From positions 620,001 through 684,000 of the forward strand of contig WGOD01000002.1 of NCBI GenBank assembly GCA_016124205.1: a stretch of DNA of 64,000 bases, written 5' to 3'. Position numbers and translations under genes: made by a program. The notes under the pieces were generated by a model. It was not told where the DNA came from. It searched no databases and saw only the letters and a list, made by a program, of their open reading frames with translations. Below are positions 1 to 64,000 of this stretch, in pieces. This stretch comes from Alphaproteobacteria bacterium (GTDB taxonomy: Bacteria; Pseudomonadota; Alphaproteobacteria; Caulobacterales; Maricaulaceae). The first letter of the stretch is position 1; each line of letters opens with the position of its first letter.

Positions 1-1
1 C

Positions 2-1060
2 ATCGAGGCCGACGCGCTTCTGGCCGGCCGGGTGACGCAGCAGCCGGATGGACGCCTGCTGGTCGCCTTCCGCCTGTGGGATACGCGCCTGGAAGAGCAG
101 ATGCTCGGCCTGCAATTTGTCACCGCGCCGGAAAACTGGCGCCGCGTGGCGCACAAGGTCGCCGATGCGGTCTATGAGCGGCTGACGGGCGAGACCGGCT
201 ATTTCGACACCCGCGTCGTCTATGTCGCAGAGGGCACCGGCCCGGACGGCATCCCGACACGGCGCCTGGCGATCATGGACCAGGACGGGGCCAACCCCTC
301 CTACCTGACCGACCGGTCCTACATGGCGCTCTTGCCGAACTATTCGCCGAGCGCGCAGCAGATCGCCTATGTCTCCTTCATCGACGGACATGCGACGACC
401 TATCTCTACGACCTAGAAACCGGCCGTCAGGAAGCCCTGTTCGCGACCGGGACGCGCGGGCTCGCGCAGGTCGACGCCAACGGCCAGTCGCTGTCGGCGC
501 GTTTCTCGCCGGACGGGCAGAGCCTCGTCGTCGCGATCGAACGCCAGGCCGGTCACGATATTCACCGCTTCGATCTGCGGTCGCGGCAGCTGACGCGCCT
601 GACCGACCACCCGGCCGACGATGTCGAGCCGTCCTTCTCGCCCGATGGCGACCGGATCGTCTTCTCCTCGGCGCGCGGCGGCGGTTCCCAGCTTTACGTC
701 ATGGACGCCAATGGCGGCCCGGCCCAGCGCATCACCTATGGCGAAGGCCGCTATACCGCGCCGGTGTGGTCACCGCGCGGCGACCTGATCGCCTTCGTGG
801 AGCAGCGCGGCAGTCAGTTCGCGCTCGGTGTCGTCCGCGCCGACGGCAGCGGCCAGGAACGTATCCTCTATGAAGGCTATTTCGTCGACAGTCCGGCCTG
901 GTCGCCGAACGGCCGCGTACTGCTGTTCACGCGCGGCGATCGCTCTTCGAATGGAACCCAATACGCGATCTGGAGTATAGACCTTGCGGGCTTCAATCTG
1001 CGGCCCGCGCCAATCCGTGGCGCCGCCTCCGATCCGGCGTGGTCGCCCTTGATTGATTGA
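2..1060 (+). CDS. tolB: Tol-Pal system protein TolB, 5' end outside window
   Basis: Open frame runs in from the left edge; WD40-like beta-propeller repeats (FSPDGDRIVFSSARGGGSQLYVMDANGG); followed by pal and cpoB. Confidence 0.95.
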   Translation: MEADALLAGRVTQQPDGRLLVAFRLWDTRLEEQMLGLQFVTAPENWRRVAHKVADAVYERLTGETGYFDTRVVYVAEGTGPDGIPTRRLAIMDQDGANPSYLTDRSYMALLPNYSPSAQQIAYVSFIDGHATTYLYDLETGRQEALFATGTRGLAQVDANGQSLSARFSPDGQSLVVAIERQAGHDIHRFDLRSRQLTRLTDHPADDVEPSFSPDGDRIVFSSARGGGSQLYVMDANGGPAQRITYGEGRYTAPVWSPRGDLIAFVEQRGSQFALGVVRADGSGQERILYEGYFVDSPAWSPNGRVLLFTRGDRSSNGTQYAIWSIDLAGFNLRPAPIRGAASDPAWSPLID

Positions 1061-1205
1061 GGCAGTAGGCGTTAACGTTTTTTCGAAGACCTCGGGTATC
1101 TGCACAAAGAAAGGTCCGTCGGTCACGAATACGCCGCAAATACACGTCAGTTGGGAGTCATGCCGCATGCCGGAACGGGTGCGGCTCAGAAGGGATGACG
1201 CACGA

Positions 1206-1730
1206 ATGAATATCAAGTTTCTCGCCGTAGCCAGCATCGCCGCGCTCGCGGCAGCCTGTGCCTCGACGCCGCCGGAAGACAACACGCCGCCGCCGCAGAC
1301 CCGCGTCGAAGGCCCGTCGACCCCGCCGCGCACGACTCCGGAAAACCCGGGTCCGACGCCGGGTACGGAAGCGCACTTCGTCGCCACCGCCGGCGACCGG
1401 GTGTTCTATGATCTCGACCAGTATTCGCTGCGCCCGGAAGCGCGTGAAACCCTCCGCCGTCAGGCCGAGTGGCTGAACGCCTATCCCGGCACGACCATTC
1501 TCGTCGCCGGCAATTGCGACGAGCGCGGCACGCGCGAATACAACCTCGCCCTCGGTGCCCGCCGCGCCAATGCGGCCCGCGACTATCTGGTCAGCCTCGG
1601 CGTTTCGCCGTCGCGCATCTCCACCGTGTCCTACGGCAAGGAGCGCCCGAGCTGCATGCAGTCGAACGAAGCCTGCTGGGCGCAGAACCGGAATGCGATC
1701 ACGATGATCCAGGGCGGTTCGAACAGCTAG
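1206..1730 (+). CDS. pal: Peptidoglycan-associated lipoprotein Pal (OmpA-like C-terminal domain)
   Basis: Internal ATG at 1206 gives a lipoprotein signal (MNIKFLAVASIAALAAACAS); OmpA-like motif GNCDERGTREYNLALGARRA. Confidence 0.95.
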   Translation: MNIKFLAVASIAALAAACASTPPEDNTPPPQTRVEGPSTPPRTTPENPGPTPGTEAHFVATAGDRVFYDLDQYSLRPEARETLRRQAEWLNAYPGTTILVAGNCDERGTREYNLALGARRANAARDYLVSLGVSPSRISTVSYGKERPSCMQSNEACWAQNRNAITMIQGGSNS

Positions 1731-1766
1731 TTCGAACGCTCCGGATGATCTGACCGGTCAAACGAG

Positions 1767-1800
1767 ACGCCCGTCCGGCCCCTGCCGGGCGGGCGTTTCC
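1767..1800 (+). terminator. Rho-independent terminator downstream of pal
   Basis: ACGCCCGTCCGGCCCCTGCCGGGCGGGCGT hairpin followed by TTT. Confidence 0.6.
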
Positions 1801-1852
1801 TTATCTGCGAAGCGCCGTATTTTTGCCGTGCTCGACGAACAGGGTTGGTGCC

Positions 1853-2755
1853 ATGTCACGCTTTCTCCTTCTCCTCCCGCTCATCCTCCTTCTCGCCGCT
1901 CCGGCGGACGCCCAGTCCCGGCGCGAAATGGCGGAGCGGCTCGATGCCGCCGAAGCCCGTCTTGCCGAGATGGAATCCCGTTTCCTCGCCGGTGACCCGG
2001 TCGCCGAGCAGCTCCTGGTCCGCATGGACGGGCTGGAAAGCGAGATGCGCGATCTGCGCGGCACGATCGAGGAGCTGGAATTCCAGAACCGGCGCATGCG
2101 CCAGGAGCTCGAACGTCTCGGCCGTGACGTCGACACGTTGATGAGCAGCCCGCCCGCAGGCGATGCAGGATTTGGCGGCGAGGCGATCAACGGGAATGGC
2201 AATGCGGGTTCAGGCACGTCCGGCCGCAATGGCGGTCCCGCCGACCTCACCGGCAACTACGCCGTGACCAACCCCGATGATCCTTACGCCGAACAGCGCG
2301 CCGCCGCGACCCAGCCGCTCGGCGGCCCGAGCTCGCTGGCCCCGGCCGGTGCCGCCAATGCGCCGGTCCGCGATCCGAACACGCTCTACGCCGAGGCGGA
2401 AAGCCGCCTGCTCGACGGCGACTTCTTCGGCGCCCAGGAAGGGTTCGAAGCCTTCGTCGCTGACTATCCCGACCATGAACGCGCCGACGAGGCGCAGTTC
2501 TGGCTCGGTGAAACCTATTTCATCAACTCAGACTTCGCCGAGGCCGCCGACGCCTATATCGCGTCGCTGCGCGCCGATGGTCGCGGTCCGAAAGCCCCCG
2601 ACGCGCTGGTGCGTCTCGCGTCCTCGCTGTCCAATCTCGGCCGCGACAATGACGCCTGCCAGACGCTGGGCCGTTTCTCCAGCCAGTTCCCCAACGCCAA
2701 CGCAGACGCGCGGGCGCGGGCCAACCGCGAGGCAATGCGGATCGGGTGCCGCTAG
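1853..2755 (+). CDS. cpoB: Tol-Pal system cell division coordinator CpoB/YbgF
   Basis: Signal peptide MSRFLLLLPLILLLAAPADAQS, coiled coil, C-terminal TPR (LYAEAESRLLDGDFFGAQEGFEAFVADYPDHERADEAQFWLGE); tol cluster context. Confidence 0.9.
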   Translation: MSRFLLLLPLILLLAAPADAQSRREMAERLDAAEARLAEMESRFLAGDPVAEQLLVRMDGLESEMRDLRGTIEELEFQNRRMRQELERLGRDVDTLMSSPPAGDAGFGGEAINGNGNAGSGTSGRNGGPADLTGNYAVTNPDDPYAEQRAAATQPLGGPSSLAPAGAANAPVRDPNTLYAEAESRLLDGDFFGAQEGFEAFVADYPDHERADEAQFWLGETYFINSDFAEAADAYIASLRADGRGPKAPDALVRLASSLSNLGRDNDACQTLGRFSSQFPNANADARARANREAMRIGCR

Positions 2756-4131
2756 GCGCTGAAACCGCCGCGCGTCTCGACACGCTGGTTGCCGGCAACG
2801 GGCCGGTCCTGATCGGTCTGTCCGGAGGGGCGGATTCCCGAACGCTTCTGATCCTTGCCGCCCGGTGGGGCCGTATGTCTGGTCGTGCCGTTCACGCGCT
2901 GGTCTGCGATCATGGCTTTCGTGCCGGAAGCGCGGATGAGGCCAGACGCGCCGCGTCAATGGCCGAGGCCGAAGGCGTTCCGGTCCGGATTGTCCGGCGC
3001 GAAGGCTCGGCGCCGCCGAGCGGAGTGCAGGCTGTCGCCCGCCAATGGCGACTGACCGAACTGGCGCACGAAGCCCGCCGCATCGGCGCCGAAACCATCC
3101 TTCTGGGACACACGCGCGACGACCGCGCCGAAACGGTGTGGATGCGGCTGACGGCCGGGGCGGATCTCTCCGGCCTGTCCGCGATGCCGCCCCTGTCCCC
3201 TCACCCGCTCTGGCCGGAGGGCGACGGGTTGTGGATCGCGCGGCCGCTGATCGATCAGACGCGCGCCGGCATCAGACACTGGCTGACCGCCCAGGGGCAT
3301 GACTGGCTCGACGACCCCTCGAACGACAATACCGATTTCACCCGGGTGCGCGTGCGCCGCACGCTGGCAAGGCTTCGGTCGGCCGGATTCGAGGGAACGC
3401 GCCTGTCCGAGGTTGCCGAAACGACAGGGGTGATCGAGGAGGGGCTGAGCGCGGCCGCGGCCCACCTGTTGCTCGAGACCATCGAACTTCACCCCTGGGG
3501 CGGGCTCAGACTCGACCGCGACCGTCTGAACGCGGCATCTGCCGGCATCCGGCGGCGTGCGATCGCCGCAGCGATGGCGATGATCTCCGGCGTTCCCCTT
3601 CCCGCCCCGCGCGGCGTGGAGGCGATTGTGAGCGGGCTGGCTTCGGGCCAACCGGCCACCGGCGGCGGCGCGGCGCTCACACACTTCAAGGGGAAGTTCT
3701 GGCTGGTGCGCGAGCCCGGCCGCGGCGCGCTGGGGGCTTCGTCGCTTTCGCCAGGCGAAGCCGGTGTCTGGGACGGACGCTGGCGTGTAACATCCGGTCT
3801 GGAGGGGCTCGACATCGGGCCGCTCGGAGAAGACTATTCCGCCTATGCCGGACGCGGGTCGCTTGAACGCGTTCCGGGGCTGGCGCGGCCGACACTTCCC
3901 GCGCTGCGTCAAGGCGGCACGGTGCTTGCGGTGGCAGGCCTCGATACGCCCGGCGGTGTCAGGACGGGATGGCTCGGACCGGCACTGGCGGCACGCACGC
4001 TCTTTGCCGGACGCCCGCCGGCGTGGTTTGTTCGGGCAATGGCGCTGAAAGCCGGTGAGACCGGCTCTCGCAATTCATCCTCCGACGCCCCATATCTGCG
4101 GGGACCGGATCTGGAAACGTTAGAGACATGA
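2746..4131 (+). CDS. tilS: tRNA(Ile)-lysidine synthetase TilS
   Basis: PP-loop [10 protein letters not shown] motif, [14 protein letters not shown]; conserved position between cpoB and ftsH. Confidence 0.92.
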
Positions 4132-6053
4132 ATCTTCGCAATCTGCTTATCTGGGGTATCGTCCTCCTTCTGCTCGTGGCGCTGTTCAACCTGTTGCAGG
4201 GTCCGCCGCAAGCCGCGAACGCCAACCAGATCAGTTATTCGCAATTCCTCGACCAGGTGGAAGCGGACACGATCAATCGCGCGGAAATCCGTGGCGAGCG
4301 CATCATCGGCCAGAATGGCAGCGGTGAGACCTTCATCGCGAACCTGCCGCCGCAGGACGATCAGCTGATCTCCACGCTGCGCGACAACGATGTCGAGATC
4401 AGTGCCGATCCGGGCCAGACCGGTCCGAGCTTCTGGACCATCCTGATCCAGTGGTTCCCGATGCTGCTGCTGATCGGCGTGTGGATCTTCTTCATGCGCC
4501 AGATGCAGGGCGGCGGCCGCGGCGGCGCCATGGGCTTCGGCAAGTCCAAGGCGCGCCTGCTGACCGAGCGTCAGGGCCGCGTGACCTTCGAGGATGTGGC
4601 CGGCGTCGACGAGGCGAAGGAAGAGCTTCAGGAGATCGTCGAGTTCCTGAAAGACCCGTCCAAATTCCAGCGCCTCGGCGGCAAGATCCCGAAAGGCGCG
4701 CTTCTGGTCGGCCCTCCGGGTACCGGCAAGACGCTCATTGCGCGCGCTGTTGCAGGCGAAGCCAATGTGCCCTTCTTCACGATCTCCGGTTCCGATTTTG
4801 TGGAAATGTTCGTCGGTGTGGGCGCGTCTCGCGTCCGCGACATGTTCGAACAGGCCAAGAAGAACGCGCCCTGCATCATCTTCATCGACGAAATCGATGC
4901 GGTGGGCCGGTCGCGCGGCGCCGGTCTCGGCGGCGGCAATGACGAACGCGAACAGACGCTGAACCAGCTTCTGGTCGAGATGGACGGCTTCGAGGCGAAT
5001 GAGGGCATCATCCTCATCGCAGCCACGAACCGCCCCGACGTGCTCGACCCGGCCCTCTTGCGTCCGGGCCGTTTCGACCGCCAGGTCGTCGTGCCGAACC
5101 CGGATATTTCCGGCCGCGAAAAGATCCTGAAAGTCCACATGCGCAACGTGCCGGTCGCGGCCGATGTCGATCCGAAGACGATCGCACGCGGCACGCCGGG
5201 CTTCTCCGGTGCGGACCTCGCCAACCTCATCAACGAGGCGGCCCTGCTCGCCGCGCGGCGCAACAAGCGCGTCGTGTCAATGGCCGAGCTCGAAGACGCC
5301 AAGGACAAGGTGATGATGGGGCCGGAGCGGCGCTCCATGGTGATGGGCGAGAAGGAGAAGATCCTGACCGCCTACCACGAGGCCGGTCACGCCATTGTGT
5401 CGATCAACGTTCCCGAGGCCGATCCGGTCCACAAGGCGACGATCATCCCGCGGGGCCGCGCGCTCGGCATGGTGATGCGCCTGCCCGAAGCCGACAAGCT
5501 GTCGGAAAACTACACGCAGATGACGTCCTTCCTCGCCATCGCGATGGGGGGACGGGTCGCCGAGGAACTGAAATTCGGCAAGGACAAGATCACGTCCGGC
5601 GCGTCGTCCGACATCCAGCAGGCGACCCGCGTCGCCCGTGCGATGATCACGCGCTGGGGCTTCTCCGACAAGCTCGGCACGATCGACTACTCCGATGGCA
5701 GCGGTCAGAACGTCTTCCTGGGTCAGGAGCTCACGCGGTCGCGCTCGATTTCCGGCGAGACGGCCCGCATCATCGAGGAAGAAGTCCGCAAGCTGATCGA
5801 TGACGCCAACGCGACGGCGCGGAAAATCCTGACCGAGAAGAAGAAGGATTGGGAGACGCTCGCCGAAGGCCTGCTCGAATACGAGACGCTGTCCGGCGAC
5901 GAGATCACCGAGCTTCTGAAGGGCAATCCGCCCTCGCGCCCGAGCGAGGACACGACCCCGACCGGCAGCCCGCCGACCGGCGCGGTCCCGGTGACGGACG
6001 AGGAAGACGAGGAAGGTCCCGCCCCCGGCGGTGCGACGCCGCAAGGGGCCTGA
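4128..6053 (+). CDS. ftsH: ATP-dependent zinc metalloprotease FtsH
   Basis: Two N-terminal TM segments, Walker [14 protein letters not shown] zinc site, AAA SRH. Confidence 0.98.
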
Positions 6054-6899
6054 GTGTCCGGACTTCCGAGCGATCTGATGAAGGCCGTCCGCACGCGCGG
6101 GCGGCCTTTCGTCATGGGGATCGTCAATGTCACGCCGGACAGCTTCTCGGACGGCGGTCAGTTCGACGACCTGCCGCGCGCGGTCGAGCAGGGGCTGAAG
6201 CTCGTGGCCGACGGGGCAGACATTCTCGATATCGGCGGGGAATCGACCCGGCCGGGCGCACAGCCGGTCGGAGAGGCCGAGGAGGTCGCCCGGACCGTCC
6301 CGGTGATCGAGGCGCTGCGGCGTGAGACGGATATCCCGATCTCGATCGACACGATGAAGCCGGGCGTCGCCCGCGCCGCCTTCGCGGCCGGCGCGACGAT
6401 CTGGAACGACGTCAACGCGCTGCGGGCGCCCGGCGCGCTGGAGGCTGCCGCGGAACTCGGCGCCACCGTCTGCCTGATGCACATGAAGGGCGAGCCGCGC
6501 ACGATGCAGGACGCGCCCGCCTATGATGATGTGGCCGCAGAGGTCGAAACCTTCCTTCTGAACCGCGCGGACGCCGCCCTCACTGCAGGCATTCCGCGCA
6601 GCAAGATCTGGCTCGACCCGGGCATCGGCTTCGGAAAGACGCTGCAGCATAATCTCGAATTGCTGCGCAGCATTCCGGCGCTCTCGCGCCCCGGATATCC
6701 GGTGCTGATCGGCGCGTCACGCAAACGCTTCATCGCGGCAATTGACGCGGGATCACAAGCGGATAACCGTCTCGGCGGATCGCTGGCCGTGGCCTTGCAT
6801 GCTGCAGCATCAGGTGCAGCAATCCTGCGCGTTCACGACGTGCGGGAAACGGTTCAGGCGCTGAAGGTTTCAGCCGCCATCGAGGGGATTGAGGGATGA
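6054..6899 (+). CDS. folP: Dihydropteroate synthase
   Basis: GIVNVTPDSFSDGG, DIGGESTRPGA, LDPGIGFGKT motifs. Confidence 0.95.
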   Translation: MSGLPSDLMKAVRTRGRPFVMGIVNVTPDSFSDGGQFDDLPRAVEQGLKLVADGADILDIGGESTRPGAQPVGEAEEVARTVPVIEALRRETDIPISIDTMKPGVARAAFAAGATIWNDVNALRAPGALEAAAELGATVCLMHMKGEPRTMQDAPAYDDVAAEVETFLLNRADAALTAGIPRSKIWLDPGIGFGKTLQHNLELLRSIPALSRPGYPVLIGASRKRFIAAIDAGSQADNRLGGSLAVALHAAASGAAILRVHDVRETVQALKVSAAIEGIEG

Positions 6900-7528
6900 C
6901 GTTCACGCTGTACGGGGCGGAGGGTACAGGCTCGACCTGTGTCGAGGCGGTGCTGGATATCGCCGAGGCTGATTATCACTTCGTGCCGGCCTCCCCCTTC
7001 GAGGCGGGTGAGGAATTCGAACGTCTGAAGTCGATCAATCCGCTCTTGCAGGTTCCGGCGCTGGAACTGCCCAACGGCACGCTGATGACCGAAAGCGCGG
7101 CGATCCTGATCTACCTGTCCGAGATCTATCCCGAAGCCAATCTGGCGCCGAAGCCGGGTGCGAAAGGCCGCGCCACCTTCCTGCGCTGGCTGACCTTCCT
7201 GGCCGCGAATTTCTATTCGACCTATGCGATCAGCGACAGGCCGGGCCGTTTCTATGAGGACCCTGCGGGGCATGACATGCTGGTGAAGGGTGCGCTCGCA
7301 CGCCGCCGCGCGTTGTGGCAGCTGATGGAAGCGCAGATCAAACCCGCCAAATTCATCGTCGGCGACACGATGACGGTGCTCGACATCTATGCGGCGATGA
7401 TGAGCCATTGGTCGCCGGGTCGCGACTGGTTCCGGACCAATTGCCCGTCGCTCAACGCCATCGTCGAACGCACCGAGGCGCACCCGGTCGTCGCTCGGGT
7501 GTTCGCGCGCAACTTCCAGCAGAACTAG
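6896..7528 (+). CDS. Glutathione S-transferase family protein
   Basis: GST N-terminal thioredoxin-like fold (VPALELPNGTLMTESAAILIYLSE) and C-terminal helical domain. Confidence 0.85.
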   Translation: MTFTLYGAEGTGSTCVEAVLDIAEADYHFVPASPFEAGEEFERLKSINPLLQVPALELPNGTLMTESAAILIYLSEIYPEANLAPKPGAKGRATFLRWLTFLAANFYSTYAISDRPGRFYEDPAGHDMLVKGALARRRALWQLMEAQIKPAKFIVGDTMTVLDIYAAMMSHWSPGRDWFRTNCPSLNAIVERTEAHPVVARVFARNFQQN

Positions 7529-7530
7529 GG

Positions 7531-9516
7531 TCAGTTCAGCCGCTTCAGCATTTCCTCGGCGGCGCGTTCGGCGGTGATACCGAAATGTGCGTAGAGGTCA
7601 TCGATCGGGCCGGATTCGCCGAAGCTTTCCATGCCGACGAAGCCGCCATCGCGTCCGATCCAGTGATCCCAGCCGAAACGGGCTGCGGCCTCGACGGCCA
7701 CCACGGGCATGGACCGCGGCAGAACGATGTCGCGGTATTCGTCCGATTGCGCCGCGAAGAGTTCAAGGCTCGGCGCGGAGACCACGCGGATCGAATGTCC
7801 CTGGGCTTCGAGGATCTCGGCGGCATCCATCGCGATCTTCACTTCCGACCCGGTGGCGATGAAGACGCCGTCCGTACCATCGCGCAGGATGTAGGCACCC
7901 TTGGCAGAGAGGTTTTCGCTGCCGTCGTCATTGCGCAGGAAGGGCAGTTTCTGACGCGACAGGGCGAGAACCGAAGGCCCGCCCGTCTCGTTCAGCGCCG
8001 CTTCCCAGCATTCCGCGGTTTCCAGCGCATCGGCGGGGCGGAAGACGCGGACATTCGGCATCGCCCGCAGCGAAGCGAGATGCTCGACCGGCTGGTGGGT
8101 CGGGCCGTCTTCCCCGAGGCCGATGGAATCGTGGGTGAAGACATAGGTGACCGGCTGGCGCATCAGCGCGGCGAGCCGGATCGACGGGCGGCAATAGTCG
8201 GCAAAGACCAGGAAGGTGCCGATATAGGGCCGGACGCCCCCATGCAGGCTCATCCCGTTGGCGCAGGCGGCCATGCCGTGTTCCCGCACGCCGAAATGGA
8301 TGTAGCGGCCGGAATAGTCGTCCGCCGACAGGATGGACTGGTCCTTCGCCCGGGTCAGGTTGGACCCGGTGAGGTCCGCCGAACCGCCCGCGAGTTCCGG
8401 CCAGGCCGGGACGAGACGGTTCAGGGTCTCGCCCGACGAGGCGCGCGAGGCGAGCGCCGGCCGGGTTCCGGTCAGCTCCTTGCGGTAGTCGGCCATCATC
8501 GCGGCTACATTTTCCGGCATGTCCGCAGCAAGGCTGGCGATGAACTCACCCTGCTTGCCCGACGCGGCGAGCCGGTCTTGCCAGGCGGCGCGGTCTGCAA
8601 CCGAACGGCGACCCGCGGCACGCCATTCGTCGACGATGTCGGCCGGCAGATCGAAAGCGCCATGGCTCCATTCGAGCGCGGCACGGGCTCCGGTGATCTC
8701 GTCGGCTCCCAGCGGCGACCCGTGCGAGGAGGCCTTGCCCGCCTTGGTCGGCGCGCCGAAGCCGATCGTGGTGCGGCAGGCGATCAGCACCGGCTTGTCA
8801 CTGGCCTTTGCGGCTTCGAGGGCGGCATCGACCGCCGCCGGATCGTGGCCGTCGACGCGGCAGATCTGCCAGTTCGCGGCCTCGAAGCGTTTCAGCACAT
8901 CGATTGATTCCGACAGGCTGGTATCGCCGTCGATCGAGATCTCGTTGTCGTCCCACAGGACGATCAGGCGGTTCAGCTTCAGATGACCGGCGAGCGAGAT
9001 CGCCTCGTGGCTGATACCTTCCTGCAAGTCACCGTCGGAGGCGATGACATAGGTGTGGTGATCGACCAGGCCGCTGCCGAAGCGGGCATTCATCATCCGC
9101 TCGGCCAGCGCGAAGCCGACGGCGGTGGAAATGCCCTGCCCCAGCGGGCCGGTCGTCATCTCGACGCCGGCCGTGTGGCCATATTCAGGGTGCCCCGGCG
9201 TTTTCGAGCCGAGCTGACGGAAATTCCTGATCTCGTCCAGCGTCACCTCTTCGAACCCGGTCAGGTGAAGCAGTGAATAGATCAGCATCGAGCCGTGACC
9301 GGCCGACAGGATGAAGCGGTCCCGGTCGGGCCAGGCGGGGTCGGCGGCGTCGAATTTCAGATGCCGCGTCCACAGGACGGTCGCCACGTCGGCCATGCCC
9401 ATCGGCATGCCGGGGTGACCTGAATTTGCCTGTTCGACCGCGTCCATCGACAAGGCGCGAATGGCGTTGGCGAGCTGGCGCGTACGCGCCGGATCGAGGC
9501 TGGTTTCGGTCGTCAT
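7531..9516 (-). CDS. tkt: Transketolase
   Basis: MTTETSLDPARTRQLANAIRALSMDAVEQANSGHPGMPMGMADVATVLWTRHL; GHGSMLIYSLLHL. Start at 9516 preferred over the extended ORF. Confidence 0.96.
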   Translation of the reverse strand: MTTETSLDPARTRQLANAIRALSMDAVEQANSGHPGMPMGMADVATVLWTRHLKFDAADPAWPDRDRFILSAGHGSMLIYSLLHLTGFEEVTLDEIRNFRQLGSKTPGHPEYGHTAGVEMTTGPLGQGISTAVGFALAERMMNARFGSGLVDHHTYVIASDGDLQEGISHEAISLAGHLKLNRLIVLWDDNEISIDGDTSLSESIDVLKRFEAANWQICRVDGHDPAAVDAALEAAKASDKPVLIACRTTIGFGAPTKAGKASSHGSPLGADEITGARAALEWSHGAFDLPADIVDEWRAAGRRSVADRAAWQDRLAASGKQGEFIASLAADMPENVAAMMADYRKELTGTRPALASRASSGETLNRLVPAWPELAGGSADLTGSNLTRAKDQSILSADDYSGRYIHFGVREHGMAACANGMSLHGGVRPYIGTFLVFADYCRPSIRLAALMRQPVTYVFTHDSIGLGEDGPTHQPVEHLASLRAMPNVRVFRPADALETAECWEAALNETGGPSVLALSRQKLPFLRNDDGSENLSAKGAYILRDGTDGVFIATGSEVKIAMDAAEILEAQGHSIRVVSAPSLELFAAQSDEYRDIVLPRSMPVVAVEAAARFGWDHWIGRDGGFVGMESFGESGPIDDLYAHFGITAERAAEEMLKRLN

Positions 9517-9705
9517 GGCATTCCCCGGGGCGAGCGGTGGCGCGAGCGGAACCGAGCCTAACGGGATTCGCGGCAGGCGCGGCGGACTGAATCGCGGGTA
9601 TGCGCCGGGTCCTAACGCTTCGCCGTGGAAAAACGGAGTCCGGTCCGCAGCCCGGCTTCGCCAGATCGCAGCGGACGCGCTAGGATCGGCAACGGGGAGA
9701 GACAC

Positions 9706-10794
9706 ATGCGCACACTCGGTATCGTTCTGGGCGCGATCGCGCTGCTTCTGCTCGTTTGGTTTCTGTGGCCGGCGCGCGTCGACCCGGCCTATTGGGACGA
9801 GCCGGAGCCGCCGGAACTCGTCGGTGTGCTGGAACCTGACGGGGCGCTGGCCGCAGCCGGAGCGCGGGGCGACGGGCTGATCCAATCGAGTGAGGATATC
9901 GCACTGGCACCGGGCGGCGGCTTCTATACCGGCCAGCCCGACGGCACGCTGATGTGGGTGTCGGACAATGGCCGACAGGCCCGGGTGGTGGCGCAGATCA
10001 CAGACAATCGTCCGGTTCTGGGCCTGCAATGGCATCCCGAAGGCCGGCTGATCGCCGCCGCCTCGGACGGGGTCTATGCCATCGATGTCGATTCAGGCCG
10101 GGTCGAGCTGATCTCGAGCGGTCCGGAAGACCGGCCCTTCGGCTTCGCAGACGATCTCGATATCGCCGAAGACGGCACGATCTACGTCACCGATGCGTCC
10201 TGGCGCTGGCCGAATGGCAATGGCGAGCCGAGCTTCCAGTACGACATGGCGGAGAACCGCCCCTATGGCCTGTTCTATGCCCTGCAGATGGACGGAACGA
10301 TCGAGCTTTTGCAGGACGGCCTCTACTTCGCCAATGGCGTAGCAATGGCCGCGGACGGGCAATCCGTCTTCGTGATCGAGACCTTCCGCTACCGCCTGTC
10401 GCGCTACTGGATCGCGGGACCGCGCGCCGGGGAATGGGAGGTTGTCGCCGACAATCTGCCGGGCATTCCCGACGGCGTGACCGGTGACGGGACGGGGCGG
10501 CTCTATATCGCGATGGACACGCAGCGCGTGCCGCTACTGACCTTCCTCCACCGCAACCCTTTCCTGACGCGGATGATCACCAAGCTGCCGGAATGGGTCT
10601 GGCTGCGCGCCGGGCCGCAGCGAGGCTTCATCCTGGTGGTCGATGAGCAGGGAAATTATCTCGACAGCTGGCACGACCCGGACGGGCGCTGGGGCATGAT
10701 CGCCAATGTCGTGCCCGACGGCGAAGGCCGGCTTTATATCGGCTCGCTGACCGAACCCCGGGCTGGCGTGTTCGTGATCCCACGAGGGATCTAA
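9706..10794 (+). CDS. SMP-30/strictosidine synthase-like (APMAP-like) beta-propeller protein, membrane-anchored
   Basis: N-terminal TM segment (MRTLGIVLGAIALLLLVWFLW); GFADDLDIAEDGTIYVTDAS, NGVAMAADGQSVFVIET, GIPDGVTGDGTGRLYIA. Confidence 0.75.
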   Translation: MRTLGIVLGAIALLLLVWFLWPARVDPAYWDEPEPPELVGVLEPDGALAAAGARGDGLIQSSEDIALAPGGGFYTGQPDGTLMWVSDNGRQARVVAQITDNRPVLGLQWHPEGRLIAAASDGVYAIDVDSGRVELISSGPEDRPFGFADDLDIAEDGTIYVTDASWRWPNGNGEPSFQYDMAENRPYGLFYALQMDGTIELLQDGLYFANGVAMAADGQSVFVIETFRYRLSRYWIAGPRAGEWEVVADNLPGIPDGVTGDGTGRLYIAMDTQRVPLLTFLHRNPFLTRMITKLPEWVWLRAGPQRGFILVVDEQGNYLDSWHDPDGRWGMIANVVPDGEGRLYIGSLTEPRAGVFVIPRGI

Positions 10795-10803
10795 ATAATC
10801 CAT

Positions 10804-10870
10804 GTCATCCCGGCGAAGGCCGGGATCCAGAACGACAGTGAATCTGGATTCCCGCCTGCGCGGGAATGAC
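10804..10870. repeat. Intergenic inverted repeat (GTCATCCCGGC...GCGGGAATGAC type)
   Basis: Imperfect dyad GTCATCCCGGCGAAGGCCGGGATCCAG ... CTGGATTCCCGCCTGCGCGGGAATGAC; related elements at 13850 and 32715. Confidence 0.8.
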
Positions 10871-10904
10871 GGATAGTGGTGCGTAAGCCTTCGGAGCCGA
10901 ACCC

Positions 10905-11204
10905 ATGCGCTGTGCCGTCCTCGTACTCGCCACCCTCGCCCTGTCTGCTTGTGCCACCACGCCGTTTGCGGGCGATGCGGTGTTCGCCGATCCGGCCCTG
11001 CATGCCGGCGAAACCGTCCGGTTCTGCGGACGGATCGGCGAGGACGACCTCCTGCGCGGGGAAAACGGAAGCGGCGCAGCGCTGACGATCTCGGACTGGG
11101 GCCTGGTCAATCCGGCCTTCACCGGCGACATCTGCATCGAGGGCGTGGTCGGCGAGGATGCGGCGAGCGTCGCCATCCTGCGCACCCTGAATGAAGGCGA
11201 TTGA
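10905..11204 (+). CDS. Small putative lipoprotein of unknown function
   Basis: Lipobox-like MRCAVLVLATLALSACATT; no family recognised. Confidence 0.6.
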   Translation: MRCAVLVLATLALSACATTPFAGDAVFADPALHAGETVRFCGRIGEDDLLRGENGSGAALTISDWGLVNPAFTGDICIEGVVGEDAASVAILRTLNEGD

Positions 11205-11215
11205 CCCCCTCACCC

Positions 11216-11320
11216 TCCCTCGTCCTTCGAGGCTCGCTACGCGAGCACCTCAGGATGAGGGATATAAAGATTTCCCCTTATGCTGAGGTGCGGCCAACGG
11301 CCGCCTCGAAGCACGAGGGG
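11216..11320. repeat. Intergenic inverted repeat (CCTCGTCCTTCGAG...CCTCAGGATGAGG type)
   Basis: CCCTCGTCCTTCGAGGCTCGCTACGCGAGCACCTCAGGATGAGG ... GCTGAGGTGCGGCCAACGGCCGCCTCGAAGCACGAGGGG; related to the element at 13963. Confidence 0.8.
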
Positions 11321-11322
11321 TT

Positions 11323-12198
11323 TCACTCCACCTGTACCAGAAGCGCGGTGGCGTCGTCCTTGGTCTTGAGGCGGCCGATCTTCACGTCGTCTTCCGGATT
11401 GCGTTCGGCATTGCGCAGGTCTCGGATCAACGCGAGCAGGCCGTCCTCCTCGAGCGCGCGGTCCATCAGCGTCTCGACCGTGCAGATGCCGTAGGGCTCG
11501 ACGAGGCGGAAGAAGCCGTCGGACATCAGGAGGACATGGTCACCTTCCGACACGCGGACGCGGTCGGTCTCGGCACGGGCGGCGGCTTCGGGATGCAGCG
11601 AGAAGACCCAGTGGTGGCCTTCGGTGTTCATCAGCCCGCGGGTCTCCCGCGCATTGGCGTAGCCGCCCGCCTTGCCGGCCGGTTCGGCCAGTTGCTGGCG
11701 GTTGAGCGCGTGTTCGGCCTTGATCAGGTCGAGCTGGCCGACGAAATGCGTGTGGCTGCCCGAGCGCACGATGGCGACGCAATCCCCGAGCGCGGCAAAG
11801 TCGACGCTGCCGCCCTCGCACCGCATCCAGATCCCGCCTGCGCTCGGCAGATTGTAGCGCGGCTCGGCGTCGAGGTTCACGACCGCTTCGGTACGCGCGG
11901 TTTCGGCAACGCCGTCAATGATGCGCTCGAGATAGGCCCTGGGCGCTTCGCCGGATCGCGGCGGCGCGGTGAGAGCCGCATTCAGCGTGTCGGCATACCA
12001 GGCCGCGTCGCTTTCAAACAGCAGGGGTCCTGACGCTTCGCGTTCGACCATGTCCGGGAAGACGCGACGCGTGCCGACATCGGTCGCGCCATCGACCACC
12101 CAGGCCGTACCGGTGCCTTCGTCGAACCCGTAGCGGTCGTCCCCCGTCCCGTTGCCGGAGGGGAAGTTGACCGCGTCGACGAAGGTGATGCCGGCCAT
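11323..12198 (-). CDS. PP2C-family protein phosphatase-like protein
   Basis: GDDRYGFDEGTGTAWVVDGATDVG, PSAGGIWMRCEGGSVDFAALGDC, DHVLLMSDGFFRL motifs. Confidence 0.75.
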   Translation of the reverse strand: MAGITFVDAVNFPSGNGTGDDRYGFDEGTGTAWVVDGATDVGTRRVFPDMVEREASGPLLFESDAAWYADTLNAALTAPPRSGEAPRAYLERIIDGVAETARTEAVVNLDAEPRYNLPSAGGIWMRCEGGSVDFAALGDCVAIVRSGSHTHFVGQLDLIKAEHALNRQQLAEPAGKAGGYANARETRGLMNTEGHHWVFSLHPEAAARAETDRVRVSEGDHVLLMSDGFFRLVEPYGICTVETLMDRALEEDGLLALIRDLRNAERNPEDDVKIGRLKTKDDATALLVQVE

Positions 12199-12202
12199 GG
12201 GG

Positions 12203-12964
12203 TTACTCCATGCCGGCGAGGGCTTCGTCAGAGAAGTCGGCGTTGGAGAAGACGTTCTGGACGTCGTCGAGATCGTCGAGAACTTCCAGCAACTTCATCA
12301 CGCCCGCGGCCTTGTCGGCCTCGACCTCGATCAGATTCTGCGGCTTCCAGATGATGTTGGCGGACTTCGCCTCGCCCAGCTTGTCCTGCAGCGCGGAGGA
12401 AACCTCGCCGAGGTCTTCGCGGGCGCAGATGATCACGTATTCGCCCGGCTCGTCCTCGTCGCCCTCTTCGGTCGATACGTCCTCGGCCCCGGCCTCGATG
12501 GCGGCCTCGAACACGGCCTCCTCGTCGCCGACGGTGACCGGGAAGCGGATTTCGCCGACCTGGTCGAACATGAAGGCGACGGCGCCGGTCTCGCCCATAT
12601 TGCCGCCATTCTTGGAGAAGGCGGTGCGCACGTCGGAGGCGGCACGATTGCGATTGTCGGTCGAGACCTCGACGATCAGGCCGATGCCGCCGGGGCCGAA
12701 GCCCTCATAGCGGATTTCCTCATAGGCCTCGACATCGCCGCCGGTCGCCTTGTCGATGGCGCGCTGGATATTGTCCTTCGGCATCGACTGGCCCTTGGCG
12801 TTGGCCACGGCCAGACGCAGGCGCGGGTTCATGTCGGGGTCGGGTCCCCCCATCTTCGCGGCGATGGTGATTTCCTTGGAGAGCTTGGAGAACAGCTTGC
12901 CGCGCGCCTTGTCCTGACGGCCCTTGCGGTGCTGGATATTCGCCCATTTCGAGTGCCCGGCCAT
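12203..12964 (-). CDS. yebC: YebC/PmpR family regulatory protein
   Basis: [32 protein letters not shown]... highly conserved family start. Confidence 0.96.
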
Positions 12965-13128
12965 GGCCGAAACCTCCTGATGCAATCGGGTGGAGGGGCC
13001 GGATCGACCGGCCCTGATGTGGCGCGTTGTCTAGCCTATCGAAACGCCCTGTCCAAGCCGGTGATACCGAAGCTTCATGCTTTGCCGCTATGGCCCTAGA
13101 TTCAAGAGCCAGATGCCAGGACGATGAG

Positions 13129-13782
13129 ATGCAGATTTTCCTCGATACCGCCGATGCCGCGCTGATTTCCGCCCATGCCGAGACGGGCCTCGTCGACGGG
13201 GTGACGACCAACCCGTCGCTGGTCGCGAAAGCCGGCGGGGATTTCATCGAGGGACTGCAGAATATCTGCGCCGCCGTGGACGGACCGGTCAGCGCCGAAG
13301 TGGTCGCGACCGATGCCGCGACGATGATCGCCGAAGGCCAGAAGCTGCGCACGGTGGCGGACAATATCGTCGTGAAGCTGCCGCTGACCTTCGAAGGGCT
13401 GAAAGCCTGCGCGGCGCTCACTTCGGACGGTCATCCGACCAATGTAACGCTGTGCTTTTCGGTGTCGCAGGCGCTGCTCGCCGCCAAGGCGGGCGCGACC
13501 TTCGTGTCGCCCTTCATCGGCCGGCTGGATGATCGCGGCGAGGACGGGCTCGGCCTGATCCAGCGCATCCGCGCCGTCTATGACGAATATGGCTACGAGA
13601 CGCGCATCCTCGCCGCCTCGATCCGTTCGGTCGAACATGTTGAGGGTTCGGCGCTCGCCGGAGCCGATGCCTGTACGATCCCGCCGTCGATCTTCGAGCA
13701 GATGATCCGGCACGACCTGACCGATGCCGGGCTCGCCGCCTTCCTGAAGGATTGGGAGCAGTCCGGGCGCGGCGCGATCTAG
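13129..13782 (+). CDS. Transaldolase / fructose-6-phosphate aldolase (short, 217 aa)
   Basis: [64 protein letters not shown]. Confidence 0.93.
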
Positions 13783-13849
13783 TCGTCACGCTCGTGCTTT
13801 CCCGCCTTCACGAGGGCCGGCGAGGCACAGGCCTGTGAGTCAATATCTC

Positions 13850-13908
13850 CGGGTTTCCCGCGCAGGCAGGAAACCAGACTGGATCCCTGCCTTCGCAGGG
13901 ATCCCGGA
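13850..13908. repeat. Intergenic inverted repeat, same family as 10804-10870
   Basis: GGTTTCCCGCGCAGGCAGGAAACC followed by GGATCCCTGCCTTCGCAGGGATCC. Confidence 0.7.
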
Positions 13909-13962
13909 TTCACCCACCGACGCGTCCCGGGTTCGCGTCAGCGAAGACCGAACCCTTCTTCC

Positions 13963-14059
13963 GCCCTTCGAGACGCGTCCTTGCGGACGCTCCTCAGGAC
14001 AGGAAGAAGAAAGAGAGCCTGTCCTGAGGAGGCCGGTTACGGCCGTCTCGAAGGGCAGG
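13963..14059. repeat. Long nested inverted repeat, related to 11216-11320
   Basis: Outer arms GCCCTTCGAGACG / CGTCTCGAAGGGC; inner arms CTCCTCAGGAC / GTCCTGAGGAG. Confidence 0.8.
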
Positions 14060-14066
14060 CGTTCTT

Positions 14067-14888
14067 TCAGACCTCCGGCACAGCCTGCGCCAGCAGGCCG
14101 CCCATCCGGATCGGTTCGCAGCGAACCGCGAGGCCGGTCCGGTCGTCGGTCTCGACGAAGAGGCCCGACAGGGTCGCCTCGCCTTCGGCCGGGGTGAAGC
14201 GCCCCGAGCGCAGGCGCGAGGTGAAGCGGCGTAGCGGCTCTTCCTTGTCCATGCCGATGACGGAATCGTAGTCGCCCGTCATCCCCAGATCGGTGATGTA
14301 GGCGGTGCCACCCGGCAGGATGCGCTGGTCCGCCGTCGGCACATGGGTATGCGTTCCGACCACGACGCTGGCGCGGCCATCGCAGAAAAAGCCCATCGCG
14401 GTCTTTTCACTCGTCGCCTCGCCATGGAAGTCGACGATCACCGCGTCGGCGACCTGACCCAGCGGCGCGTTCGACAATTCGCGTTCGGCCGCCACGAAGG
14501 GGTCGTCGAGCGGGTCCATGTAGAGCCGGCCCATCAGGTTGGTGACCAGCACGCTGCGCCCGTCCCTGGTATGGAACAGGTTCGCGCCCTTTCCCGGGAT
14601 GGGAAGGTCTTGGGGGTAGTTCGCCGGACGGATGAGGCGCGGTTCCTGGTCGAGCAGGGTCAGCGCCTCGGCCTGGTCCCAGGCGTGATTGCCAAGGGTA
14701 AGCGCGTCCGCGCCCGCGTCGAACAGGTCGTCCGCCGTACCCTTGGTGATGCCGAAGCCGGCCGCGGCGTTTTCCGCATTCACCACGACGAAATCGAGCT
14801 TCAGCGTCTCGCGCAATCCCGGCAGGTGGTCCTGCACGGCGCGGCGGCCGGTCCGTCCGACGACGTCTCCGAAGATGGCGAGGCGCAT
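14067..14888 (-). CDS. TIGR00282/YmdB-family metallophosphoesterase
   Basis: MRLAIFGDVVGRTGRRAV, VVNAENAAAGFGIT, LGNHAWDQ, GTHTHVPTAD motifs. Confidence 0.9.
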   Translation of the reverse strand: MRLAIFGDVVGRTGRRAVQDHLPGLRETLKLDFVVVNAENAAAGFGITKGTADDLFDAGADALTLGNHAWDQAEALTLLDQEPRLIRPANYPQDLPIPGKGANLFHTRDGRSVLVTNLMGRLYMDPLDDPFVAAERELSNAPLGQVADAVIVDFHGEATSEKTAMGFFCDGRASVVVGTHTHVPTADQRILPGGTAYITDLGMTGDYDSVIGMDKEEPLRRFTSRLRSGRFTPAEGEATLSGLFVETDDRTGLAVRCEPIRMGGLLAQAVPEV

Positions 14889-15066
14889 GGTGGCTCCGTT
14901 TTGAAGATCAGGCGTGCGGCCTATATCGAGCGTCACGCACATGCAAGGCAGGTCTGTTCCCGTACGAAGTTGAGCCTTGGCGAACCCCGTGTTAGAGCCC
15001 GCGCGGCTTTACCAGAGACCCTGCCCTCTCTTTTCGTTTTTCAATGTCCCAAGAGGAATATCCGAC

Positions 15067-16467
<1,401 letters not shown>

Positions 16468-16486
16468 GCGGTCACTGAACCGTTAC

Positions 16487-16528
16487 AAAAAAGACGCCCC
16501 GGATCGGCCGATCCGGGGCGTTTTTTCT
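16487..16528 (+). terminator. Rho-independent terminator downstream of ahcY
   Basis: AAAAAAGA-CGCCCCGGATCG-GC-CGATCCGGGGCG-TTTTTTCTT; perfect 12-bp stem with T-run. Confidence 0.95.
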
Positions 16529-16587
16529 TGGGCTGATCATCTTCGGTTGTTAACCTTCGCGGCAAACGACGTCTCGAGGGGAAAACC

Positions 16588-18312
16588 ATGCTCCGATCCG
16601 CAGCTGCCCTGATTGCCGGCCTGTTCGTGCTCAGCGCTCCGGCCCAGTCGCAAACCTTGCAATCATCGGTGCTGCCCAACGCCCGTGTTGTCGCAAATGA
16701 CGAGACAGCGACCGTGCTGATGACGGTGCTGAATTCCGGCCAGACCGACGCGACAAATTGCACCGTGGCGAGTTCGGCGCGCGGATCGACGTTGAGCGAT
16801 CTGCACTGGACACAGCTTGTCGCAGGCGTTCCGACGGGCGCGCAGGACGCCCCGTTCTCCGTGCTGGCAGGCGGCCGCACGGATCTGGTGATCGCCTCGA
16901 CCGACAGCGGGTCGACCTACACTGTTGGTCTGCGCGCGGTCTGCGATGGCGGCGTTGAAAGCCCGGTCTACACCGGGGTGAATACCGTCACGCTGTCCTT
17001 CCGCAATAGTTCCAGCGACATATTGCCGATCATCTCCACCCTTTCAGGTGACGGTGTGATCCGGTTCAACCCGACCACAAGGCGGGCCGTCTTTGCGGTT
17101 GCAGCGGTCAATATCGGTGTAGAACGCAATGTCCGTATCAGTGGCCGGTCCATCGGACTTCTGGATGAGCCAACGCTCTCGACACAGATCTGCGAAACCG
17201 ATGCCAGCGGCGTGTGCCTGTCGGCGCGGACCGCGACCGTCGATGTGACACTCGGGGCCACGCCGCGCTTCTTTTCGGTCGCGGTGACGGCGCAGGAGGG
17301 CGACGGCGTCCCGTTCTTCCCGCAACTGATCCGCTACGAGCTTCAGTTCGAAGACCAGACGAATTTCTCGCGCGCGACCACCACCGCTGCGCTCTACCTG
17401 CCGCTTCAGACCTATGATCCGGCCTTCGCGAACTGGCCGGACGGTGTCTACCGGCTGAGCGCCCGAAACGCGGATGACGTCACCGGCAGCAATGTGTCAC
17501 CCGGCTATCTGGTGATCGGGAACGAAGAAGTCGCCGCATCCTTCACGCAGGAACGGACGGTCGAATTCATTCGTCAGACCTTTGATCAGGTGGTCACATT
17601 CGACAGCCTGTCCTTCACCCGGCTGCCGACCGATTGTGGTGTGAACGGCACTCCGCTCCCGGAAGGATGCCGCATTCAGATGACGGGTTCGGCACGCGCG
17701 CTGGATACGGGCAATGGCGATGCGGGAAGCTTCACCGTGCGGTGCGATTTTGACCGGGACAACGGCGCACGATGCCGCTTCACGCCGGTTGCCAGTTCGG
17801 ACATTTCGCGTCCCTCAGTCGACATTCCGTCGGACATCGTGGCGCTCGGCGGGGGATTCAGCCTGGTCGGAGCGGGAGCCATTCCAGGCGGGCTGGAGGG
17901 CCTCGATGTCAGCCGCTTCTTCCGTGACATTACGGGGATCGGGGACTCCGCGATCGTTTCGACCGGCGCGGCACGGTCTGGCGACCAGTATCTGTCACCC
18001 GAATTGCGCGGCCAGGGGGCGATCGCCCGCGATATCAGCTTCACCTTCGAAGGCTGTACCATTACCGGCTACATCTACTTCTTCCCGGCCACCAAGCCGG
18101 ACGGAACACCGATGGTCGCCGTTGGCGGACGGATTTCAGCTGCATCCTGTGAAGAGGGCGCGGCAGGAGCGGCGTTCTGGGGTGACTACCAGTTCACAAT
18201 GCGCGGCCACGTCCTACAGATCTCGAGCGGCGTATTTTCGGCCTACACCCACACCTACAGCAACGCCGCCGATGTGGGGATCTTCACCAGCTTCGGCCTC
18301 TCGACGCCCTAG
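16588..18312 (+). CDS. Secreted protein of unknown function
   Basis: Signal peptide MLRSAAALIAGLFVLSAPAQSQT; 574 aa; no recognised family. Confidence 0.7.
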   Translation: MLRSAAALIAGLFVLSAPAQSQTLQSSVLPNARVVANDETATVLMTVLNSGQTDATNCTVASSARGSTLSDLHWTQLVAGVPTGAQDAPFSVLAGGRTDLVIASTDSGSTYTVGLRAVCDGGVESPVYTGVNTVTLSFRNSSSDILPIISTLSGDGVIRFNPTTRRAVFAVAAVNIGVERNVRISGRSIGLLDEPTLSTQICETDASGVCLSARTATVDVTLGATPRFFSVAVTAQEGDGVPFFPQLIRYELQFEDQTNFSRATTTAALYLPLQTYDPAFANWPDGVYRLSARNADDVTGSNVSPGYLVIGNEEVAASFTQERTVEFIRQTFDQVVTFDSLSFTRLPTDCGVNGTPLPEGCRIQMTGSARALDTGNGDAGSFTVRCDFDRDNGARCRFTPVASSDISRPSVDIPSDIVALGGGFSLVGAGAIPGGLEGLDVSRFFRDITGIGDSAIVSTGAARSGDQYLSPELRGQGAIARDISFTFEGCTITGYIYFFPATKPDGTPMVAVGGRISAASCEEGAAGAAFWGDYQFTMRGHVLQISSGVFSAYTHTYSNAADVGIFTSFGLSTP

Positions 18313-18884
18313 CGCGTGACCCGGATGGCGCGCTGTTCGGTGACGATCCAGTCGAGCGGCTGGTCATGCTTGCCGGTCGGGACGGATTTGACGATCTGCT
18401 CGTCATAGCAAAGGCCGACAGCGGTGACCGGCCCGGCCTTCCTCAAGGCGTCGAGCGTCATGTCGTAATACCCCGCGCCATAACCGAGCCGATGACCCCG
18501 GAGGTCGGCCGCGAGAAGCGGTACGAGCACGAGTTTCGGCTTGGCCCGGTCGGTGGCCTCTCCCGGCTCCTCGACTCCGAACGCGCCTTTGACGAGTTCG
18601 TCGCCGGGCGTAAAATGGTGAAAGGCCAACGGCTGACCGCGGCCGACGACGCGCGGCAGGGCGAGGCGGACCTGTTCGAGATGGAAGGATTCCATCAGCG
18701 GCCCGGCGTCGATCTCAGGACCGAAGGCGCGATAGCCCGCAACCACGGTTCCAATGGCCGGCCAGAGTTCGTCGGGGAAATGCTCGACAAGGGCGCGGCC
18801 GGCGTCGGGATGCGTCCGGTGCGCCGTGATGCGCCGGGCCTGGGCGGCCTTGCGCGCCCGCTTCTTGCGCCAGCTCAGAAACAT
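18309..18884 (-). CDS. ygfA: 5-formyltetrahydrofolate cyclo-ligase
   Basis: LVLVPLLAADLRGHRLGYGAGYYDMTLD; position downstream of 6S RNA and zapA. Confidence 0.92.
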   Translation of the reverse strand: MFLSWRKKRARKAAQARRITAHRTHPDAGRALVEHFPDELWPAIGTVVAGYRAFGPEIDAGPLMESFHLEQVRLALPRVVGRGQPLAFHHFTPGDELVKGAFGVEEPGEATDRAKPKLVLVPLLAADLRGHRLGYGAGYYDMTLDALRKAGPVTAVGLCYDEQIVKSVPTGKHDQPLDWIVTEQRAIRVTR

Positions 18885-18886
18885 GT

Positions 18887-19048
18887 GGCGGTTCCACCTG
18901 CGCCGTCGGGTCGTAACCTTCCCCTACGACCTGACAAGTCAGGTGGGCGCCGCGTGCATGGGACCACGATCCCGGGCAGAGGCAGCTCCCTATAGGAGAT
19001 GTACGGTCGGCGGGATGGTAGACCCAAACGTACGCCGCAGATACCGCC
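18887..19048 (-). ncRNA. ssrS: 6S RNA (ssrS)
   Basis: Lies between zapA and ygfA, a widely conserved 6S location. The ends pair (5' GGCGGU-N3-UGCG with 3' CGCA-N6-ACCGCC), giving a 162-nt molecule. The 3' arm AAGGUUACGACCCGACGGCGCA resembles E. coli 6S AAGGGUUACAGCCUGCGGCGGCAU (from memory). Confidence 0.82.
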
Positions 19049-19080
19049 ATCGCGATATGTGGCGCGGCGCGGGTCCATAC

Positions 19081-19437
19081 TCAAGTGTCCGACGCTGCTA
19101 CGAGCGCTTCGAGCCGCTCGGCGGCCCTGTCGATACTGCGGGCGAGACGCTCGCGATCGGACCTGAGACCTTCGGCGCGACCCCGGTCGGCGGCCTTCAG
19201 CGTCTCGACCTCGGCTTCCAGGGCCTCGACCCGGCGCACCGCCTCGCGGCGCTCATCGGCGACGACGAGCGAAGCCATCAGAAGCAGGCGCAGATCGCCG
19301 ATCTGACCGACCTGACCGGACAGATCACGGATATGACCATCAAGATGACGGGCAAGATCACGAAGATAGGCTTCCTGGCCTTCCTCGCAGCCGATGGTGA
19401 AGGCGCGGCCATTGATGGTGACGGAGACCTTGCCCAT
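19081..19437 (-). CDS. zapA: Cell division protein ZapA
   Basis: MGKVSVTINGRAFTIGCEEGQEAYLRDLARHLDGHI; gene order with 6S RNA and ygfA. Confidence 0.92.
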   Translation of the reverse strand: MGKVSVTINGRAFTIGCEEGQEAYLRDLARHLDGHIRDLSGQVGQIGDLRLLLMASLVVADERREAVRRVEALEAEVETLKAADRGRAEGLRSDRERLARSIDRAAERLEALVAASDT

Positions 19438-19763
19438 CAGGCCTCCTCCTCGCCGGCTTCGTCGTCCTCGGCCGTTTCGACCGAAATCGCTGCGGCGCGC
19501 AGATCGCGGATCGCGCCATCGAGCGCCATCGAAGCTTCCTCTGCCGCCTCGACCAGCGCGGCCTCCCGCGCCCGGGCCTCGTCGAGCGCGTCCGCCAGGC
19601 GGGCCCGGTCGACATCATAGGCGCCCATCTCTTCGCTCGCGTTCAAGGCGGCATCGGCTTTCGAGCGGAGGCGCGCGGTCATCTTCTCGACGCGCTCCAG
19701 CGCGGAATCGAAGCGGGACAGGGCAGCGTCGAGGGGATCGGATTCGGACTCGAGGTTCGTCAT
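19437..19763 (-). CDS. Small coiled-coil protein (DUF4164-like)
   Basis: 108-aa helical protein overlapping the zapA start; same position as DUF4164 proteins in other alphaproteobacteria. Confidence 0.65.
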   Translation of the reverse strand: MTNLESESDPLDAALSRFDSALERVEKMTARLRSKADAALNASEEMGAYDVDRARLADALDEARAREAALVEAAEEASMALDGAIRDLRAAAISVETAEDDEAGEEEA

Positions 19764-19900
19764 GGCGCGCAAAATCGCGTTTTGCGGGGGAAAGTTCAAG
19801 CGATGGATGAAGAATGTCGGTTTCGCGACGCACTGCGCGTTGCGCGGCCCGGACCGCTGCGTCATAGAAGCGGGCATCGCCCCTGGACAAGGATGGCTTC

Positions 19901-20701
19901 ATGCCGCTCAGACGTGCCGCCGAACCCGACCAGATCGCCCTCGCCTTGGCGCAGATCGCGGCCCGCGCCGGCGTGGCGGTGATGGACGTCTATGACAGCG
20001 ATTTCGAGGCGCGCGCCAAGTCCGACAGATCGCCGGTGACCGACGCCGATGAGCGCGCCGAAGCGGTGATCCTCGAAGCGCTCGAAAGCATCTTTCCGGG
20101 CATTCCCGTTCTGGCCGAGGAACAGTTCGAGGCCGGCATCCGTCCGGATACGGATGATCATTTCTTTCTCGTTGATCCCGTCGACGGCACGCGCGAATTC
20201 GTCAATCGCAATGGTGAGTTCACGGTCAATATCGCGCTCATCCATCACCGCCGTCCGATCGCCGGTTGCGTCTTCGCACCGGCGCTGAAGCGGCTCTATT
20301 GCGGTGGTGCCAGCGCCTATGCCGGGCCGGTCGCGGCCGGTGACGATGTGCGCGAGGATCTGCTGGTCCCCGTTTCCGGGCGCGACCTGAGCGGAAGCAA
20401 TCTCGTGGCGGTGATGAGCCGGTCGCATCTCGACGAGGAAACGAAGGCTTGGGCCGAGAACGCCGGCGTCACCGATGCGGTCTCGGCCGGATCGTCGCTG
20501 AAATTCTGCCTTCTGGCGGAAGGCAAGGCGGACGTCTATCCGCGCTTCGGCCCGACGATGGAATGGGATACGGCAGCAGGGCATGCCGTGCTGCAGGCCG
20601 CGGGTGGGCATGTGATCCAGCCCGACGGGACGGATTTCCTCTACGGCAAGACCGAGGCCGGGTATCGCAACGGTCCCTTCATCGCGAAGGCGCGGCGCTA
20701 G
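19901..20701 (+). CDS. cysQ: 3'(2'),5'-bisphosphate nucleotidase CysQ
   Basis: [45 protein letters not shown]; adjacent to cysNC/cysD. Confidence 0.92.
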
Positions 20702-22590
20702 CTCAGCCTTCCCATGTCCCGCAGCATGGCAATGACGCGCTCGGCGGCGTCCTCGGGCGAGAGATCGGCCGTGTGCAGATGAATTTCCGGGGATTCGGGC
20801 GCCTCATAGGGGCTGTCGAACCCGGTGAAATTCTTGATCTTGCCTTCCTGCGCCTTGCGGTAGAGCCCCTTGGGGTCCCGCGCGATGCAGACCTCGATCG
20901 GCGCGTCGACGAAGACCTCGATGAATTCGTCCGCACCGACGAGTTCGCGCACCATCTGCCGTTCCGACCGGAAGGGCGAGATGAAGGAACAGGTCACGAT
21001 CAGTCCGGCATCGACGAACAGCCGCCCGACCTCGCCGATGCGCCGGATGTTTTCGACCCGGTCCGCGTCGGTAAAGCCCAGATCCTTGTTGAGCCCGTGA
21101 CGGACATTGTCGCCGTCAAGCGAATAGGTGTGGTGACCGGCGGCACTCAGCCGCTTCTCGACAATGTTGGCGATGGTCGACTTGCCGGCACCCGACAGGC
21201 CGGTGAACCAGATGATGGCCGGCTTTTGCCCCTTCATCCGGGCGCGCTCGGCCTTGGTGATGTCCATCGCCTGGGCGTGGATGTTGTCGGCGCGCCTGAG
21301 ACCATGGCGGATCATCCCCGCCCCGACCGTCTGGTTCGAGAAGCGGTCGATCAGGATGAAGGCGCCGGTCGCGCGATTATCCTCATACGGATCGAACGGG
21401 ATCGGATAGGCCGTCGATACATTGCACTGGGCGATGCCGTTGAGCGCGACGGACTTGGCCGGTTCCTTCTCGAACGTGTTGACGTCGATGCCGTGCTTGA
21501 TCGTTGTGATCGTCGCCGGGACGGTCGCCGTACCGGCTTTCAGAAGGTAGGAGCGGCCGGACAGCAGTTCGGCCTCATTCATCCACAGGATTTCGGCAGC
21601 GAACTGGTCGGACACGTCCGGGCGAGCGGCCGCGGGAACGATCATGTCGCCGCGCGCCACATCGACCTCGCGGTCGAGCACAAGCGTCACGGCCTCCCCG
21701 GCGGCCGCGGTTTCCAGATCCCCGTCAGCGGTGACGATGCGCGCGACCTGTGCCGCCGCGCCCGACTGGGCGATGATGACGGCCTCGCCTTGCGAGATCC
21801 GGCCCGAGGCGACCGTACCGGAGAAACCGCGGAAATTCTGGTTCGGCCGGTTCACCCACTGGACCGGGAAGCGGAAGGGCTGATCGCCGAGCCCCGAACC
21901 GGCCTCGAGATCTTCGAGAAATTCGAGCAGGGCCGGGCCGGAATACCAGTCCATGCGCTCCGAGCGCGCCGTGACATTGTCGCCGAAGCGGGCCGACATC
22001 GGGATCGGCGTGATGGTCTCGAAAGGCAGGCTGGCCACCGCCTGGCGGTAGGCCCCGTGGATCTCCTCGAACCGCGCGCGGTCGAACTCGACGAGGTCCA
22101 TCTTGTTCACCGCCAGAACGATGTGGCGGATGCCCATCATGTGCGCGATATAGGTGTGGCGGCGCGTCTGGGTCAGAACGCCCTTGCGCGCATCGACAAG
22201 GATGATGGCCGCATCGGCGGTCGAGGCGCCGGTCGCCATGTTGCGCGTGTACTGCTCGTGGCCGGGCGTGTCGGCGACGACGAATTTGCGCTTCTCGGTG
22301 GCAAAGAAACGATAGGCCACATCAATGGTGATGCCCTGCTCGCGCTCGGCCTCGAGCCCGTCGAGCAGGAGGGCGAAGTCGATATCGCCGCCGGTCGTGC
22401 CGTGTTTCTTGGAATCGCGTTCCAGCGTGCCGAGCTGATCTTCGAACAGAAGCTTGGAATCATAGAGCAGGCGGCCGATCAGGGTCGACTTGCCGTCATC
22501 CACCGAGCCGCAGGTGATAAAGCGCAACACGCCCTTCGAGCCGGAGCGCGACAGGCGGTCGATGAGCGCGGAGCGGTCGGCGCCGGACAT
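20698..22590 (-). CDS. cysN: Bifunctional sulfate adenylyltransferase subunit 1 / adenylylsulfate kinase (CysNC)
   Basis: N-terminal GTPase ([31 protein letters not shown]) fused to APS kinase ([18 protein letters not shown]). Confidence 0.96.
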
Positions 22591-23567
22591 CAGAAATAGC
22601 CCTCGCGCTTTTTCTTCTCCATCGACCCGGCCTCGTCATGGTCAATCAGCCGGCCGGAGCGTTCCGAAGTCCGCGCCGTCAGCATTTCCATGACGATGTC
22701 CTCGACCGTCGCCGCGCGGCTCTCGATCGCGCCGGTCAGCGGATAACAGCCCAGCGTGCGGAAGCGGACCATTAGAGGATCAGGCGTCTCGCCGGGCTGC
22801 ATCGGCAGGCGATCGTCATCGACCATGATCAGCGTGCCGTCGCGGCGAACGACCGGACGTTCGGCCGCGAAATAGAGCGGCACGATCGGGATGTCCTCTT
22901 CGAGGATGTATTGCCAGATATCGAGCTCGGTCCAGTTCGACAGCGGGAAGACGCGGATCGATTCGCCCTTGCGAATCCGCGTGTTGTAGAGATTCCACAG
23001 CTCCGGACGCTGACCGCGCGGATCCCAGCCATGATTGGCGTCACGGAAGGAGAAGATGCGTTCCTTGGCGCGGGACTTCTCCTCGTCGCGGCGCGCGCCG
23101 CCGAAGGCCGCGTCAAAACCGTGCTGGTTGAGCGCTTGGCGCAGCGCCTCGGTCTTCATCACCTGGGTGTGCAGGCTGGATCCGGAATCGATCGGGTTGA
23201 TGCCGCGGGCCAGCCCGTCCGGGTTGGTGTGCGTGTAGAGCGTGAGGCCGAGGGCGGCTGCGAGCGTGTCGCGATAGGCGATCATCTCGCGGAATTTCCA
23301 GGTTGTGTCGATGTGCAGGAAGGGAAAGGGCGGGCGCGACGGCCAGAACGCCTTGAGCGCCAGGTGCAGCATCACCGCGCTGTCCTTGCCGATCGAATAG
23401 AGCATGACTGGATTGGCAAAGCCGGCCGCGACCTCGCGCATGATGTGCAGGCTTTCCGCCTCGAGCGCCTTCAGATGCGCCGACAAGGGCCGCGCACGGC
23501 TGCGCTGGCCCGAGGCAAAGCGGTCCGCATAGGCATTCAGCGTTTGTGAAAGCGCGCCGTCAGACAC
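22590..23567 (-). CDS. cysD: Sulfate adenylyltransferase subunit 2 CysD
   Basis: [41 protein letters not shown]. Confidence 0.96.
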
Positions 23568-23643
23568 ACCTGGCTCCCCCGCAAATCCGGGGACGGACCA
23601 TGGCGCAAACCGCCTGTGCTGTCACGGCTGGGGTGAAGCGAAA

Positions 23644-24786
23644 TCAGGCCGCCGCGCGCTCCGCGGCATAGGCCTGAACCGCCTCGATCACGCGCTGCTG
23701 GTCCTCGCCGCGAATGTCGGCGTGCATCGGCAGGGAAACGACGCGGTCGCAGACCTTCATCGTCACCGGCAAGCCGCCCGGCGCAACCGGGAAGGGGGCG
23801 TAGGGCGTCTGCATGTGCAGCGGAATCGGATAGTAGACCGCGGTCGGCACGCCGCGCGCCGAGAGATAGGAGCGGAAGGCGTCGCGATCATCGACCTCGA
23901 CCGTGTACTGCGCCCAGGTGCAGGTCGCGCCGGGGGCCAGTTGCGGCGTCTTCACCGCGCCCTTCAGTCCCTTTTCATAGGCGTCGGCCGCCTTCTGGCG
24001 CAGGACGAGTTCCTCGGCGAAGGCGTCGAGCTTCACCAGCAGGATGGCCGCCTGCATCGTGTCGAGGCGCGAATTGAGGCCGATCCGGGCGTATTCGTAG
24101 CGTTCCTTGCCCTCGCCGTGGACGCGGTAGGACTTGATCAGCTCGGCGATGTGCGGGTCCTTGACGAGGACCGCGCCGCCATCGCCGTAGCAGCCGAGCG
24201 GCTTGGCCGGGTAGAAGCTGATGGTCAGCGCATCGGCCCAGTCGATCGAGTGTTTGCCGTTCAGCGTCGCGCCATAGCCCTGCGCCGCATCGGAGATGAG
24301 CTTCATCCCGTGTTCGTCACAGATCGCCTTGATCGCCGGGTAGTCGGCCATCTGGCCGAACAGGTCGACGGCGATGACGGCCGCGGGGCGGAGCTTGCCC
24401 TCGGTCTTCACCATCTCGATGGCTGCCTTCAGGCTTTCCGGATCCATGTTGTAGGTGACCGGGTCGATATCGACGAAGACCGGCGTGGCGCGGGTCCACG
24501 GAATGACTTCCGCCGAGGATGCGAAGGTGAAGGACGGCACGAAGACCGCGTCGCCCTTGCCGATCCCCATCGCCAGCAGCGGCAGCACGATCGCATCGGT
24601 GCCGTTGGCGCAGGCCAGGCCGATCGGCGCTCCGGCGAACTCGGCCAGACGCGATTCCAGTTCACGGACCTGCGGTCCGAGAATGAAGGCGCCGCTGTCG
24701 AGCACGTCGGCAATGGCGGCATCGAGCTTCGACCGGAGACGGTCGCGCTGCGCGCCGAGATCGATGAAGGGGATCATGTCGGTCAT
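23644..24786 (-). CDS. DegT/DnrJ/EryC1/StrS sugar aminotransferase (WbpE/WlbC-type)
   Basis: PFIDLGAQRDRLRSKLDAAIADVLDSGAFILGPQVRELE; ISDAAQGYGA; SFYPAKPLGCYGDGG with PLP lysine. Confidence 0.9.
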   Translation of the reverse strand: MTDMIPFIDLGAQRDRLRSKLDAAIADVLDSGAFILGPQVRELESRLAEFAGAPIGLACANGTDAIVLPLLAMGIGKGDAVFVPSFTFASSAEVIPWTRATPVFVDIDPVTYNMDPESLKAAIEMVKTEGKLRPAAVIAVDLFGQMADYPAIKAICDEHGMKLISDAAQGYGATLNGKHSIDWADALTISFYPAKPLGCYGDGGAVLVKDPHIAELIKSYRVHGEGKERYEYARIGLNSRLDTMQAAILLVKLDAFAEELVLRQKAADAYEKGLKGAVKTPQLAPGATCTWAQYTVEVDDRDAFRSYLSARGVPTAVYYPIPLHMQTPYAPFPVAPGGLPVTMKVCDRVVSLPMHADIRGEDQQRVIEAVQAYAAERAAA

Positions 24787-24876
24787 GGCAAAGGGCCTCC
24801 CGGGCCCGCAAGTCGGCCAGCGTCTGCCGCGCTATACGTGTGCCCTGACCAACTTACCAACTCACGAATGGTTTCG

Positions 24877-26700
24877 TTATTCGACAGTCACCGATTTCGC
24901 GAGATTGCGGGGCTGGTCCACGTCCGTGCCCTTGTAGACGGCGGCATGATAGGCGAGCAGCTGGATCGCGACCGCAGCGACGATCGGCGATGCGATCTGC
25001 GCGCAATCCGGCAGGACGATCACGTCCTCGCGCTTCACCTCGCACGCCGCCAGTCCGGCGGAATCGGTGACGAGGATGACGCGGGCACCGCGCGCGGCCA
25101 CTTCCTGCATGGTCGACATCGTCTTGTCCCAGAGATGGTCGTGCGGGGCGACGACCACGACGGGCAGGTTTTCCTCGATCAGGGCGATCGGGCCATGCTT
25201 CAGCTCGCCAGCGGCATAAGCCTCGGCGTGAAGATAGGAAATTTCCTTCAGCTTCAGCGCGCCTTCCTGGGCGAGCGGGTAATAGACGCCGCGGCCGAGA
25301 TAGAGGACGGAGCGGGACTGGGTCAGTTCGGCGGCGAGGCGCTTGGCCTCGTCTTCCATTTCAAGCGCCTTGGAAACATCGCGAGGCGCTTCGAGCAGGC
25401 CCGTGACGAGTTCCTTCTCACGGTCGGCGTCAATGTGGCCGCGCGACCGCCCGGCATTGATCGCGATCATGGCCAGCGCCGCCAGCTGGCAGGTGAACGC
25501 CTTGGTCGATGCCACGCCGATTTCCGGACCGGCCAGGGTCGGCAGGGCAATGTCGGCCTCGCGCGCCATGGTGGAGTGCGCCGCGTTGACGACGACGGCG
25601 GTTGTCAGTCCGCGATCCTTGCAGAAGCGCATGGCGGCCAGCGTGTCGGCGGTTTCTCCGGACTGCGAGATGAACAGCGCCAGATCGCGTGACGACACAG
25701 CGGGGTCGCGGTACCGGAACTCCGAGGCGACTTCATTGCGTACCGGGATTCCCGCGATCTGCTCGATCCAGTATCCGGCCACCTGACCCGCATAGCCTGC
25801 CGTGCCGCAGGCGACGATCAGTACACGGTCATACTGCTTGAAATCGATACCCTCGAACGGGCGGACGACCAGGCGGAGCGGGTCGACATAGTGGGTCAGC
25901 GTCCGCGCGATGACTTCCGGCTGCTCATGGATCTCCTTTTCCATGAAGTGCCGGTAGTTGCCCTTCTCCGCGAGCGCGGCGGACAGCTCGACGACTTTCT
26001 CCGGACGATGAGCCGGCTGACCCTTTCGGTCGTAAATGTCAGTCTTGGTCTTCGTGACGATTACGTAGTCGCCCTCTTCGAGATAGGCGACGCGCTGCGT
26101 GAAGGGGGCCAGGGCGAGCGGATCGGAGCCGAGGAAGCCTTCACCATCGCCGAACCCGACGACGAGCGGGGCCCCTTCGCGCGCGCCCATGATCAGGTCG
26201 GGCATCCCGTCGATCAGAACGGCAATGGCGAATGCACCCTTCAGGCGGGCCAGCGTCGTTTCGAACGCACTCTTCGGATCACCCGACTTTTCAAGCTGAT
26301 GGTCGATGAGTTGGGCGACCACTTCGGTGTCGGTCTCGGTCTCGAACGTCCGTCCGGCCGCTTCCATCTCTTCCCGGAGCTCGCGGAAATTCTCGATAAT
26401 CCCGTTGTGGACGATGTAGACGCGCCCGGCCCGGTGCGGGTGGGCGTTTGTCTCGGTCGGCGCGCCGTGCGTTGCCCATCGGGTGTGCGCAATGCCCGTA
26501 ATCCCGTCAGCCGGGTTGGAATCCAGAACCTTGTCGAGTTCCTTGAGCTTGCCCGTCGCCCGGCGGCGCTCGACATGGCCGTCCGTGCCGGCGACTGCGA
26601 TGCCGGCAGAATCATAGCCCCGATATTCGACCCGCCGCAGTCCTTCGATCAGTCGTTCGGCGACCGTAGTTTCGCCGACAATCCCGACAATTCCGCACAT
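24877..26700 (-). CDS. glmS: Glutamine-fructose-6-phosphate aminotransferase (isomerizing)
   Basis: MCGIVGIVGETTVAERLIEGLRRVEYRGYDSAGIAV; C-terminal LAKSVTVE. Confidence 0.98.
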   Translation of the reverse strand: MCGIVGIVGETTVAERLIEGLRRVEYRGYDSAGIAVAGTDGHVERRRATGKLKELDKVLDSNPADGITGIAHTRWATHGAPTETNAHPHRAGRVYIVHNGIIENFRELREEMEAAGRTFETETDTEVVAQLIDHQLEKSGDPKSAFETTLARLKGAFAIAVLIDGMPDLIMGAREGAPLVVGFGDGEGFLGSDPLALAPFTQRVAYLEEGDYVIVTKTKTDIYDRKGQPAHRPEKVVELSAALAEKGNYRHFMEKEIHEQPEVIARTLTHYVDPLRLVVRPFEGIDFKQYDRVLIVACGTAGYAGQVAGYWIEQIAGIPVRNEVASEFRYRDPAVSSRDLALFISQSGETADTLAAMRFCKDRGLTTAVVVNAAHSTMAREADIALPTLAGPEIGVASTKAFTCQLAALAMIAINAGRSRGHIDADREKELVTGLLEAPRDVSKALEMEDEAKRLAAELTQSRSVLYLGRGVYYPLAQEGALKLKEISYLHAEAYAAGELKHGPIALIEENLPVVVVAPHDHLWDKTMSTMQEVAARGARVILVTDSAGLAACEVKREDVIVLPDCAQIASPIVAAVAIQLLAYHAAVYKGTDVDQPRNLAKSVTVE

Positions 26701-26728
26701 GTTCGATGTCTCTCCTGTTGGGGAGTGT

Positions 26729-27790
26729 TCAAGGCGCTTCGCGCTTGCCGGTCAAGTCGTTTTCGTGTCGGGCCTGTGTGTGCCGGGACCAACCGGGAAT
26801 CACGTGCGGTCTGCGGCCGAGCAACTCGAATGGATTCCACGCCATGACCCGCATGATGGCGTTTCGATCTATCTTGCGACTGGCTTGTACAGCCTTGCGC
26901 TGCTTCAGCACGGGGCCCGCGCCAAAGACGCCGTCAATCAGCCCACGAAAGTAGGACAGCGGCACGCCGCGCCGGATCGAGGCAAATTGCAGAGCAATCG
27001 TCGCCGCGGCATGGGCCGGGAGAAGAATCCAGACCCAGGGGAAGGGCATGTTCTTGGCAAAGGTCCAGAGACGATTCCGCGTTCCGTGATAGACGGCGAA
27101 GGGTGACCAGCGCCCCGATGATCCATACCCGACATGGCGGACAATCGCATCGCTGACCTGGATCGCGATCTCGCCGCGCAGCCGGGCCCGGAATCCCAGA
27201 TCGACATCCTCGCAGTAGCAGAAGAATCTCTCGTCGAATCCGCCAAGATCCAGGAACAGCTCGCGGTCGATCATCATGGCCGCCGCACAGGCGGAGAAAG
27301 TCTCGCCCTCGGGCGGCAGATAGCTGACGGGCAAGCCGTAGCCGCCGCGAAACGGCAGCCCGAAGGCGTGGTAAGCGTCGCCGGCTCCGTCGAGTACGCC
27401 ATCCCTGCCGAACGCCAACTGGGTCGACCCGAACATTTTCGCTGCCGGCCACCGCCGTGATGCATCGAGCAGCTTTTCAATCCAGTCCGGTTCGGCGAAG
27501 GCGTCCGGGTTGAGCAGCGCGAGCCAGCGCGTATCGGCCAGTCGGGCGGCCTGGTTGTTCGCACCGGCAAAGCCGCAATTGGTCTCGTTCTCGATAAAAT
27601 CGACCCAGGACGGAATATCGGCCCGCGTGATGCGCATTCCCTCGGGAGACCCGTTCTCGACCACGATCACTCGGGCCGGGCGCACCGCTTGTTCCGACAG
27701 GGAATCGAGACAGCGCGGAAGCCACTCCCGGCTTGAATACGCCACGATAATGACGGTGACATCGGCCACCGGCGGTGCTGAGGAGGTCAC
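26729..27790 (-). CDS. Glycosyltransferase family 2 (rhamnosyltransferase-like)
   Basis: VTVIIVAYSSREWLPRCLDSLSEQ; NQAARLADTRWLALLNPDAF; GGFDERFFCYCEDVDLGFRARL. Confidence 0.9.
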   Translation of the reverse strand: MTSSAPPVADVTVIIVAYSSREWLPRCLDSLSEQAVRPARVIVVENGSPEGMRITRADIPSWVDFIENETNCGFAGANNQAARLADTRWLALLNPDAFAEPDWIEKLLDASRRWPAAKMFGSTQLAFGRDGVLDGAGDAYHAFGLPFRGGYGLPVSYLPPEGETFSACAAAMMIDRELFLDLGGFDERFFCYCEDVDLGFRARLRGEIAIQVSDAIVRHVGYGSSGRWSPFAVYHGTRNRLWTFAKNMPFPWVWILLPAHAAATIALQFASIRRGVPLSYFRGLIDGVFGAGPVLKQRKAVQASRKIDRNAIMRVMAWNPFELLGRRPHVIPGWSRHTQARHENDLTGKREAP

Positions 27791-28866
27791 AGCAGGTCTT
27801 TCGCTTCGCCTTCATTGAGGCCATCGATGACCTTGCGTACGTCCTCGGAGCACTCGTTGGCAATGACGAGAACCGCATCGTCCGTGACGATGACTGAAAC
27901 GCCCTCGACCCCGACGACCGCCGTCATCGGTCCGGTCGAGCGCACCTGGGTCGATCGGCAATCGATGACCCGAGACGGGCCGGAGACCGCATTGCCGCCC
28001 TCGTCCTTGCCGAGAACCTCGAACAGGGACGACCAGCTGCCGACATCCGACCACCCCATGTCGACCGGGATAACCGCTGCTTTCGCGGTTTTCTCCATCA
28101 CGGCCTTGTCGATGGGGGCGGATGGTGCGTTCGAAAAAGAGACCGGGTCGAGATCAACGCGGTTGCCCTCGCGGCGGGCTGCCACGACGGCAGACCGGAC
28201 GGCGTCGGCAATCCCCGGAGCGTGAGTTCCGAGTTCTGCCGCCATGACGGCGGGGTCGAACAGGAATATTCCAGCGTTCCAGCTATATCCGCCTTCGGCA
28301 AGATAGGCCGATGCGGTCTCGGCATCGGGCTTCTCAACGAAGCGCTCGACCGCGAAACCGGCACCCTGCGCCTTGCCGCGGCGGATATATCCGTAACCGG
28401 TATGCGGTCGGTCCGGAACGACCCCGAAGGTGACGATCAGACTGGCGTCTGCCAACGCGACACCGTGCGCGACGGCTTCGGCAAACGCGTCCGGCCGGGC
28501 GATGTGGTGATCGGACGGAAGCAGAAGCAGCAGTGCGTTGTCGCCCTCCATCTCGGACCAGGCCACTGCAGCGGCCGCAACCGCCGCGGTGTTTCTGCCC
28601 TCCGGTTCAATCAGAAGGGCTGCCGGGTTGATACCGGCTTCCATCAACTGGTCCGCCACGGCATCCGCCTGTGCCGCGCCCGTGATGACGAGGGGTGGCA
28701 GGATGTCGAGCCCGGCCATGCCGGATTTCAAGCGGGTGGCCGTGTCCTGAAGCAGGGACCGGCCCCCAAGTAGCGGCAGTAGGTGTTTCGGGCGGGATTT
28801 GCGGGACAGCGGCCAGAGCCGCGTGCCCGAACCGCCGCACATGATGACCGGCCGGACCGGCGTCAT
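27787..28866 (-). CDS. manC: Mannose-1-phosphate guanylyltransferase
   Basis: PVIMCGGSGTRLWPLSRKSRPKHLLPLLGG; PSDHHIARPDAF; FVEKPDAETASAYLAEGGYSWNAGIFLF. Confidence 0.93.
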   Translation of the reverse strand: MTPVRPVIMCGGSGTRLWPLSRKSRPKHLLPLLGGRSLLQDTATRLKSGMAGLDILPPLVITGAAQADAVADQLMEAGINPAALLIEPEGRNTAAVAAAAVAWSEMEGDNALLLLLPSDHHIARPDAFAEAVAHGVALADASLIVTFGVVPDRPHTGYGYIRRGKAQGAGFAVERFVEKPDAETASAYLAEGGYSWNAGIFLFDPAVMAAELGTHAPGIADAVRSAVVAARREGNRVDLDPVSFSNAPSAPIDKAVMEKTAKAAVIPVDMGWSDVGSWSSLFEVLGKDEGGNAVSGPSRVIDCRSTQVRSTGPMTAVVGVEGVSVIVTDDAVLVIANECSEDVRKVIDGLNEGEAKDLL

Positions 28867-29999
28867 GAAGCGTGCCTCAACGACCGGACGGCGGCATCGA
28901 CCGCGTCGACCGCGCCGAAGACGTGATAGAGCGTCGAGCCCGGCGCGGCCGCGTCGATGACTTCGCCGGACGCGTCCAGCTGGTCGATCCACGCCCCCTC
29001 GACCGGGGCGTGGCAATAGATGTCGAGGAAGCGGTTCATGGCCCCCTCCGCGGCAAGCAGGCGTCCCGGTCGAACGCTGTGCGCGCGGATCAGTTCGGTC
29101 TGGCCCCAGGCGCGATGGGTCGGCCGGGTGACTGTGCCATCGTCGAGATTCTCGTCATACACGAAGCCGGTTTGCGGATTCAGCGTCTTGTCGAGACCAT
29201 TGTCGTAGAGCACCCGGCAGAAGGTCTCGGTATCGCGGCCGGCCAGCTGTCCGAATTGCGTCAGCAGCCACACCCATTCCATCAGATGACCGCCCTCGAT
29301 CAGGCGGCCGTCGCGTCCCTTCACGACCGCCCAGTCGCCGGTGAACCATTCGCGCAGCACGCCCGCCTCGCGGTCGAAAAAGTGGCCGGCGAAGAGGTCG
29401 AAGATTGCGGAGGCACGTTCGAGGAAGCGGGCTTCGCCGGTGCAGTCGTAGAGAACCAGCATCGCCTCGAACATGTGCATGTGCGGGTTCTGGCGGCGGG
29501 GCAGCGCATCCGGCAGACTTTCGCGAAAACCGCCATGGCGCGCGTCGGCGAGGTGCGTATCGAGGAATTCGAGGATGCGCTCGACCATGTCGCTCGCCCG
29601 CTTGTCGCCCGTCGCGGCATGCCAGGTCCCGAAAGCCATCAGATGGAAGGCATGATCGTATGTGTCGCGCCGCGCGTCGGCGATGCTGGCATCTGGATTG
29701 AGGCGGTGCACGAAGCCCGGCGCGCCATCGGCCCGCCAGCACCGGTCCATCAGGAAATCGACGGCGCGGCCTGCCTCGTCCAGCCAGTTCGCCCAGCCGC
29801 GGCGATAGGCCATCGAATACACGTAGATCTGACGGGCCTGGACGCGCACGCGGCGCACCGCATCGTGGTCCGGCCGACCGGCGATCAGGCGCTCGTGGAA
29901 GCATCCGGCTTTCGCGTCAAAGCCGGTCTCCGCCCAGAGCGGCAGGGCGTGCTGCACGAGCCAGTTCAATGCACGGTCCGAGGCAAGGCGGGCGTTCAA
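28863..29999 (-). CDS. AGE-family epimerase/isomerase (candidate mannose-6-phosphate isomerase)
   Basis: N-acylglucosamine 2-epimerase-like barrel (VRVQARQIYVYSMAYRRGW, YDHAFHLMAFG, NPHMHMFEAMLVLYD); overlaps manC start by 4 nt. Confidence 0.85.
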   Translation of the reverse strand: MNARLASDRALNWLVQHALPLWAETGFDAKAGCFHERLIAGRPDHDAVRRVRVQARQIYVYSMAYRRGWANWLDEAGRAVDFLMDRCWRADGAPGFVHRLNPDASIADARRDTYDHAFHLMAFGTWHAATGDKRASDMVERILEFLDTHLADARHGGFRESLPDALPRRQNPHMHMFEAMLVLYDCTGEARFLERASAIFDLFAGHFFDREAGVLREWFTGDWAVVKGRDGRLIEGGHLMEWVWLLTQFGQLAGRDTETFCRVLYDNGLDKTLNPQTGFVYDENLDDGTVTRPTHRAWGQTELIRAHSVRPGRLLAAEGAMNRFLDIYCHAPVEGAWIDQLDASGEVIDAAAPGSTLYHVFGAVDAVDAAVRSLRHAS

Positions 30000-30046
30000 G
30001 CGGGCAGTCTCCGATCCAGTCGAAGCGAGACTAGCTCAAAAAGCCT

Positions 30047-31252
30047 TCAATTGCGTTCACACGCCGCGAGAAAGGCGGGCGTCAGGCGCTGACGCCAGGC
30101 CGACGGCGCGAAGCAGGCCTTGGCGGCGCGCGCGATGGCCAGGCGCTCCTTATCTGACGGGCGCGCAATTCGGGCCAGAATGGCAGCGGCCTCGCCTTCG
30201 TCCGGGTCGGCCCAGACGGCCCCGGCGAGATTGTATTGCGCCTGATCGGCCTGCGGGGTTACGAGCGTGAACCCCACGGCATGCGTGCCCGTCAGGGCTG
30301 CGAAGTCCATATTCCCGGACCATCCCGTCACGACCACCGGGGTTCCCGCCAGTAGCGACGCGGCGATCGACAGACCGAAGCCTTCGCTGCGGTGCAGCGA
30401 GATGAAGACATCGGCCGCGGCGAAGAGCGCGTCGAATTCGGCCTGCGGCAAGGGTTCGTCGTGGAGGATGATGCGTCGGTCGCCGCCAATCGCCACGTCA
30501 AGGCGATGGCGGACCGCGGCGGACGCCGACGCGAGTCCCGACGTCTTCACCAGCAACCGGACGTCGTCGCGATCGGGGAAGGCCGAGCGGAAGGCGCGGA
30601 TCGCCGCGCCCGGATTCTTCCGCGACATCGACGAGCGGGCATCGCCCGCCGCGAGCGCGAGGAAGCCGGCGTCCGGATCAGGCAGATATCGCTGGCGGAT
30701 CGCGGCGACGGCTTCGGCATCAATGGCGGGCGGATCAAGGGGATAGCCGACGACCTTCACCTTGTCGCCCAGAGCCGGGCGCAGGGAATTGGCGGTGAAG
30801 TCCGACGGCACCCAGATCTCGTGATAGCGTTTCGCCGCCTCGATCCAGGCGGGCGGAATAAGCGGAAGTTCCCAGGCCCAATAGCCGGCGAGAAAGCGAC
30901 CCTTCAGCCGCGCCTTCCCGACTGCCGACAGGGCATGGGGCGATTCCGGCGCATTGACGTGAACCAGCACCGGGCCGCGCCCGTCATCTTTCTTCTCGCC
31001 CTCCGGCGGCCAGGGCAGAATGGCGCGGTCCTTCTGGTAGATCGGCGTCAGGTCGAAGGAGGACGGGGCAAATCCGAGTGCGGACAATCCGGCGTGCAGG
31101 CGCGCCCCTCCCGCTCCGATCCCCATCGGCGCGCTGAGGAAGCCCACGACCATGGGACGACCCGTGGACGGCGCCGTCACGGGCGACAGACCCGACAGGC
31201 TGGCATCCAGCGCGGCGCGGCGGATCGGTCGCAGCAATCGTCTCAGGGGCAT
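30047..31252 (-). CDS. Glycosyltransferase family 1/4 (GT-B)
   Basis: VWVPSDFTANSLRPALGDKVKVVGYPLD; FDALFAAADVFISLHRSEGFGLSIAASLLAGTPVVVTGWSGNMDFA (read from ORF). Confidence 0.88.
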   Translation of the reverse strand: MPLRRLLRPIRRAALDASLSGLSPVTAPSTGRPMVVGFLSAPMGIGAGGARLHAGLSALGFAPSSFDLTPIYQKDRAILPWPPEGEKKDDGRGPVLVHVNAPESPHALSAVGKARLKGRFLAGYWAWELPLIPPAWIEAAKRYHEIWVPSDFTANSLRPALGDKVKVVGYPLDPPAIDAEAVAAIRQRYLPDPDAGFLALAAGDARSSMSRKNPGAAIRAFRSAFPDRDDVRLLVKTSGLASASAAVRHRLDVAIGGDRRIILHDEPLPQAEFDALFAAADVFISLHRSEGFGLSIAASLLAGTPVVVTGWSGNMDFAALTGTHAVGFTLVTPQADQAQYNLAGAVWADPDEGEAAAILARIARPSDKERLAIARAAKACFAPSAWRQRLTPAFLAACERN

Positions 31253-31370
31253 GACACCTCGCTTGCGCCGCCTCGCGGCTGCGACACTGCAGCGCGGATA
31301 GCGCCGGGTCCGCCGATTGACAAGGCGGGGACCGAACGTAGGTTACGCGCCCGACGTGCGGGGTCCAGAC

Positions 31371-32360
31371 ATGGCGTCCATTCTCGTTACCGGCGCAGCC
31401 GGATTTATCGGATTTCACGCCTGCCGCAGGCTGGCGGCCGACGGCTGGTCCGTCACCGGTGTCGACTGCTTCAACGCCTATTACGACCCTGCCCTGAAAC
31501 GCGGCCGCGCCGAGGCGCTGCAGGCTGAGCACGGCATTGCCGTCCGCGATCTCGACATTGCCGACGATGCGGCGCTGAAGGCGCTGGTTCTGGATTTGCG
31601 CCCCGACCGGATCCTGCATCTCGCCGCCCAGGCCGGGGTGCGCTACGGCTTCGACCATCCGTTCGAATACGAACATTCGAACCTCAAGGGCCATTTGTCC
31701 GTGCTCGAGGCGGCCCGCGCGCTCGGCGACGGGCTCGGGCATCTCGTCTATGCCTCGTCGAGTTCGGTCTATGGCGAGCGGGAAGGTCCGTTCAAGGAAA
31801 GCGACGCGGTCGACCACCCGGCCTCGCTTTATGCCGCGACCAAGCGCGCCGGCGAGATGATGACGGAATCCTATGTCAGCCTGTTCGGCCTGCCGGCGAC
31901 GGGTCTGCGATTCTTCACCGTCTACGGCCCGTGGGGCCGGCCGGACATGGCCTATTTCAAGTTCGCAGAAGCCATCCTCGGCGGCCGCAAACTGCCGCTG
32001 TTCGATTCCGGGCGCGGACGCCGCGACTTCACTTATGTCGACGACGTGGTGGAATGTCTGGCGCGGATCTGCGCCGACGCCCCGGCGCGCCAGACCCATC
32101 GCATCTTCAATATCGGCGGCTCGAATCCGCGCCCGACGACCGATCTCGTCAAGGCGCTCGAAAGCGCGCTCGGGCGCACCGCCCAGATCGAGCACCTGCC
32201 GCCGCAACCGGGCGATGTCAGCCTGACCTATGCCGACACGTCGGCGCTGGAAGCCGCCTATGACTACAAGCCGGTCGTGAAGCTGGAAGACGGCATCGCG
32301 CGCTTCGCCGACTGGTATCTGGGCTGGCGCGGCGACAAGGCGCGTTCGCTTGCCAGCTAG
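31371..32360 (+). CDS. NAD-dependent epimerase, UDP-glucuronate 4-epimerase-like
   Basis: MASILVTGAAGFIGFHACRRLAADGWSVTGVDCFNAYYDPALKRGR; SSSVYG; TFVYGPWGRPDMA-type motif. Confidence 0.88.
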   Translation: MASILVTGAAGFIGFHACRRLAADGWSVTGVDCFNAYYDPALKRGRAEALQAEHGIAVRDLDIADDAALKALVLDLRPDRILHLAAQAGVRYGFDHPFEYEHSNLKGHLSVLEAARALGDGLGHLVYASSSSVYGEREGPFKESDAVDHPASLYAATKRAGEMMTESYVSLFGLPATGLRFFTVYGPWGRPDMAYFKFAEAILGGRKLPLFDSGRGRRDFTYVDDVVECLARICADAPARQTHRIFNIGGSNPRPTTDLVKALESALGRTAQIEHLPPQPGDVSLTYADTSALEAAYDYKPVVKLEDGIARFADWYLGWRGDKARSLAS

Positions 32361-32697
32361 GCGCAATCCTTGGATCAAGGTCCACGCCGTCTATGCCGGC
32401 GGCATCGCGGTCTTCTTCGCGATCTTCCAGTATTTCGTGCAGGACCCGACCACGGGCAGCGACTGGGCGCGCTACAGCGTCGAGGTTGCGGTGAAGACCG
32501 CCTTCCTGCATGCGGTGCTGTGGGCGATCCTGATCCGCCCGGCCGCGAACGCCTACCGCCGGATCGTGTCCGGCTTTACCGACGCGTCGCAATTCGAGCG
32601 GCTGGACCGCGAAGTCACGCCGGTGGCCATTCTCGACAAGCGCATCCAGCGGCTCGAGGACGAGCTGAAACGGCGGGAAGCGGAGCGCCGCAGCTAG
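32350..32697 (+). CDS. Small membrane protein of unknown function
   Basis: Hydrophobic segments near the N-terminus (AVYAGGIAVFFAIFQYF; FLHAVLWAILI) and charged C-terminal coiled coil; overlaps upstream gene by 11 nt. Confidence 0.6.
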   Translation: MPARRNPWIKVHAVYAGGIAVFFAIFQYFVQDPTTGSDWARYSVEVAVKTAFLHAVLWAILIRPAANAYRRIVSGFTDASQFERLDREVTPVAILDKRIQRLEDELKRREAERRS

Positions 32698-32714
32698 CCT
32701 TCAATTCGAAACCA

Positions 32715-32790
32715 AGCCGGGGTCCCCATGGAAATGGGGACCTGAAACAAGCGCCCGGTTTCGGGTTCCCGCCTACGCGGGCACCCCATG
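32715..32790. repeat. Intergenic inverted repeats, related to 10804-10870
   Basis: GGTCCCCATGGAAATGGGGACC hairpin, then GGGTTCCCGCCTACGCGGGCACCCC. Confidence 0.65.
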
Positions 32791-32806
32791 TTGGCAGAAG
32801 CCCGAA

Positions 32807-33682
32807 CTAAAGGTCCTTCAGCACCTGTTCGACGACCGAGCGGGCATTCTTGCCTTCTTCCTCGTGATCGAGGGCGAAGCGGACGAAGGCACGCAGATAG
32901 CCGGCCTTGTTGCCGCAATCATAGCTGTCGCCATCATACTCGATCGCGTGGAAGGGCTGCTGTGTCATCAGCGTCGCCATCGCGTCGGTCAGCTGGATTT
33001 CGCCGCCCGCGCCCTTGGCCTGATTTTCCAGAAGACCGAAAATCTCCGGCTGCAGGATATAGCGCCCGGTGATCGACAGGTTGGACGGCGCTGTTTCGCG
33101 GGGCGGCTTCTCCACCATGCCGCGCATCTTCATGACGCGGCCGTCGCGCGATTCCGGATCGATGATGCCATAGCTCGACACCGTGTCTTCCGGCACCTGT
33201 TCGACAGCGATCACATTTCCGCCCTCGCGCTCATAGACCTCGGCCATCTGCGCGAGGCAGCCGGGCCTGGCGCGGACGATCACGTCCGGCAGCAGGACAG
33301 CGAAGGGTTCCTTGCCGACAAGTTCGCGCGCGCACCACACCGCATGGCCAAGACCCAGCGGGGATTGCTGGCGCACGAAGCTCATCGAGCCGGCTTCAGG
33401 CACTTCAGCCTCGAGCGTTTCGAGAATGTCGGTCTTGCCTTTCAGGCGCAGCGTGTCTTCCAGCTCGTAAGCGCGGTCGAAGAAATCCTCGATCGCGCTC
33501 TTGTTGCGGCCGGTGACGAAAACGATGTGCTCGATACCCGCTTCGCGCGCTTCCTCGACGACATACTGAATGGCCGGACGGTCGAAGACCGGCAGCATTT
33601 CCTTGGGGATGGACTTCGTGGCGGGCAGAACCCGCGTGCCCAGACCGGCGACGGGAAGAACGGCTTTGCGGATTTTCGTCAT
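32807..33682 (-). CDS. galU: UTP-glucose-1-phosphate uridylyltransferase
   Basis: MTKIRKAVLPVAGLGTRVLPATKSIPKEMLPVFDRPAIQYVVEEA. Confidence 0.96.
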   Translation of the reverse strand: MTKIRKAVLPVAGLGTRVLPATKSIPKEMLPVFDRPAIQYVVEEAREAGIEHIVFVTGRNKSAIEDFFDRAYELEDTLRLKGKTDILETLEAEVPEAGSMSFVRQQSPLGLGHAVWCARELVGKEPFAVLLPDVIVRARPGCLAQMAEVYEREGGNVIAVEQVPEDTVSSYGIIDPESRDGRVMKMRGMVEKPPRETAPSNLSITGRYILQPEIFGLLENQAKGAGGEIQLTDAMATLMTQQPFHAIEYDGDSYDCGNKAGYLRAFVRFALDHEEEGKNARSVVEQVLKDL

Positions 33683-33737
33683 GCGTTCTGGAACTCCTGA
33701 CCTTTCCCGGCGGGCGTCGTCGGGGTAACTGCACGTC

Positions 33738-34895
33738 ATGGCCGCTTCTATCGCGACATCGCCGGATACGGAAATCCCGCTCGACGTGCCGAGCGGGCGG
33801 GTCCGTATCCAAGTGTCGAACAGGCATGGCGGACCCGTCCACCTCGGCCTGCAGGTTTTCGACAGCGAAAGCGGTGAGCTGGCGACGCTGATCCCGATGC
33901 GTCTGGACGCCGGCGAAGTCCGAACGATCAACGGCCTGCCCTGCCCCCGTGCGATCCGGATCGTGCCGCTGGTTACGCCGGCGGGAGCAAAGCTGAAATA
34001 CAAGGCCGAGGCCTGTGCCGTGATGTATGCGGGCTTGCGCGATCTCGCCCGGTCGATGGGACTTGAGGCGATCAGACGCCCGGCCCGGTCGCAAGCGACG
34101 CTCGCCACGCCGCGCTGGCTCGATCGGGCGCCCAATCTCAAGGCCGGAACGAAGATCAGCGTGATCATCCCCACGCGCGACCGGCTGGACCTTCTGAAAC
34201 AGGCTGTCGCGACTGCCTTCGATGCTGCGCAATGGTCGAACCGCGAACTGATCGTGGTCGATAACGGGTCGGTGGACGCCGATACGCTGGCCTATCTGAA
34301 AGGTCTCGATGCCCGCGACGATGCGGTCGTGGTGCGCGACAGCGGCGATTTCAATTTCTCGCGCCTGATCAATTCGGGGACCAGCGCCGCCACGGGTGAT
34401 GTCTTCGTCCTGCTGAACAATGACGTGATCGGCGAGGGGCCACGATGGCTCGAAACGCTCGCGGCGTGGGCGATGAAGCGCGGCATCGGCGCGGCCGGCG
34501 CGCTGCTGACCTATCCCGACGGCACGATCCAGCATGCGGGTATCAAGGTGGGGGCACAGGGCCTGACCGACCATGTGATGACACGCCACCGGGTGAAAGG
34601 GCCGTACACCGAGCGTCCGCGCCGGGTCGATGCGGTCACGGGGGCGTGTTTCGCGACGTCGCGGAAAGTCTTCGAGGCCCTCGGCGGGTTCGAAGAAGAC
34701 TTCGCCGTGGAGATGAACGATGTCGACTACTGCCTGCGCGCGGAACGGGCCGGGCTGATCAATGTGTTCGAACCCGCGGCCAGGCTGGTCCACCTCGAAC
34801 GCCAAAGCCGGGGCGCACCGTCGACCCGCGTGCTGGAGGACCGGGCCGAATTCATCCGCGTCTGGGGCGAGCGGCTTCTGAAGGGCGCGCGCTAG
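33738..34895 (+). CDS. Glycosyltransferase family 2 with an N-terminal accessory domain
   Basis: C-terminal GT2 (KISVIIPTRDRLDLLKQAVATAFD, NFSRLINSGTSAATGDVFVLLNNDV); about 130 aa N-terminal beta-rich region before it. Confidence 0.88.
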   Translation: MAASIATSPDTEIPLDVPSGRVRIQVSNRHGGPVHLGLQVFDSESGELATLIPMRLDAGEVRTINGLPCPRAIRIVPLVTPAGAKLKYKAEACAVMYAGLRDLARSMGLEAIRRPARSQATLATPRWLDRAPNLKAGTKISVIIPTRDRLDLLKQAVATAFDAAQWSNRELIVVDNGSVDADTLAYLKGLDARDDAVVVRDSGDFNFSRLINSGTSAATGDVFVLLNNDVIGEGPRWLETLAAWAMKRGIGAAGALLTYPDGTIQHAGIKVGAQGLTDHVMTRHRVKGPYTERPRRVDAVTGACFATSRKVFEALGGFEEDFAVEMNDVDYCLRAERAGLINVFEPAARLVHLERQSRGAPSTRVLEDRAEFIRVWGERLLKGAR

Positions 34896-34903
34896 TTACC
34901 GCG

Positions 34904-35320
34904 TCAATAATTCGAGATCTTGCGGTAGAGATCCGGATCCAGAGCAAGGACGGCGGCGGCCAGAGATTTGTGGCAGTTCTTGACGTCCGGCTTCATCCGG
35001 CCCGCATGCTTCTTCATGTACTCGCTGAGTTCGTTATCGAAGAGGCGTTTCCGCGCCAGAAGGATGACGAGCTTCATCACGTCGCGATCCTCGATGTCGG
35101 TTTCTGCCTCGGTCACTCGCTTGAACAATGCGTCGAACCGGCTCGAGATTTCCTCTTTGTCGCCTTCAAAGATCGTCAGGCGAATGATCTCAAGCGACAC
35201 GTCTCGCGCAAAGGCTGCGTCTCCTTCGAATTGTGCAGCCTGAATGGCAGCGACATATTCGGGACGCAGGAGCAGGACCGCTGCTGCTGTGAGAAGTTTC
35301 TCTTCGTCTGGATGGCTCAT
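34904..35320 (-). CDS. Hypothetical protein (138 aa, helical)
   Basis: Intact ORF in a gap between glycan genes; no family recognised. Confidence 0.55.
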   Translation of the reverse strand: MSHPDEEKLLTAAAVLLLRPEYVAAIQAAQFEGDAAFARDVSLEIIRLTIFEGDKEEISSRFDALFKRVTEAETDIEDRDVMKLVILLARKRLFDNELSEYMKKHAGRMKPDVKNCHKSLAAAVLALDPDLYRKISNY

Positions 35321-35337
35321 CCCCAGAGCTTAATGGC

Positions 35338-36297
35338 TCAGGCGTCGCCCCGCCACTTCGCCTGAAGCTTGAGCACCATCAGCGCCTGTTCGACCGGCGT
35401 GACCGCCTTGCGGCCGTTCGCGATGTCGTCGAGCACCTGCCTGGCCTGGGCGATATACATCTCGTTGATGTCGGCGAGCGTGGTGTCGAAGGTTTCGTGC
35501 TCGCGTTCGCCCGAGATGGAATGAACCAGCGTGCCGCGATGGAAGTCCCAGTCGAGCGCGCCTTCCGTGCCGGAGATGTAGTAACGGCGGCGGGCCACGC
35601 GCTGTATGTAGTCGGTCAGGATGTTGACCAGCGCCCCGTTCTCGAAGCGCATCACGCTGGCGGCGACGTCCTCGGTCTCGGTTTCGAGCGCGCCCGACCA
35701 GGCGGTCATGCCGACGAAGTCCTTCACCGGGCCGAGCAGCCAGGTGAGGTAATCGATCTCGTGCGTGTCGAAGACGGCGCCGCCGCCGAGGGCTTTCCGC
35801 GAACAATACATGTTCCGGTAGTCCTCATAGGGGTGCCAGTCCGGCAGCCATTGTCCGACGACGCACTGCACGCCGGTGACCTTGCCGATGCCGCCGCCGT
35901 CGATGATGCGCTTCATGTGGGCGAAGGCCGGATGGAATTTCCAGTTCGAGCCCATGTGCAGGTAAACGCCGGCCTTCTTCACGGCGTCGGCGATCGCCTC
36001 GCCGTCAGCGACCGTCACGGCCAGCGGCTTCTCCACGAAAATGTTGAGGCCCCGCTCCGCTGCGGCGATCGCCTGGCGGGCATGGAAGACGTTCGGGCTG
36101 GCCAGCAGGACAAGGTCGGGACGCATGTCCAGAACCTGGTCCTGGTCGCCCCAGGCCATCGCGCCGATCTCGTCGGTGAACTGCTTGCGGCGCTCTTCGG
36201 TGGGATCGAAGCCGATCACCTCCCCCGCGCCGGCGGCCAGAAAACAGCGGGCGTGGCGGCGGCCGATGGAGCCGAGACCGAGGATCGCAACCTTCAT
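35338..36297 (-). CDS. Gfo/Idh/MocA family oxidoreductase
   Basis: MKVAILGLGSIGRRHARCFLAAGAGEVIGFD; FVEKPLAVTVADGEAI; GSNWKFHPAF. Confidence 0.92.
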   Translation of the reverse strand: MKVAILGLGSIGRRHARCFLAAGAGEVIGFDPTEERRKQFTDEIGAMAWGDQDQVLDMRPDLVLLASPNVFHARQAIAAAERGLNIFVEKPLAVTVADGEAIADAVKKAGVYLHMGSNWKFHPAFAHMKRIIDGGGIGKVTGVQCVVGQWLPDWHPYEDYRNMYCSRKALGGGAVFDTHEIDYLTWLLGPVKDFVGMTAWSGALETETEDVAASVMRFENGALVNILTDYIQRVARRRYYISGTEGALDWDFHRGTLVHSISGEREHETFDTTLADINEMYIAQARQVLDDIANGRKAVTPVEQALMVLKLQAKWRGDA

Positions 36298-36298
36298 G

Positions 36299-37462
36299 CT
36301 ACGAGCCCAGCACGTCACGAACCGCGGCGACGACCTGGGCGGCCTCGTCGTCGGTCAGCGTCGGGAAGCAGGGCAGGGTCAGCGTCTCGGCGTAATAGGC
36401 CTCAGCTTCCGGGAAAGAGCGGCCTTCGAAACGCGGCGCGTGGTACGGCATCTTGTGCACCGGAATGTAGTGCACCTGGCTGCCGACCTGGCGTTCGGCC
36501 AGTTCCTTCATCACCTGTTCGCGTGGCTTGCCGACCGCGTCGTAGTCGATGCGGATCGTGTAGAGGTGGTGACCGGAGCGGTCGCGCTGGTCCGGCCGGG
36601 CCTGCACCAGGCGGACATGGTTCATGCCGGCGAATTCGCGGTCGTAGAATTTCGCGATCTCGCGGCGGCGCGCAATGAAGTCCGGCAGGCGCGACATCTG
36701 GGCCGTGCCAAGGGCGGCCTGAATGTCGCAAAGCCGGTAGTTGAAGCCAAGCGTTTGCTGTTCGTGATACCAGGGCTTTCCTGCATCCTCCGTGTTCTGA
36801 AGAAGGCCCGGCTCGCGCTCGATTCCGTGGCTGCGCAGCAATTGCAGGGCCTTGTAGAGGTCCGGATCGTCGGTCGCGACCGCGCCGCCCTCACCCGTCG
36901 TGATCGGTTTCACCGGGTGGAAGGAGAAGGTGTACATGTCGGCATAGCCGGTGCCGACCATTTTGCCGTCATCACCGATCGCGCCGACGGAGTGGCTGGC
37001 ATCCTCGATGATGATCCGGTCGCCCGCCGCCTTGCGCAGCGCCGCGTTGGACGAGGACAGGCCGCCATAGGAGACCGGGATCACGACCTTGCACTCGGGA
37101 TGTTCGGCCAGATAGGCGGTCAGCCCGTCCACCGACATCGTCATCGTGTCGGGATCGACATCGACGAGATCGGCGCGTGCCCCGCAATAGGTGATCGCGT
37201 TGGCGCTGGCGCAGAATGTGATCGGCTGGGTGACCCCGACATCGCCGTCCTTCAGCCCCGCCGCGAGGCAGGCGATGTGCAGCGCTGCGGTGCCATTGGC
37301 GACCGCGACGACGTACTTGGCGCCGGTCAGATCGGCGATCGACTGTTCGAAGGCGGTGACCGCCGGACCCTGGGTCAGGAAATCGCTCTTCAGGACGTCG
37401 ATGACGGCCTGGATATCGGTGTCGTCGATCGTCTGGCGGCCATAGCCGAGGAAGCGGGTCAT
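36299..37462 (-). CDS. pseC: UDP-4-amino-4,6-dideoxy-N-acetyl-beta-L-altrosamine transaminase (PseC)
   Basis: MTRFLGYGRQTIDDTDIQAVIDVLKSDFLTQGPAVTAFEQSIADLTGAKYVVAVANGTAALHIA; SFHPVKPITTGEGG. Confidence 0.93.
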   Translation of the reverse strand: MTRFLGYGRQTIDDTDIQAVIDVLKSDFLTQGPAVTAFEQSIADLTGAKYVVAVANGTAALHIACLAAGLKDGDVGVTQPITFCASANAITYCGARADLVDVDPDTMTMSVDGLTAYLAEHPECKVVIPVSYGGLSSSNAALRKAAGDRIIIEDASHSVGAIGDDGKMVGTGYADMYTFSFHPVKPITTGEGGAVATDDPDLYKALQLLRSHGIEREPGLLQNTEDAGKPWYHEQQTLGFNYRLCDIQAALGTAQMSRLPDFIARRREIAKFYDREFAGMNHVRLVQARPDQRDRSGHHLYTIRIDYDAVGKPREQVMKELAERQVGSQVHYIPVHKMPYHAPRFEGRSFPEAEAYYAETLTLPCFPTLTDDEAAQVVAAVRDVLGS

Positions 37463-39606
37463 GCGGCTTTCTTCTTCTGCTGGGTGAGGGTTTTCAGGCG
37501 CCGGGCGATCTCGTCGAGCACTTGCTGACGTCCGCCATATTCGCGCGCGGTAATGTGTTTCATCGACGGGAAGAGCGTGTCGGTCTCGTTGTCCTCCGAC
37601 GCGATCCGCCACCAGTCGGGCAGATGCGGCGTCGTGGTCAGCGACCAGGTGTTCGCGCCCGCGGCGCCCGCGGTCTCGCGCAGCGCCACGCCCGGCGTCA
37701 GGACCAGGTCGAGCTTCTCGCAGAGGGCGACGACTTCCTCGAAATCATCCTTCAGGTCGACACCCGGCATCACATGGATGTCGACACCGAACTTCTCCTT
37801 CACCTCGGCGAGCTCCTGCGTGCAATCCGAGTACTGAAGAAGCACGAAATTGACGTCCTTCGTCTTCAGGATGTCGCCCCATTGCAGAATGTCGGTATAG
37901 GCCTTGGAGCGGAACAGGTCGCGCGTGCCGGAGCGCCAGGAAATGCCGACATTCAGCTTGGCCGGCGGCAAGGACTTGAGCCACTTGGTCACCTTGCCGC
38001 GGGCGGCAGAGGAGGCCGTGAAGAGCGGCTCCTTCGACCCGCGATAGCTGCCCTTCTGCATCACATAGTGCAGGAAGAGGTCTTCGGAGATCGCGATTTC
38101 GGAATATTCCTTCATCGCGTCGAGAATGTCGCGCGTGATCCGGCCCGGATCGGCATCAAGCGGCGTTCCCTCGCGGTCGAGCCAGTACTGGTTCTCGCTG
38201 ACGGCGAACGGGCCGAAGAGGCGCGAAGTGGAATATACGGTCAGATTGTCCATCGACCGTTCGAACAGGCTGGCGACCCGCTTGTCGCAGACATAGCCGT
38301 ACTGGGCTTTCGGGTTGGCCATCTGCTTCAGGATGGCGAGACGCATGATCTCGTCGCCCACGCCCTGACCGCCGAGGAAGAGGGTCGAATACTGCGGGAT
38401 CAGGCGCTGGCGCTTGATCCGCATGTGGATCTTCATGCGCTTCGCGAAGCGGGCGAAATTACGCCAGATCGCGTAATGCGCCTGCCGCAGGATGAAGAGC
38501 GCCTCTTCCCAATTCCCCAAGCCTGCCGCGAGCGAGAAATAGCGGTAGGTCGATTCCGGCATGTAGGACTTGATGCCGACGATCCCGACCGCACGGCGAT
38601 AGTATTCGCGGGCAAGCGCGAAATCGCGCTGCTCCTCGATTTCCACGCCCATGAAGAAGAGCGCTTCGGCGATCATGTTCTGGGTTTCGGGGCTGGTCTC
38701 CGTGGCGTAGAGCGCGTCGTTCATGCGCGCGATCGCCTCGGCGTGATTGCCCTGGATCGACTCGAACAGCGCCCGTACAGGCAGGAGATCGAGATCGGCC
38801 GCCGAAGCGTCCTTGATCCGCTGGGCGGCTTCATCCATGCGACCCGACAGGATCAGCGCATTCACCTCAAGCGCGGACAGGCGCGCCAGATCCTTCTTCA
38901 CGCGGCGGCGGCGCGACATGCGCGTATCGCGCGCGCTTCGCAGCTTGTGGACCTGCTCGGAGCGGCCGATGAAGCGTTCGATATAGTTCCAGAGTTCGTG
39001 CGGCTTGAGCAGCACCTCGCAGCCATAGACGACCGCTGCCGGCTCGTAGTTCATCGCGATGAAATAGATCTCGACAGCCTGAACCAAGGGGGTCTTGGCC
39101 ATCATCGAGTGCCAGTCCCAGGCCCGCTTGTAGAAGTAGTCGGCGATGATCGGCCGGCCGATCAGCGCGCCTTCCATTTCCGGGCGGAAGCCTTCGGTCT
39201 CGATCATCAGAATGGTCTGATAGTCGTCGAGATTCTTCGAGAAGCCTTCCCATTTCGGCTTCGAGAGCAGGATCCGCCGGGCTTCCTCGACAACCTCGGC
39301 CGCGCGGTCGAACTGCTTTGTGGCCAGCAGATCCTGCAGCAGCGCAATCGTCGTGTGCGGCCGCTTGCGGAAGCTGTAGGCCCATTCGGACCACTCGACC
39401 GAGACGAAGCGATAGTGCGCGGCATGGAGAATGCGCCGCCAAGCCGCCGAGACGACGCCCAGCGGCAGGACGTACGCAAAGATCTTGACCAGCGGCTGGA
39501 CCTGCCGCGGCTTCACGATCTTGAAGAGGAGGCCGAAGACCCACGCGGACAGGCGGTAGACGACCCGCTTGATGAACCGGATCAGCCTGACAAAGAACTG
39601 ACGCAC
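37459..39606 (-). CDS. TPR-containing protein with C-terminal glycosyltransferase-like domain (FlmG-like architecture)
   Basis: Helical repeat N-terminal half; C-terminal half with LFLGGQGVGDEIMRLAIL, LNVGISWRSGTRD, LVLTPGVALRETAGAAGANTWSLT. Located between pseC and pseB. Confidence 0.75.
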   Translation of the reverse strand: MRQFFVRLIRFIKRVVYRLSAWVFGLLFKIVKPRQVQPLVKIFAYVLPLGVVSAAWRRILHAAHYRFVSVEWSEWAYSFRKRPHTTIALLQDLLATKQFDRAAEVVEEARRILLSKPKWEGFSKNLDDYQTILMIETEGFRPEMEGALIGRPIIADYFYKRAWDWHSMMAKTPLVQAVEIYFIAMNYEPAAVVYGCEVLLKPHELWNYIERFIGRSEQVHKLRSARDTRMSRRRRVKKDLARLSALEVNALILSGRMDEAAQRIKDASAADLDLLPVRALFESIQGNHAEAIARMNDALYATETSPETQNMIAEALFFMGVEIEEQRDFALAREYYRRAVGIVGIKSYMPESTYRYFSLAAGLGNWEEALFILRQAHYAIWRNFARFAKRMKIHMRIKRQRLIPQYSTLFLGGQGVGDEIMRLAILKQMANPKAQYGYVCDKRVASLFERSMDNLTVYSTSRLFGPFAVSENQYWLDREGTPLDADPGRITRDILDAMKEYSEIAISEDLFLHYVMQKGSYRGSKEPLFTASSAARGKVTKWLKSLPPAKLNVGISWRSGTRDLFRSKAYTDILQWGDILKTKDVNFVLLQYSDCTQELAEVKEKFGVDIHVMPGVDLKDDFEEVVALCEKLDLVLTPGVALRETAGAAGANTWSLTTTPHLPDWWRIASEDNETDTLFPSMKHITAREYGGRQQVLDEIARRLKTLTQQKKKAA

Positions 39607-39636
39607 TCCTGCCTCCCCCGGCGCAATGCCGTGCGA

Positions 39637-40647
39637 TTATTCGGAGATGACGCCCGTCTCCTCGATGAGGTCAAGGATCTCCTGGGGTTCCAGCCAGAGC
39701 GTGTTGTTCTCGCTGGTGTAGGAGAAGCCGACCGGCACAGCCTTGCCGGTCTCGCCCTCATAGGTGGTGTCGTCCGTAGACGCGCCCATCTTGATCTGAG
39801 GCATGATGACGAACTTGTCTTCATACTCATAGGTGAAGAGGCTTTCCTCTTCGGACACCATCGCTTCGTGCAGCTTTTCGCCAGGACGAATGCCGACGAT
39901 CTTCAGTTCGCAGTTCGGCTGGATCGCGCGCGCCAGGTCCGTGATCTTCATTGACGGGACCTTCTTCACGAAGGTTTCACCGCCGCGGAAGATCTGGCCG
40001 CAATGATCGACGAACTTCACGCCGTCCTCGATGCGCAACCAGTAGCGGGTCATGCGCTCGTCGGTGATCGGCATCGGCTTGCCCTCCTGGGCGAGCCGGC
40101 GGAAGATCGGGATGATCGAGCCGCGCGAGCCGATGACGTTACCGTAGCGGCAGTTGCAGAAGCGGGTGCCGCCTTCGCCAGCGAGCAGGTTGGCCGCGAT
40201 GAACAGCTTTTCCATGCAGGCCTTGGTCGAACCGTAAAGGTTAATCGGCTTCACCGCCTTGTCGGTCGACACCGCGACGACTTTCGGAACGTCGTTGCGG
40301 ATCGCTGCATCGATCAGGTTTTCCGCGCCGAGAATGTTCGTCTTGATGCACTCCATCGGATTGTATTCCGAAGCGACGACCTGCTTCATCGCGGCGCCGT
40401 GGAAAACGATGTCGATGCCCTTCATTACGAAGGAGAGGCGGGCGGCGTCGCGGATGTCGCCGATGAAGAAGCTGAGAACGTCGGAATTCTTGTGGTCCGC
40501 AAAGGTCTTGGCCATGCGGTCCTGTTTGAATTCGTCGCGCGAATAGATGACCAGCTTGTTGGGCCGGTAATTGTTCAGGACATGCGACACAAAGGCGTGG
40601 CCGAACGAACCGGTGCCCCCGGTAACCAGAATATTCAAGCCGTCCAT
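39637..40647 (-). CDS. pseB: UDP-N-acetylglucosamine 4,6-dehydratase (inverting), PseB
   Basis: MDGLNILVTGGTGSFGHAFVSHVLNNYRPNKLVIYSRDEFKQDRMAK; GAAMKQVVASEYNPMECIKTNILGAENLIDAA; STDKAVKPINLYGSTKACMEKLF. Confidence 0.95.
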   Translation of the reverse strand: MDGLNILVTGGTGSFGHAFVSHVLNNYRPNKLVIYSRDEFKQDRMAKTFADHKNSDVLSFFIGDIRDAARLSFVMKGIDIVFHGAAMKQVVASEYNPMECIKTNILGAENLIDAAIRNDVPKVVAVSTDKAVKPINLYGSTKACMEKLFIAANLLAGEGGTRFCNCRYGNVIGSRGSIIPIFRRLAQEGKPMPITDERMTRYWLRIEDGVKFVDHCGQIFRGGETFVKKVPSMKITDLARAIQPNCELKIVGIRPGEKLHEAMVSEEESLFTYEYEDKFVIMPQIKMGASTDDTTYEGETGKAVPVGFSYTSENNTLWLEPQEILDLIEETGVISE

Positions 40648-40743
40648 GCGTATTCCCCTGTGCGATCGGACCTGTGCGTGAAGTCGAGCGGTGCTTAGTG
40701 GCGGGGTCAGTCCGCGTCAAGCGCGGCCCGCCCCCGGATATGG

Positions 40744-41508
40744 CTACAGAATTGTGTAGGCAGAGAAGGGCTGATGCGGGAAGCGCTGGAATTGAAGTTC
40801 CCCCATCGAAAGCTCTTCCATCACAGCTTGTGTTTCGCCCGGGAACCACTGGCAGCACAACTCGTCGAACACGAGAATCGATCCCTTGTGCAGGCGCGGG
40901 CGGATCTGCTTCAGCGCCTCTTTCGTCGGCGCGTAGATATCCATGTCGAAGATCGCCATCGCGATCATCGTCTCGGGATGATCGTCGAAGAACGTCGGAA
41001 GCGTCTTGCGAACATCGCCCTTGTAAAGCCCGAACTTCTTGATGTGAGAGATCGGCGAGAATTGCTCGTGAATCTCCAGAATACGGTCGAGCGTTTGCTC
41101 GTATCCGCGCGGAACGCCGTAGTCGCCTTCCTTCCAGTCGGACCCGACGGCGTTCTTCGAGTCTTCGGCGCCAGAACCGGCAAAGCCTTCAAATGTGTCG
41201 AAGCCGAAGATCATCCGGGAAAAGTTGTACGGCTCGTGGATGCCGCGGAGGCTCTGGAGCAGCGCAAGCGTCGCGCCGTAGCGGTTGCCGAATTCCAGGA
41301 TATAGCCGTGCTGCCCGACCAGTTTCTGGTACAGGTGATCGTAGAACAGGATGCGCGACAATTCCTGCCGGCGCTGGAAAAGCGACAGATTGACGTGCAG
41401 CTCGCCGTCCGGAACGACGCCGGACTTCAACAGGCCCATCAATTCGTCAATGCTTTCTCTCTCGCCGGTTGAAGGCTGCTGCGAGACGCTTCCGATTTCG
41501 TCGCTCAT
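40744..41508 (-). CDS. TylF/MycF-like class I SAM-dependent methyltransferase
   Basis: YILEFGNRYGATLALLQSL, IFGFDTFEGFAGSG, MAIFDMDIYAPTKEALKQIRPRLHKGSILVFDEL. Confidence 0.75.
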   Translation of the reverse strand: MSDEIGSVSQQPSTGERESIDELMGLLKSGVVPDGELHVNLSLFQRRQELSRILFYDHLYQKLVGQHGYILEFGNRYGATLALLQSLRGIHEPYNFSRMIFGFDTFEGFAGSGAEDSKNAVGSDWKEGDYGVPRGYEQTLDRILEIHEQFSPISHIKKFGLYKGDVRKTLPTFFDDHPETMIAMAIFDMDIYAPTKEALKQIRPRLHKGSILVFDELCCQWFPGETQAVMEELSMGELQFQRFPHQPFSAYTIL

Positions 41509-41681
41509 TCACTTCCCCCGTGGGCCGTCCCGACCGGCCCTTCCACTTTCGAGGCTGCGTCTATCTCCGCCGCACGCCGTTGAAAACCCCCCAATCGGGG
41601 GGGTGCGTCGTCTTATCTGTAAGGATTCGCGGAGTCGATCACATTAGATGATGGGGGGAGAATTTCCCGCGAACTGCGAAT

Positions 41682-41697
41682 TGGCTTGGCGGATGCT
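41682..41697 (+). promoter_or_regulatory. Candidate sigma-54 promoter upstream of the 41763 gene
   Basis: TGGCTTGGCGGATGCT against TGGCACGN4TTGCW: GG and GC at the required spacing. Confidence 0.4.
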
Positions 41698-41762
41698 GGC
41701 CAGCCTGTAACAACCCCACTACGGTTGGCGGCTTCAGCCACGCTTCGCCGTCCGGGGGGATC

Positions 41763-42428
41763 ATGACCGAAGCGCGTGAGGAATTGCCGGAAACGCTGTC
41801 TCCCGACGAGCTCGACACGTTCGCGGCCCGCATGGCAGGCGAAACGCGTCTGGATGAGGGCAATGACCTCGTTCGCAAGATGGCGCTCGCATCCGATTTT
41901 CATGCCATTGCGAGCCGCTGGACTCCGCAACTCCGCGCACATGGCCGGCCCGATCTGGAAATGAAGTGGCACAAGGAGGCGGTCGCGCGCGGCCTTGACG
42001 CCTATGCGATCGTTCGCGCGACGGAAGCCGCCTGGCTTTCGGATGGAACAGTGGAAGCCACCCGGATCTCCGAGGTCTTCGTCGGCCGCCTGGATGACCT
42101 GCCCTTCCGGCACAATGGCGACCTCTTCCACCGCCGCCAGATCCTCCTGATGCTCAACGACTACAAGCGCTTGTTCCGTTACGAAGATCTGGGTGGAGCA
42201 CCCGAGAACGATCGCCGCCCGGTCCATCCCGGCGTTCTGGCCGGTCTCTATGACGCGATCTGGCACGCCCAGCGCGTCGGCGATGCGGTGACGGCCCATC
42301 TTCGGATCGAGCTTTATGCGGCACTCGCAGCGGACCAGAGCGAGACGGTCGATCATCTCGTCAGGACCATCGTCGAACCCAATGGCGATCACGCGCTTGC
42401 CGAGGCGCTGCGAAATGGCCACGCCTGA
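41763..42428 (+). CDS. Hypothetical protein (221 aa)
   Basis: Intact ORF opening the plus-strand nonulosonate gene series; no family recognised. Confidence 0.65.
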   Translation: MTEAREELPETLSPDELDTFAARMAGETRLDEGNDLVRKMALASDFHAIASRWTPQLRAHGRPDLEMKWHKEAVARGLDAYAIVRATEAAWLSDGTVEATRISEVFVGRLDDLPFRHNGDLFHRRQILLMLNDYKRLFRYEDLGGAPENDRRPVHPGVLAGLYDAIWHAQRVGDAVTAHLRIELYAALAADQSETVDHLVRTIVEPNGDHALAEALRNGHA

Positions 42429-42510
42429 GCCCATTTTTCCGGATGCACCCGGCCACTTAATCCTTTAGGGAAGGCCGAAATCACCTTCTGCCGCCGATGG
42501 ACATGACGCG

Positions 42511-43173
42511 ATGACGGCTTCCAACCGCCCGAAGCAAACCGACACCTTCCTGAAAAGCGAAGGCGACGCCTGGTTTTCACGCAACGCGACGGTGCTCAAG
42601 GAAGACCGGGACGACATCATTCTGCGCGTGCTGTCTCACCTGAAGGCCAAGCCGAAGCGGGTGCTGGAGATCGGGGCGGCCAATGGTTACCGCCTCGCGG
42701 CGATCGAACGCCTGCACGGATCGGCCTGCGCCGGGGTCGAACCTTCGGCGAAGGCCGTCGAGGAGGGCAAAGCCGCCTATCCGTCGATCGATCTGAAGGT
42801 CGGCGCGGCGGACAGCCTGCCGTTCGAGGATAACGCCTTCGACATGGTGATCATCGGTTTCTGCATGTATCTGGTCGATCCGGAGCTGCACTTCCGCGCT
42901 GTGGCCGAAGCCGACCGCGTGCTTGCCGAGGGCGGCCTTCTGGTAATTTTCGATTTCCAGACACCGGCTCCCTACTACAATCTGCCGGGTCTGCGCGCCC
43001 ACAAGATGGACTTCTCCAGCCTGTTCACCGCCCACCCCAGCTACAGCCTCGTCCACCGCGAGCTGAACCAGGCGGGCGGCGATACCTATATGGACCTCGA
43101 CCGCCGGGAAGGGGTTGATGTCTTGACGAAGAATATGGGCCGTGCCTTCCCTCCCAACCCCTACAAGAGCTGA
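42511..43173 (+). CDS. Class I SAM-dependent methyltransferase
   Basis: RVLEIGAANGYRLAAIERLHGSACAGVEPS; AADSLPFEDNAFDMVIIGFCMYLVD. Confidence 0.88.
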   Translation: MTASNRPKQTDTFLKSEGDAWFSRNATVLKEDRDDIILRVLSHLKAKPKRVLEIGAANGYRLAAIERLHGSACAGVEPSAKAVEEGKAAYPSIDLKVGAADSLPFEDNAFDMVIIGFCMYLVDPELHFRAVAEADRVLAEGGLLVIFDFQTPAPYYNLPGLRAHKMDFSSLFTAHPSYSLVHRELNQAGGDTYMDLDRREGVDVLTKNMGRAFPPNPYKS

Positions 43174-43209
43174 CGTCCCGCCCGCTCACCACTTGCCGGA
43201 TGACCCCAG

Positions 43210-44520
43210 ATGGATGACTCCCGCCCCTCCAATTCCCGCCGCTACACGGCGTCGGTCGACTTCCTGAAGCGCGCCGAAGCGGTCATTCCGCTCGGGTCGC
43301 AGACCTTCTCCAAGAGCCGGACGCAATTCCCGGTCGGCGCCGCGCCGCTCTTTGTGCAGCGCGCGGAAGGTCCGTATTTCTGGGATCTCGATGGCAATCG
43401 CTATCTCGATTTTGCCTGTTCGCTCGGCGCGATCACGCTGGGGCACGGTGACCCCGAGATCAAGGAAGCCGTCGTCCGCCAGATGGATGAAGGCGTGCTG
43501 TTCTCGCTGCCGAACCCGATCGAGACGCGCGTCGCGGAGATGATCGTCGAACGCATTCCGTGTGCGGAGAAAGTGCGTTTCGGCAAGAATGGTTCGGATG
43601 CGACCGCCGGCGCGGTGCGTCTGGCGCGGGCCTATACCGGCCGCGAACGCGTGGCGCTGTGCGGCTATCACGGCTGGCAGGACTGGTATATCGGCACCAC
43701 GGCGCGCAATCGCGGCGTGCCGGAATCCACCCGCACCCTGTCGCACACCTTCCCCTACAACGATCTCGAAGCGCTCGACCGCCTGCTGGCGAGCCACAAG
43801 GACGAGTTCGCCTGCGTGATCATGGAGCCGGTGGCCTTCACCGAGCCGACCCAGGGCTATCTGCAGGGTGTGAAGGACATCGCGCACAAGCATGGCGCGC
43901 TGCTGATCTTCGACGAGGTCGTGACCGGCCTGCGCTACGCGCCGGGATCGGCACAGGAACTCTACGGTGTCACGCCGGACCTGTGCAGCCTCGGCAAGGG
44001 CCTCGCCAACGGCTTCCCGCTGTCGGCGATCGCCGGGCGCGCCGATGTGATGAAGCTTATGGAGGAGATCTTCTTCTCCTTCACCATGGGCGGTGAAGCG
44101 ATCTCGCTGGCCGCCACCGAGGCGGTCCTCATCAAGTCCAAGCGCGAAAAGACGCTCGACCACATTGCCGCGACCGGCACCTATCTGATCGAGCGCTTCC
44201 GGGCGATGGTCGAGAAGCACAATCTCGGCGACGTGCTGTCGATCTCGGGGCATCCGAGCTGGACGCTGATCGGCATGAAGGATCAGCCGGGAGCCGACGC
44301 CTTCGCTCTGAAGACGCTGTACATCCAGGAGACCTGCCGCCGGGGGCTGTTCAGCTTCGGCGTCCATTTCCTCTCCTATGCCTTCAAGAAGGAGCATGTG
44401 GACGAGGCGATGGCGGTCTATGACGAGGTCTTCCCGATCATGCGCCGCGCGATCGATTCCGGTGACTTCAAGTCCTTCCTCGAGTGCGATCCGCTCGTTC
44501 CGCTGTTCAAGGTCCGCTAG
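43210..44520 (+). CDS. Class-III PLP aminotransferase, glutamate-1-semialdehyde aminomutase-like
   Basis: LDGNRYLDFACSLGAITLGHGDPEI; KNGSDATAGAVRLARAYTGR; IFDEVVTGLR; SLGKGLANGFPLSAI (PLP lysine). Confidence 0.9.
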   Translation: MDDSRPSNSRRYTASVDFLKRAEAVIPLGSQTFSKSRTQFPVGAAPLFVQRAEGPYFWDLDGNRYLDFACSLGAITLGHGDPEIKEAVVRQMDEGVLFSLPNPIETRVAEMIVERIPCAEKVRFGKNGSDATAGAVRLARAYTGRERVALCGYHGWQDWYIGTTARNRGVPESTRTLSHTFPYNDLEALDRLLASHKDEFACVIMEPVAFTEPTQGYLQGVKDIAHKHGALLIFDEVVTGLRYAPGSAQELYGVTPDLCSLGKGLANGFPLSAIAGRADVMKLMEEIFFSFTMGGEAISLAATEAVLIKSKREKTLDHIAATGTYLIERFRAMVEKHNLGDVLSISGHPSWTLIGMKDQPGADAFALKTLYIQETCRRGLFSFGVHFLSYAFKKEHVDEAMAVYDEVFPIMRRAIDSGDFKSFLECDPLVPLFKVR

Positions 44521-44538
44521 TCGGGCGAGGGTTCGGGC

Positions 44539-45504
44539 ATGGCTTTCGGCAATATTCTGATCACCAGCGCCAGCGCCAAGGCGATCCTGGTCCAGAATTT
44601 CCGTGCCGTGATGGAGGAGTTCGGCGGCAAGGTGTTTACTGCCGACGCGGAGCCGGCCTGCGCCGCCGGCTTCTTCGCGGATCAGGCCTTCCAGGTGCCG
44701 AAACTGCGCGACGCCGGCGCGCTCGATCACATGCTCGCCCTGGTCCGCGACAACGGCGTGAAGCTGATCGTGCCGACGCGCGATGGCGAACTGCCCTTCT
44801 TTGCGGCGAACAAGGTCTATTTCGAAGCCGAGGGCGCGCGCGTCCTCGTGCCGAGCGAAAGCCAGCTGGACACCGTTCAGGACAAGGCCAAATTCGCCGA
44901 TGCGATCGAGGCCGCCGGCATTCCCGCCGTTCCGCGTATCCATCCGCCTTTCGCCGATGACGCGTATCCGATCTTCGTTCGGCCGATCACCGGCGCGGGC
45001 GGGATCGGCGCGCGCGCGATCAAATCGGCTGAGGATTTCGAAGCGATCGAAGACAGGGACTCCCTGCTCTTCCACCCCTTCATCCACTCGCGCGAGTACA
45101 CGATCGACCTTCTGATGGCCGTCGATGAGCCGAAGGCGCTGCAGGCGATTGCGCGCGAGCGGAAAGTCGTCGTGGCCGGCGAAAGCAAGGTCTCGAAAGT
45201 CGTCGACCGGCCGCGCCTCGTCGAACTGACGCTGAAGCTCGGCGAGACGCTGGGCCTTGTCGGACACAACACGGTTCAGGCCTTCGACGATGACGTGAAT
45301 GGCACGCATTTCATCGAGGTCAATCCGCGCTTCGGCGGCGCATCCAACCTGTCAATCCAGGCCGGTCTCGACAGTCCGCGCCGGATTCTCCAGATGCTGA
45401 CCGGCCAGACGGAAGCTGCCTACGCGCCGCGCCCGGTGCGGATCGGTGCGACGATGTACCGGTATCAGCAGGACGTCATCGTCGACGAAGCCCCGGATCA
45501 CTGA
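44539..45504 (+). CDS. ATP-grasp domain ligase (carbamoyl-phosphate synthase/PylC-like)
   Basis: VRPITGAGGIGARAIKSAEDF glycine-rich loop and HFIEVNPRFGGASNLSIQAGLDSPR metal-binding motif. Confidence 0.85.
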   Translation: MAFGNILITSASAKAILVQNFRAVMEEFGGKVFTADAEPACAAGFFADQAFQVPKLRDAGALDHMLALVRDNGVKLIVPTRDGELPFFAANKVYFEAEGARVLVPSESQLDTVQDKAKFADAIEAAGIPAVPRIHPPFADDAYPIFVRPITGAGGIGARAIKSAEDFEAIEDRDSLLFHPFIHSREYTIDLLMAVDEPKALQAIARERKVVVAGESKVSKVVDRPRLVELTLKLGETLGLVGHNTVQAFDDDVNGTHFIEVNPRFGGASNLSIQAGLDSPRRILQMLTGQTEAAYAPRPVRIGATMYRYQQDVIVDEAPDH

Positions 45505-46181
45505 TGGCCGCGATCAGCGCTTTCCTCGTCGACCTCGACGACACGCTGGCCGCAGAGCACGACTATGTCCTGTCCGGCTATCGCGCGGTCGCGGCGTGCC
45601 TCGCCGAGGAGACCGGCGCGGAGGGCGCTGCTGTGCTGGCGCGCCTGCGCTACGAGTTCTTCAAATTTGGCCGCGTCGGCGCATTTGACCGGCTCTACAA
45701 GCATTTCGGCTGGACCGCGGGCGGCAATGCGCCGTCCATCCCGGATCTGGTCACGGTCTATCGCGAACACCGCCCCTCCCTCGCCTTCTATGACGGGGCC
45801 GAAGCCGCCCTCGCCCAATTGCGCGCCCGCGCGCCGGTCGCCATCGTGACCGACGGGGCGGAAGCGATGCAGGCGCGCAAGGCGCAGGCGCTCGGCCTCT
45901 ACGCGAAGACCGACGCCGTGATCCTGTGCGACTCGCTCGGCAAGGCGAAGCCGGATCCGGCGGGGTATCACGCCGCGCTCGAAACGCTGGGCGCTGACGC
46001 GGCGTCCGCCCTGGTGATCGGGGACGATCCCTTCCACGACTTGGAGGCGGCTCGCCGGCTCGGATCGCGTGCCATCCGCGTGCGGACAGGCCGCCTCGCC
46101 TCTCTTGAAACGCCGGAGCCCTGGTCCGGAACGGAAGAGTACGCGAGTTTTGCCGCGGCTGTTGACGGATTGCTGAAGTGA
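45504..46181 (+). CDS. HAD-superfamily hydrolase
   Basis: FLVDLDDTLAAE, AIVTDG, DSLGKAKPDPAGY, VIGDDPFHDLEAA motifs. Confidence 0.9.
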   Translation: MAAISAFLVDLDDTLAAEHDYVLSGYRAVAACLAEETGAEGAAVLARLRYEFFKFGRVGAFDRLYKHFGWTAGGNAPSIPDLVTVYREHRPSLAFYDGAEAALAQLRARAPVAIVTDGAEAMQARKAQALGLYAKTDAVILCDSLGKAKPDPAGYHAALETLGADAASALVIGDDPFHDLEAARRLGSRAIRVRTGRLASLETPEPWSGTEEYASFAAAVDGLLK

Positions 46182-47098
46182 CGGTCCGGGTCCGCATTCT
46201 CGCCGGGGCCGGACCCGATACCGGGCTGGGACATGTCACGCGTTGTCATGCTCTGGCCGAGGCGCTGCGCACGCAGGGTGCAGACGTCACGCTGGAGACG
46301 GCCGATCCGGAATGGGTTGAAGGCGCCATCGGGCTGGAGACCGAGCCGTTCGGGACCCGGCCCGTCGACCTGATCGTGCTCGACAGATACGGGACGAGCG
46401 CGCAGGAACGCGCCGACCTGAAAGCGCAATGCCGCAAGCTCGCGGTGATCGACGACCATTTCGCGCCGCCCAGCGAGGCGGACATCGTGATCAATCACAA
46501 TCTCTATGGCGACCCGGACCGGTATGACGTGTTTCCAGGGATCCAGGTGCTGGCCGGGACTGACTACACGCTGCTCCGTCCGGGCTTCGACGCGTTGCGC
46601 AACCGCGCTGCACCTGCGGAGGGGCGCATTCTCGTCGCCCTCGGGGGCGGCGCCTATGCCGCGAAAGGCATCGCCATCGCCAACATGCTGCGCTCCACCT
46701 TCCAGACCGGAGTCGACCTGGTGCTGAATGCCGCGATGGCGAAAGACGCGAGCGGTGTGAATGCAGGCGTCAGGATCGTCTCCGGGAGCGAAGCGCTCGA
46801 CGCGATGGCGGGCGCCACGATCTATGTCGGCGGCCTGGGCGTGGCGATGATCGAGGCGCGCGCGCTGGGCCTGTTCTTGATCGGTATTCCGACCGCGGCC
46901 AATCAGGATTTTGCGGTGGACTGGGCCAAGGCCAACGGGTTTCCGGTCCTGACCGGCATTCCTGAAAGCGACGCCGAGTTCCGCGCGCTGGCCGATGCGG
47001 TCCGCACAGGCCTCAGCCGGGGCCGCGACCTGCCTGCCAAGCCGGACGGGACGGGGGCTGCGACGACCGCCTCTGCCCTGCTGCACGAAGTTTCCTGA
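46178..47098 (+). CDS. pseG: UDP-2,4-diacetamido-2,4,6-trideoxy-beta-L-altropyranose hydrolase (PseG)
   Basis: RILAGAGPDTGLGHVTRCHALAEALRTQGADV; VIDDHF; VLAGTDYTLLRPGFDALR; upstream of pseI. Confidence 0.92.
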   Translation: MTVRVRILAGAGPDTGLGHVTRCHALAEALRTQGADVTLETADPEWVEGAIGLETEPFGTRPVDLIVLDRYGTSAQERADLKAQCRKLAVIDDHFAPPSEADIVINHNLYGDPDRYDVFPGIQVLAGTDYTLLRPGFDALRNRAAPAEGRILVALGGGAYAAKGIAIANMLRSTFQTGVDLVLNAAMAKDASGVNAGVRIVSGSEALDAMAGATIYVGGLGVAMIEARALGLFLIGIPTAANQDFAVDWAKANGFPVLTGIPESDAEFRALADAVRTGLSRGRDLPAKPDGTGAATTASALLHEVS

Positions 47099-47167
47099 CC
47101 CCCGCCTTGAGCGCCGGGGTGCGCTTCGATAAAGAGGCGCGAACACATCCCAAAGGGAGTCTCCCGC

Positions 47168-48226
47168 ATGAGCGCCGACGTTATCGAGATTGCTGGCCGT
47201 AAAATCGGCCCCGACCATCCGCCCTATGTGATTGCGGAGATGTCCGGCAATCACAATGGCGATCTGGAACGCGCCAAGATGCTGATCCGTCTGGCCGCCG
47301 AGGCGGGTGCCGACGCGGTGAAGCTGCAGACCTATACCGCCGACACGATCACGATCGATTCCGACCGTGACGAATTCATCGTGAAGGACGGGATGTGGAA
47401 AGGTCGCCGCCTGTACGAACTCTACCAGGAAGCGCACACGCCCTGGGAATGGCATGCCGAGCTGTTCGCGCATGCCAAGGAACACGGCATCACCATCTTC
47501 TCCTCGCCGTTCGACGAGACGGCAGTGGACATGCTCGAAGAGCTGGGCGCGCCGGCCTACAAGATCGCCTCGGCCGAGATCACCCACTTCCCGCTGATGG
47601 AGAAGGTCGCGAAGACCGGCAAGCCGGTGATCGTGTCGACCGGCATGGCCGAGGACGCGGAAATCCGCGAGGCGGTCGATTTCCTGAAGAAGGCCGGCGC
47701 AAAGGATCTGATCGTCCTGCACTGCATCTCGGCCTATCCCACGCCGATCAGTGAACTCAATCTGCGCCGCATCCCCTATATCGCGAAGACGTTCGACGTT
47801 CAGGTTGGCCTGTCGGACCACTCGATGGGCGTACTGGGCGGGGTCGCGGGCGTCGTGGCCGGTGCGACGGTGCTGGAAAAGCACTTCACCGACAGCCGCG
47901 AAAAGGGCGGTGTCGACAGCGGGTTCTCGCTGGACGAACACGAGCTGAAAGAGCTGTGCAAAACGATCAAGGAAGCCCATGAAGGCCTCGGCAACGAGAA
48001 GAACGAGCTGGCCAAATCCGAAGCCGGGACCCGGCAGTTCCGCCGCTCGATCTATTTCGTGAAGCCGGTCGCCAAGGGCGAAACCATCACCGAAGAGCAT
48101 ATCAAGGTGATCCGTCCGGCCTCGGGCCTCGAGCCGCGCCACTACTGGACGGTTCTGGGATCGAAGGCGGCCACCGATATTCCGGCGAAAGTGCCCGCCG
48201 AATGGTCGATGATCGAGCGGAGCTAA
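47168..48226 (+). CDS. pseI: Pseudaminic acid synthase (PseI)
   Basis: PYVIAEMSGNHNGDLERAKMLIRLAAEAGADAVKLQTYTADTITI; C-terminal SAF/antifreeze-like domain. Confidence 0.96.
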   Translation: MSADVIEIAGRKIGPDHPPYVIAEMSGNHNGDLERAKMLIRLAAEAGADAVKLQTYTADTITIDSDRDEFIVKDGMWKGRRLYELYQEAHTPWEWHAELFAHAKEHGITIFSSPFDETAVDMLEELGAPAYKIASAEITHFPLMEKVAKTGKPVIVSTGMAEDAEIREAVDFLKKAGAKDLIVLHCISAYPTPISELNLRRIPYIAKTFDVQVGLSDHSMGVLGGVAGVVAGATVLEKHFTDSREKGGVDSGFSLDEHELKELCKTIKEAHEGLGNEKNELAKSEAGTRQFRRSIYFVKPVAKGETITEEHIKVIRPASGLEPRHYWTVLGSKAATDIPAKVPAEWSMIERS

Positions 48227-48231
48227 CTCAC

Positions 48232-48966
48232 ATGAGCGCCGATGCGTCCGGCCTGAAGCGGCTGGCCCTGATCCCCGCCCGCGGCGGATCTAAGCGGATT
48301 CCACGCAAGAATATCATCGACTTCCATGGCAAGCCGATGCTCGGCTATTCGGTCGACGCGGCGCTGGAAAGCGGTCTGTTCGACCGGGTCCACGTCTCGT
48401 CGGATGATGACGAAGTCCGGGAGATTGCGGCAAAACTCGGCGCCGATGCCGACCCCAGACGCCCGGCCGAACTGGCCGACGACCACACGGGCATATTACC
48501 GGTCGCGCGCTGGGCGGTGCAGGAATTCGCCCGGCAGGGCCAACATTTCGACGACGTCTTCATCCTGTTCGCCTGCGCACCCTTCATCGAGGCGGAAGAG
48601 CTGAAACAGGCGTATGAGGTCTATCTGGCCAATGACCGGAAGCGGAATCTGCTGACCGTCTGCCGCGCTCCGACCCATGTCGAGCAATACTATCGCCTGA
48701 ACGACCAGGGCCAGTTGAACCCGCTGCAAAAGGGCGGGAATTTCATCCGCAGTCAGGATCTCGACTATGCCTATTTCGAGACCGGCACGTTCACGATCTT
48801 CTCGGCGGAGTGGCTGACGACCCATCCCACGCTGATGGACGACATGAATTATGTCGGGTTCGAACTTCCCGAGTGGAAATCGGTCGATATCGATTCCCCG
48901 AAAGACCTCGACTATGCTCGTCGCCTCTACGGACTGCACCAGTCGATGGCGAAAGAGTCGGAATGA
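48232..48966 (+). CDS. pseF: Pseudaminic acid cytidylyltransferase (PseF)
   Basis: LALIPARGGSKRIPRKNIIDFHGKPMLGYSVDAALES; follows pseI. Confidence 0.93.
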   Translation: MSADASGLKRLALIPARGGSKRIPRKNIIDFHGKPMLGYSVDAALESGLFDRVHVSSDDDEVREIAAKLGADADPRRPAELADDHTGILPVARWAVQEFARQGQHFDDVFILFACAPFIEAEELKQAYEVYLANDRKRNLLTVCRAPTHVEQYYRLNDQGQLNPLQKGGNFIRSQDLDYAYFETGTFTIFSAEWLTTHPTLMDDMNYVGFELPEWKSVDIDSPKDLDYARRLYGLHQSMAKESE

Positions 48967-50729
48967 CGGCACGCGCCGCGCGTAAACAGGACAGCACCGA
49001 AGCCGTTGGCCTGATCTGGCGCGAGGACCAGGTCGCACCGCTGATGGCCGCTGGTGTGACCCAGCTGGCCGCGATGTGCGGCAAATCCCACGATGCGGCG
49101 CTGAAAAGCGGACTGCCTCTCGCCGGTCCGCCTTTCTGGTCCCTGCTCGACGAAGCCGACCACGCCGCAATCGACGCGGCGGGTGAGGCCCTGGCCGCCC
49201 GCTGGGCGGACGCGACATCGGGCGTTCTGTTTGCCGGAGCCCCGGCCGGAATGATCGATGCCCCGGCGATCTGGGCGATCGGCCGCGAACTGGCCTATGG
49301 CGAGCGGCTGCTGCCGCGCCTTCTGGCCGGCCTCGAAGGCAGCCGTATCCGGGCGATCGGACCGGCCCTTGATGCTCCCGGCCTGCGGTTCGATATCGGC
49401 ACGGCCCTGGCGCTGGAAGCCTGCGGGATTGCCGGGCAGGTCGACATTCTTCCGCCCCAGCCGGCCCAGTCACCGAACGAACCGGCATCCCTCTCGTCGG
49501 CCTGGCAGACGCCCGAGGGCGAATGGACCGCGTTTCTGGCCACCGGGGTCGGCTTCCTCGCCGACCGGCTCAGGGAGGCGGCAGCGAAGTCGAAAGCCCT
49601 CTATGTCTTTCTCGACCCTGTCGAATCCGGTCAGATCGAGACGATCCGCAACTGGGCTGCGACCCAGCCGCATGTCCGGATCGTGCCGCTTTATGGCCGA
49701 AACTTCCAGGACGACCTGTCCAAGGGCCGGGACGCGGCGGCGTGGCTCCGGACGACGGTCAACAGCCATCTCGTCGGTTCCGATCCGCTGAAACGTCTGG
49801 GGCCGATGCTGATCGACCGGTCCTGGCCACGGCATGCGGCCCTCGCCGCTCGTTTCGAGCGGGTTTTCGCCCGTCCGCCCGTTGCCGCCTATTGCAGTGA
49901 CTATCGTTCGGCGGAGAGCGCGATCTTCGGCACGCTTGCGGCAGAAAGCGGTGCCGCTCTGACCGTTCTGCCGCATTCGGGCTGGCCCTTGCCGGAATGG
50001 CTCGAAGTCCGCCCCGACAGTGTCAATCGCCGGTCCTTCTACATGACCCGCAGCGGCGCACAGGTCGGTGCCGCGCGGGACGCCGCGCTGACATCCGATA
50101 TCCCCGACGGCCGTGTCAGCCCGCCGGAAAGTCTGCGTCCGGGCCTGCCGCGACGGCTGATCCGCCTGGGACGCCGCATCCTGCGACTGATCCGGCCGAA
50201 GCCGAAAATCGTGATCGGCGTTGTTCCCTCGCTGGGGGAGCGGCATGTCTCGTCCGACATTCCGTACTCGATCTTCCGCAGCCGGATCGAAGCGCTGGTA
50301 AACCCGCCGGAAGATCTGGCCAGCCGCATCGAAATCCGCTTCCGCTGGCGCTGGGATGAAGGCGGGCGCAGCATGACGAAGCAGGCGGGTGATGGCGTCA
50401 GCGTGCGGCTGGAGACCCAGTCCGACCGGGCCCTCAGCCATTTCATTCGCGATTGCGACCTGATGATCGAGGTGGGCCTGCCCACCAGCTGTCACCAGGA
50501 AGCCTTTGCGCAGGCCTGCGCCTTTTTCCGGTTGGGAGAGCCGAGCGCGCTGCGGCCCCGTTTCGCGCATTCCGGGCAAACGGTACCCGAATTGTCCGAG
50601 CCTGACCCCTGGCCGGGTCTTTCCGCCTATGTCCGGAATCCGATCAGGCGCGCCTGGCTGGGGCTGAGGCAGTTTGTGAACCTCGAACGGGAAACCGCGC
50701 CGGGCCTCGTACACAGCGGAAAGCGATGA
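48963..50729 (+). CDS. Protein of unknown family (588 aa), candidate glycosyltransferase
   Basis: ATGA overlap with the pseF stop; intact ORF; C-terminal KIVIGVVPSLGERHVSSDIPYSIF ... CDLMIEVGLPTSCHQEAFAQACAFF resembles a GT-B-type domain only loosely. Confidence 0.7.
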   Translation: MTARAARKQDSTEAVGLIWREDQVAPLMAAGVTQLAAMCGKSHDAALKSGLPLAGPPFWSLLDEADHAAIDAAGEALAARWADATSGVLFAGAPAGMIDAPAIWAIGRELAYGERLLPRLLAGLEGSRIRAIGPALDAPGLRFDIGTALALEACGIAGQVDILPPQPAQSPNEPASLSSAWQTPEGEWTAFLATGVGFLADRLREAAAKSKALYVFLDPVESGQIETIRNWAATQPHVRIVPLYGRNFQDDLSKGRDAAAWLRTTVNSHLVGSDPLKRLGPMLIDRSWPRHAALAARFERVFARPPVAAYCSDYRSAESAIFGTLAAESGAALTVLPHSGWPLPEWLEVRPDSVNRRSFYMTRSGAQVGAARDAALTSDIPDGRVSPPESLRPGLPRRLIRLGRRILRLIRPKPKIVIGVVPSLGERHVSSDIPYSIFRSRIEALVNPPEDLASRIEIRFRWRWDEGGRSMTKQAGDGVSVRLETQSDRALSHFIRDCDLMIEVGLPTSCHQEAFAQACAFFRLGEPSALRPRFAHSGQTVPELSEPDPWPGLSAYVRNPIRRAWLGLRQFVNLERETAPGLVHSGKR

Positions 50730-50803
50730 CCAGCGCTTGAATTCGCGTGTGAATTGGCCGAAGAGAGGCCCCGGCCCCGGGGCCGGAAACCGGTCAGCAA
50801 TCC

Positions 50804-51649
50804 ATGAACGCCTCTTCCACACCGTCCAGAAGTGTCACCCTCCAGCGCCGCAACCTTCAAGGACGCGGCGTCTCGCGCGCCTTCAGCGACCTGATCGACG
50901 GGTTCGCCGCCTGGCAGATCTGGGCCAATCTCGGCTGGAATGACATCCGGACGCGCTACCGCCGCTCGATGATCGGTCCGTTCTGGATCACAATCTCGAT
51001 GGCGGTCACGGTCCTGGCGCTCGGCTTTCTCTATGCCCGCCTGTTCCGGATCGATATCGAAGCCTTCCTGCCGATGCTCGCGCTCGGCTTCATTCTCTGG
51101 GGCTTCTTCGCGCCAACGCTGAACGAGTGCTGCACGATCTTCGTGGCGAACCAGAACTTCATCAAGCAGGCGACTATCCCGCTGACAGTCTATGTCAACC
51201 AGGCGATCTTCCGTCAGCTGATCACCTTCGCGCACAACTTCATCATCTATTTCGGGATGGTGTTCTTCCTGCACATTCCGATCGGTTGGGTGACGCTCTG
51301 GGCCATACCGGCCTTCATTCTGGTGACGCTCACCATCTTCGGCGCCGGCCTGTTTCTCGCCGTGGTGTGCGCACGGTTCCGGGACATTCCGAACATCGTC
51401 CAGAACATCCTTCAGATCGGCTTCTATCTCAGCCCGATCCTCTGGAGCGCCGAACTGCTGCCCGAGCGCGCCTTCTTCCTGACGTGGAACCCGTTCTACT
51501 ACCTGATCTACGTCATCCGCATGCCGTTGCTCGGTGAAGCGCCGACGCCTGAGATCTGGCTCGGCACCGGCGTGATCACCGTCCTCTGCCTCGCGCTTGG
51601 CCTTGTCAGCTTCCTTCTGATGCGCCGCCGCATCGCATACTGGGTCTGA
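50804..51649 (+). CDS. Polysaccharide ABC transporter permease (Wzm-type)
   Basis: ABC-2 type: IWANLGWNDIRTRYRRSMIGPFWITISMAVTVLALGFLYARLF. Confidence 0.93.
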   Translation: MNASSTPSRSVTLQRRNLQGRGVSRAFSDLIDGFAAWQIWANLGWNDIRTRYRRSMIGPFWITISMAVTVLALGFLYARLFRIDIEAFLPMLALGFILWGFFAPTLNECCTIFVANQNFIKQATIPLTVYVNQAIFRQLITFAHNFIIYFGMVFFLHIPIGWVTLWAIPAFILVTLTIFGAGLFLAVVCARFRDIPNIVQNILQIGFYLSPILWSAELLPERAFFLTWNPFYYLIYVIRMPLLGEAPTPEIWLGTGVITVLCLALGLVSFLLMRRRIAYWV

Positions 51650-51651
51650 TC

Positions 51652-52413
51652 ATGTCCGAACCCATCCAGGCCAGCCTGACCGACGTCGACGTCGAATTCC
51701 AGATCTACGACACGCCGCAACGGTCGCTGAAAAACAATCTGATCGCGGCCGCGACCGGCGGCACGCTGGCGCGCGACTCCCGCGACCGGATCGTCGTGAA
51801 AGCGCTCGATAATATCTCGATGACGCTGGAGCATGGCGACCGCATCGCCCTGATCGGTCACAACGGGGCGGGCAAGACCACGCTGCTGCGCGTGCTGGCC
51901 GGCATCTACGAGCCGACCCGCGGCGATGTCTCCCTGTCGGGCTCGGTGGCCGCCGTCTTCAATGTCGGTCTTGGCATCGACCTTGAGGCGACGGGCCGCG
52001 AGAACATCTATCTGCGCAGCCTGTTCCTGGGGATTGGCCGCAAGGACGCCCAGTCGCTTTCCGACGAAATCCTCGACTTTGCCGAGCTTGGCAATTTCGC
52101 GGACATGCCGGTGCGCACCTATTCGACCGGCATGCTGGCGCGGCTTCAGTTCGCGATCACGACGGCCGTCGAGCCGGACATTCTGCTGATCGACGAAGGC
52201 ATCGGGGCCGGCGATGCCGCCTTCTTTGCCAAGGCTCAGCAGCGCATGGATGAACTCATGGCGCGCTCGGGCATTCTGGTACTGGCCTCGCACTCCGAAG
52301 GTCTTGTACGGAGCATGTGCAACAAGGCGATGCTCCTGAACCACGGGAAAGTCGTCTTTCAGGGCGATATCGACGACACCTATTCGGCCTATGCCGATCT
52401 CATCGCGCTCTAG
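51652..52413 (+). CDS. Polysaccharide ABC transporter ATP-binding protein (Wzt/KpsT-type, no C-terminal extension)
   Basis: Walker A IGHNGAGKTTLLRVL, YSTGMLARLQFAI signature, DILLIDEGIGAGD Walker B; 253 aa. Confidence 0.93.
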   Translation: MSEPIQASLTDVDVEFQIYDTPQRSLKNNLIAAATGGTLARDSRDRIVVKALDNISMTLEHGDRIALIGHNGAGKTTLLRVLAGIYEPTRGDVSLSGSVAAVFNVGLGIDLEATGRENIYLRSLFLGIGRKDAQSLSDEILDFAELGNFADMPVRTYSTGMLARLQFAITTAVEPDILLIDEGIGAGDAAFFAKAQQRMDELMARSGILVLASHSEGLVRSMCNKAMLLNHGKVVFQGDIDDTYSAYADLIAL

Positions 52414-52445
52414 GCCACGCGCGATCACCCATATGGGGGATTGGT

Positions 52446-52461
52446 TGGCCCGGCTATTGCT
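52446..52461 (+). promoter_or_regulatory. Candidate sigma-54 promoter upstream of glmM
   Basis: TGGCCCGGCTATTGCT, one mismatch to TGGCACGN4TTGCW. Confidence 0.5.
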
Positions 52462-52537
52462 TGGTAATGTCACAAATGAAGCGTAAGCTGAGTGACTGTC
52501 TGAAATGGGGGGAGCGCGAAAGCGCACCAGGGGCACG

Positions 52538-53902
52538 ATGAGTGGGGATAAGTTGTTTGGTACCGACGGCATTCGGGGCGAAGTCAATATCGCGCCGATG
52601 ACCGCGGATATTGCGCTTCGGCTTGGCCAGGCGATCGGTGTGACTTTCAATCGCGGCGGGACGCATCCGTCTGTCGTGATCGGCAAGGACACGCGCCTTT
52701 CCGGTTACATGTTCGAGAATGCCCTGACCGCCGGACTGACGTCGGTCGGTGTGGATGCGCGCTTTGTCGGGCCGATCCCGACGCCGGCGATCGGCGTCCT
52801 GACGCGTTCCATGCGCGCCGAAGCGGGTGTGATGATCACCGCCTCGCACAACGGCTATCAGGACAACGGGATCAAGGTTTTCGGCCCGGACGGGTTCAAG
52901 ATCGGCGACGCTGAACAGGAAGCGCTCGAAGCCTTCATCCGCAACCCGGAAGACATTCCACTGCGAAACATGGTCGGCCGCGTGCGCCGCTACCACGATG
53001 CGATCGGCCGCTATGTCGAGGTCGTGAAATCGTCCGTGCCGCGCGACCTATCGCTGACCGGCATGACGATCGTGGTCGACAGCGCCAATGGCGCAGGCTA
53101 CCGCGTCGCGCCGCAAACCCTGTGGGAGCTGGGCGCGGAAGTCCATTCAATCGGCGCCGAGCCGAACGGGATCAATATCAATCGCGGCTGCGGTTCCACC
53201 GACCTCCGGGCGCTGTCGGCTGCCGTTCTGGAACGCAAGGCCGATATCGGCGTGGCTCTGGATGGGGATGCCGATCGCGTCATCCTGGTCGACGAGAAGG
53301 GCGAGGCGATCGACGGCGACCAGATCCTCGGCAGCATCGCGTCCAGCTGGAAGCGTCTGGATACGCTGCGGGGTGGCGGTGTCGTCGCGACGATCATGTC
53401 GAATTTCGGCCTCGAACGCTTCCTGCGCGAAGAAGGCCTGACGCTGCACCGGACGCCGGTCGGCGACCGGCATGTGATCGCCCAGATGCGCTCGATGGGA
53501 TTCAATGTTGGCGGAGAACAGTCCGGCCACGTCATTCTGAGCGACTATTCGACGACGGGTGACGGCCTGATCGCGGCGATCCAGATCCTTTCGGCCTTCC
53601 GCAAGGCCGACCGCCCGGCGAGCGAAGCGCTGCGTATCTTCCAGCCAGTCCCGCAGATCCTGCGCAATGTCCGCTTCACCAGCGGCAATCCGATGGACGA
53701 TCCGGACGTTCAGAAGTCGATTTCGGACGCGGAACTGAAGCTGACCAATCTCGGGCGCATCGTTGTCCGGAAGTCCGGCACCGAACCGCTGATCCGGGTC
53801 ATGACCGAAGCCGACGATCCCGATCTGGCGGAATCGGTCGCCGCATCGGTTGTCCATGCGGTGGAAACATCGGTCGAACGCGGCCTCGCCGCCGCGCAGT
53901 AA
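52538..53902 (+). CDS. glmM: Phosphoglucosamine mutase
   Basis: KLFGTDGIRGEVNIAPMTADIALRLGQAIG; GVMITASHNGYQDNGIKVFGPDGFKI; DGDADR. Confidence 0.96.
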   Translation: MSGDKLFGTDGIRGEVNIAPMTADIALRLGQAIGVTFNRGGTHPSVVIGKDTRLSGYMFENALTAGLTSVGVDARFVGPIPTPAIGVLTRSMRAEAGVMITASHNGYQDNGIKVFGPDGFKIGDAEQEALEAFIRNPEDIPLRNMVGRVRRYHDAIGRYVEVVKSSVPRDLSLTGMTIVVDSANGAGYRVAPQTLWELGAEVHSIGAEPNGININRGCGSTDLRALSAAVLERKADIGVALDGDADRVILVDEKGEAIDGDQILGSIASSWKRLDTLRGGGVVATIMSNFGLERFLREEGLTLHRTPVGDRHVIAQMRSMGFNVGGEQSGHVILSDYSTTGDGLIAAIQILSAFRKADRPASEALRIFQPVPQILRNVRFTSGNPMDDPDVQKSISDAELKLTNLGRIVVRKSGTEPLIRVMTEADDPDLAESVAASVVHAVETSVERGLAAAQ

Positions 53903-53911
53903 CCTGAAATC

Positions 53912-55426
53912 TCACAGAGTCTGGTCGAACGCCCCGATTGCGGGGTGGTCGGTCAGCCGCGTCTGGATATCCGCGAAGATCGCCTTCATGTCCTCCGGCG
54001 AGGCCATGCTCTCGACCACGATGACAAGGTTCGGCGTGTTGGACGAGGCGCGGACCAGACCCCAGGACCCGTCGTCCAGGATGAAGCGAACCCCGTTGAC
54101 GGTGATCATCTCGACGATCTTCCGACCGGCGACCGTTTCGCCCGCTTCCATCGCCTTGGTGTAGGTCGCGACGATCGAGTCGACGATGTCGTACTTCTCC
54201 TCGTCGGAGCATTTCGGCGACATCGTCGGAGAGGTGTAGCTGACCGGAAGTTCGCGGCGCAGGTCGGCCATCGACTTGGACGGGTTGGAGTCCATCATCT
54301 GCAGCACGGAACGCGCGGCGACGATGCCGTCGTCATAGCCGCGGCCGATCGGCGGCTGCATGAAGAAGTGCCCGGATTTCTCGAAGCCGGCGAGCGCGCC
54401 GGCCTCCTTCGACTTGCGCTTGATGTAGGAGTGACCGGTCTTCCAGTAGAGCGTTTTCGCCCCGTTCTCTTTCAACACCGGATCGGTGAGGAACAGGCCG
54501 GTCGATTTCACGTCGACGACGAAGGTCGCCTCCGGGAAACGGCCGGAAAGGTCGCGCGCCAGCATCAGGCCGATCTTGTCGGCGAAGATTTCCTCGCCCT
54601 CATTGTCGACGACGCCGCAGCGATCACCGTCGCCATCGAAGGCGAGACCGATGTCAGCGCCATGCTCCAGCACAGCGTCGCGCAGGACGTGAAGCATCTT
54701 CATGTCCTCCGGGTTCGGATTATAGCGCGGGAAGGTGTGGTCGAGCTCACAGTCGAGCGCAATGACCTCGGCCCCCATGGCTTCGAGCGCCTTGGGCGCG
54801 AAGGCCCCCGCCGTTCCATTGCCGCAGGCGGCCACGACTTTCAGCTTGCGGTTCAGCCTGACCCCGTCCGAGAGGTCGGCGAGATAGCGATCCGCGACGC
54901 CTTCGACACGCTTGTAGCTGCCGCCTTCCCGTGTGACGCCCTCTCCGTTCAGGACAATTTCCTTCAGTCGGCTCATCTCGTCCGGGCCGAAGGTCAGCGG
55001 CGGCTCGACCCCCATTTTCACGCCGGTCCAGCCATTGGAATTGTGACTGGCAGTGACCATGGCGACGCAGGGAATCCCCAGGTCGAACTGTGCGAAATAG
55101 GCGGTCGGCGACAGGCCGAGGCCGATGTCATTCACCTCGATCCCCGCCGACATCAGGCCGAGCTCCAGGGCCTGTTTCACGCCAAGCGAATAGGCGCGGA
55201 AGTCGTTGCAGGTCACGATACGCGGCTCGATCCCCAGCTCATGGATCAGCGTGCCGAGCCCCAGACCCAGCGCCTGGACGCCGTAGAGATTCAGTTCCGG
55301 CTCTCGCGGATCGGCCGGGTTACCGAACCACCAGCGCGCGTCGTACTCGCGAAAGCCGGTCGGCTTGATCACGGGCCGGGTTTCGAATTCCCAACTATTG
55401 GGCCGGGCGGAGGCAAGCGGCTTCAT
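53912..55426 (-). CDS. Phosphomannomutase/phosphoglucomutase
   Basis: FREYDARWWFGN, VTASHNSNGWTGVKMG, AFDGDGDRCGVVDNEGEEI. Confidence 0.93.
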   Translation of the reverse strand: MKPLASARPNSWEFETRPVIKPTGFREYDARWWFGNPADPREPELNLYGVQALGLGLGTLIHELGIEPRIVTCNDFRAYSLGVKQALELGLMSAGIEVNDIGLGLSPTAYFAQFDLGIPCVAMVTASHNSNGWTGVKMGVEPPLTFGPDEMSRLKEIVLNGEGVTREGGSYKRVEGVADRYLADLSDGVRLNRKLKVVAACGNGTAGAFAPKALEAMGAEVIALDCELDHTFPRYNPNPEDMKMLHVLRDAVLEHGADIGLAFDGDGDRCGVVDNEGEEIFADKIGLMLARDLSGRFPEATFVVDVKSTGLFLTDPVLKENGAKTLYWKTGHSYIKRKSKEAGALAGFEKSGHFFMQPPIGRGYDDGIVAARSVLQMMDSNPSKSMADLRRELPVSYTSPTMSPKCSDEEKYDIVDSIVATYTKAMEAGETVAGRKIVEMITVNGVRFILDDGSWGLVRASSNTPNLVIVVESMASPEDMKAIFADIQTRLTDHPAIGAFDQTL

Positions 55427-55449
55427 GTCTCAGTCCTTTTCGGTCGGGA

Positions 55450-56067
55450 TCATTCGTTGGTGTCGAGAATGCGCGCTTCGATACGGCGCACGAGGACCGG
55501 GCGTTCCAGTCCGTCGAGATCGGGCCAGATGCCGATCCATTCCTGGTCATTGGCGACAGCGTTCGCAGGTACGTCGAACACGAAGGTGAAGGTCTGCCAG
55601 TCCTCGTCCAGTTCGGCGACGTGGCGTGGGGAATCCCCGGCCTGCGCGGTGAAGTAGGACATGTAGGCTTCGGTATGACCGCCGCGGAGGGCGCGCATCT
55701 CGATCGAGACCTCCACCGGGTGCCCGATCACATCCTCTTCGAAGGCGCGCGGCAGGAGAAGGCCAACGCCGGCCGACATCGTGCCGGCCTGATCGAAGGA
55801 AGCGTTGGCGGTGATGCGCGCCGCCTGCTCGGTCGGCACATAATCGGATTGCGTGCCCGGCCCCGGCACGAGGCCGGCCAGGGCCTCACCCTCGATGACG
55901 AGGTGACGGCCGTCAAAGCTGAAGCCGCGGGTTTCCTGTTCGCCCGACATGGCGAACCAGATCATTCCGGCCACCACAATCGCGGCGATCGCGTAGAAGA
56001 TCGGGTCCGAGGCCAGGACCCAGAGGTCGAAGCCTGCCTGCCTTCGATTGGAGCCCGCTTCAGCCAT
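55450..56067 (-). CDS. Membrane-anchored protein of unknown function
   Basis: Single TM helix (FYAIAAIVVAGMIWFAMSG) followed by a beta-rich extracytoplasmic region (possibly carbohydrate-binding-like). Confidence 0.65.
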   Translation of the reverse strand: MAEAGSNRRQAGFDLWVLASDPIFYAIAAIVVAGMIWFAMSGEQETRGFSFDGRHLVIEGEALAGLVPGPGTQSDYVPTEQAARITANASFDQAGTMSAGVGLLLPRAFEEDVIGHPVEVSIEMRALRGGHTEAYMSYFTAQAGDSPRHVAELDEDWQTFTFVFDVPANAVANDQEWIGIWPDLDGLERPVLVRRIEARILDTNE

Positions 56068-56072
56068 ACCGG

Positions 56073-57374
56073 TCAGCGACCGACGCTGGTGTAGTCGAAG
56101 CCGCGCTCGGCCATGTCTTCAGGCCGGTAGATGTTGCGCAGGTCGACAACGACCTTGCCCTTCATCGACTGACCGAGCCGGTCGAGGTCGAGGGCACGGA
56201 ACTCGTTCCATTCGGTGATGATCACGAGCGCGTCGGCTCCGTCCGCACACAGATAAGGGCCGGAGACGTAGTCGACGTCCTTCATCAGGCGTTCCGCCTC
56301 GACGATGCCGGCCGGGTCGTAGGCGCGGACCTTCGCGCCCGCTTCCTGCAACGCCGGGATGATGTCGAGCGAGGGCGCATCGCGCATGTCGTCCGTGTTC
56401 GGCTTGAAGGTCAGGCCGAGGACGGCGATCGTCTTGCCTCTGGCGTCACCGCCCATTGCCTTCACGACCTTGTCCGCCATGGCCCGCTTGCGGGAGTCGT
56501 TCACTTCGACGGTGGTTTCGACCAGCCGCAGCGGCGTGCCCGCCTCCTTGGCGGTCTTGGTCAGGGCGAGCGTGTCCTTGGGGAAGCAGGAGCCGCCATA
56601 GCCCGGTCCGGCATTGAGGAATTTCGAGCCGATGCGCTTGTCCAAGCCGACGCCGCGCGCGACTTCCTGGACGTTGGCGCCGACCTCCTCGCAGAGATCG
56701 GCCATTTCGTTGATGAAGGTGATCTTCATCGCCAGGAAGGCGTTCGCGGCATACTTGATCAGTTCGGACGTGCGGCGGCCGGTGAAGAGCAGCGGCGTCT
56801 CGTTGAGATAGAGCGGGCGATAAAGCTCCTTCATCACGGCCTGCGCGCGCTCGTCCTCGGTGCCGACCACGACCCGGTCCGGCCGCTTGAAGTCGTCGAT
56901 CGCCGCGCCTTCGCGCAGGAATTCCGGGTTCGAAACGACCGAAAAATCACCATCGGGGCGGCGTTCGCGAATGATGCGTTCGACCTCGTCGCCCGTGCCC
57001 ACAGGGACGGTCGACTTGTTCACGATGACGGTATAGCCCTCCATCACCGAGGCGATTTCCTCAGCGGCGGCATATACATAGCTAAGGTCCGCATGGCCGT
57101 CGCCGCGGCGCGACGGCGTGCCGACCGCGATAAAGACGACGTCGGCATTCTTCACCGCTTCGGACAGATCGGTCGCGAAATCGAGCCGTTCCTCGCGGAC
57201 ATTGCGCTGAACCAGCAGGTCGAGGCCCGGTTCGTAGATCGGGATGCCACCAGAACGGAGCATCGCGACCTTTTCCTCGTTCTTGTCGACACAGGTCACA
57301 TGGTGGCCGAAATCGGCAAAACACGCCCCGGAAACAAGGCCGACATATCCGGTTCCGATCATCGCCACGCGCAT
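56073..57374 (-). CDS. ugd: UDP-glucose 6-dehydrogenase
   Basis: MRVAMIGTGYVGLVSGACFADFGHHVTCVDKNEEKVAML; GPGYGGSCFPKDTLAL. Confidence 0.97.
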   Translation of the reverse strand: MRVAMIGTGYVGLVSGACFADFGHHVTCVDKNEEKVAMLRSGGIPIYEPGLDLLVQRNVREERLDFATDLSEAVKNADVVFIAVGTPSRRGDGHADLSYVYAAAEEIASVMEGYTVIVNKSTVPVGTGDEVERIIRERRPDGDFSVVSNPEFLREGAAIDDFKRPDRVVVGTEDERAQAVMKELYRPLYLNETPLLFTGRRTSELIKYAANAFLAMKITFINEMADLCEEVGANVQEVARGVGLDKRIGSKFLNAGPGYGGSCFPKDTLALTKTAKEAGTPLRLVETTVEVNDSRKRAMADKVVKAMGGDARGKTIAVLGLTFKPNTDDMRDAPSLDIIPALQEAGAKVRAYDPAGIVEAERLMKDVDYVSGPYLCADGADALVIITEWNEFRALDLDRLGQSMKGKVVVDLRNIYRPEDMAERGFDYTSVGR

Positions 57375-57467
57375 GGCCTGGTCCTCTCTGTTTCGGGCCT
57401 GCCCTACATGCAGGCTATCGGTCGGGCGATGCCACGGGCAAGGCCGCGGCGCAAGGCAATTGCCTGC

Positions 57468-58439
57468 CTATTTGACACCCGCGCGAAGCAGGTCGTGAAT
57501 GTGTAGCAGACCGGCGGGGCGGCCGTCCGGTTGAAGCGCGAAAAGCTGCAGGATTTTCCGGTCGCCCGCCGTCATGCGGCGCATCGCGTCGGCGGCCAGC
57601 GCGCCCGGCTCGATCGTCTGGGGGTCGCGCGTCATCACCTCGGCGACGGGCCGGGAGACGAGCCCCTCGCCCATGTGGCGGCGAAGATCGCCGTCGGTCA
57701 CGATCCCGGCGAGCGTGCCATCACCTCGTGTTACACCGACGCAGCCAAACCCCTTGGCGGACATCTCCAGCAGGGCTTCGGACATCGGTGCGGTCTCGCC
57801 GATCAGCGGCATGGCGTCGCCGGCATGCATCAGGTCGGCAACGGTCGCCAGCGCTGCACCGAGCGCGCCGCCCGGGTGGTAGACGCGGAAATCGGTGGCG
57901 GTGAAGCCCCGCGCTTCCAGGAGCGCGACCGCCAGCGCATCGCCCATCGCCATCATCAGCGTGGTCGAGGTGGTCGGGGCACGCGTCTCGCCGCACGCCT
58001 CCGGCGCGTCGGGAACGAAGAGATGGTAGTCGGCGCCGCGCGCCAGCAGGGAGTCCCGCCCGGCGGTCATGGCGATCAGCGGGGTCGCGAAGCGGCGGCA
58101 ATAGGCGATGAGGTCACCCAGCTCGCGGGTTTCGCCCGATTTCGACAGCGCAAGGACCGCATCGTCGGGCGTGATCATGCCGAGATCGCCGTGGCTGGCC
58201 TCGGTCGGGTGGACGAAATAGGCCGGTGTCCCGGTCGACGCGAGCGTGGCGGCGATCTTGCGCGCGACATGGCCGGACTTGCCGACACCGGCGCAGATCA
58301 GCCGGCCCTTCAGCCTGTTCACCAGCGCGACGGCGCGCGCGAAATCCCCGTCGATGGATTGCGCCAGCGCCTCGAGCGCATCGCGTTCCATCTCGACGAC
58401 GCGGCGGCCTGCCGCGATGGCCTTGTCTTGGTCGTTCAT
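57468..58439 (-). CDS. kdsD: Arabinose-5-phosphate isomerase KdsD/KpsF (SIS + CBS domains)
   Basis: [41 protein letters not shown]; two C-terminal CBS motifs. Confidence 0.95.
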
Positions 58440-58578
58440 GGCTTCGCCTTTTAAGCCCGCAGCGCGCAAAAGGCGAGTGGAAGACCGCGCTTCCTCCGCC
58501 TTGCCCGCAGCAGCCCGGCGGGCTATCCCGCTGAGACCTGCCGGCCTGCCCGGCGTCCACCGTCACAAGGTCCGCGCC

Positions 58579-59301
58579 ATGTCCCGTCTTGTCCTCGTCC
58601 GCCACGGCCAGAGCGAATGGAATCTGCAGAACCGTTTCACCGGCTGGGTTGACGTCAACCTGACCGGCGAGGGCGAAGCACAGGCCAGGAAGGCGGGTGC
58701 GCTGATGAAGGCGGACGGCTTCGCGCCGAAGCGGGCGTTCGTCTCGATGCTGACCCGCGCGATCCGCACGCTGAACCTGGCGCTCGCCGACATGGGGATG
58801 AGCTGGATCCCCGTGGAGAAGAGCTGGCGGCTCAACGAACGCCATTACGGCGCGCTGACCGGGCTCGACAAGGCGGAGACGAAGGCCAAGCACGGCGAGG
58901 AGCAGGTGAAGATCTGGCGCCGCTCCTACGACACGCCGCCGCCGGCGCTCGACCGGGACGATGAACGCCATCCACGCTTCGACCCGCGCTATGCCGGTCT
59001 GGCGGACAGCGACCTTCCGGCCACGGAATCGCTCGCCACGACGCTGCAGCGGGTTCAACCCTATTGGGATGGCGAGATCGCCCCGCATCTGAAGGCGGGC
59101 GAGGACATTCTGATCGCGGCACACGGCAATTCGCTGCGTGCGATCGTGAAACTGCTGTTCAACGTGTCGCCGGACGAGATCGTCGGGATCGAGATCCCGA
59201 CCGGCAATCCGCTGATGATCGAACTCGACGGGGATCTGAAACCGGTCTCCGCGCGCTATCTCGACGCCGACCGCGCCCAGCCCCTGCCCACCCTGCCTTG
59301 A
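58579..59301 (+). CDS. gpmA: 2,3-bisphosphoglycerate-dependent phosphoglycerate mutase
   Basis: [45 protein letters not shown]. Confidence 0.96.
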
Positions 59302-59750
59302 GCCAAGTTTCCGATCTTCGCTTCATGGATGCCGCGCTGGCCTGGGCACGGAGCGGCGTCGGCCTGACCGCCCCCAATCCCTCGGTCGGATGCGTTCTGG
59401 TGAAAGACGGGCAGGTGATCGGCGCGGCTCGCACAGCCGATGGCGGTCGTCCGCATGCGGAAACACAGGCCCTGGCGATGGCCGGAGAGGCTGCGCACGG
59501 CGCCACAGCCTATGTCACGCTGGAACCGTGTGCCCACACCGGCGTAACCGGTCCATGTGCAGATGCCCTCATTGCGGCGGGCATTTCTCGATGCGTCGTC
59601 GCCCTCGTCGACCCGGACCCGCGCGTCGACGGCGGCGGCATCACCCGGCTTCGTGCTTCCGGTATCACGGTGGAAACAGGACTTCGCGAAGAAGAAGCCC
59701 GGGCCATGAAGTCCGAATTCCTGTCGCGATTTGCGCCGCTGCGACCCTGA
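59298..59750 (+). CDS. Stand-alone riboflavin deaminase domain (RibD N-terminal half only)
   Basis: [56 protein letters not shown]; ends where the reductase domain would begin. Start TTG 59298 or ATG 59325. Confidence 0.8.
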
Positions 59751-59868
59751 CTACCGACGGCGGCACGCCACTGGCGTTCAACACTTACCGTTAACCGGGA
59801 CTGACTAGGCTTTCCACAGGACGTGGACCGCAGCGGTTCGCGACAGCAGCAGGATCCGGCCTATCGCC

Positions 59869-61170
59869 ATGCCCGCGGAAGGTATTGCATACAAGACACT
59901 GACCCAGGCGCAGGTGTCGGAGATGTGCGACCGGCATGAGCGGCTCTGGTCCGGGCGGTCGGGCGGCGCGCGGGCGCATTTCGCCTATTGCATCCTCACC
60001 GACATGGATCTGTCGCGGCGAGACCTGTCCGATGCGGACTTCACCGGAGCGATCCTGACCGGAGCAAACCTGTCGGGCACGGTGCTGAATTCCTCCAGCC
60101 TCTACAGCGCGGATCTGCGCCGAGCCAATCTGGAAGGCGCGTCGCTTCGGCGGGCTGACCTGCGGGGCGCAGTGCTGCGCGGCGCGGTGCTGACGGGCGC
60201 GGACATGACCGAGACCGATCTGCGCGAAGGTGTGATCGCCCGGCCGGACCGCGAACGCGGCCTGGCGGTGATCAAGCACGAGACGCGCGCGGGCGAGGCG
60301 AACGAGGCCAATTTCACGGGGGCCAACCTGACCCGCTCCAAGATGGCCGGCATGGTGGCGCAGCGCGCCGACTTCACCGATGCCATGCTGCTGGGTGCGC
60401 GCCTGATCCGGGCCAATCTGCGAGGCAGCGTGTTTTCCGGCGCGAATCTCGAAGGGGCGGACCTGTCCGGGGCCGACCTGTCCGACGCGGACCTGTCGGA
60501 CTCGATCCTGGTCAACACCAATCTGACGATGTCGAAGCTGGAAGGCGTGAAGACTGCCGGCGCGCTGACCGAGAAGCCGGCCGGCAAGGCGCTCGAGACC
60601 CTCGGCGCACCGGTGGCGGATCTTCTGGCCGATCACATCCGCTGGTGCGAGACCGACGGCGCGGAAGGCCGCCCGTCGATCTTCGACGGGGCGGACATGC
60701 GTGAACTGCAATCACTCGCGGGCAAGCGGCTGACGGCTTTCCAGGCGCGCGGGGCCACGCTTTACGGGCTCGACCTGGAAGGCGCGCAGCTGCAGGGCGC
60801 TCGCCTGGAGCGGGCCGACCTTCGCATGGCCTGTCTGCGCGGCGCGGATCTGCGCGGCGCGGACCTGACCGGCGCTCGCCTGAACAATGCCGATCTGCGC
60901 GACTGCAAGCTGGGTCCACTTCTGATCGGCAAGGACCGGTTGATGCCGGCCTCACTGGCCGCCGCGAAAATCCGCTATGCCGACCTTCGCGGCGCCGATC
61001 TCAAGCGCGTCCGGGCGACCGGAGCCGATTTCTCCTATTCGCGGCTCGACACGACCGATGTGCGCCATGGCCTGTTTACCGGGTCCTGCTTTACGGGAGC
61101 TCGGATCGATCCGAGCTTCGGCGAGGACGTGGAGAATGCCGAAGGCGCGGTCGATCTCGACGCCGCCTGA
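59869..61170 (+). CDS. Pentapeptide repeat protein
   Basis: Repeated A(D/N)LxG units (FTGAILTGANLSGTVL..., LRGADLRGADLTGARLNNADLRD). Confidence 0.93.
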   Translation: MPAEGIAYKTLTQAQVSEMCDRHERLWSGRSGGARAHFAYCILTDMDLSRRDLSDADFTGAILTGANLSGTVLNSSSLYSADLRRANLEGASLRRADLRGAVLRGAVLTGADMTETDLREGVIARPDRERGLAVIKHETRAGEANEANFTGANLTRSKMAGMVAQRADFTDAMLLGARLIRANLRGSVFSGANLEGADLSGADLSDADLSDSILVNTNLTMSKLEGVKTAGALTEKPAGKALETLGAPVADLLADHIRWCETDGAEGRPSIFDGADMRELQSLAGKRLTAFQARGATLYGLDLEGAQLQGARLERADLRMACLRGADLRGADLTGARLNNADLRDCKLGPLLIGKDRLMPASLAAAKIRYADLRGADLKRVRATGADFSYSRLDTTDVRHGLFTGSCFTGARIDPSFGEDVENAEGAVDLDAA

Positions 61171-61188
61171 CCTCACCCGAAATAAAAA

Positions 61189-61217
61189 GCGGGCGGGGAT
61201 GAACCCCGCCCGCATCA
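61189..61217. terminator. Bidirectional Rho-independent terminator between the pentapeptide gene and hsp20
   Basis: GCGGGCGGGG-loop-CCCCGCCCGC; minus-strand tail CTTTTTATTT, plus-strand tail ATCAAGTTTT. Confidence 0.85.
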
Positions 61218-61250
61218 AGTTTTCGAAGGGTATGCTCGCGCTGCCGCGCG

Positions 61251-61724
61251 TCAGGCCGCCTTGGACTTGCGGCCTTCGATCGTCTTGGCTTTTCCGCCGG
61301 TATTGCCGATCTCGATCCGGCGCGGCTTGGCCGCTTCCGGAATTTCACGCTCGAGATTGATCAGAAGAAGGCCGTTCTTCAGCTCCGCACCGGTTACCGA
61401 CACATGGTCGGCGAGATGGAAGCGGCGCTCGAACGCCCGCTCGGCGATGCCGCGATACAGGTAATTCGGGGCCTCGTCCTCGGCCCGTTCGGCCTTCCGG
61501 CCGGACACGGTCAGGACGTTCTCCTGCACCTCGACGGAAAGATCCTCGTCACCGAAGCCGGCCACGGCCAGTTCGATCCGGTAATCATTCTCGCCAAGCT
61601 GTTCGATGTTATAGGGCGGGTAGCCATTCGACGGTTCGGCCTTCGAGGCCGCGTCGATCAGATTGGCCAGCCGGTCAAAACCGACGATGGAACGGTAGAA
61701 GGGGCTATAATCAACACCACGCAT
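61251..61724 (-). CDS. Small heat shock protein Hsp20 (IbpA-like)
   Basis: alpha-crystallin domain PYNIEQLGENDYRIELAVAGFGDEDLSVEVQENVLTVSGRK; YLYRGIAERAFERRFHLADHV. Confidence 0.97.
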   Translation of the reverse strand: MRGVDYSPFYRSIVGFDRLANLIDAASKAEPSNGYPPYNIEQLGENDYRIELAVAGFGDEDLSVEVQENVLTVSGRKAERAEDEAPNYLYRGIAERAFERRFHLADHVSVTGAELKNGLLLINLEREIPEAAKPRRIEIGNTGGKAKTIEGRKSKAA

Positions 61725-61728
61725 GGCA

Positions 61729-61853
61729 CTTATCCTCCAGTTAGAGCAACAAGCCGCTCCGCGATGTTCCTTGCGGAGCGTCCTCAGGCGATCCCTGTCC
61801 GCACGCCCGAAGGCCGTGCCGGGGACCCGCGGAACCCGGTACCGGCGTTCCGC
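61729..61853 (-). promoter_or_regulatory. ROSE-type RNA thermometer in the hsp20 5' UTR
   Basis: SD-containing hairpin CUUGUUGCUCU-AACU-GGAGGAUAAG with UUGCU opposite GGAGG and one unpaired G; preceded by stems CGCUCCGC/GCGGAGCG, GCACG/CGUGC and GCGGAAC/GUUCCGC. Confidence 0.8.
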
Positions 61854-61861
61854 ATCGATCT

Positions 61862-61889
61862 ATTTGGGGGCCCGATTGCCCGGTTCAAG
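61862..61889 (-). promoter_or_regulatory. RpoH (sigma-32)-type heat shock promoter
   Basis: CTTGAA-N14-CCCCAAAT on the minus strand, placed just upstream of the ROSE leader. Confidence 0.75.
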
Positions 61890-61957
61890 GGGCAGGGCGT
61901 TGCGCACCGATCACGGCTCGGCTAGGGCTATCGCGGCAGCAATTCAGGAAGCTCACC

Positions 61958-62956
61958 ATGTCGCGTTTCGCTCTTTTGACCGCCCTTTCCTCACTGGCCC
62001 TGCTCACCGCGTGCGGTGGTCGCGAACCGGAAGCGGCCGAGACCGAAACGGGCCAGGATGACGCCATGGTCGCCGATACGGACATGGCGACCGATACGGG
62101 GCTTGCGCCGCAGGACCCGGCCGATGCGTCTGCGACGGAAGGCACGCTGGAGTGGGCGGTGGCCGGCGAGTGGCGCGGCGAGGACGCGGCGCGCGATGCC
62201 TGGCGGCACCCGCAGGAGACGCTCGAATTCTTCGAGATCGACCCGTCGGGCACGATCGTCGAAATCTGGCCGGGCGGTGGCTGGTATGCACGCATTCTGG
62301 CGCCGTGGATCGCGGCCAATGGCGGCACCTATATCGGTGCAACCTTCCCGGAAACCAGCCCGAGCGAAGCCCGCCGCGAGGCCCGTGCAAATTTCCTGGC
62401 CGAGATGGCCTCCAACCCGGTCTATGGCGAGGTTCAGGCCGGTGATTTCAGCGCCGATGTGGGCGATATCGCCCCGGCCGGCAGCGTGGATGCGGTCCTG
62501 ACCTTCCGCAATGTCCACAACTGGATGGGCGCCGGCTTTGCCGAGCGGGCCTTCGCCGATTTCTATACCGTGCTGCGCCCCGGCGGCGTTCTGGGCGTGG
62601 TCGAGCACCGCCTGCCCGACACCCGCGAGCAGGATCCGCGCGCCTCGACCGGCTATGTGCAGGAAGCCTATGTGATCGCGCTGGCGGAAGAGGCCGGTTT
62701 CGAACTCGTCGGCCGCAGCGATGTGAACGCCAATCCGGCCGACACGGCCGATCATCCGTTCGGGGTCTGGACGCTGCCGCCGGTCGGACGCACCTCGCCC
62801 TTCGGTGAGCCGGAAGATCCGGCCTTTGATCGTGCGCCCTATGACGCGATCGGGGAAAGCGACCGGATGACGCTGCTGTTCCGCAAGCCGCTGCGCGACA
62901 ACACGCCTTCGGATGCCGAGGAGGACACCGGCGACGCGGCAGGCGAGGAAGACTAG
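61958..62956 (+). CDS. Lipoprotein with predicted SAM-dependent methyltransferase domain (COG4798-like)
   Basis: Lipobox MSRFALLTALSSLALLTACGG; ETLEFFEIDPSGTIVEIWPGGGWYARILAPWIAANGGTYIGA; VLTFRNVHNWMGAG. Confidence 0.8.
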   Translation: MSRFALLTALSSLALLTACGGREPEAAETETGQDDAMVADTDMATDTGLAPQDPADASATEGTLEWAVAGEWRGEDAARDAWRHPQETLEFFEIDPSGTIVEIWPGGGWYARILAPWIAANGGTYIGATFPETSPSEARREARANFLAEMASNPVYGEVQAGDFSADVGDIAPAGSVDAVLTFRNVHNWMGAGFAERAFADFYTVLRPGGVLGVVEHRLPDTREQDPRASTGYVQEAYVIALAEEAGFELVGRSDVNANPADTADHPFGVWTLPPVGRTSPFGEPEDPAFDRAPYDAIGESDRMTLLFRKPLRDNTPSDAEEDTGDAAGEED

Positions 62957-63756
62957 GCCCGGCTTGCCGCCGGCGCGAGGATGTCGAGTGCCGCCGCGTG
63001 AAGCTCCGGCGTCGCGGCGGCGACAACCTGTCCGCCATTGTGGGCCGGACGACCTGACCAGTCTGTGATGATGCCCCCTGCCCCGGTCACGACGGGGATC
63101 AGCGCCTGCACGTCGAACGGCTTCAGCCCGGATTCCACGACGAGATCGACGCCGCCCGCTGCCAGCAGGGCATAGGCGTAGGCATCCATGCCGTAACGGG
63201 TCAGGCGGAGTTTCGACCGCAACGTCCCGAAAACTTCGGCTTCCGCGCCATGGAAAAGATAGGGATCGGTCGTCGCCATCAGCGCCTTGTCGAGGCGCGT
63301 GACCCTTGAGACCCGGATTGGCGTCTCGATCCCGCGATGCGTCAGACCCGCCTCATCACCGTTGCCGAAAAAGCGTTCGCCAGTATGCGGCTGGTCGATC
63401 ACGCCGACCCGGGGCAATCCCTCCCGCGTATGGGCGATGAGCACGGTCCAGGCGGTGGTCCCCGCGATGAAGCCCCGCGTGCCATCGATCGGATCGAGCG
63501 TCCAGCCGCGTCCATTCCGGGAGGGCAGCGTGTCGTATTCCTCGCCCAGCACACCGTCGCCGGGGCGGTGTTCGGCGATCAGGCGGCGCATCGCCGCTTC
63601 GGATGCGCGGTCGGCCTCGGTCACGGGATCGAAGGCGCCGGCTTCTTTGTTGTCGACGGCGGTGCCGGCCCGGAAATAGGGCAGGATGGCTTCCCCGGCT
63701 GCATCGGCCAGGCGGAAGGCGAATTCGAGGTCTTCAGACAAGGAAAAGGCGGACAT
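62953..63756 (-). CDS. Inositol monophosphatase family protein, histidinol-phosphatase (HisN)-like
   Basis: DPVTEADRASEAAMRRLI, LGEEY, WTLDPIDGTRGFIAGTTAWTVLIAH. Confidence 0.88.
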   Translation of the reverse strand: MSAFSLSEDLEFAFRLADAAGEAILPYFRAGTAVDNKEAGAFDPVTEADRASEAAMRRLIAEHRPGDGVLGEEYDTLPSRNGRGWTLDPIDGTRGFIAGTTAWTVLIAHTREGLPRVGVIDQPHTGERFFGNGDEAGLTHRGIETPIRVSRVTRLDKALMATTDPYLFHGAEAEVFGTLRSKLRLTRYGMDAYAYALLAAGGVDLVVESGLKPFDVQALIPVVTGAGGIITDWSGRPAHNGGQVVAAATPELHAAALDILAPAASRA

Positions 63757-63803
63757 TGCTGCCCGCCTATCACGCATCCTTGTTGGCTGCCAGAACTCTT
63801 GGT

Positions 63804-64000
63804 TCAGGCGGCGTCGTTGGCCGGTTCACCCGGCTCGAGGGATTTCGCGAGTTCCAGAAGGCGTTTGCGCGGACGTTCGCCGAGCCGGTAATAGGCGCGG
63901 ATCAGGTCCATGGTTTCCTTCTGCGAAAGAATGTCGGCGGCAAGGACAGCCTCGGGCTCGTCCGCGCCTTCGCGGCGCGACAGGCCTTCGTAGAAATACT
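63804..64000 (-). CDS. C-terminal fragment of a protein continuing beyond the window, possibly an XRE-type regulator
   Basis: Open minus-strand frame ending ...ETMDLIRAYYRLGERPRKRLLELAKSLEPGEPANDAA*; no N-terminus available. Confidence 0.4.
   Translation of the reverse strand, partial: YFYEGLSRREGADEPEAVLAADILSQKETMDLIRAYYRLGERPRKRLLELAKSLEPGEPANDAA

Follow-up and report, generated by a model that had tools for sequence, protein, structure and literature searches.

A predicted variant pseudaminic acid locus in which an ATP-grasp ligase and a HAD phosphatase may stand in for PseH

Flagella, capsules and spores are coated with nonulosonic acids, sugars whose recognition and antigenicity depend on their N-acyl groups. 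The locus analysed here lies in a 64 kb stretch of DNA, the whole of which is referred to as the window, and raises the question of how such a sugar would be N-acylated when no GNAT or formyltransferase gene, pseH included, was found with locus-level HMMs in the 64 kb, taken from an assembly (genome G000) that is 70% complete. Genes for a class-III aminotransferase (AT), an ATP-grasp ligase and a HAD phosphatase-type protein lead directly into pseG, and the original prediction was that the three form one unit that makes an amino-containing acyl group and attaches it to the nonulosonate, possibly in place of PseH. For the sugar from the window locus, a decoration other than the standard one is predicted. 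On the basis of gene content, gene order, conserved catalytic residues, co-occurrence and gene fusions, it is moderately probable that the locus makes a variant CMP-pseudaminic acid-type sugar, with acylation by the ligase and HAD in place of PseH and a separate amination by AT.

Table 1. Features of the locus, with positions in the window and the matches on which the assignments are based.
Feature	Position	Strand	Details
Gfo/Idh/MocA oxidoreductase (OxR), proposed partner of AT	35338..36318	-	GFO_IDH_MocA 4e-21
PseC, aminotransferase giving the 4-amino sugar that PseH would acylate	36299..37462	-	TIGR03588 452.9 bits, cut-off 424; start placed at an internal ATG by inference
PseB, UDP-GlcNAc 4,6-dehydratase	39637..40647	-	TIGR03589 463 bits, cut-off 408
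TylF-like methyltransferase adjoining PseB	40744..41508	-	
SAM methyltransferase, upstream of AT	42511..43173	+	Methyltransf_11 7e-14; weak match to TIGR03587 (Pse-associated methylase)
Class-III PLP aminotransferase (AT), GSA-aminomutase-like, nonulosonate-locus family	43210..44520	+	436 aa; Aminotran_3 4e-50
ATP-grasp carboxylate-amine ligase (ATPg), proposed PseH substitute	44539..45504	+	321 aa; PylC-like_N, ATP-grasp_3
HAD phosphatase-type partner of the ligase	45504..46181	+	225 aa; Hydrolase 3e-21
PseG-like UDP-sugar hydrolase, short form without GNAT domain	46178..47098	+	GTG start; TIGR03590 107.6 bits
PseI, pseudaminic acid synthase	47168..48226	+	TIGR03586 476.5 bits, cut-off 340
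PseF-like CMP-pseudaminate synthetase	48235..48966	+	TIGR03584 191.8 bits, cut-off 205.7

The three open reading frames lie where the original prediction had placed them, collinear and closely packed, with strong domain matches and their catalytic residues kept (Table 1). AT and the ligase gene are 18 nt apart, the ligase and HAD genes overlap by 1 nt, and the HAD gene overlaps pseG by 4 nt. PseB, PseC and PseI all scored above their NCBIfam cut-offs. TIGR03590 was the sole family match of PseG, at a score well below the cut-off of 153.6 bits, and TIGR03584 was the best match of the last gene in the series, just below its cut-off, so that its identity as PseF is probable. The region at 50804-52413, 3' of PseF, reads as a Wzm/Wzt-like ABC transporter, and an antisense reading frame (43186-45309, 707 aa) that overlaps the AT and ligase genes is read as a GC-driven artefact.

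The pathway proposed for the locus is as follows. PseB and PseC, by their family membership, would give UDP-2-acetamido-4-amino-2,4,6-trideoxy-altrose. The ATP-grasp protein would then convert a free carboxylic acid into an activated acyl phosphate and join this to the 4-amino group through an amide bond, in place of PseH and acetyl-CoA. By analogy, the HAD phosphatase might free the acid for the ligase by dephosphorylating a phosphorylated precursor; the acid could be a hydroxy acid such as glycerate, which is a best guess. The acylated product would pass through PseG, PseI and PseF. In a second, separate modification, AT and an NAD(P) oxidoreductase would exchange a hydroxyl, perhaps that at C8, of the nonulosonate or of its precursor for a third amino group.

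The ligase has the features expected of an amide-forming enzyme. It matched the Pfam families PylC-like_N (2e-16), ATPgrasp_Ter (1.5e-14) and ATP-grasp_3 (7e-14), and its ATP-grasp active site is intact: among 48 relatives, the E260/N262/R264 motif and R208 are invariant and K116 is nearly so. The HAD protein has the DxDxT, K and DD motifs, with D10, D12, T14, K149 and D179 invariant and D174 conserved at 97-100%, together with a conserved cap motif, YRxHxP. The structure models of the two proteins (pLDDT 96.3 for the ligase and 95.8 for HAD) support the enzyme class and not the substrate. The best fold match of the ligase model was an uncharacterised ATP-grasp protein (2pn1), followed by carboxylases and by two characterised amide ligases, PylC and L-amino acid ligase, while the matches of the HAD model were numerous, among C1-cap HAD phosphatases and dehalogenases, and none of them stood out. 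An assignment of HAD as an N-acylneuraminate-9-phosphatase, which has a similar fold, was disfavoured since the ligase and HAD pair also occurs in many loci that lack pseI; moreover, no C9 hydroxyl is expected on this sugar because PseB makes a 6-deoxy sugar.

The distribution of the ligase was followed in 84 loci, 80 named loci from a collection scan (Alphaproteobacteria, Bacillota, Bacteroidota, Nitrospirota, archaea and others) and four loci from the class, with roles called by our own HMMs at fixed thresholds. HAD was within 9 kb of the ligase in 75 of the 84 loci and directly adjoined it on the same strand in 65 (downstream in 62), and the two are fused into a single 553-aa protein in a Lachnospiraceae locus (L177), all of which marks ligase and HAD as one conserved unit. 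No relatives of the ligase were found in the phage collection. PseI, PseB or PseC was nearby in 69 of the 84 loci. The pseI gene was present in 38 (40 when the window and its sister locus L059 are counted); a TylF-like methyltransferase of the family that adjoins PseB in the window recurs in nine of these 38. The original prediction had held that wide occurrence of the three genes outside nonulosonate loci would speak against it. Such occurrence was found for the ligase and HAD, as 46 of the 84 loci lacked pseI, and was not found for AT within the class. Among the 46, 31 contained a PseC-like DegT aminotransferase, and in four loci that were checked (L144, L165, L173 and L198, the last on an annotated Priestia plasmid) a phosphoglycosyltransferase (PF02397) directly precedes the ligase, in the order DegT, phosphoglycosyltransferase, ligase, HAD. 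This context fits ligation to a 4-amino sugar in the pseI-free loci as well.

Whether the ligase and HAD replace PseH was addressed by counting acyltransferases. A GNAT or formyltransferase was present in 2 of 21 loci with pseI, pseG and the ligase vs 30 of 47 ligase-free control loci drawn on pseI (Fisher p=4e-5, a value that overstates independence, as the loci share descent). In this comparison the controls come from one class while the ligase loci are taxonomically broad, role definitions and thresholds were fixed after some data had been seen, and the loci were divided by pseG only once the undivided test had given p=0.09. Exclusivity of ligase and acyltransferase was thus near-complete in loci with both pseG and pseI, but not in those without pseG, where 14 of 19 loci with ligase and pseI had a GNAT or formyltransferase. 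Given this count, and a Parabacteroides locus (L175) that encodes a fusion of the ligase with a PglD acetyltransferase, the ligase family is not always an acetyltransferase replacement. Moreover, since 17 of the 47 control loci with pseG likewise had no detected acyltransferase, absence alone is weak evidence. Two compact operons appear to show the same substitution as the window: L163, in which genes for a CMP-transferase (CMPt), PseG (above cut-off), ligase, HAD and PseI overlap or abut, and L124, with the order PseB-PseC-PseF-PseI-PseG-ligase-HAD and no GNAT detected.

A cleaner view than the acyltransferase counts is given by the AT tree and the locus layouts in one lineage. A locus in another genus of the same family (L059, genome G027) has the window's order AT-ATPg-HAD-PseG-PseI-PseF, with GlmS, an oxidoreductase, PseC and PseB on the opposite side; as in the window, the oxidoreductase comes after PseC. 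No GNAT or formyltransferase was found in this 20 kb locus. A relative of the window's SAM methyltransferase lies beside PseB there. PseI occurred in 38 of 136 genomes of the family and this AT in 2 of 137, the window and G027 genomes only. In the AT tree these two pair (support 100/99), L061 joins them (100/100), and L060 and L062 follow (94/99). The last three loci have the layout CMPt-AT-PseG-PseI, with PseG fused to a GNAT and the ligase absent, while in the window and L059 PseG has no GNAT domain, ligase and HAD are present, and the order is AT-ligase-HAD-PseG. Considering the counts and the absence of the GNAT domain from PseG where ligase and HAD are present, the most likely reading of these sequences is that the pair replaces PseH on the PseC product. 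That element of the original prediction is supported.

A PseH acting in trans is possible in the window organism, because its genome is only 70% complete and because FlmH, the PseH of Caulobacter, has a locus number far from those of flmC, flmD and neuB and catalyses a step that is redundant there (PMC7591256). According to the same paper, FlmH can restore capsule in Sinorhizobium fredii NGR234 without rkp3_013, the counterpart of PseH in that strain. TIGR03585, the PseH model, gave no match above cut-off in the G000 (70% complete) or G027 genomes, although this cut-off also misses GNATs fused to PseG. Weak GNAT matches, far below cut-off, were present elsewhere in both genomes; the model responded in 13 of 14 control genomes as well and was set aside as non-discriminating in favour of the locus-level HMMs.

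The part of the original prediction that did not hold was the grouping of AT with the other two genes. AT meets the definition of a class-III aminotransferase (Aminotran_3, 171 bits vs a cut-off of 30.5), and its PLP lysine, K263, was found in 31 of 31 relatives, with D235 invariant. Its relatives (E<=1e-70) occurred in 30 of 385 genomes of the class, which we read as Alphaproteobacteria (loci L060-L097). Usually AT occurred where this ligase was absent and the PseG-PseH pair complete; of 31 AT reading frames examined, 12 were fusions with an SpsF-type cytidylyltransferase (L063 was checked with Pfam), and in L092 AT was fused to a Gfo/Idh/MocA oxidoreductase. Conversely, the ligase and HAD usually occur without AT, which was present in 1 of the 38 ligase loci with pseI. 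As a conserved unit the three genes were rejected; they occur together only in the window, G027 and, loosely, a Chitinophaga locus (L136). AT thus appears to be a separate nonulosonate gene that has spread independently of ligase and HAD.

These observations bear on the original grouping, in which AT would produce an amino or hydroxy-amino acid for the ligase to attach to the 4-amino group, with HAD removing phosphate from a precursor. In the window as in L059, the three genes adjoin one another and almost overlap; N-acetylglutamine on Campylobacter jejuni pseudaminic acid is a known N-acyl-amino-acid substituent (PMC3068675); and ATP-grasp genes were mildly enriched in AT loci (6/22 vs 3/59, p=0.01), though those ligases are divergent. 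Nevertheless, the usual company of AT, with fusion partners that are a cytidylyltransferase or an oxidoreductase and not the ligase or HAD, makes this grouping unlikely, and the sole basis for placing an amine in the acyl group is the proximity of AT.

An additional amine on the sugar itself is suggested by the neighbours of AT. A Gfo/Idh/MocA or aldo/keto oxidoreductase was within 9 kb in 18 of 22 loci with AT and pseI vs 3 of 59 pseI controls (p=2e-11). The number of acylating genes also differed, with two or more in 13 of 22 vs 2 of 59 (p=1e-7). Both comparisons were conceived on the same loci that test them, and here too the p-values overstate independence, as the loci share descent. An oxidoreductase, an aminotransferase and one acyltransferase too many would be consistent with an additional amine on the sugar; it is more likely that AT adds a third amine than that it builds the acyl group. 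In the window OxR lies about 7 kb from AT on the opposite strand, so the pairing is weaker there than in L059. The surplus of acylating genes, one of which might serve the extra amine, also accords with an arrangement in which the amine introduced by AT and the oxidoreductase is acylated by the ligase, and the 4-amino group is acetylated by an ordinary GNAT encoded elsewhere; the weak GNAT matches in G000 and G027 could be taken the same way, but carry little information for the reason given above. We regard this as quite unlikely, as the ligase and HAD are mostly in loci without AT, where no third amine is expected.

It is very improbable that AT is an ordinary glutamate-1-semialdehyde (GSA) aminomutase or an unrelated paralogue next to pseG by chance, with the ligase and HAD decorating another capsule sugar. 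The best named family of AT is indeed the GSA aminomutase PRK06209, and ligase and HAD also occur in polysaccharide loci without pseI. However, AT scored 396.6 bits against the PRK06209 cut-off of 486 and 261.5 bits against the HemL cut-off of 527; by these scores AT is not a GSA 2,1-aminomutase, although it shares the class-III PLP fold and catalytic lysine, and its gene context differs as well. Moreover, pseI was present in 22 of 27 class AT loci (window and L059 left out), and the tight operon with pseG occurs in two genera.

The replacement of PseH by ligase and HAD in the preferred reading would be much like the case of Neisseria, where PglB2, a fusion of ATP-grasp and phosphoglycosyltransferase, replaces the acetyltransferase PglB and gives a glyceramido instead of an acetamido sugar (PMC11130364, PMC6959607). 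By its published description, N. meningitidis PglB2, which makes GATDH, is alike in that an ATP-grasp domain takes an acetyltransferase's place and that the 4-amino of a UDP-2-acetamido-4-amino-trideoxyhexose receives an acyl group other than acetyl. The window ligase differs in being a separate gene, coupled to HAD and predicted to feed PseG and PseI rather than an undecaprenyl carrier; its only domains are ATP-grasp and PylC-like_N, with no fused phosphoglycosyltransferase, and it is thus outside the PglB2 family proper. The loci with DegT, phosphoglycosyltransferase, ligase and HAD resemble a split version of PglB2. For ORF8, the neighbour of PglB2 in Neisseria, no function was found in the literature.

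The proposed step, N-acylation of the PseC/SpsC product, is that of the PseH, FlmH and SpsD GNATs of the pseudaminic and legionaminic acid pathways, but the ligase has an unrelated fold and would use ATP and a free acid, not acetyl-CoA. It resembles PylC and the L-amino acid ligases in fold, PylC-like N-terminal domain and amide formation, but is only about 16-18% identical to them and its substrates differ. An ATP-grasp protein within a nonulosonate modification operon is also known from Shewanella oneidensis, where SfmE (SO_3265) of the flagellin glycosylation operon is needed for full flagellin mass (PMC3765264). Unlike the window ligase, SfmE is of the ATP-grasp_4 type, its operon has no HAD, and S. 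oneidensis lacks clear PseH, PseG, PseI and PseF orthologues. The combination of nonulosonic acid and ATP-grasp does occur in the literature searched; pseudaminic acid, ATP-grasp and an aminotransferase were not found treated together in the literature searched.

For the second modification, KdnB and KdnA of Shewanella make 8-amino-Kdo, with an oxidoreductase and then an aminotransferase acting on an ulosonic acid before CMP activation. They work like the proposed pair of OxR and AT, but belong to different enzyme families. A 5,7,8-triamino nonulosonic acid, the kind of product predicted for AT and the oxidoreductase, is known from Flexibacter (Tenacibaculum) maritimus (PMC3210612). In the portions of the literature covered, no gene was found assigned to its 8-amine, and the T. 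maritimum genome paper makes no mention of O-antigen genes.

If these proposals are correct, pathway prediction based on PseH misses a class of loci, and the acetyl-CoA step would be exchangeable for ATP-driven coupling of a free acid, which would be useful for the chemoenzymatic synthesis of unusual sialic acid analogues. More tentatively, AT with a Gfo/Idh/MocA or aldo/keto oxidoreductase, often fused to a CMP-transferase, may represent a widespread, unrecognised triamino-nonulosonate branch, the extra amine being probably at C8, with ATP-grasp and HAD instead of acetyl-CoA chemistry setting the acyl group of one amine in this lineage. Such a branch would point to specific genes as candidates for the known 8-amino nonulosonate.

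Several relatives of the proposed PseH substitute, the ATP-grasp ligase, were joined to other enzymes. In nonulosonate-type loci L086, L089 and L136, and in L125 with the two as separate genes, the ligase was fused to an NAD-dependent epimerase-type domain or came immediately after it; in such loci a GNAT was often present and pseG absent. The Parabacteroides ligase (L175) was fused to an acetyltransferase, an arrangement that speaks against a straightforward replacement there.

The class-III aminotransferase occurred in a different setting on a Methylomagnum plasmid (L079), adjoining a split transketolase-like pair, an SDR and a NeuB-family gene. The wider family extends beyond nonulosonates, since relatives (37-40%) on Streptomyces and Shinella plasmids (L083, L084) adjoined DUF4910 and CDP-sugar genes.

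Relatives of the window TPR protein were found among family members, where they lay in pseI loci, and also in Phenylobacterium (L119); our guess is that this protein is an FlmG-like glycosyltransferase. The GlmS gene of G027, a genome of another genus in the family, was located within the pse operon.

Features of the window and of related loci
Feature	Location	Strand	Remark
TPR protein	window 37459-39606	-	relatives by custom profile
Second DegT aminotransferase	window 23644-24786	-	same sugar region
GlmS-like gene	window 24877-26700	-	same sugar region
ATP-grasp ligase + PglD-type hexapeptide acetyltransferase	L175:9302-10954		one fused protein; Parabacteroides
WbqC-like protein (PF08889)	L235:11413-12135		among extra genes of L235 pse locus

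No GNAT was detected in pse loci L232-L238 of the same genus and family, which were alike in layout; the WbqC-like protein of L235 is a possible additional PseH substitute. In the pse loci of relatives (L209-L212 and L246) a formyltransferase-like gene lay between pseG and pseI, occupying the usual place of pseH, so that the product would appear to be N-formyl pseudaminic acid; a 7-formamido nonulosonate is on record for Pseudoalteromonas distincta, as cited in PMC3210612.
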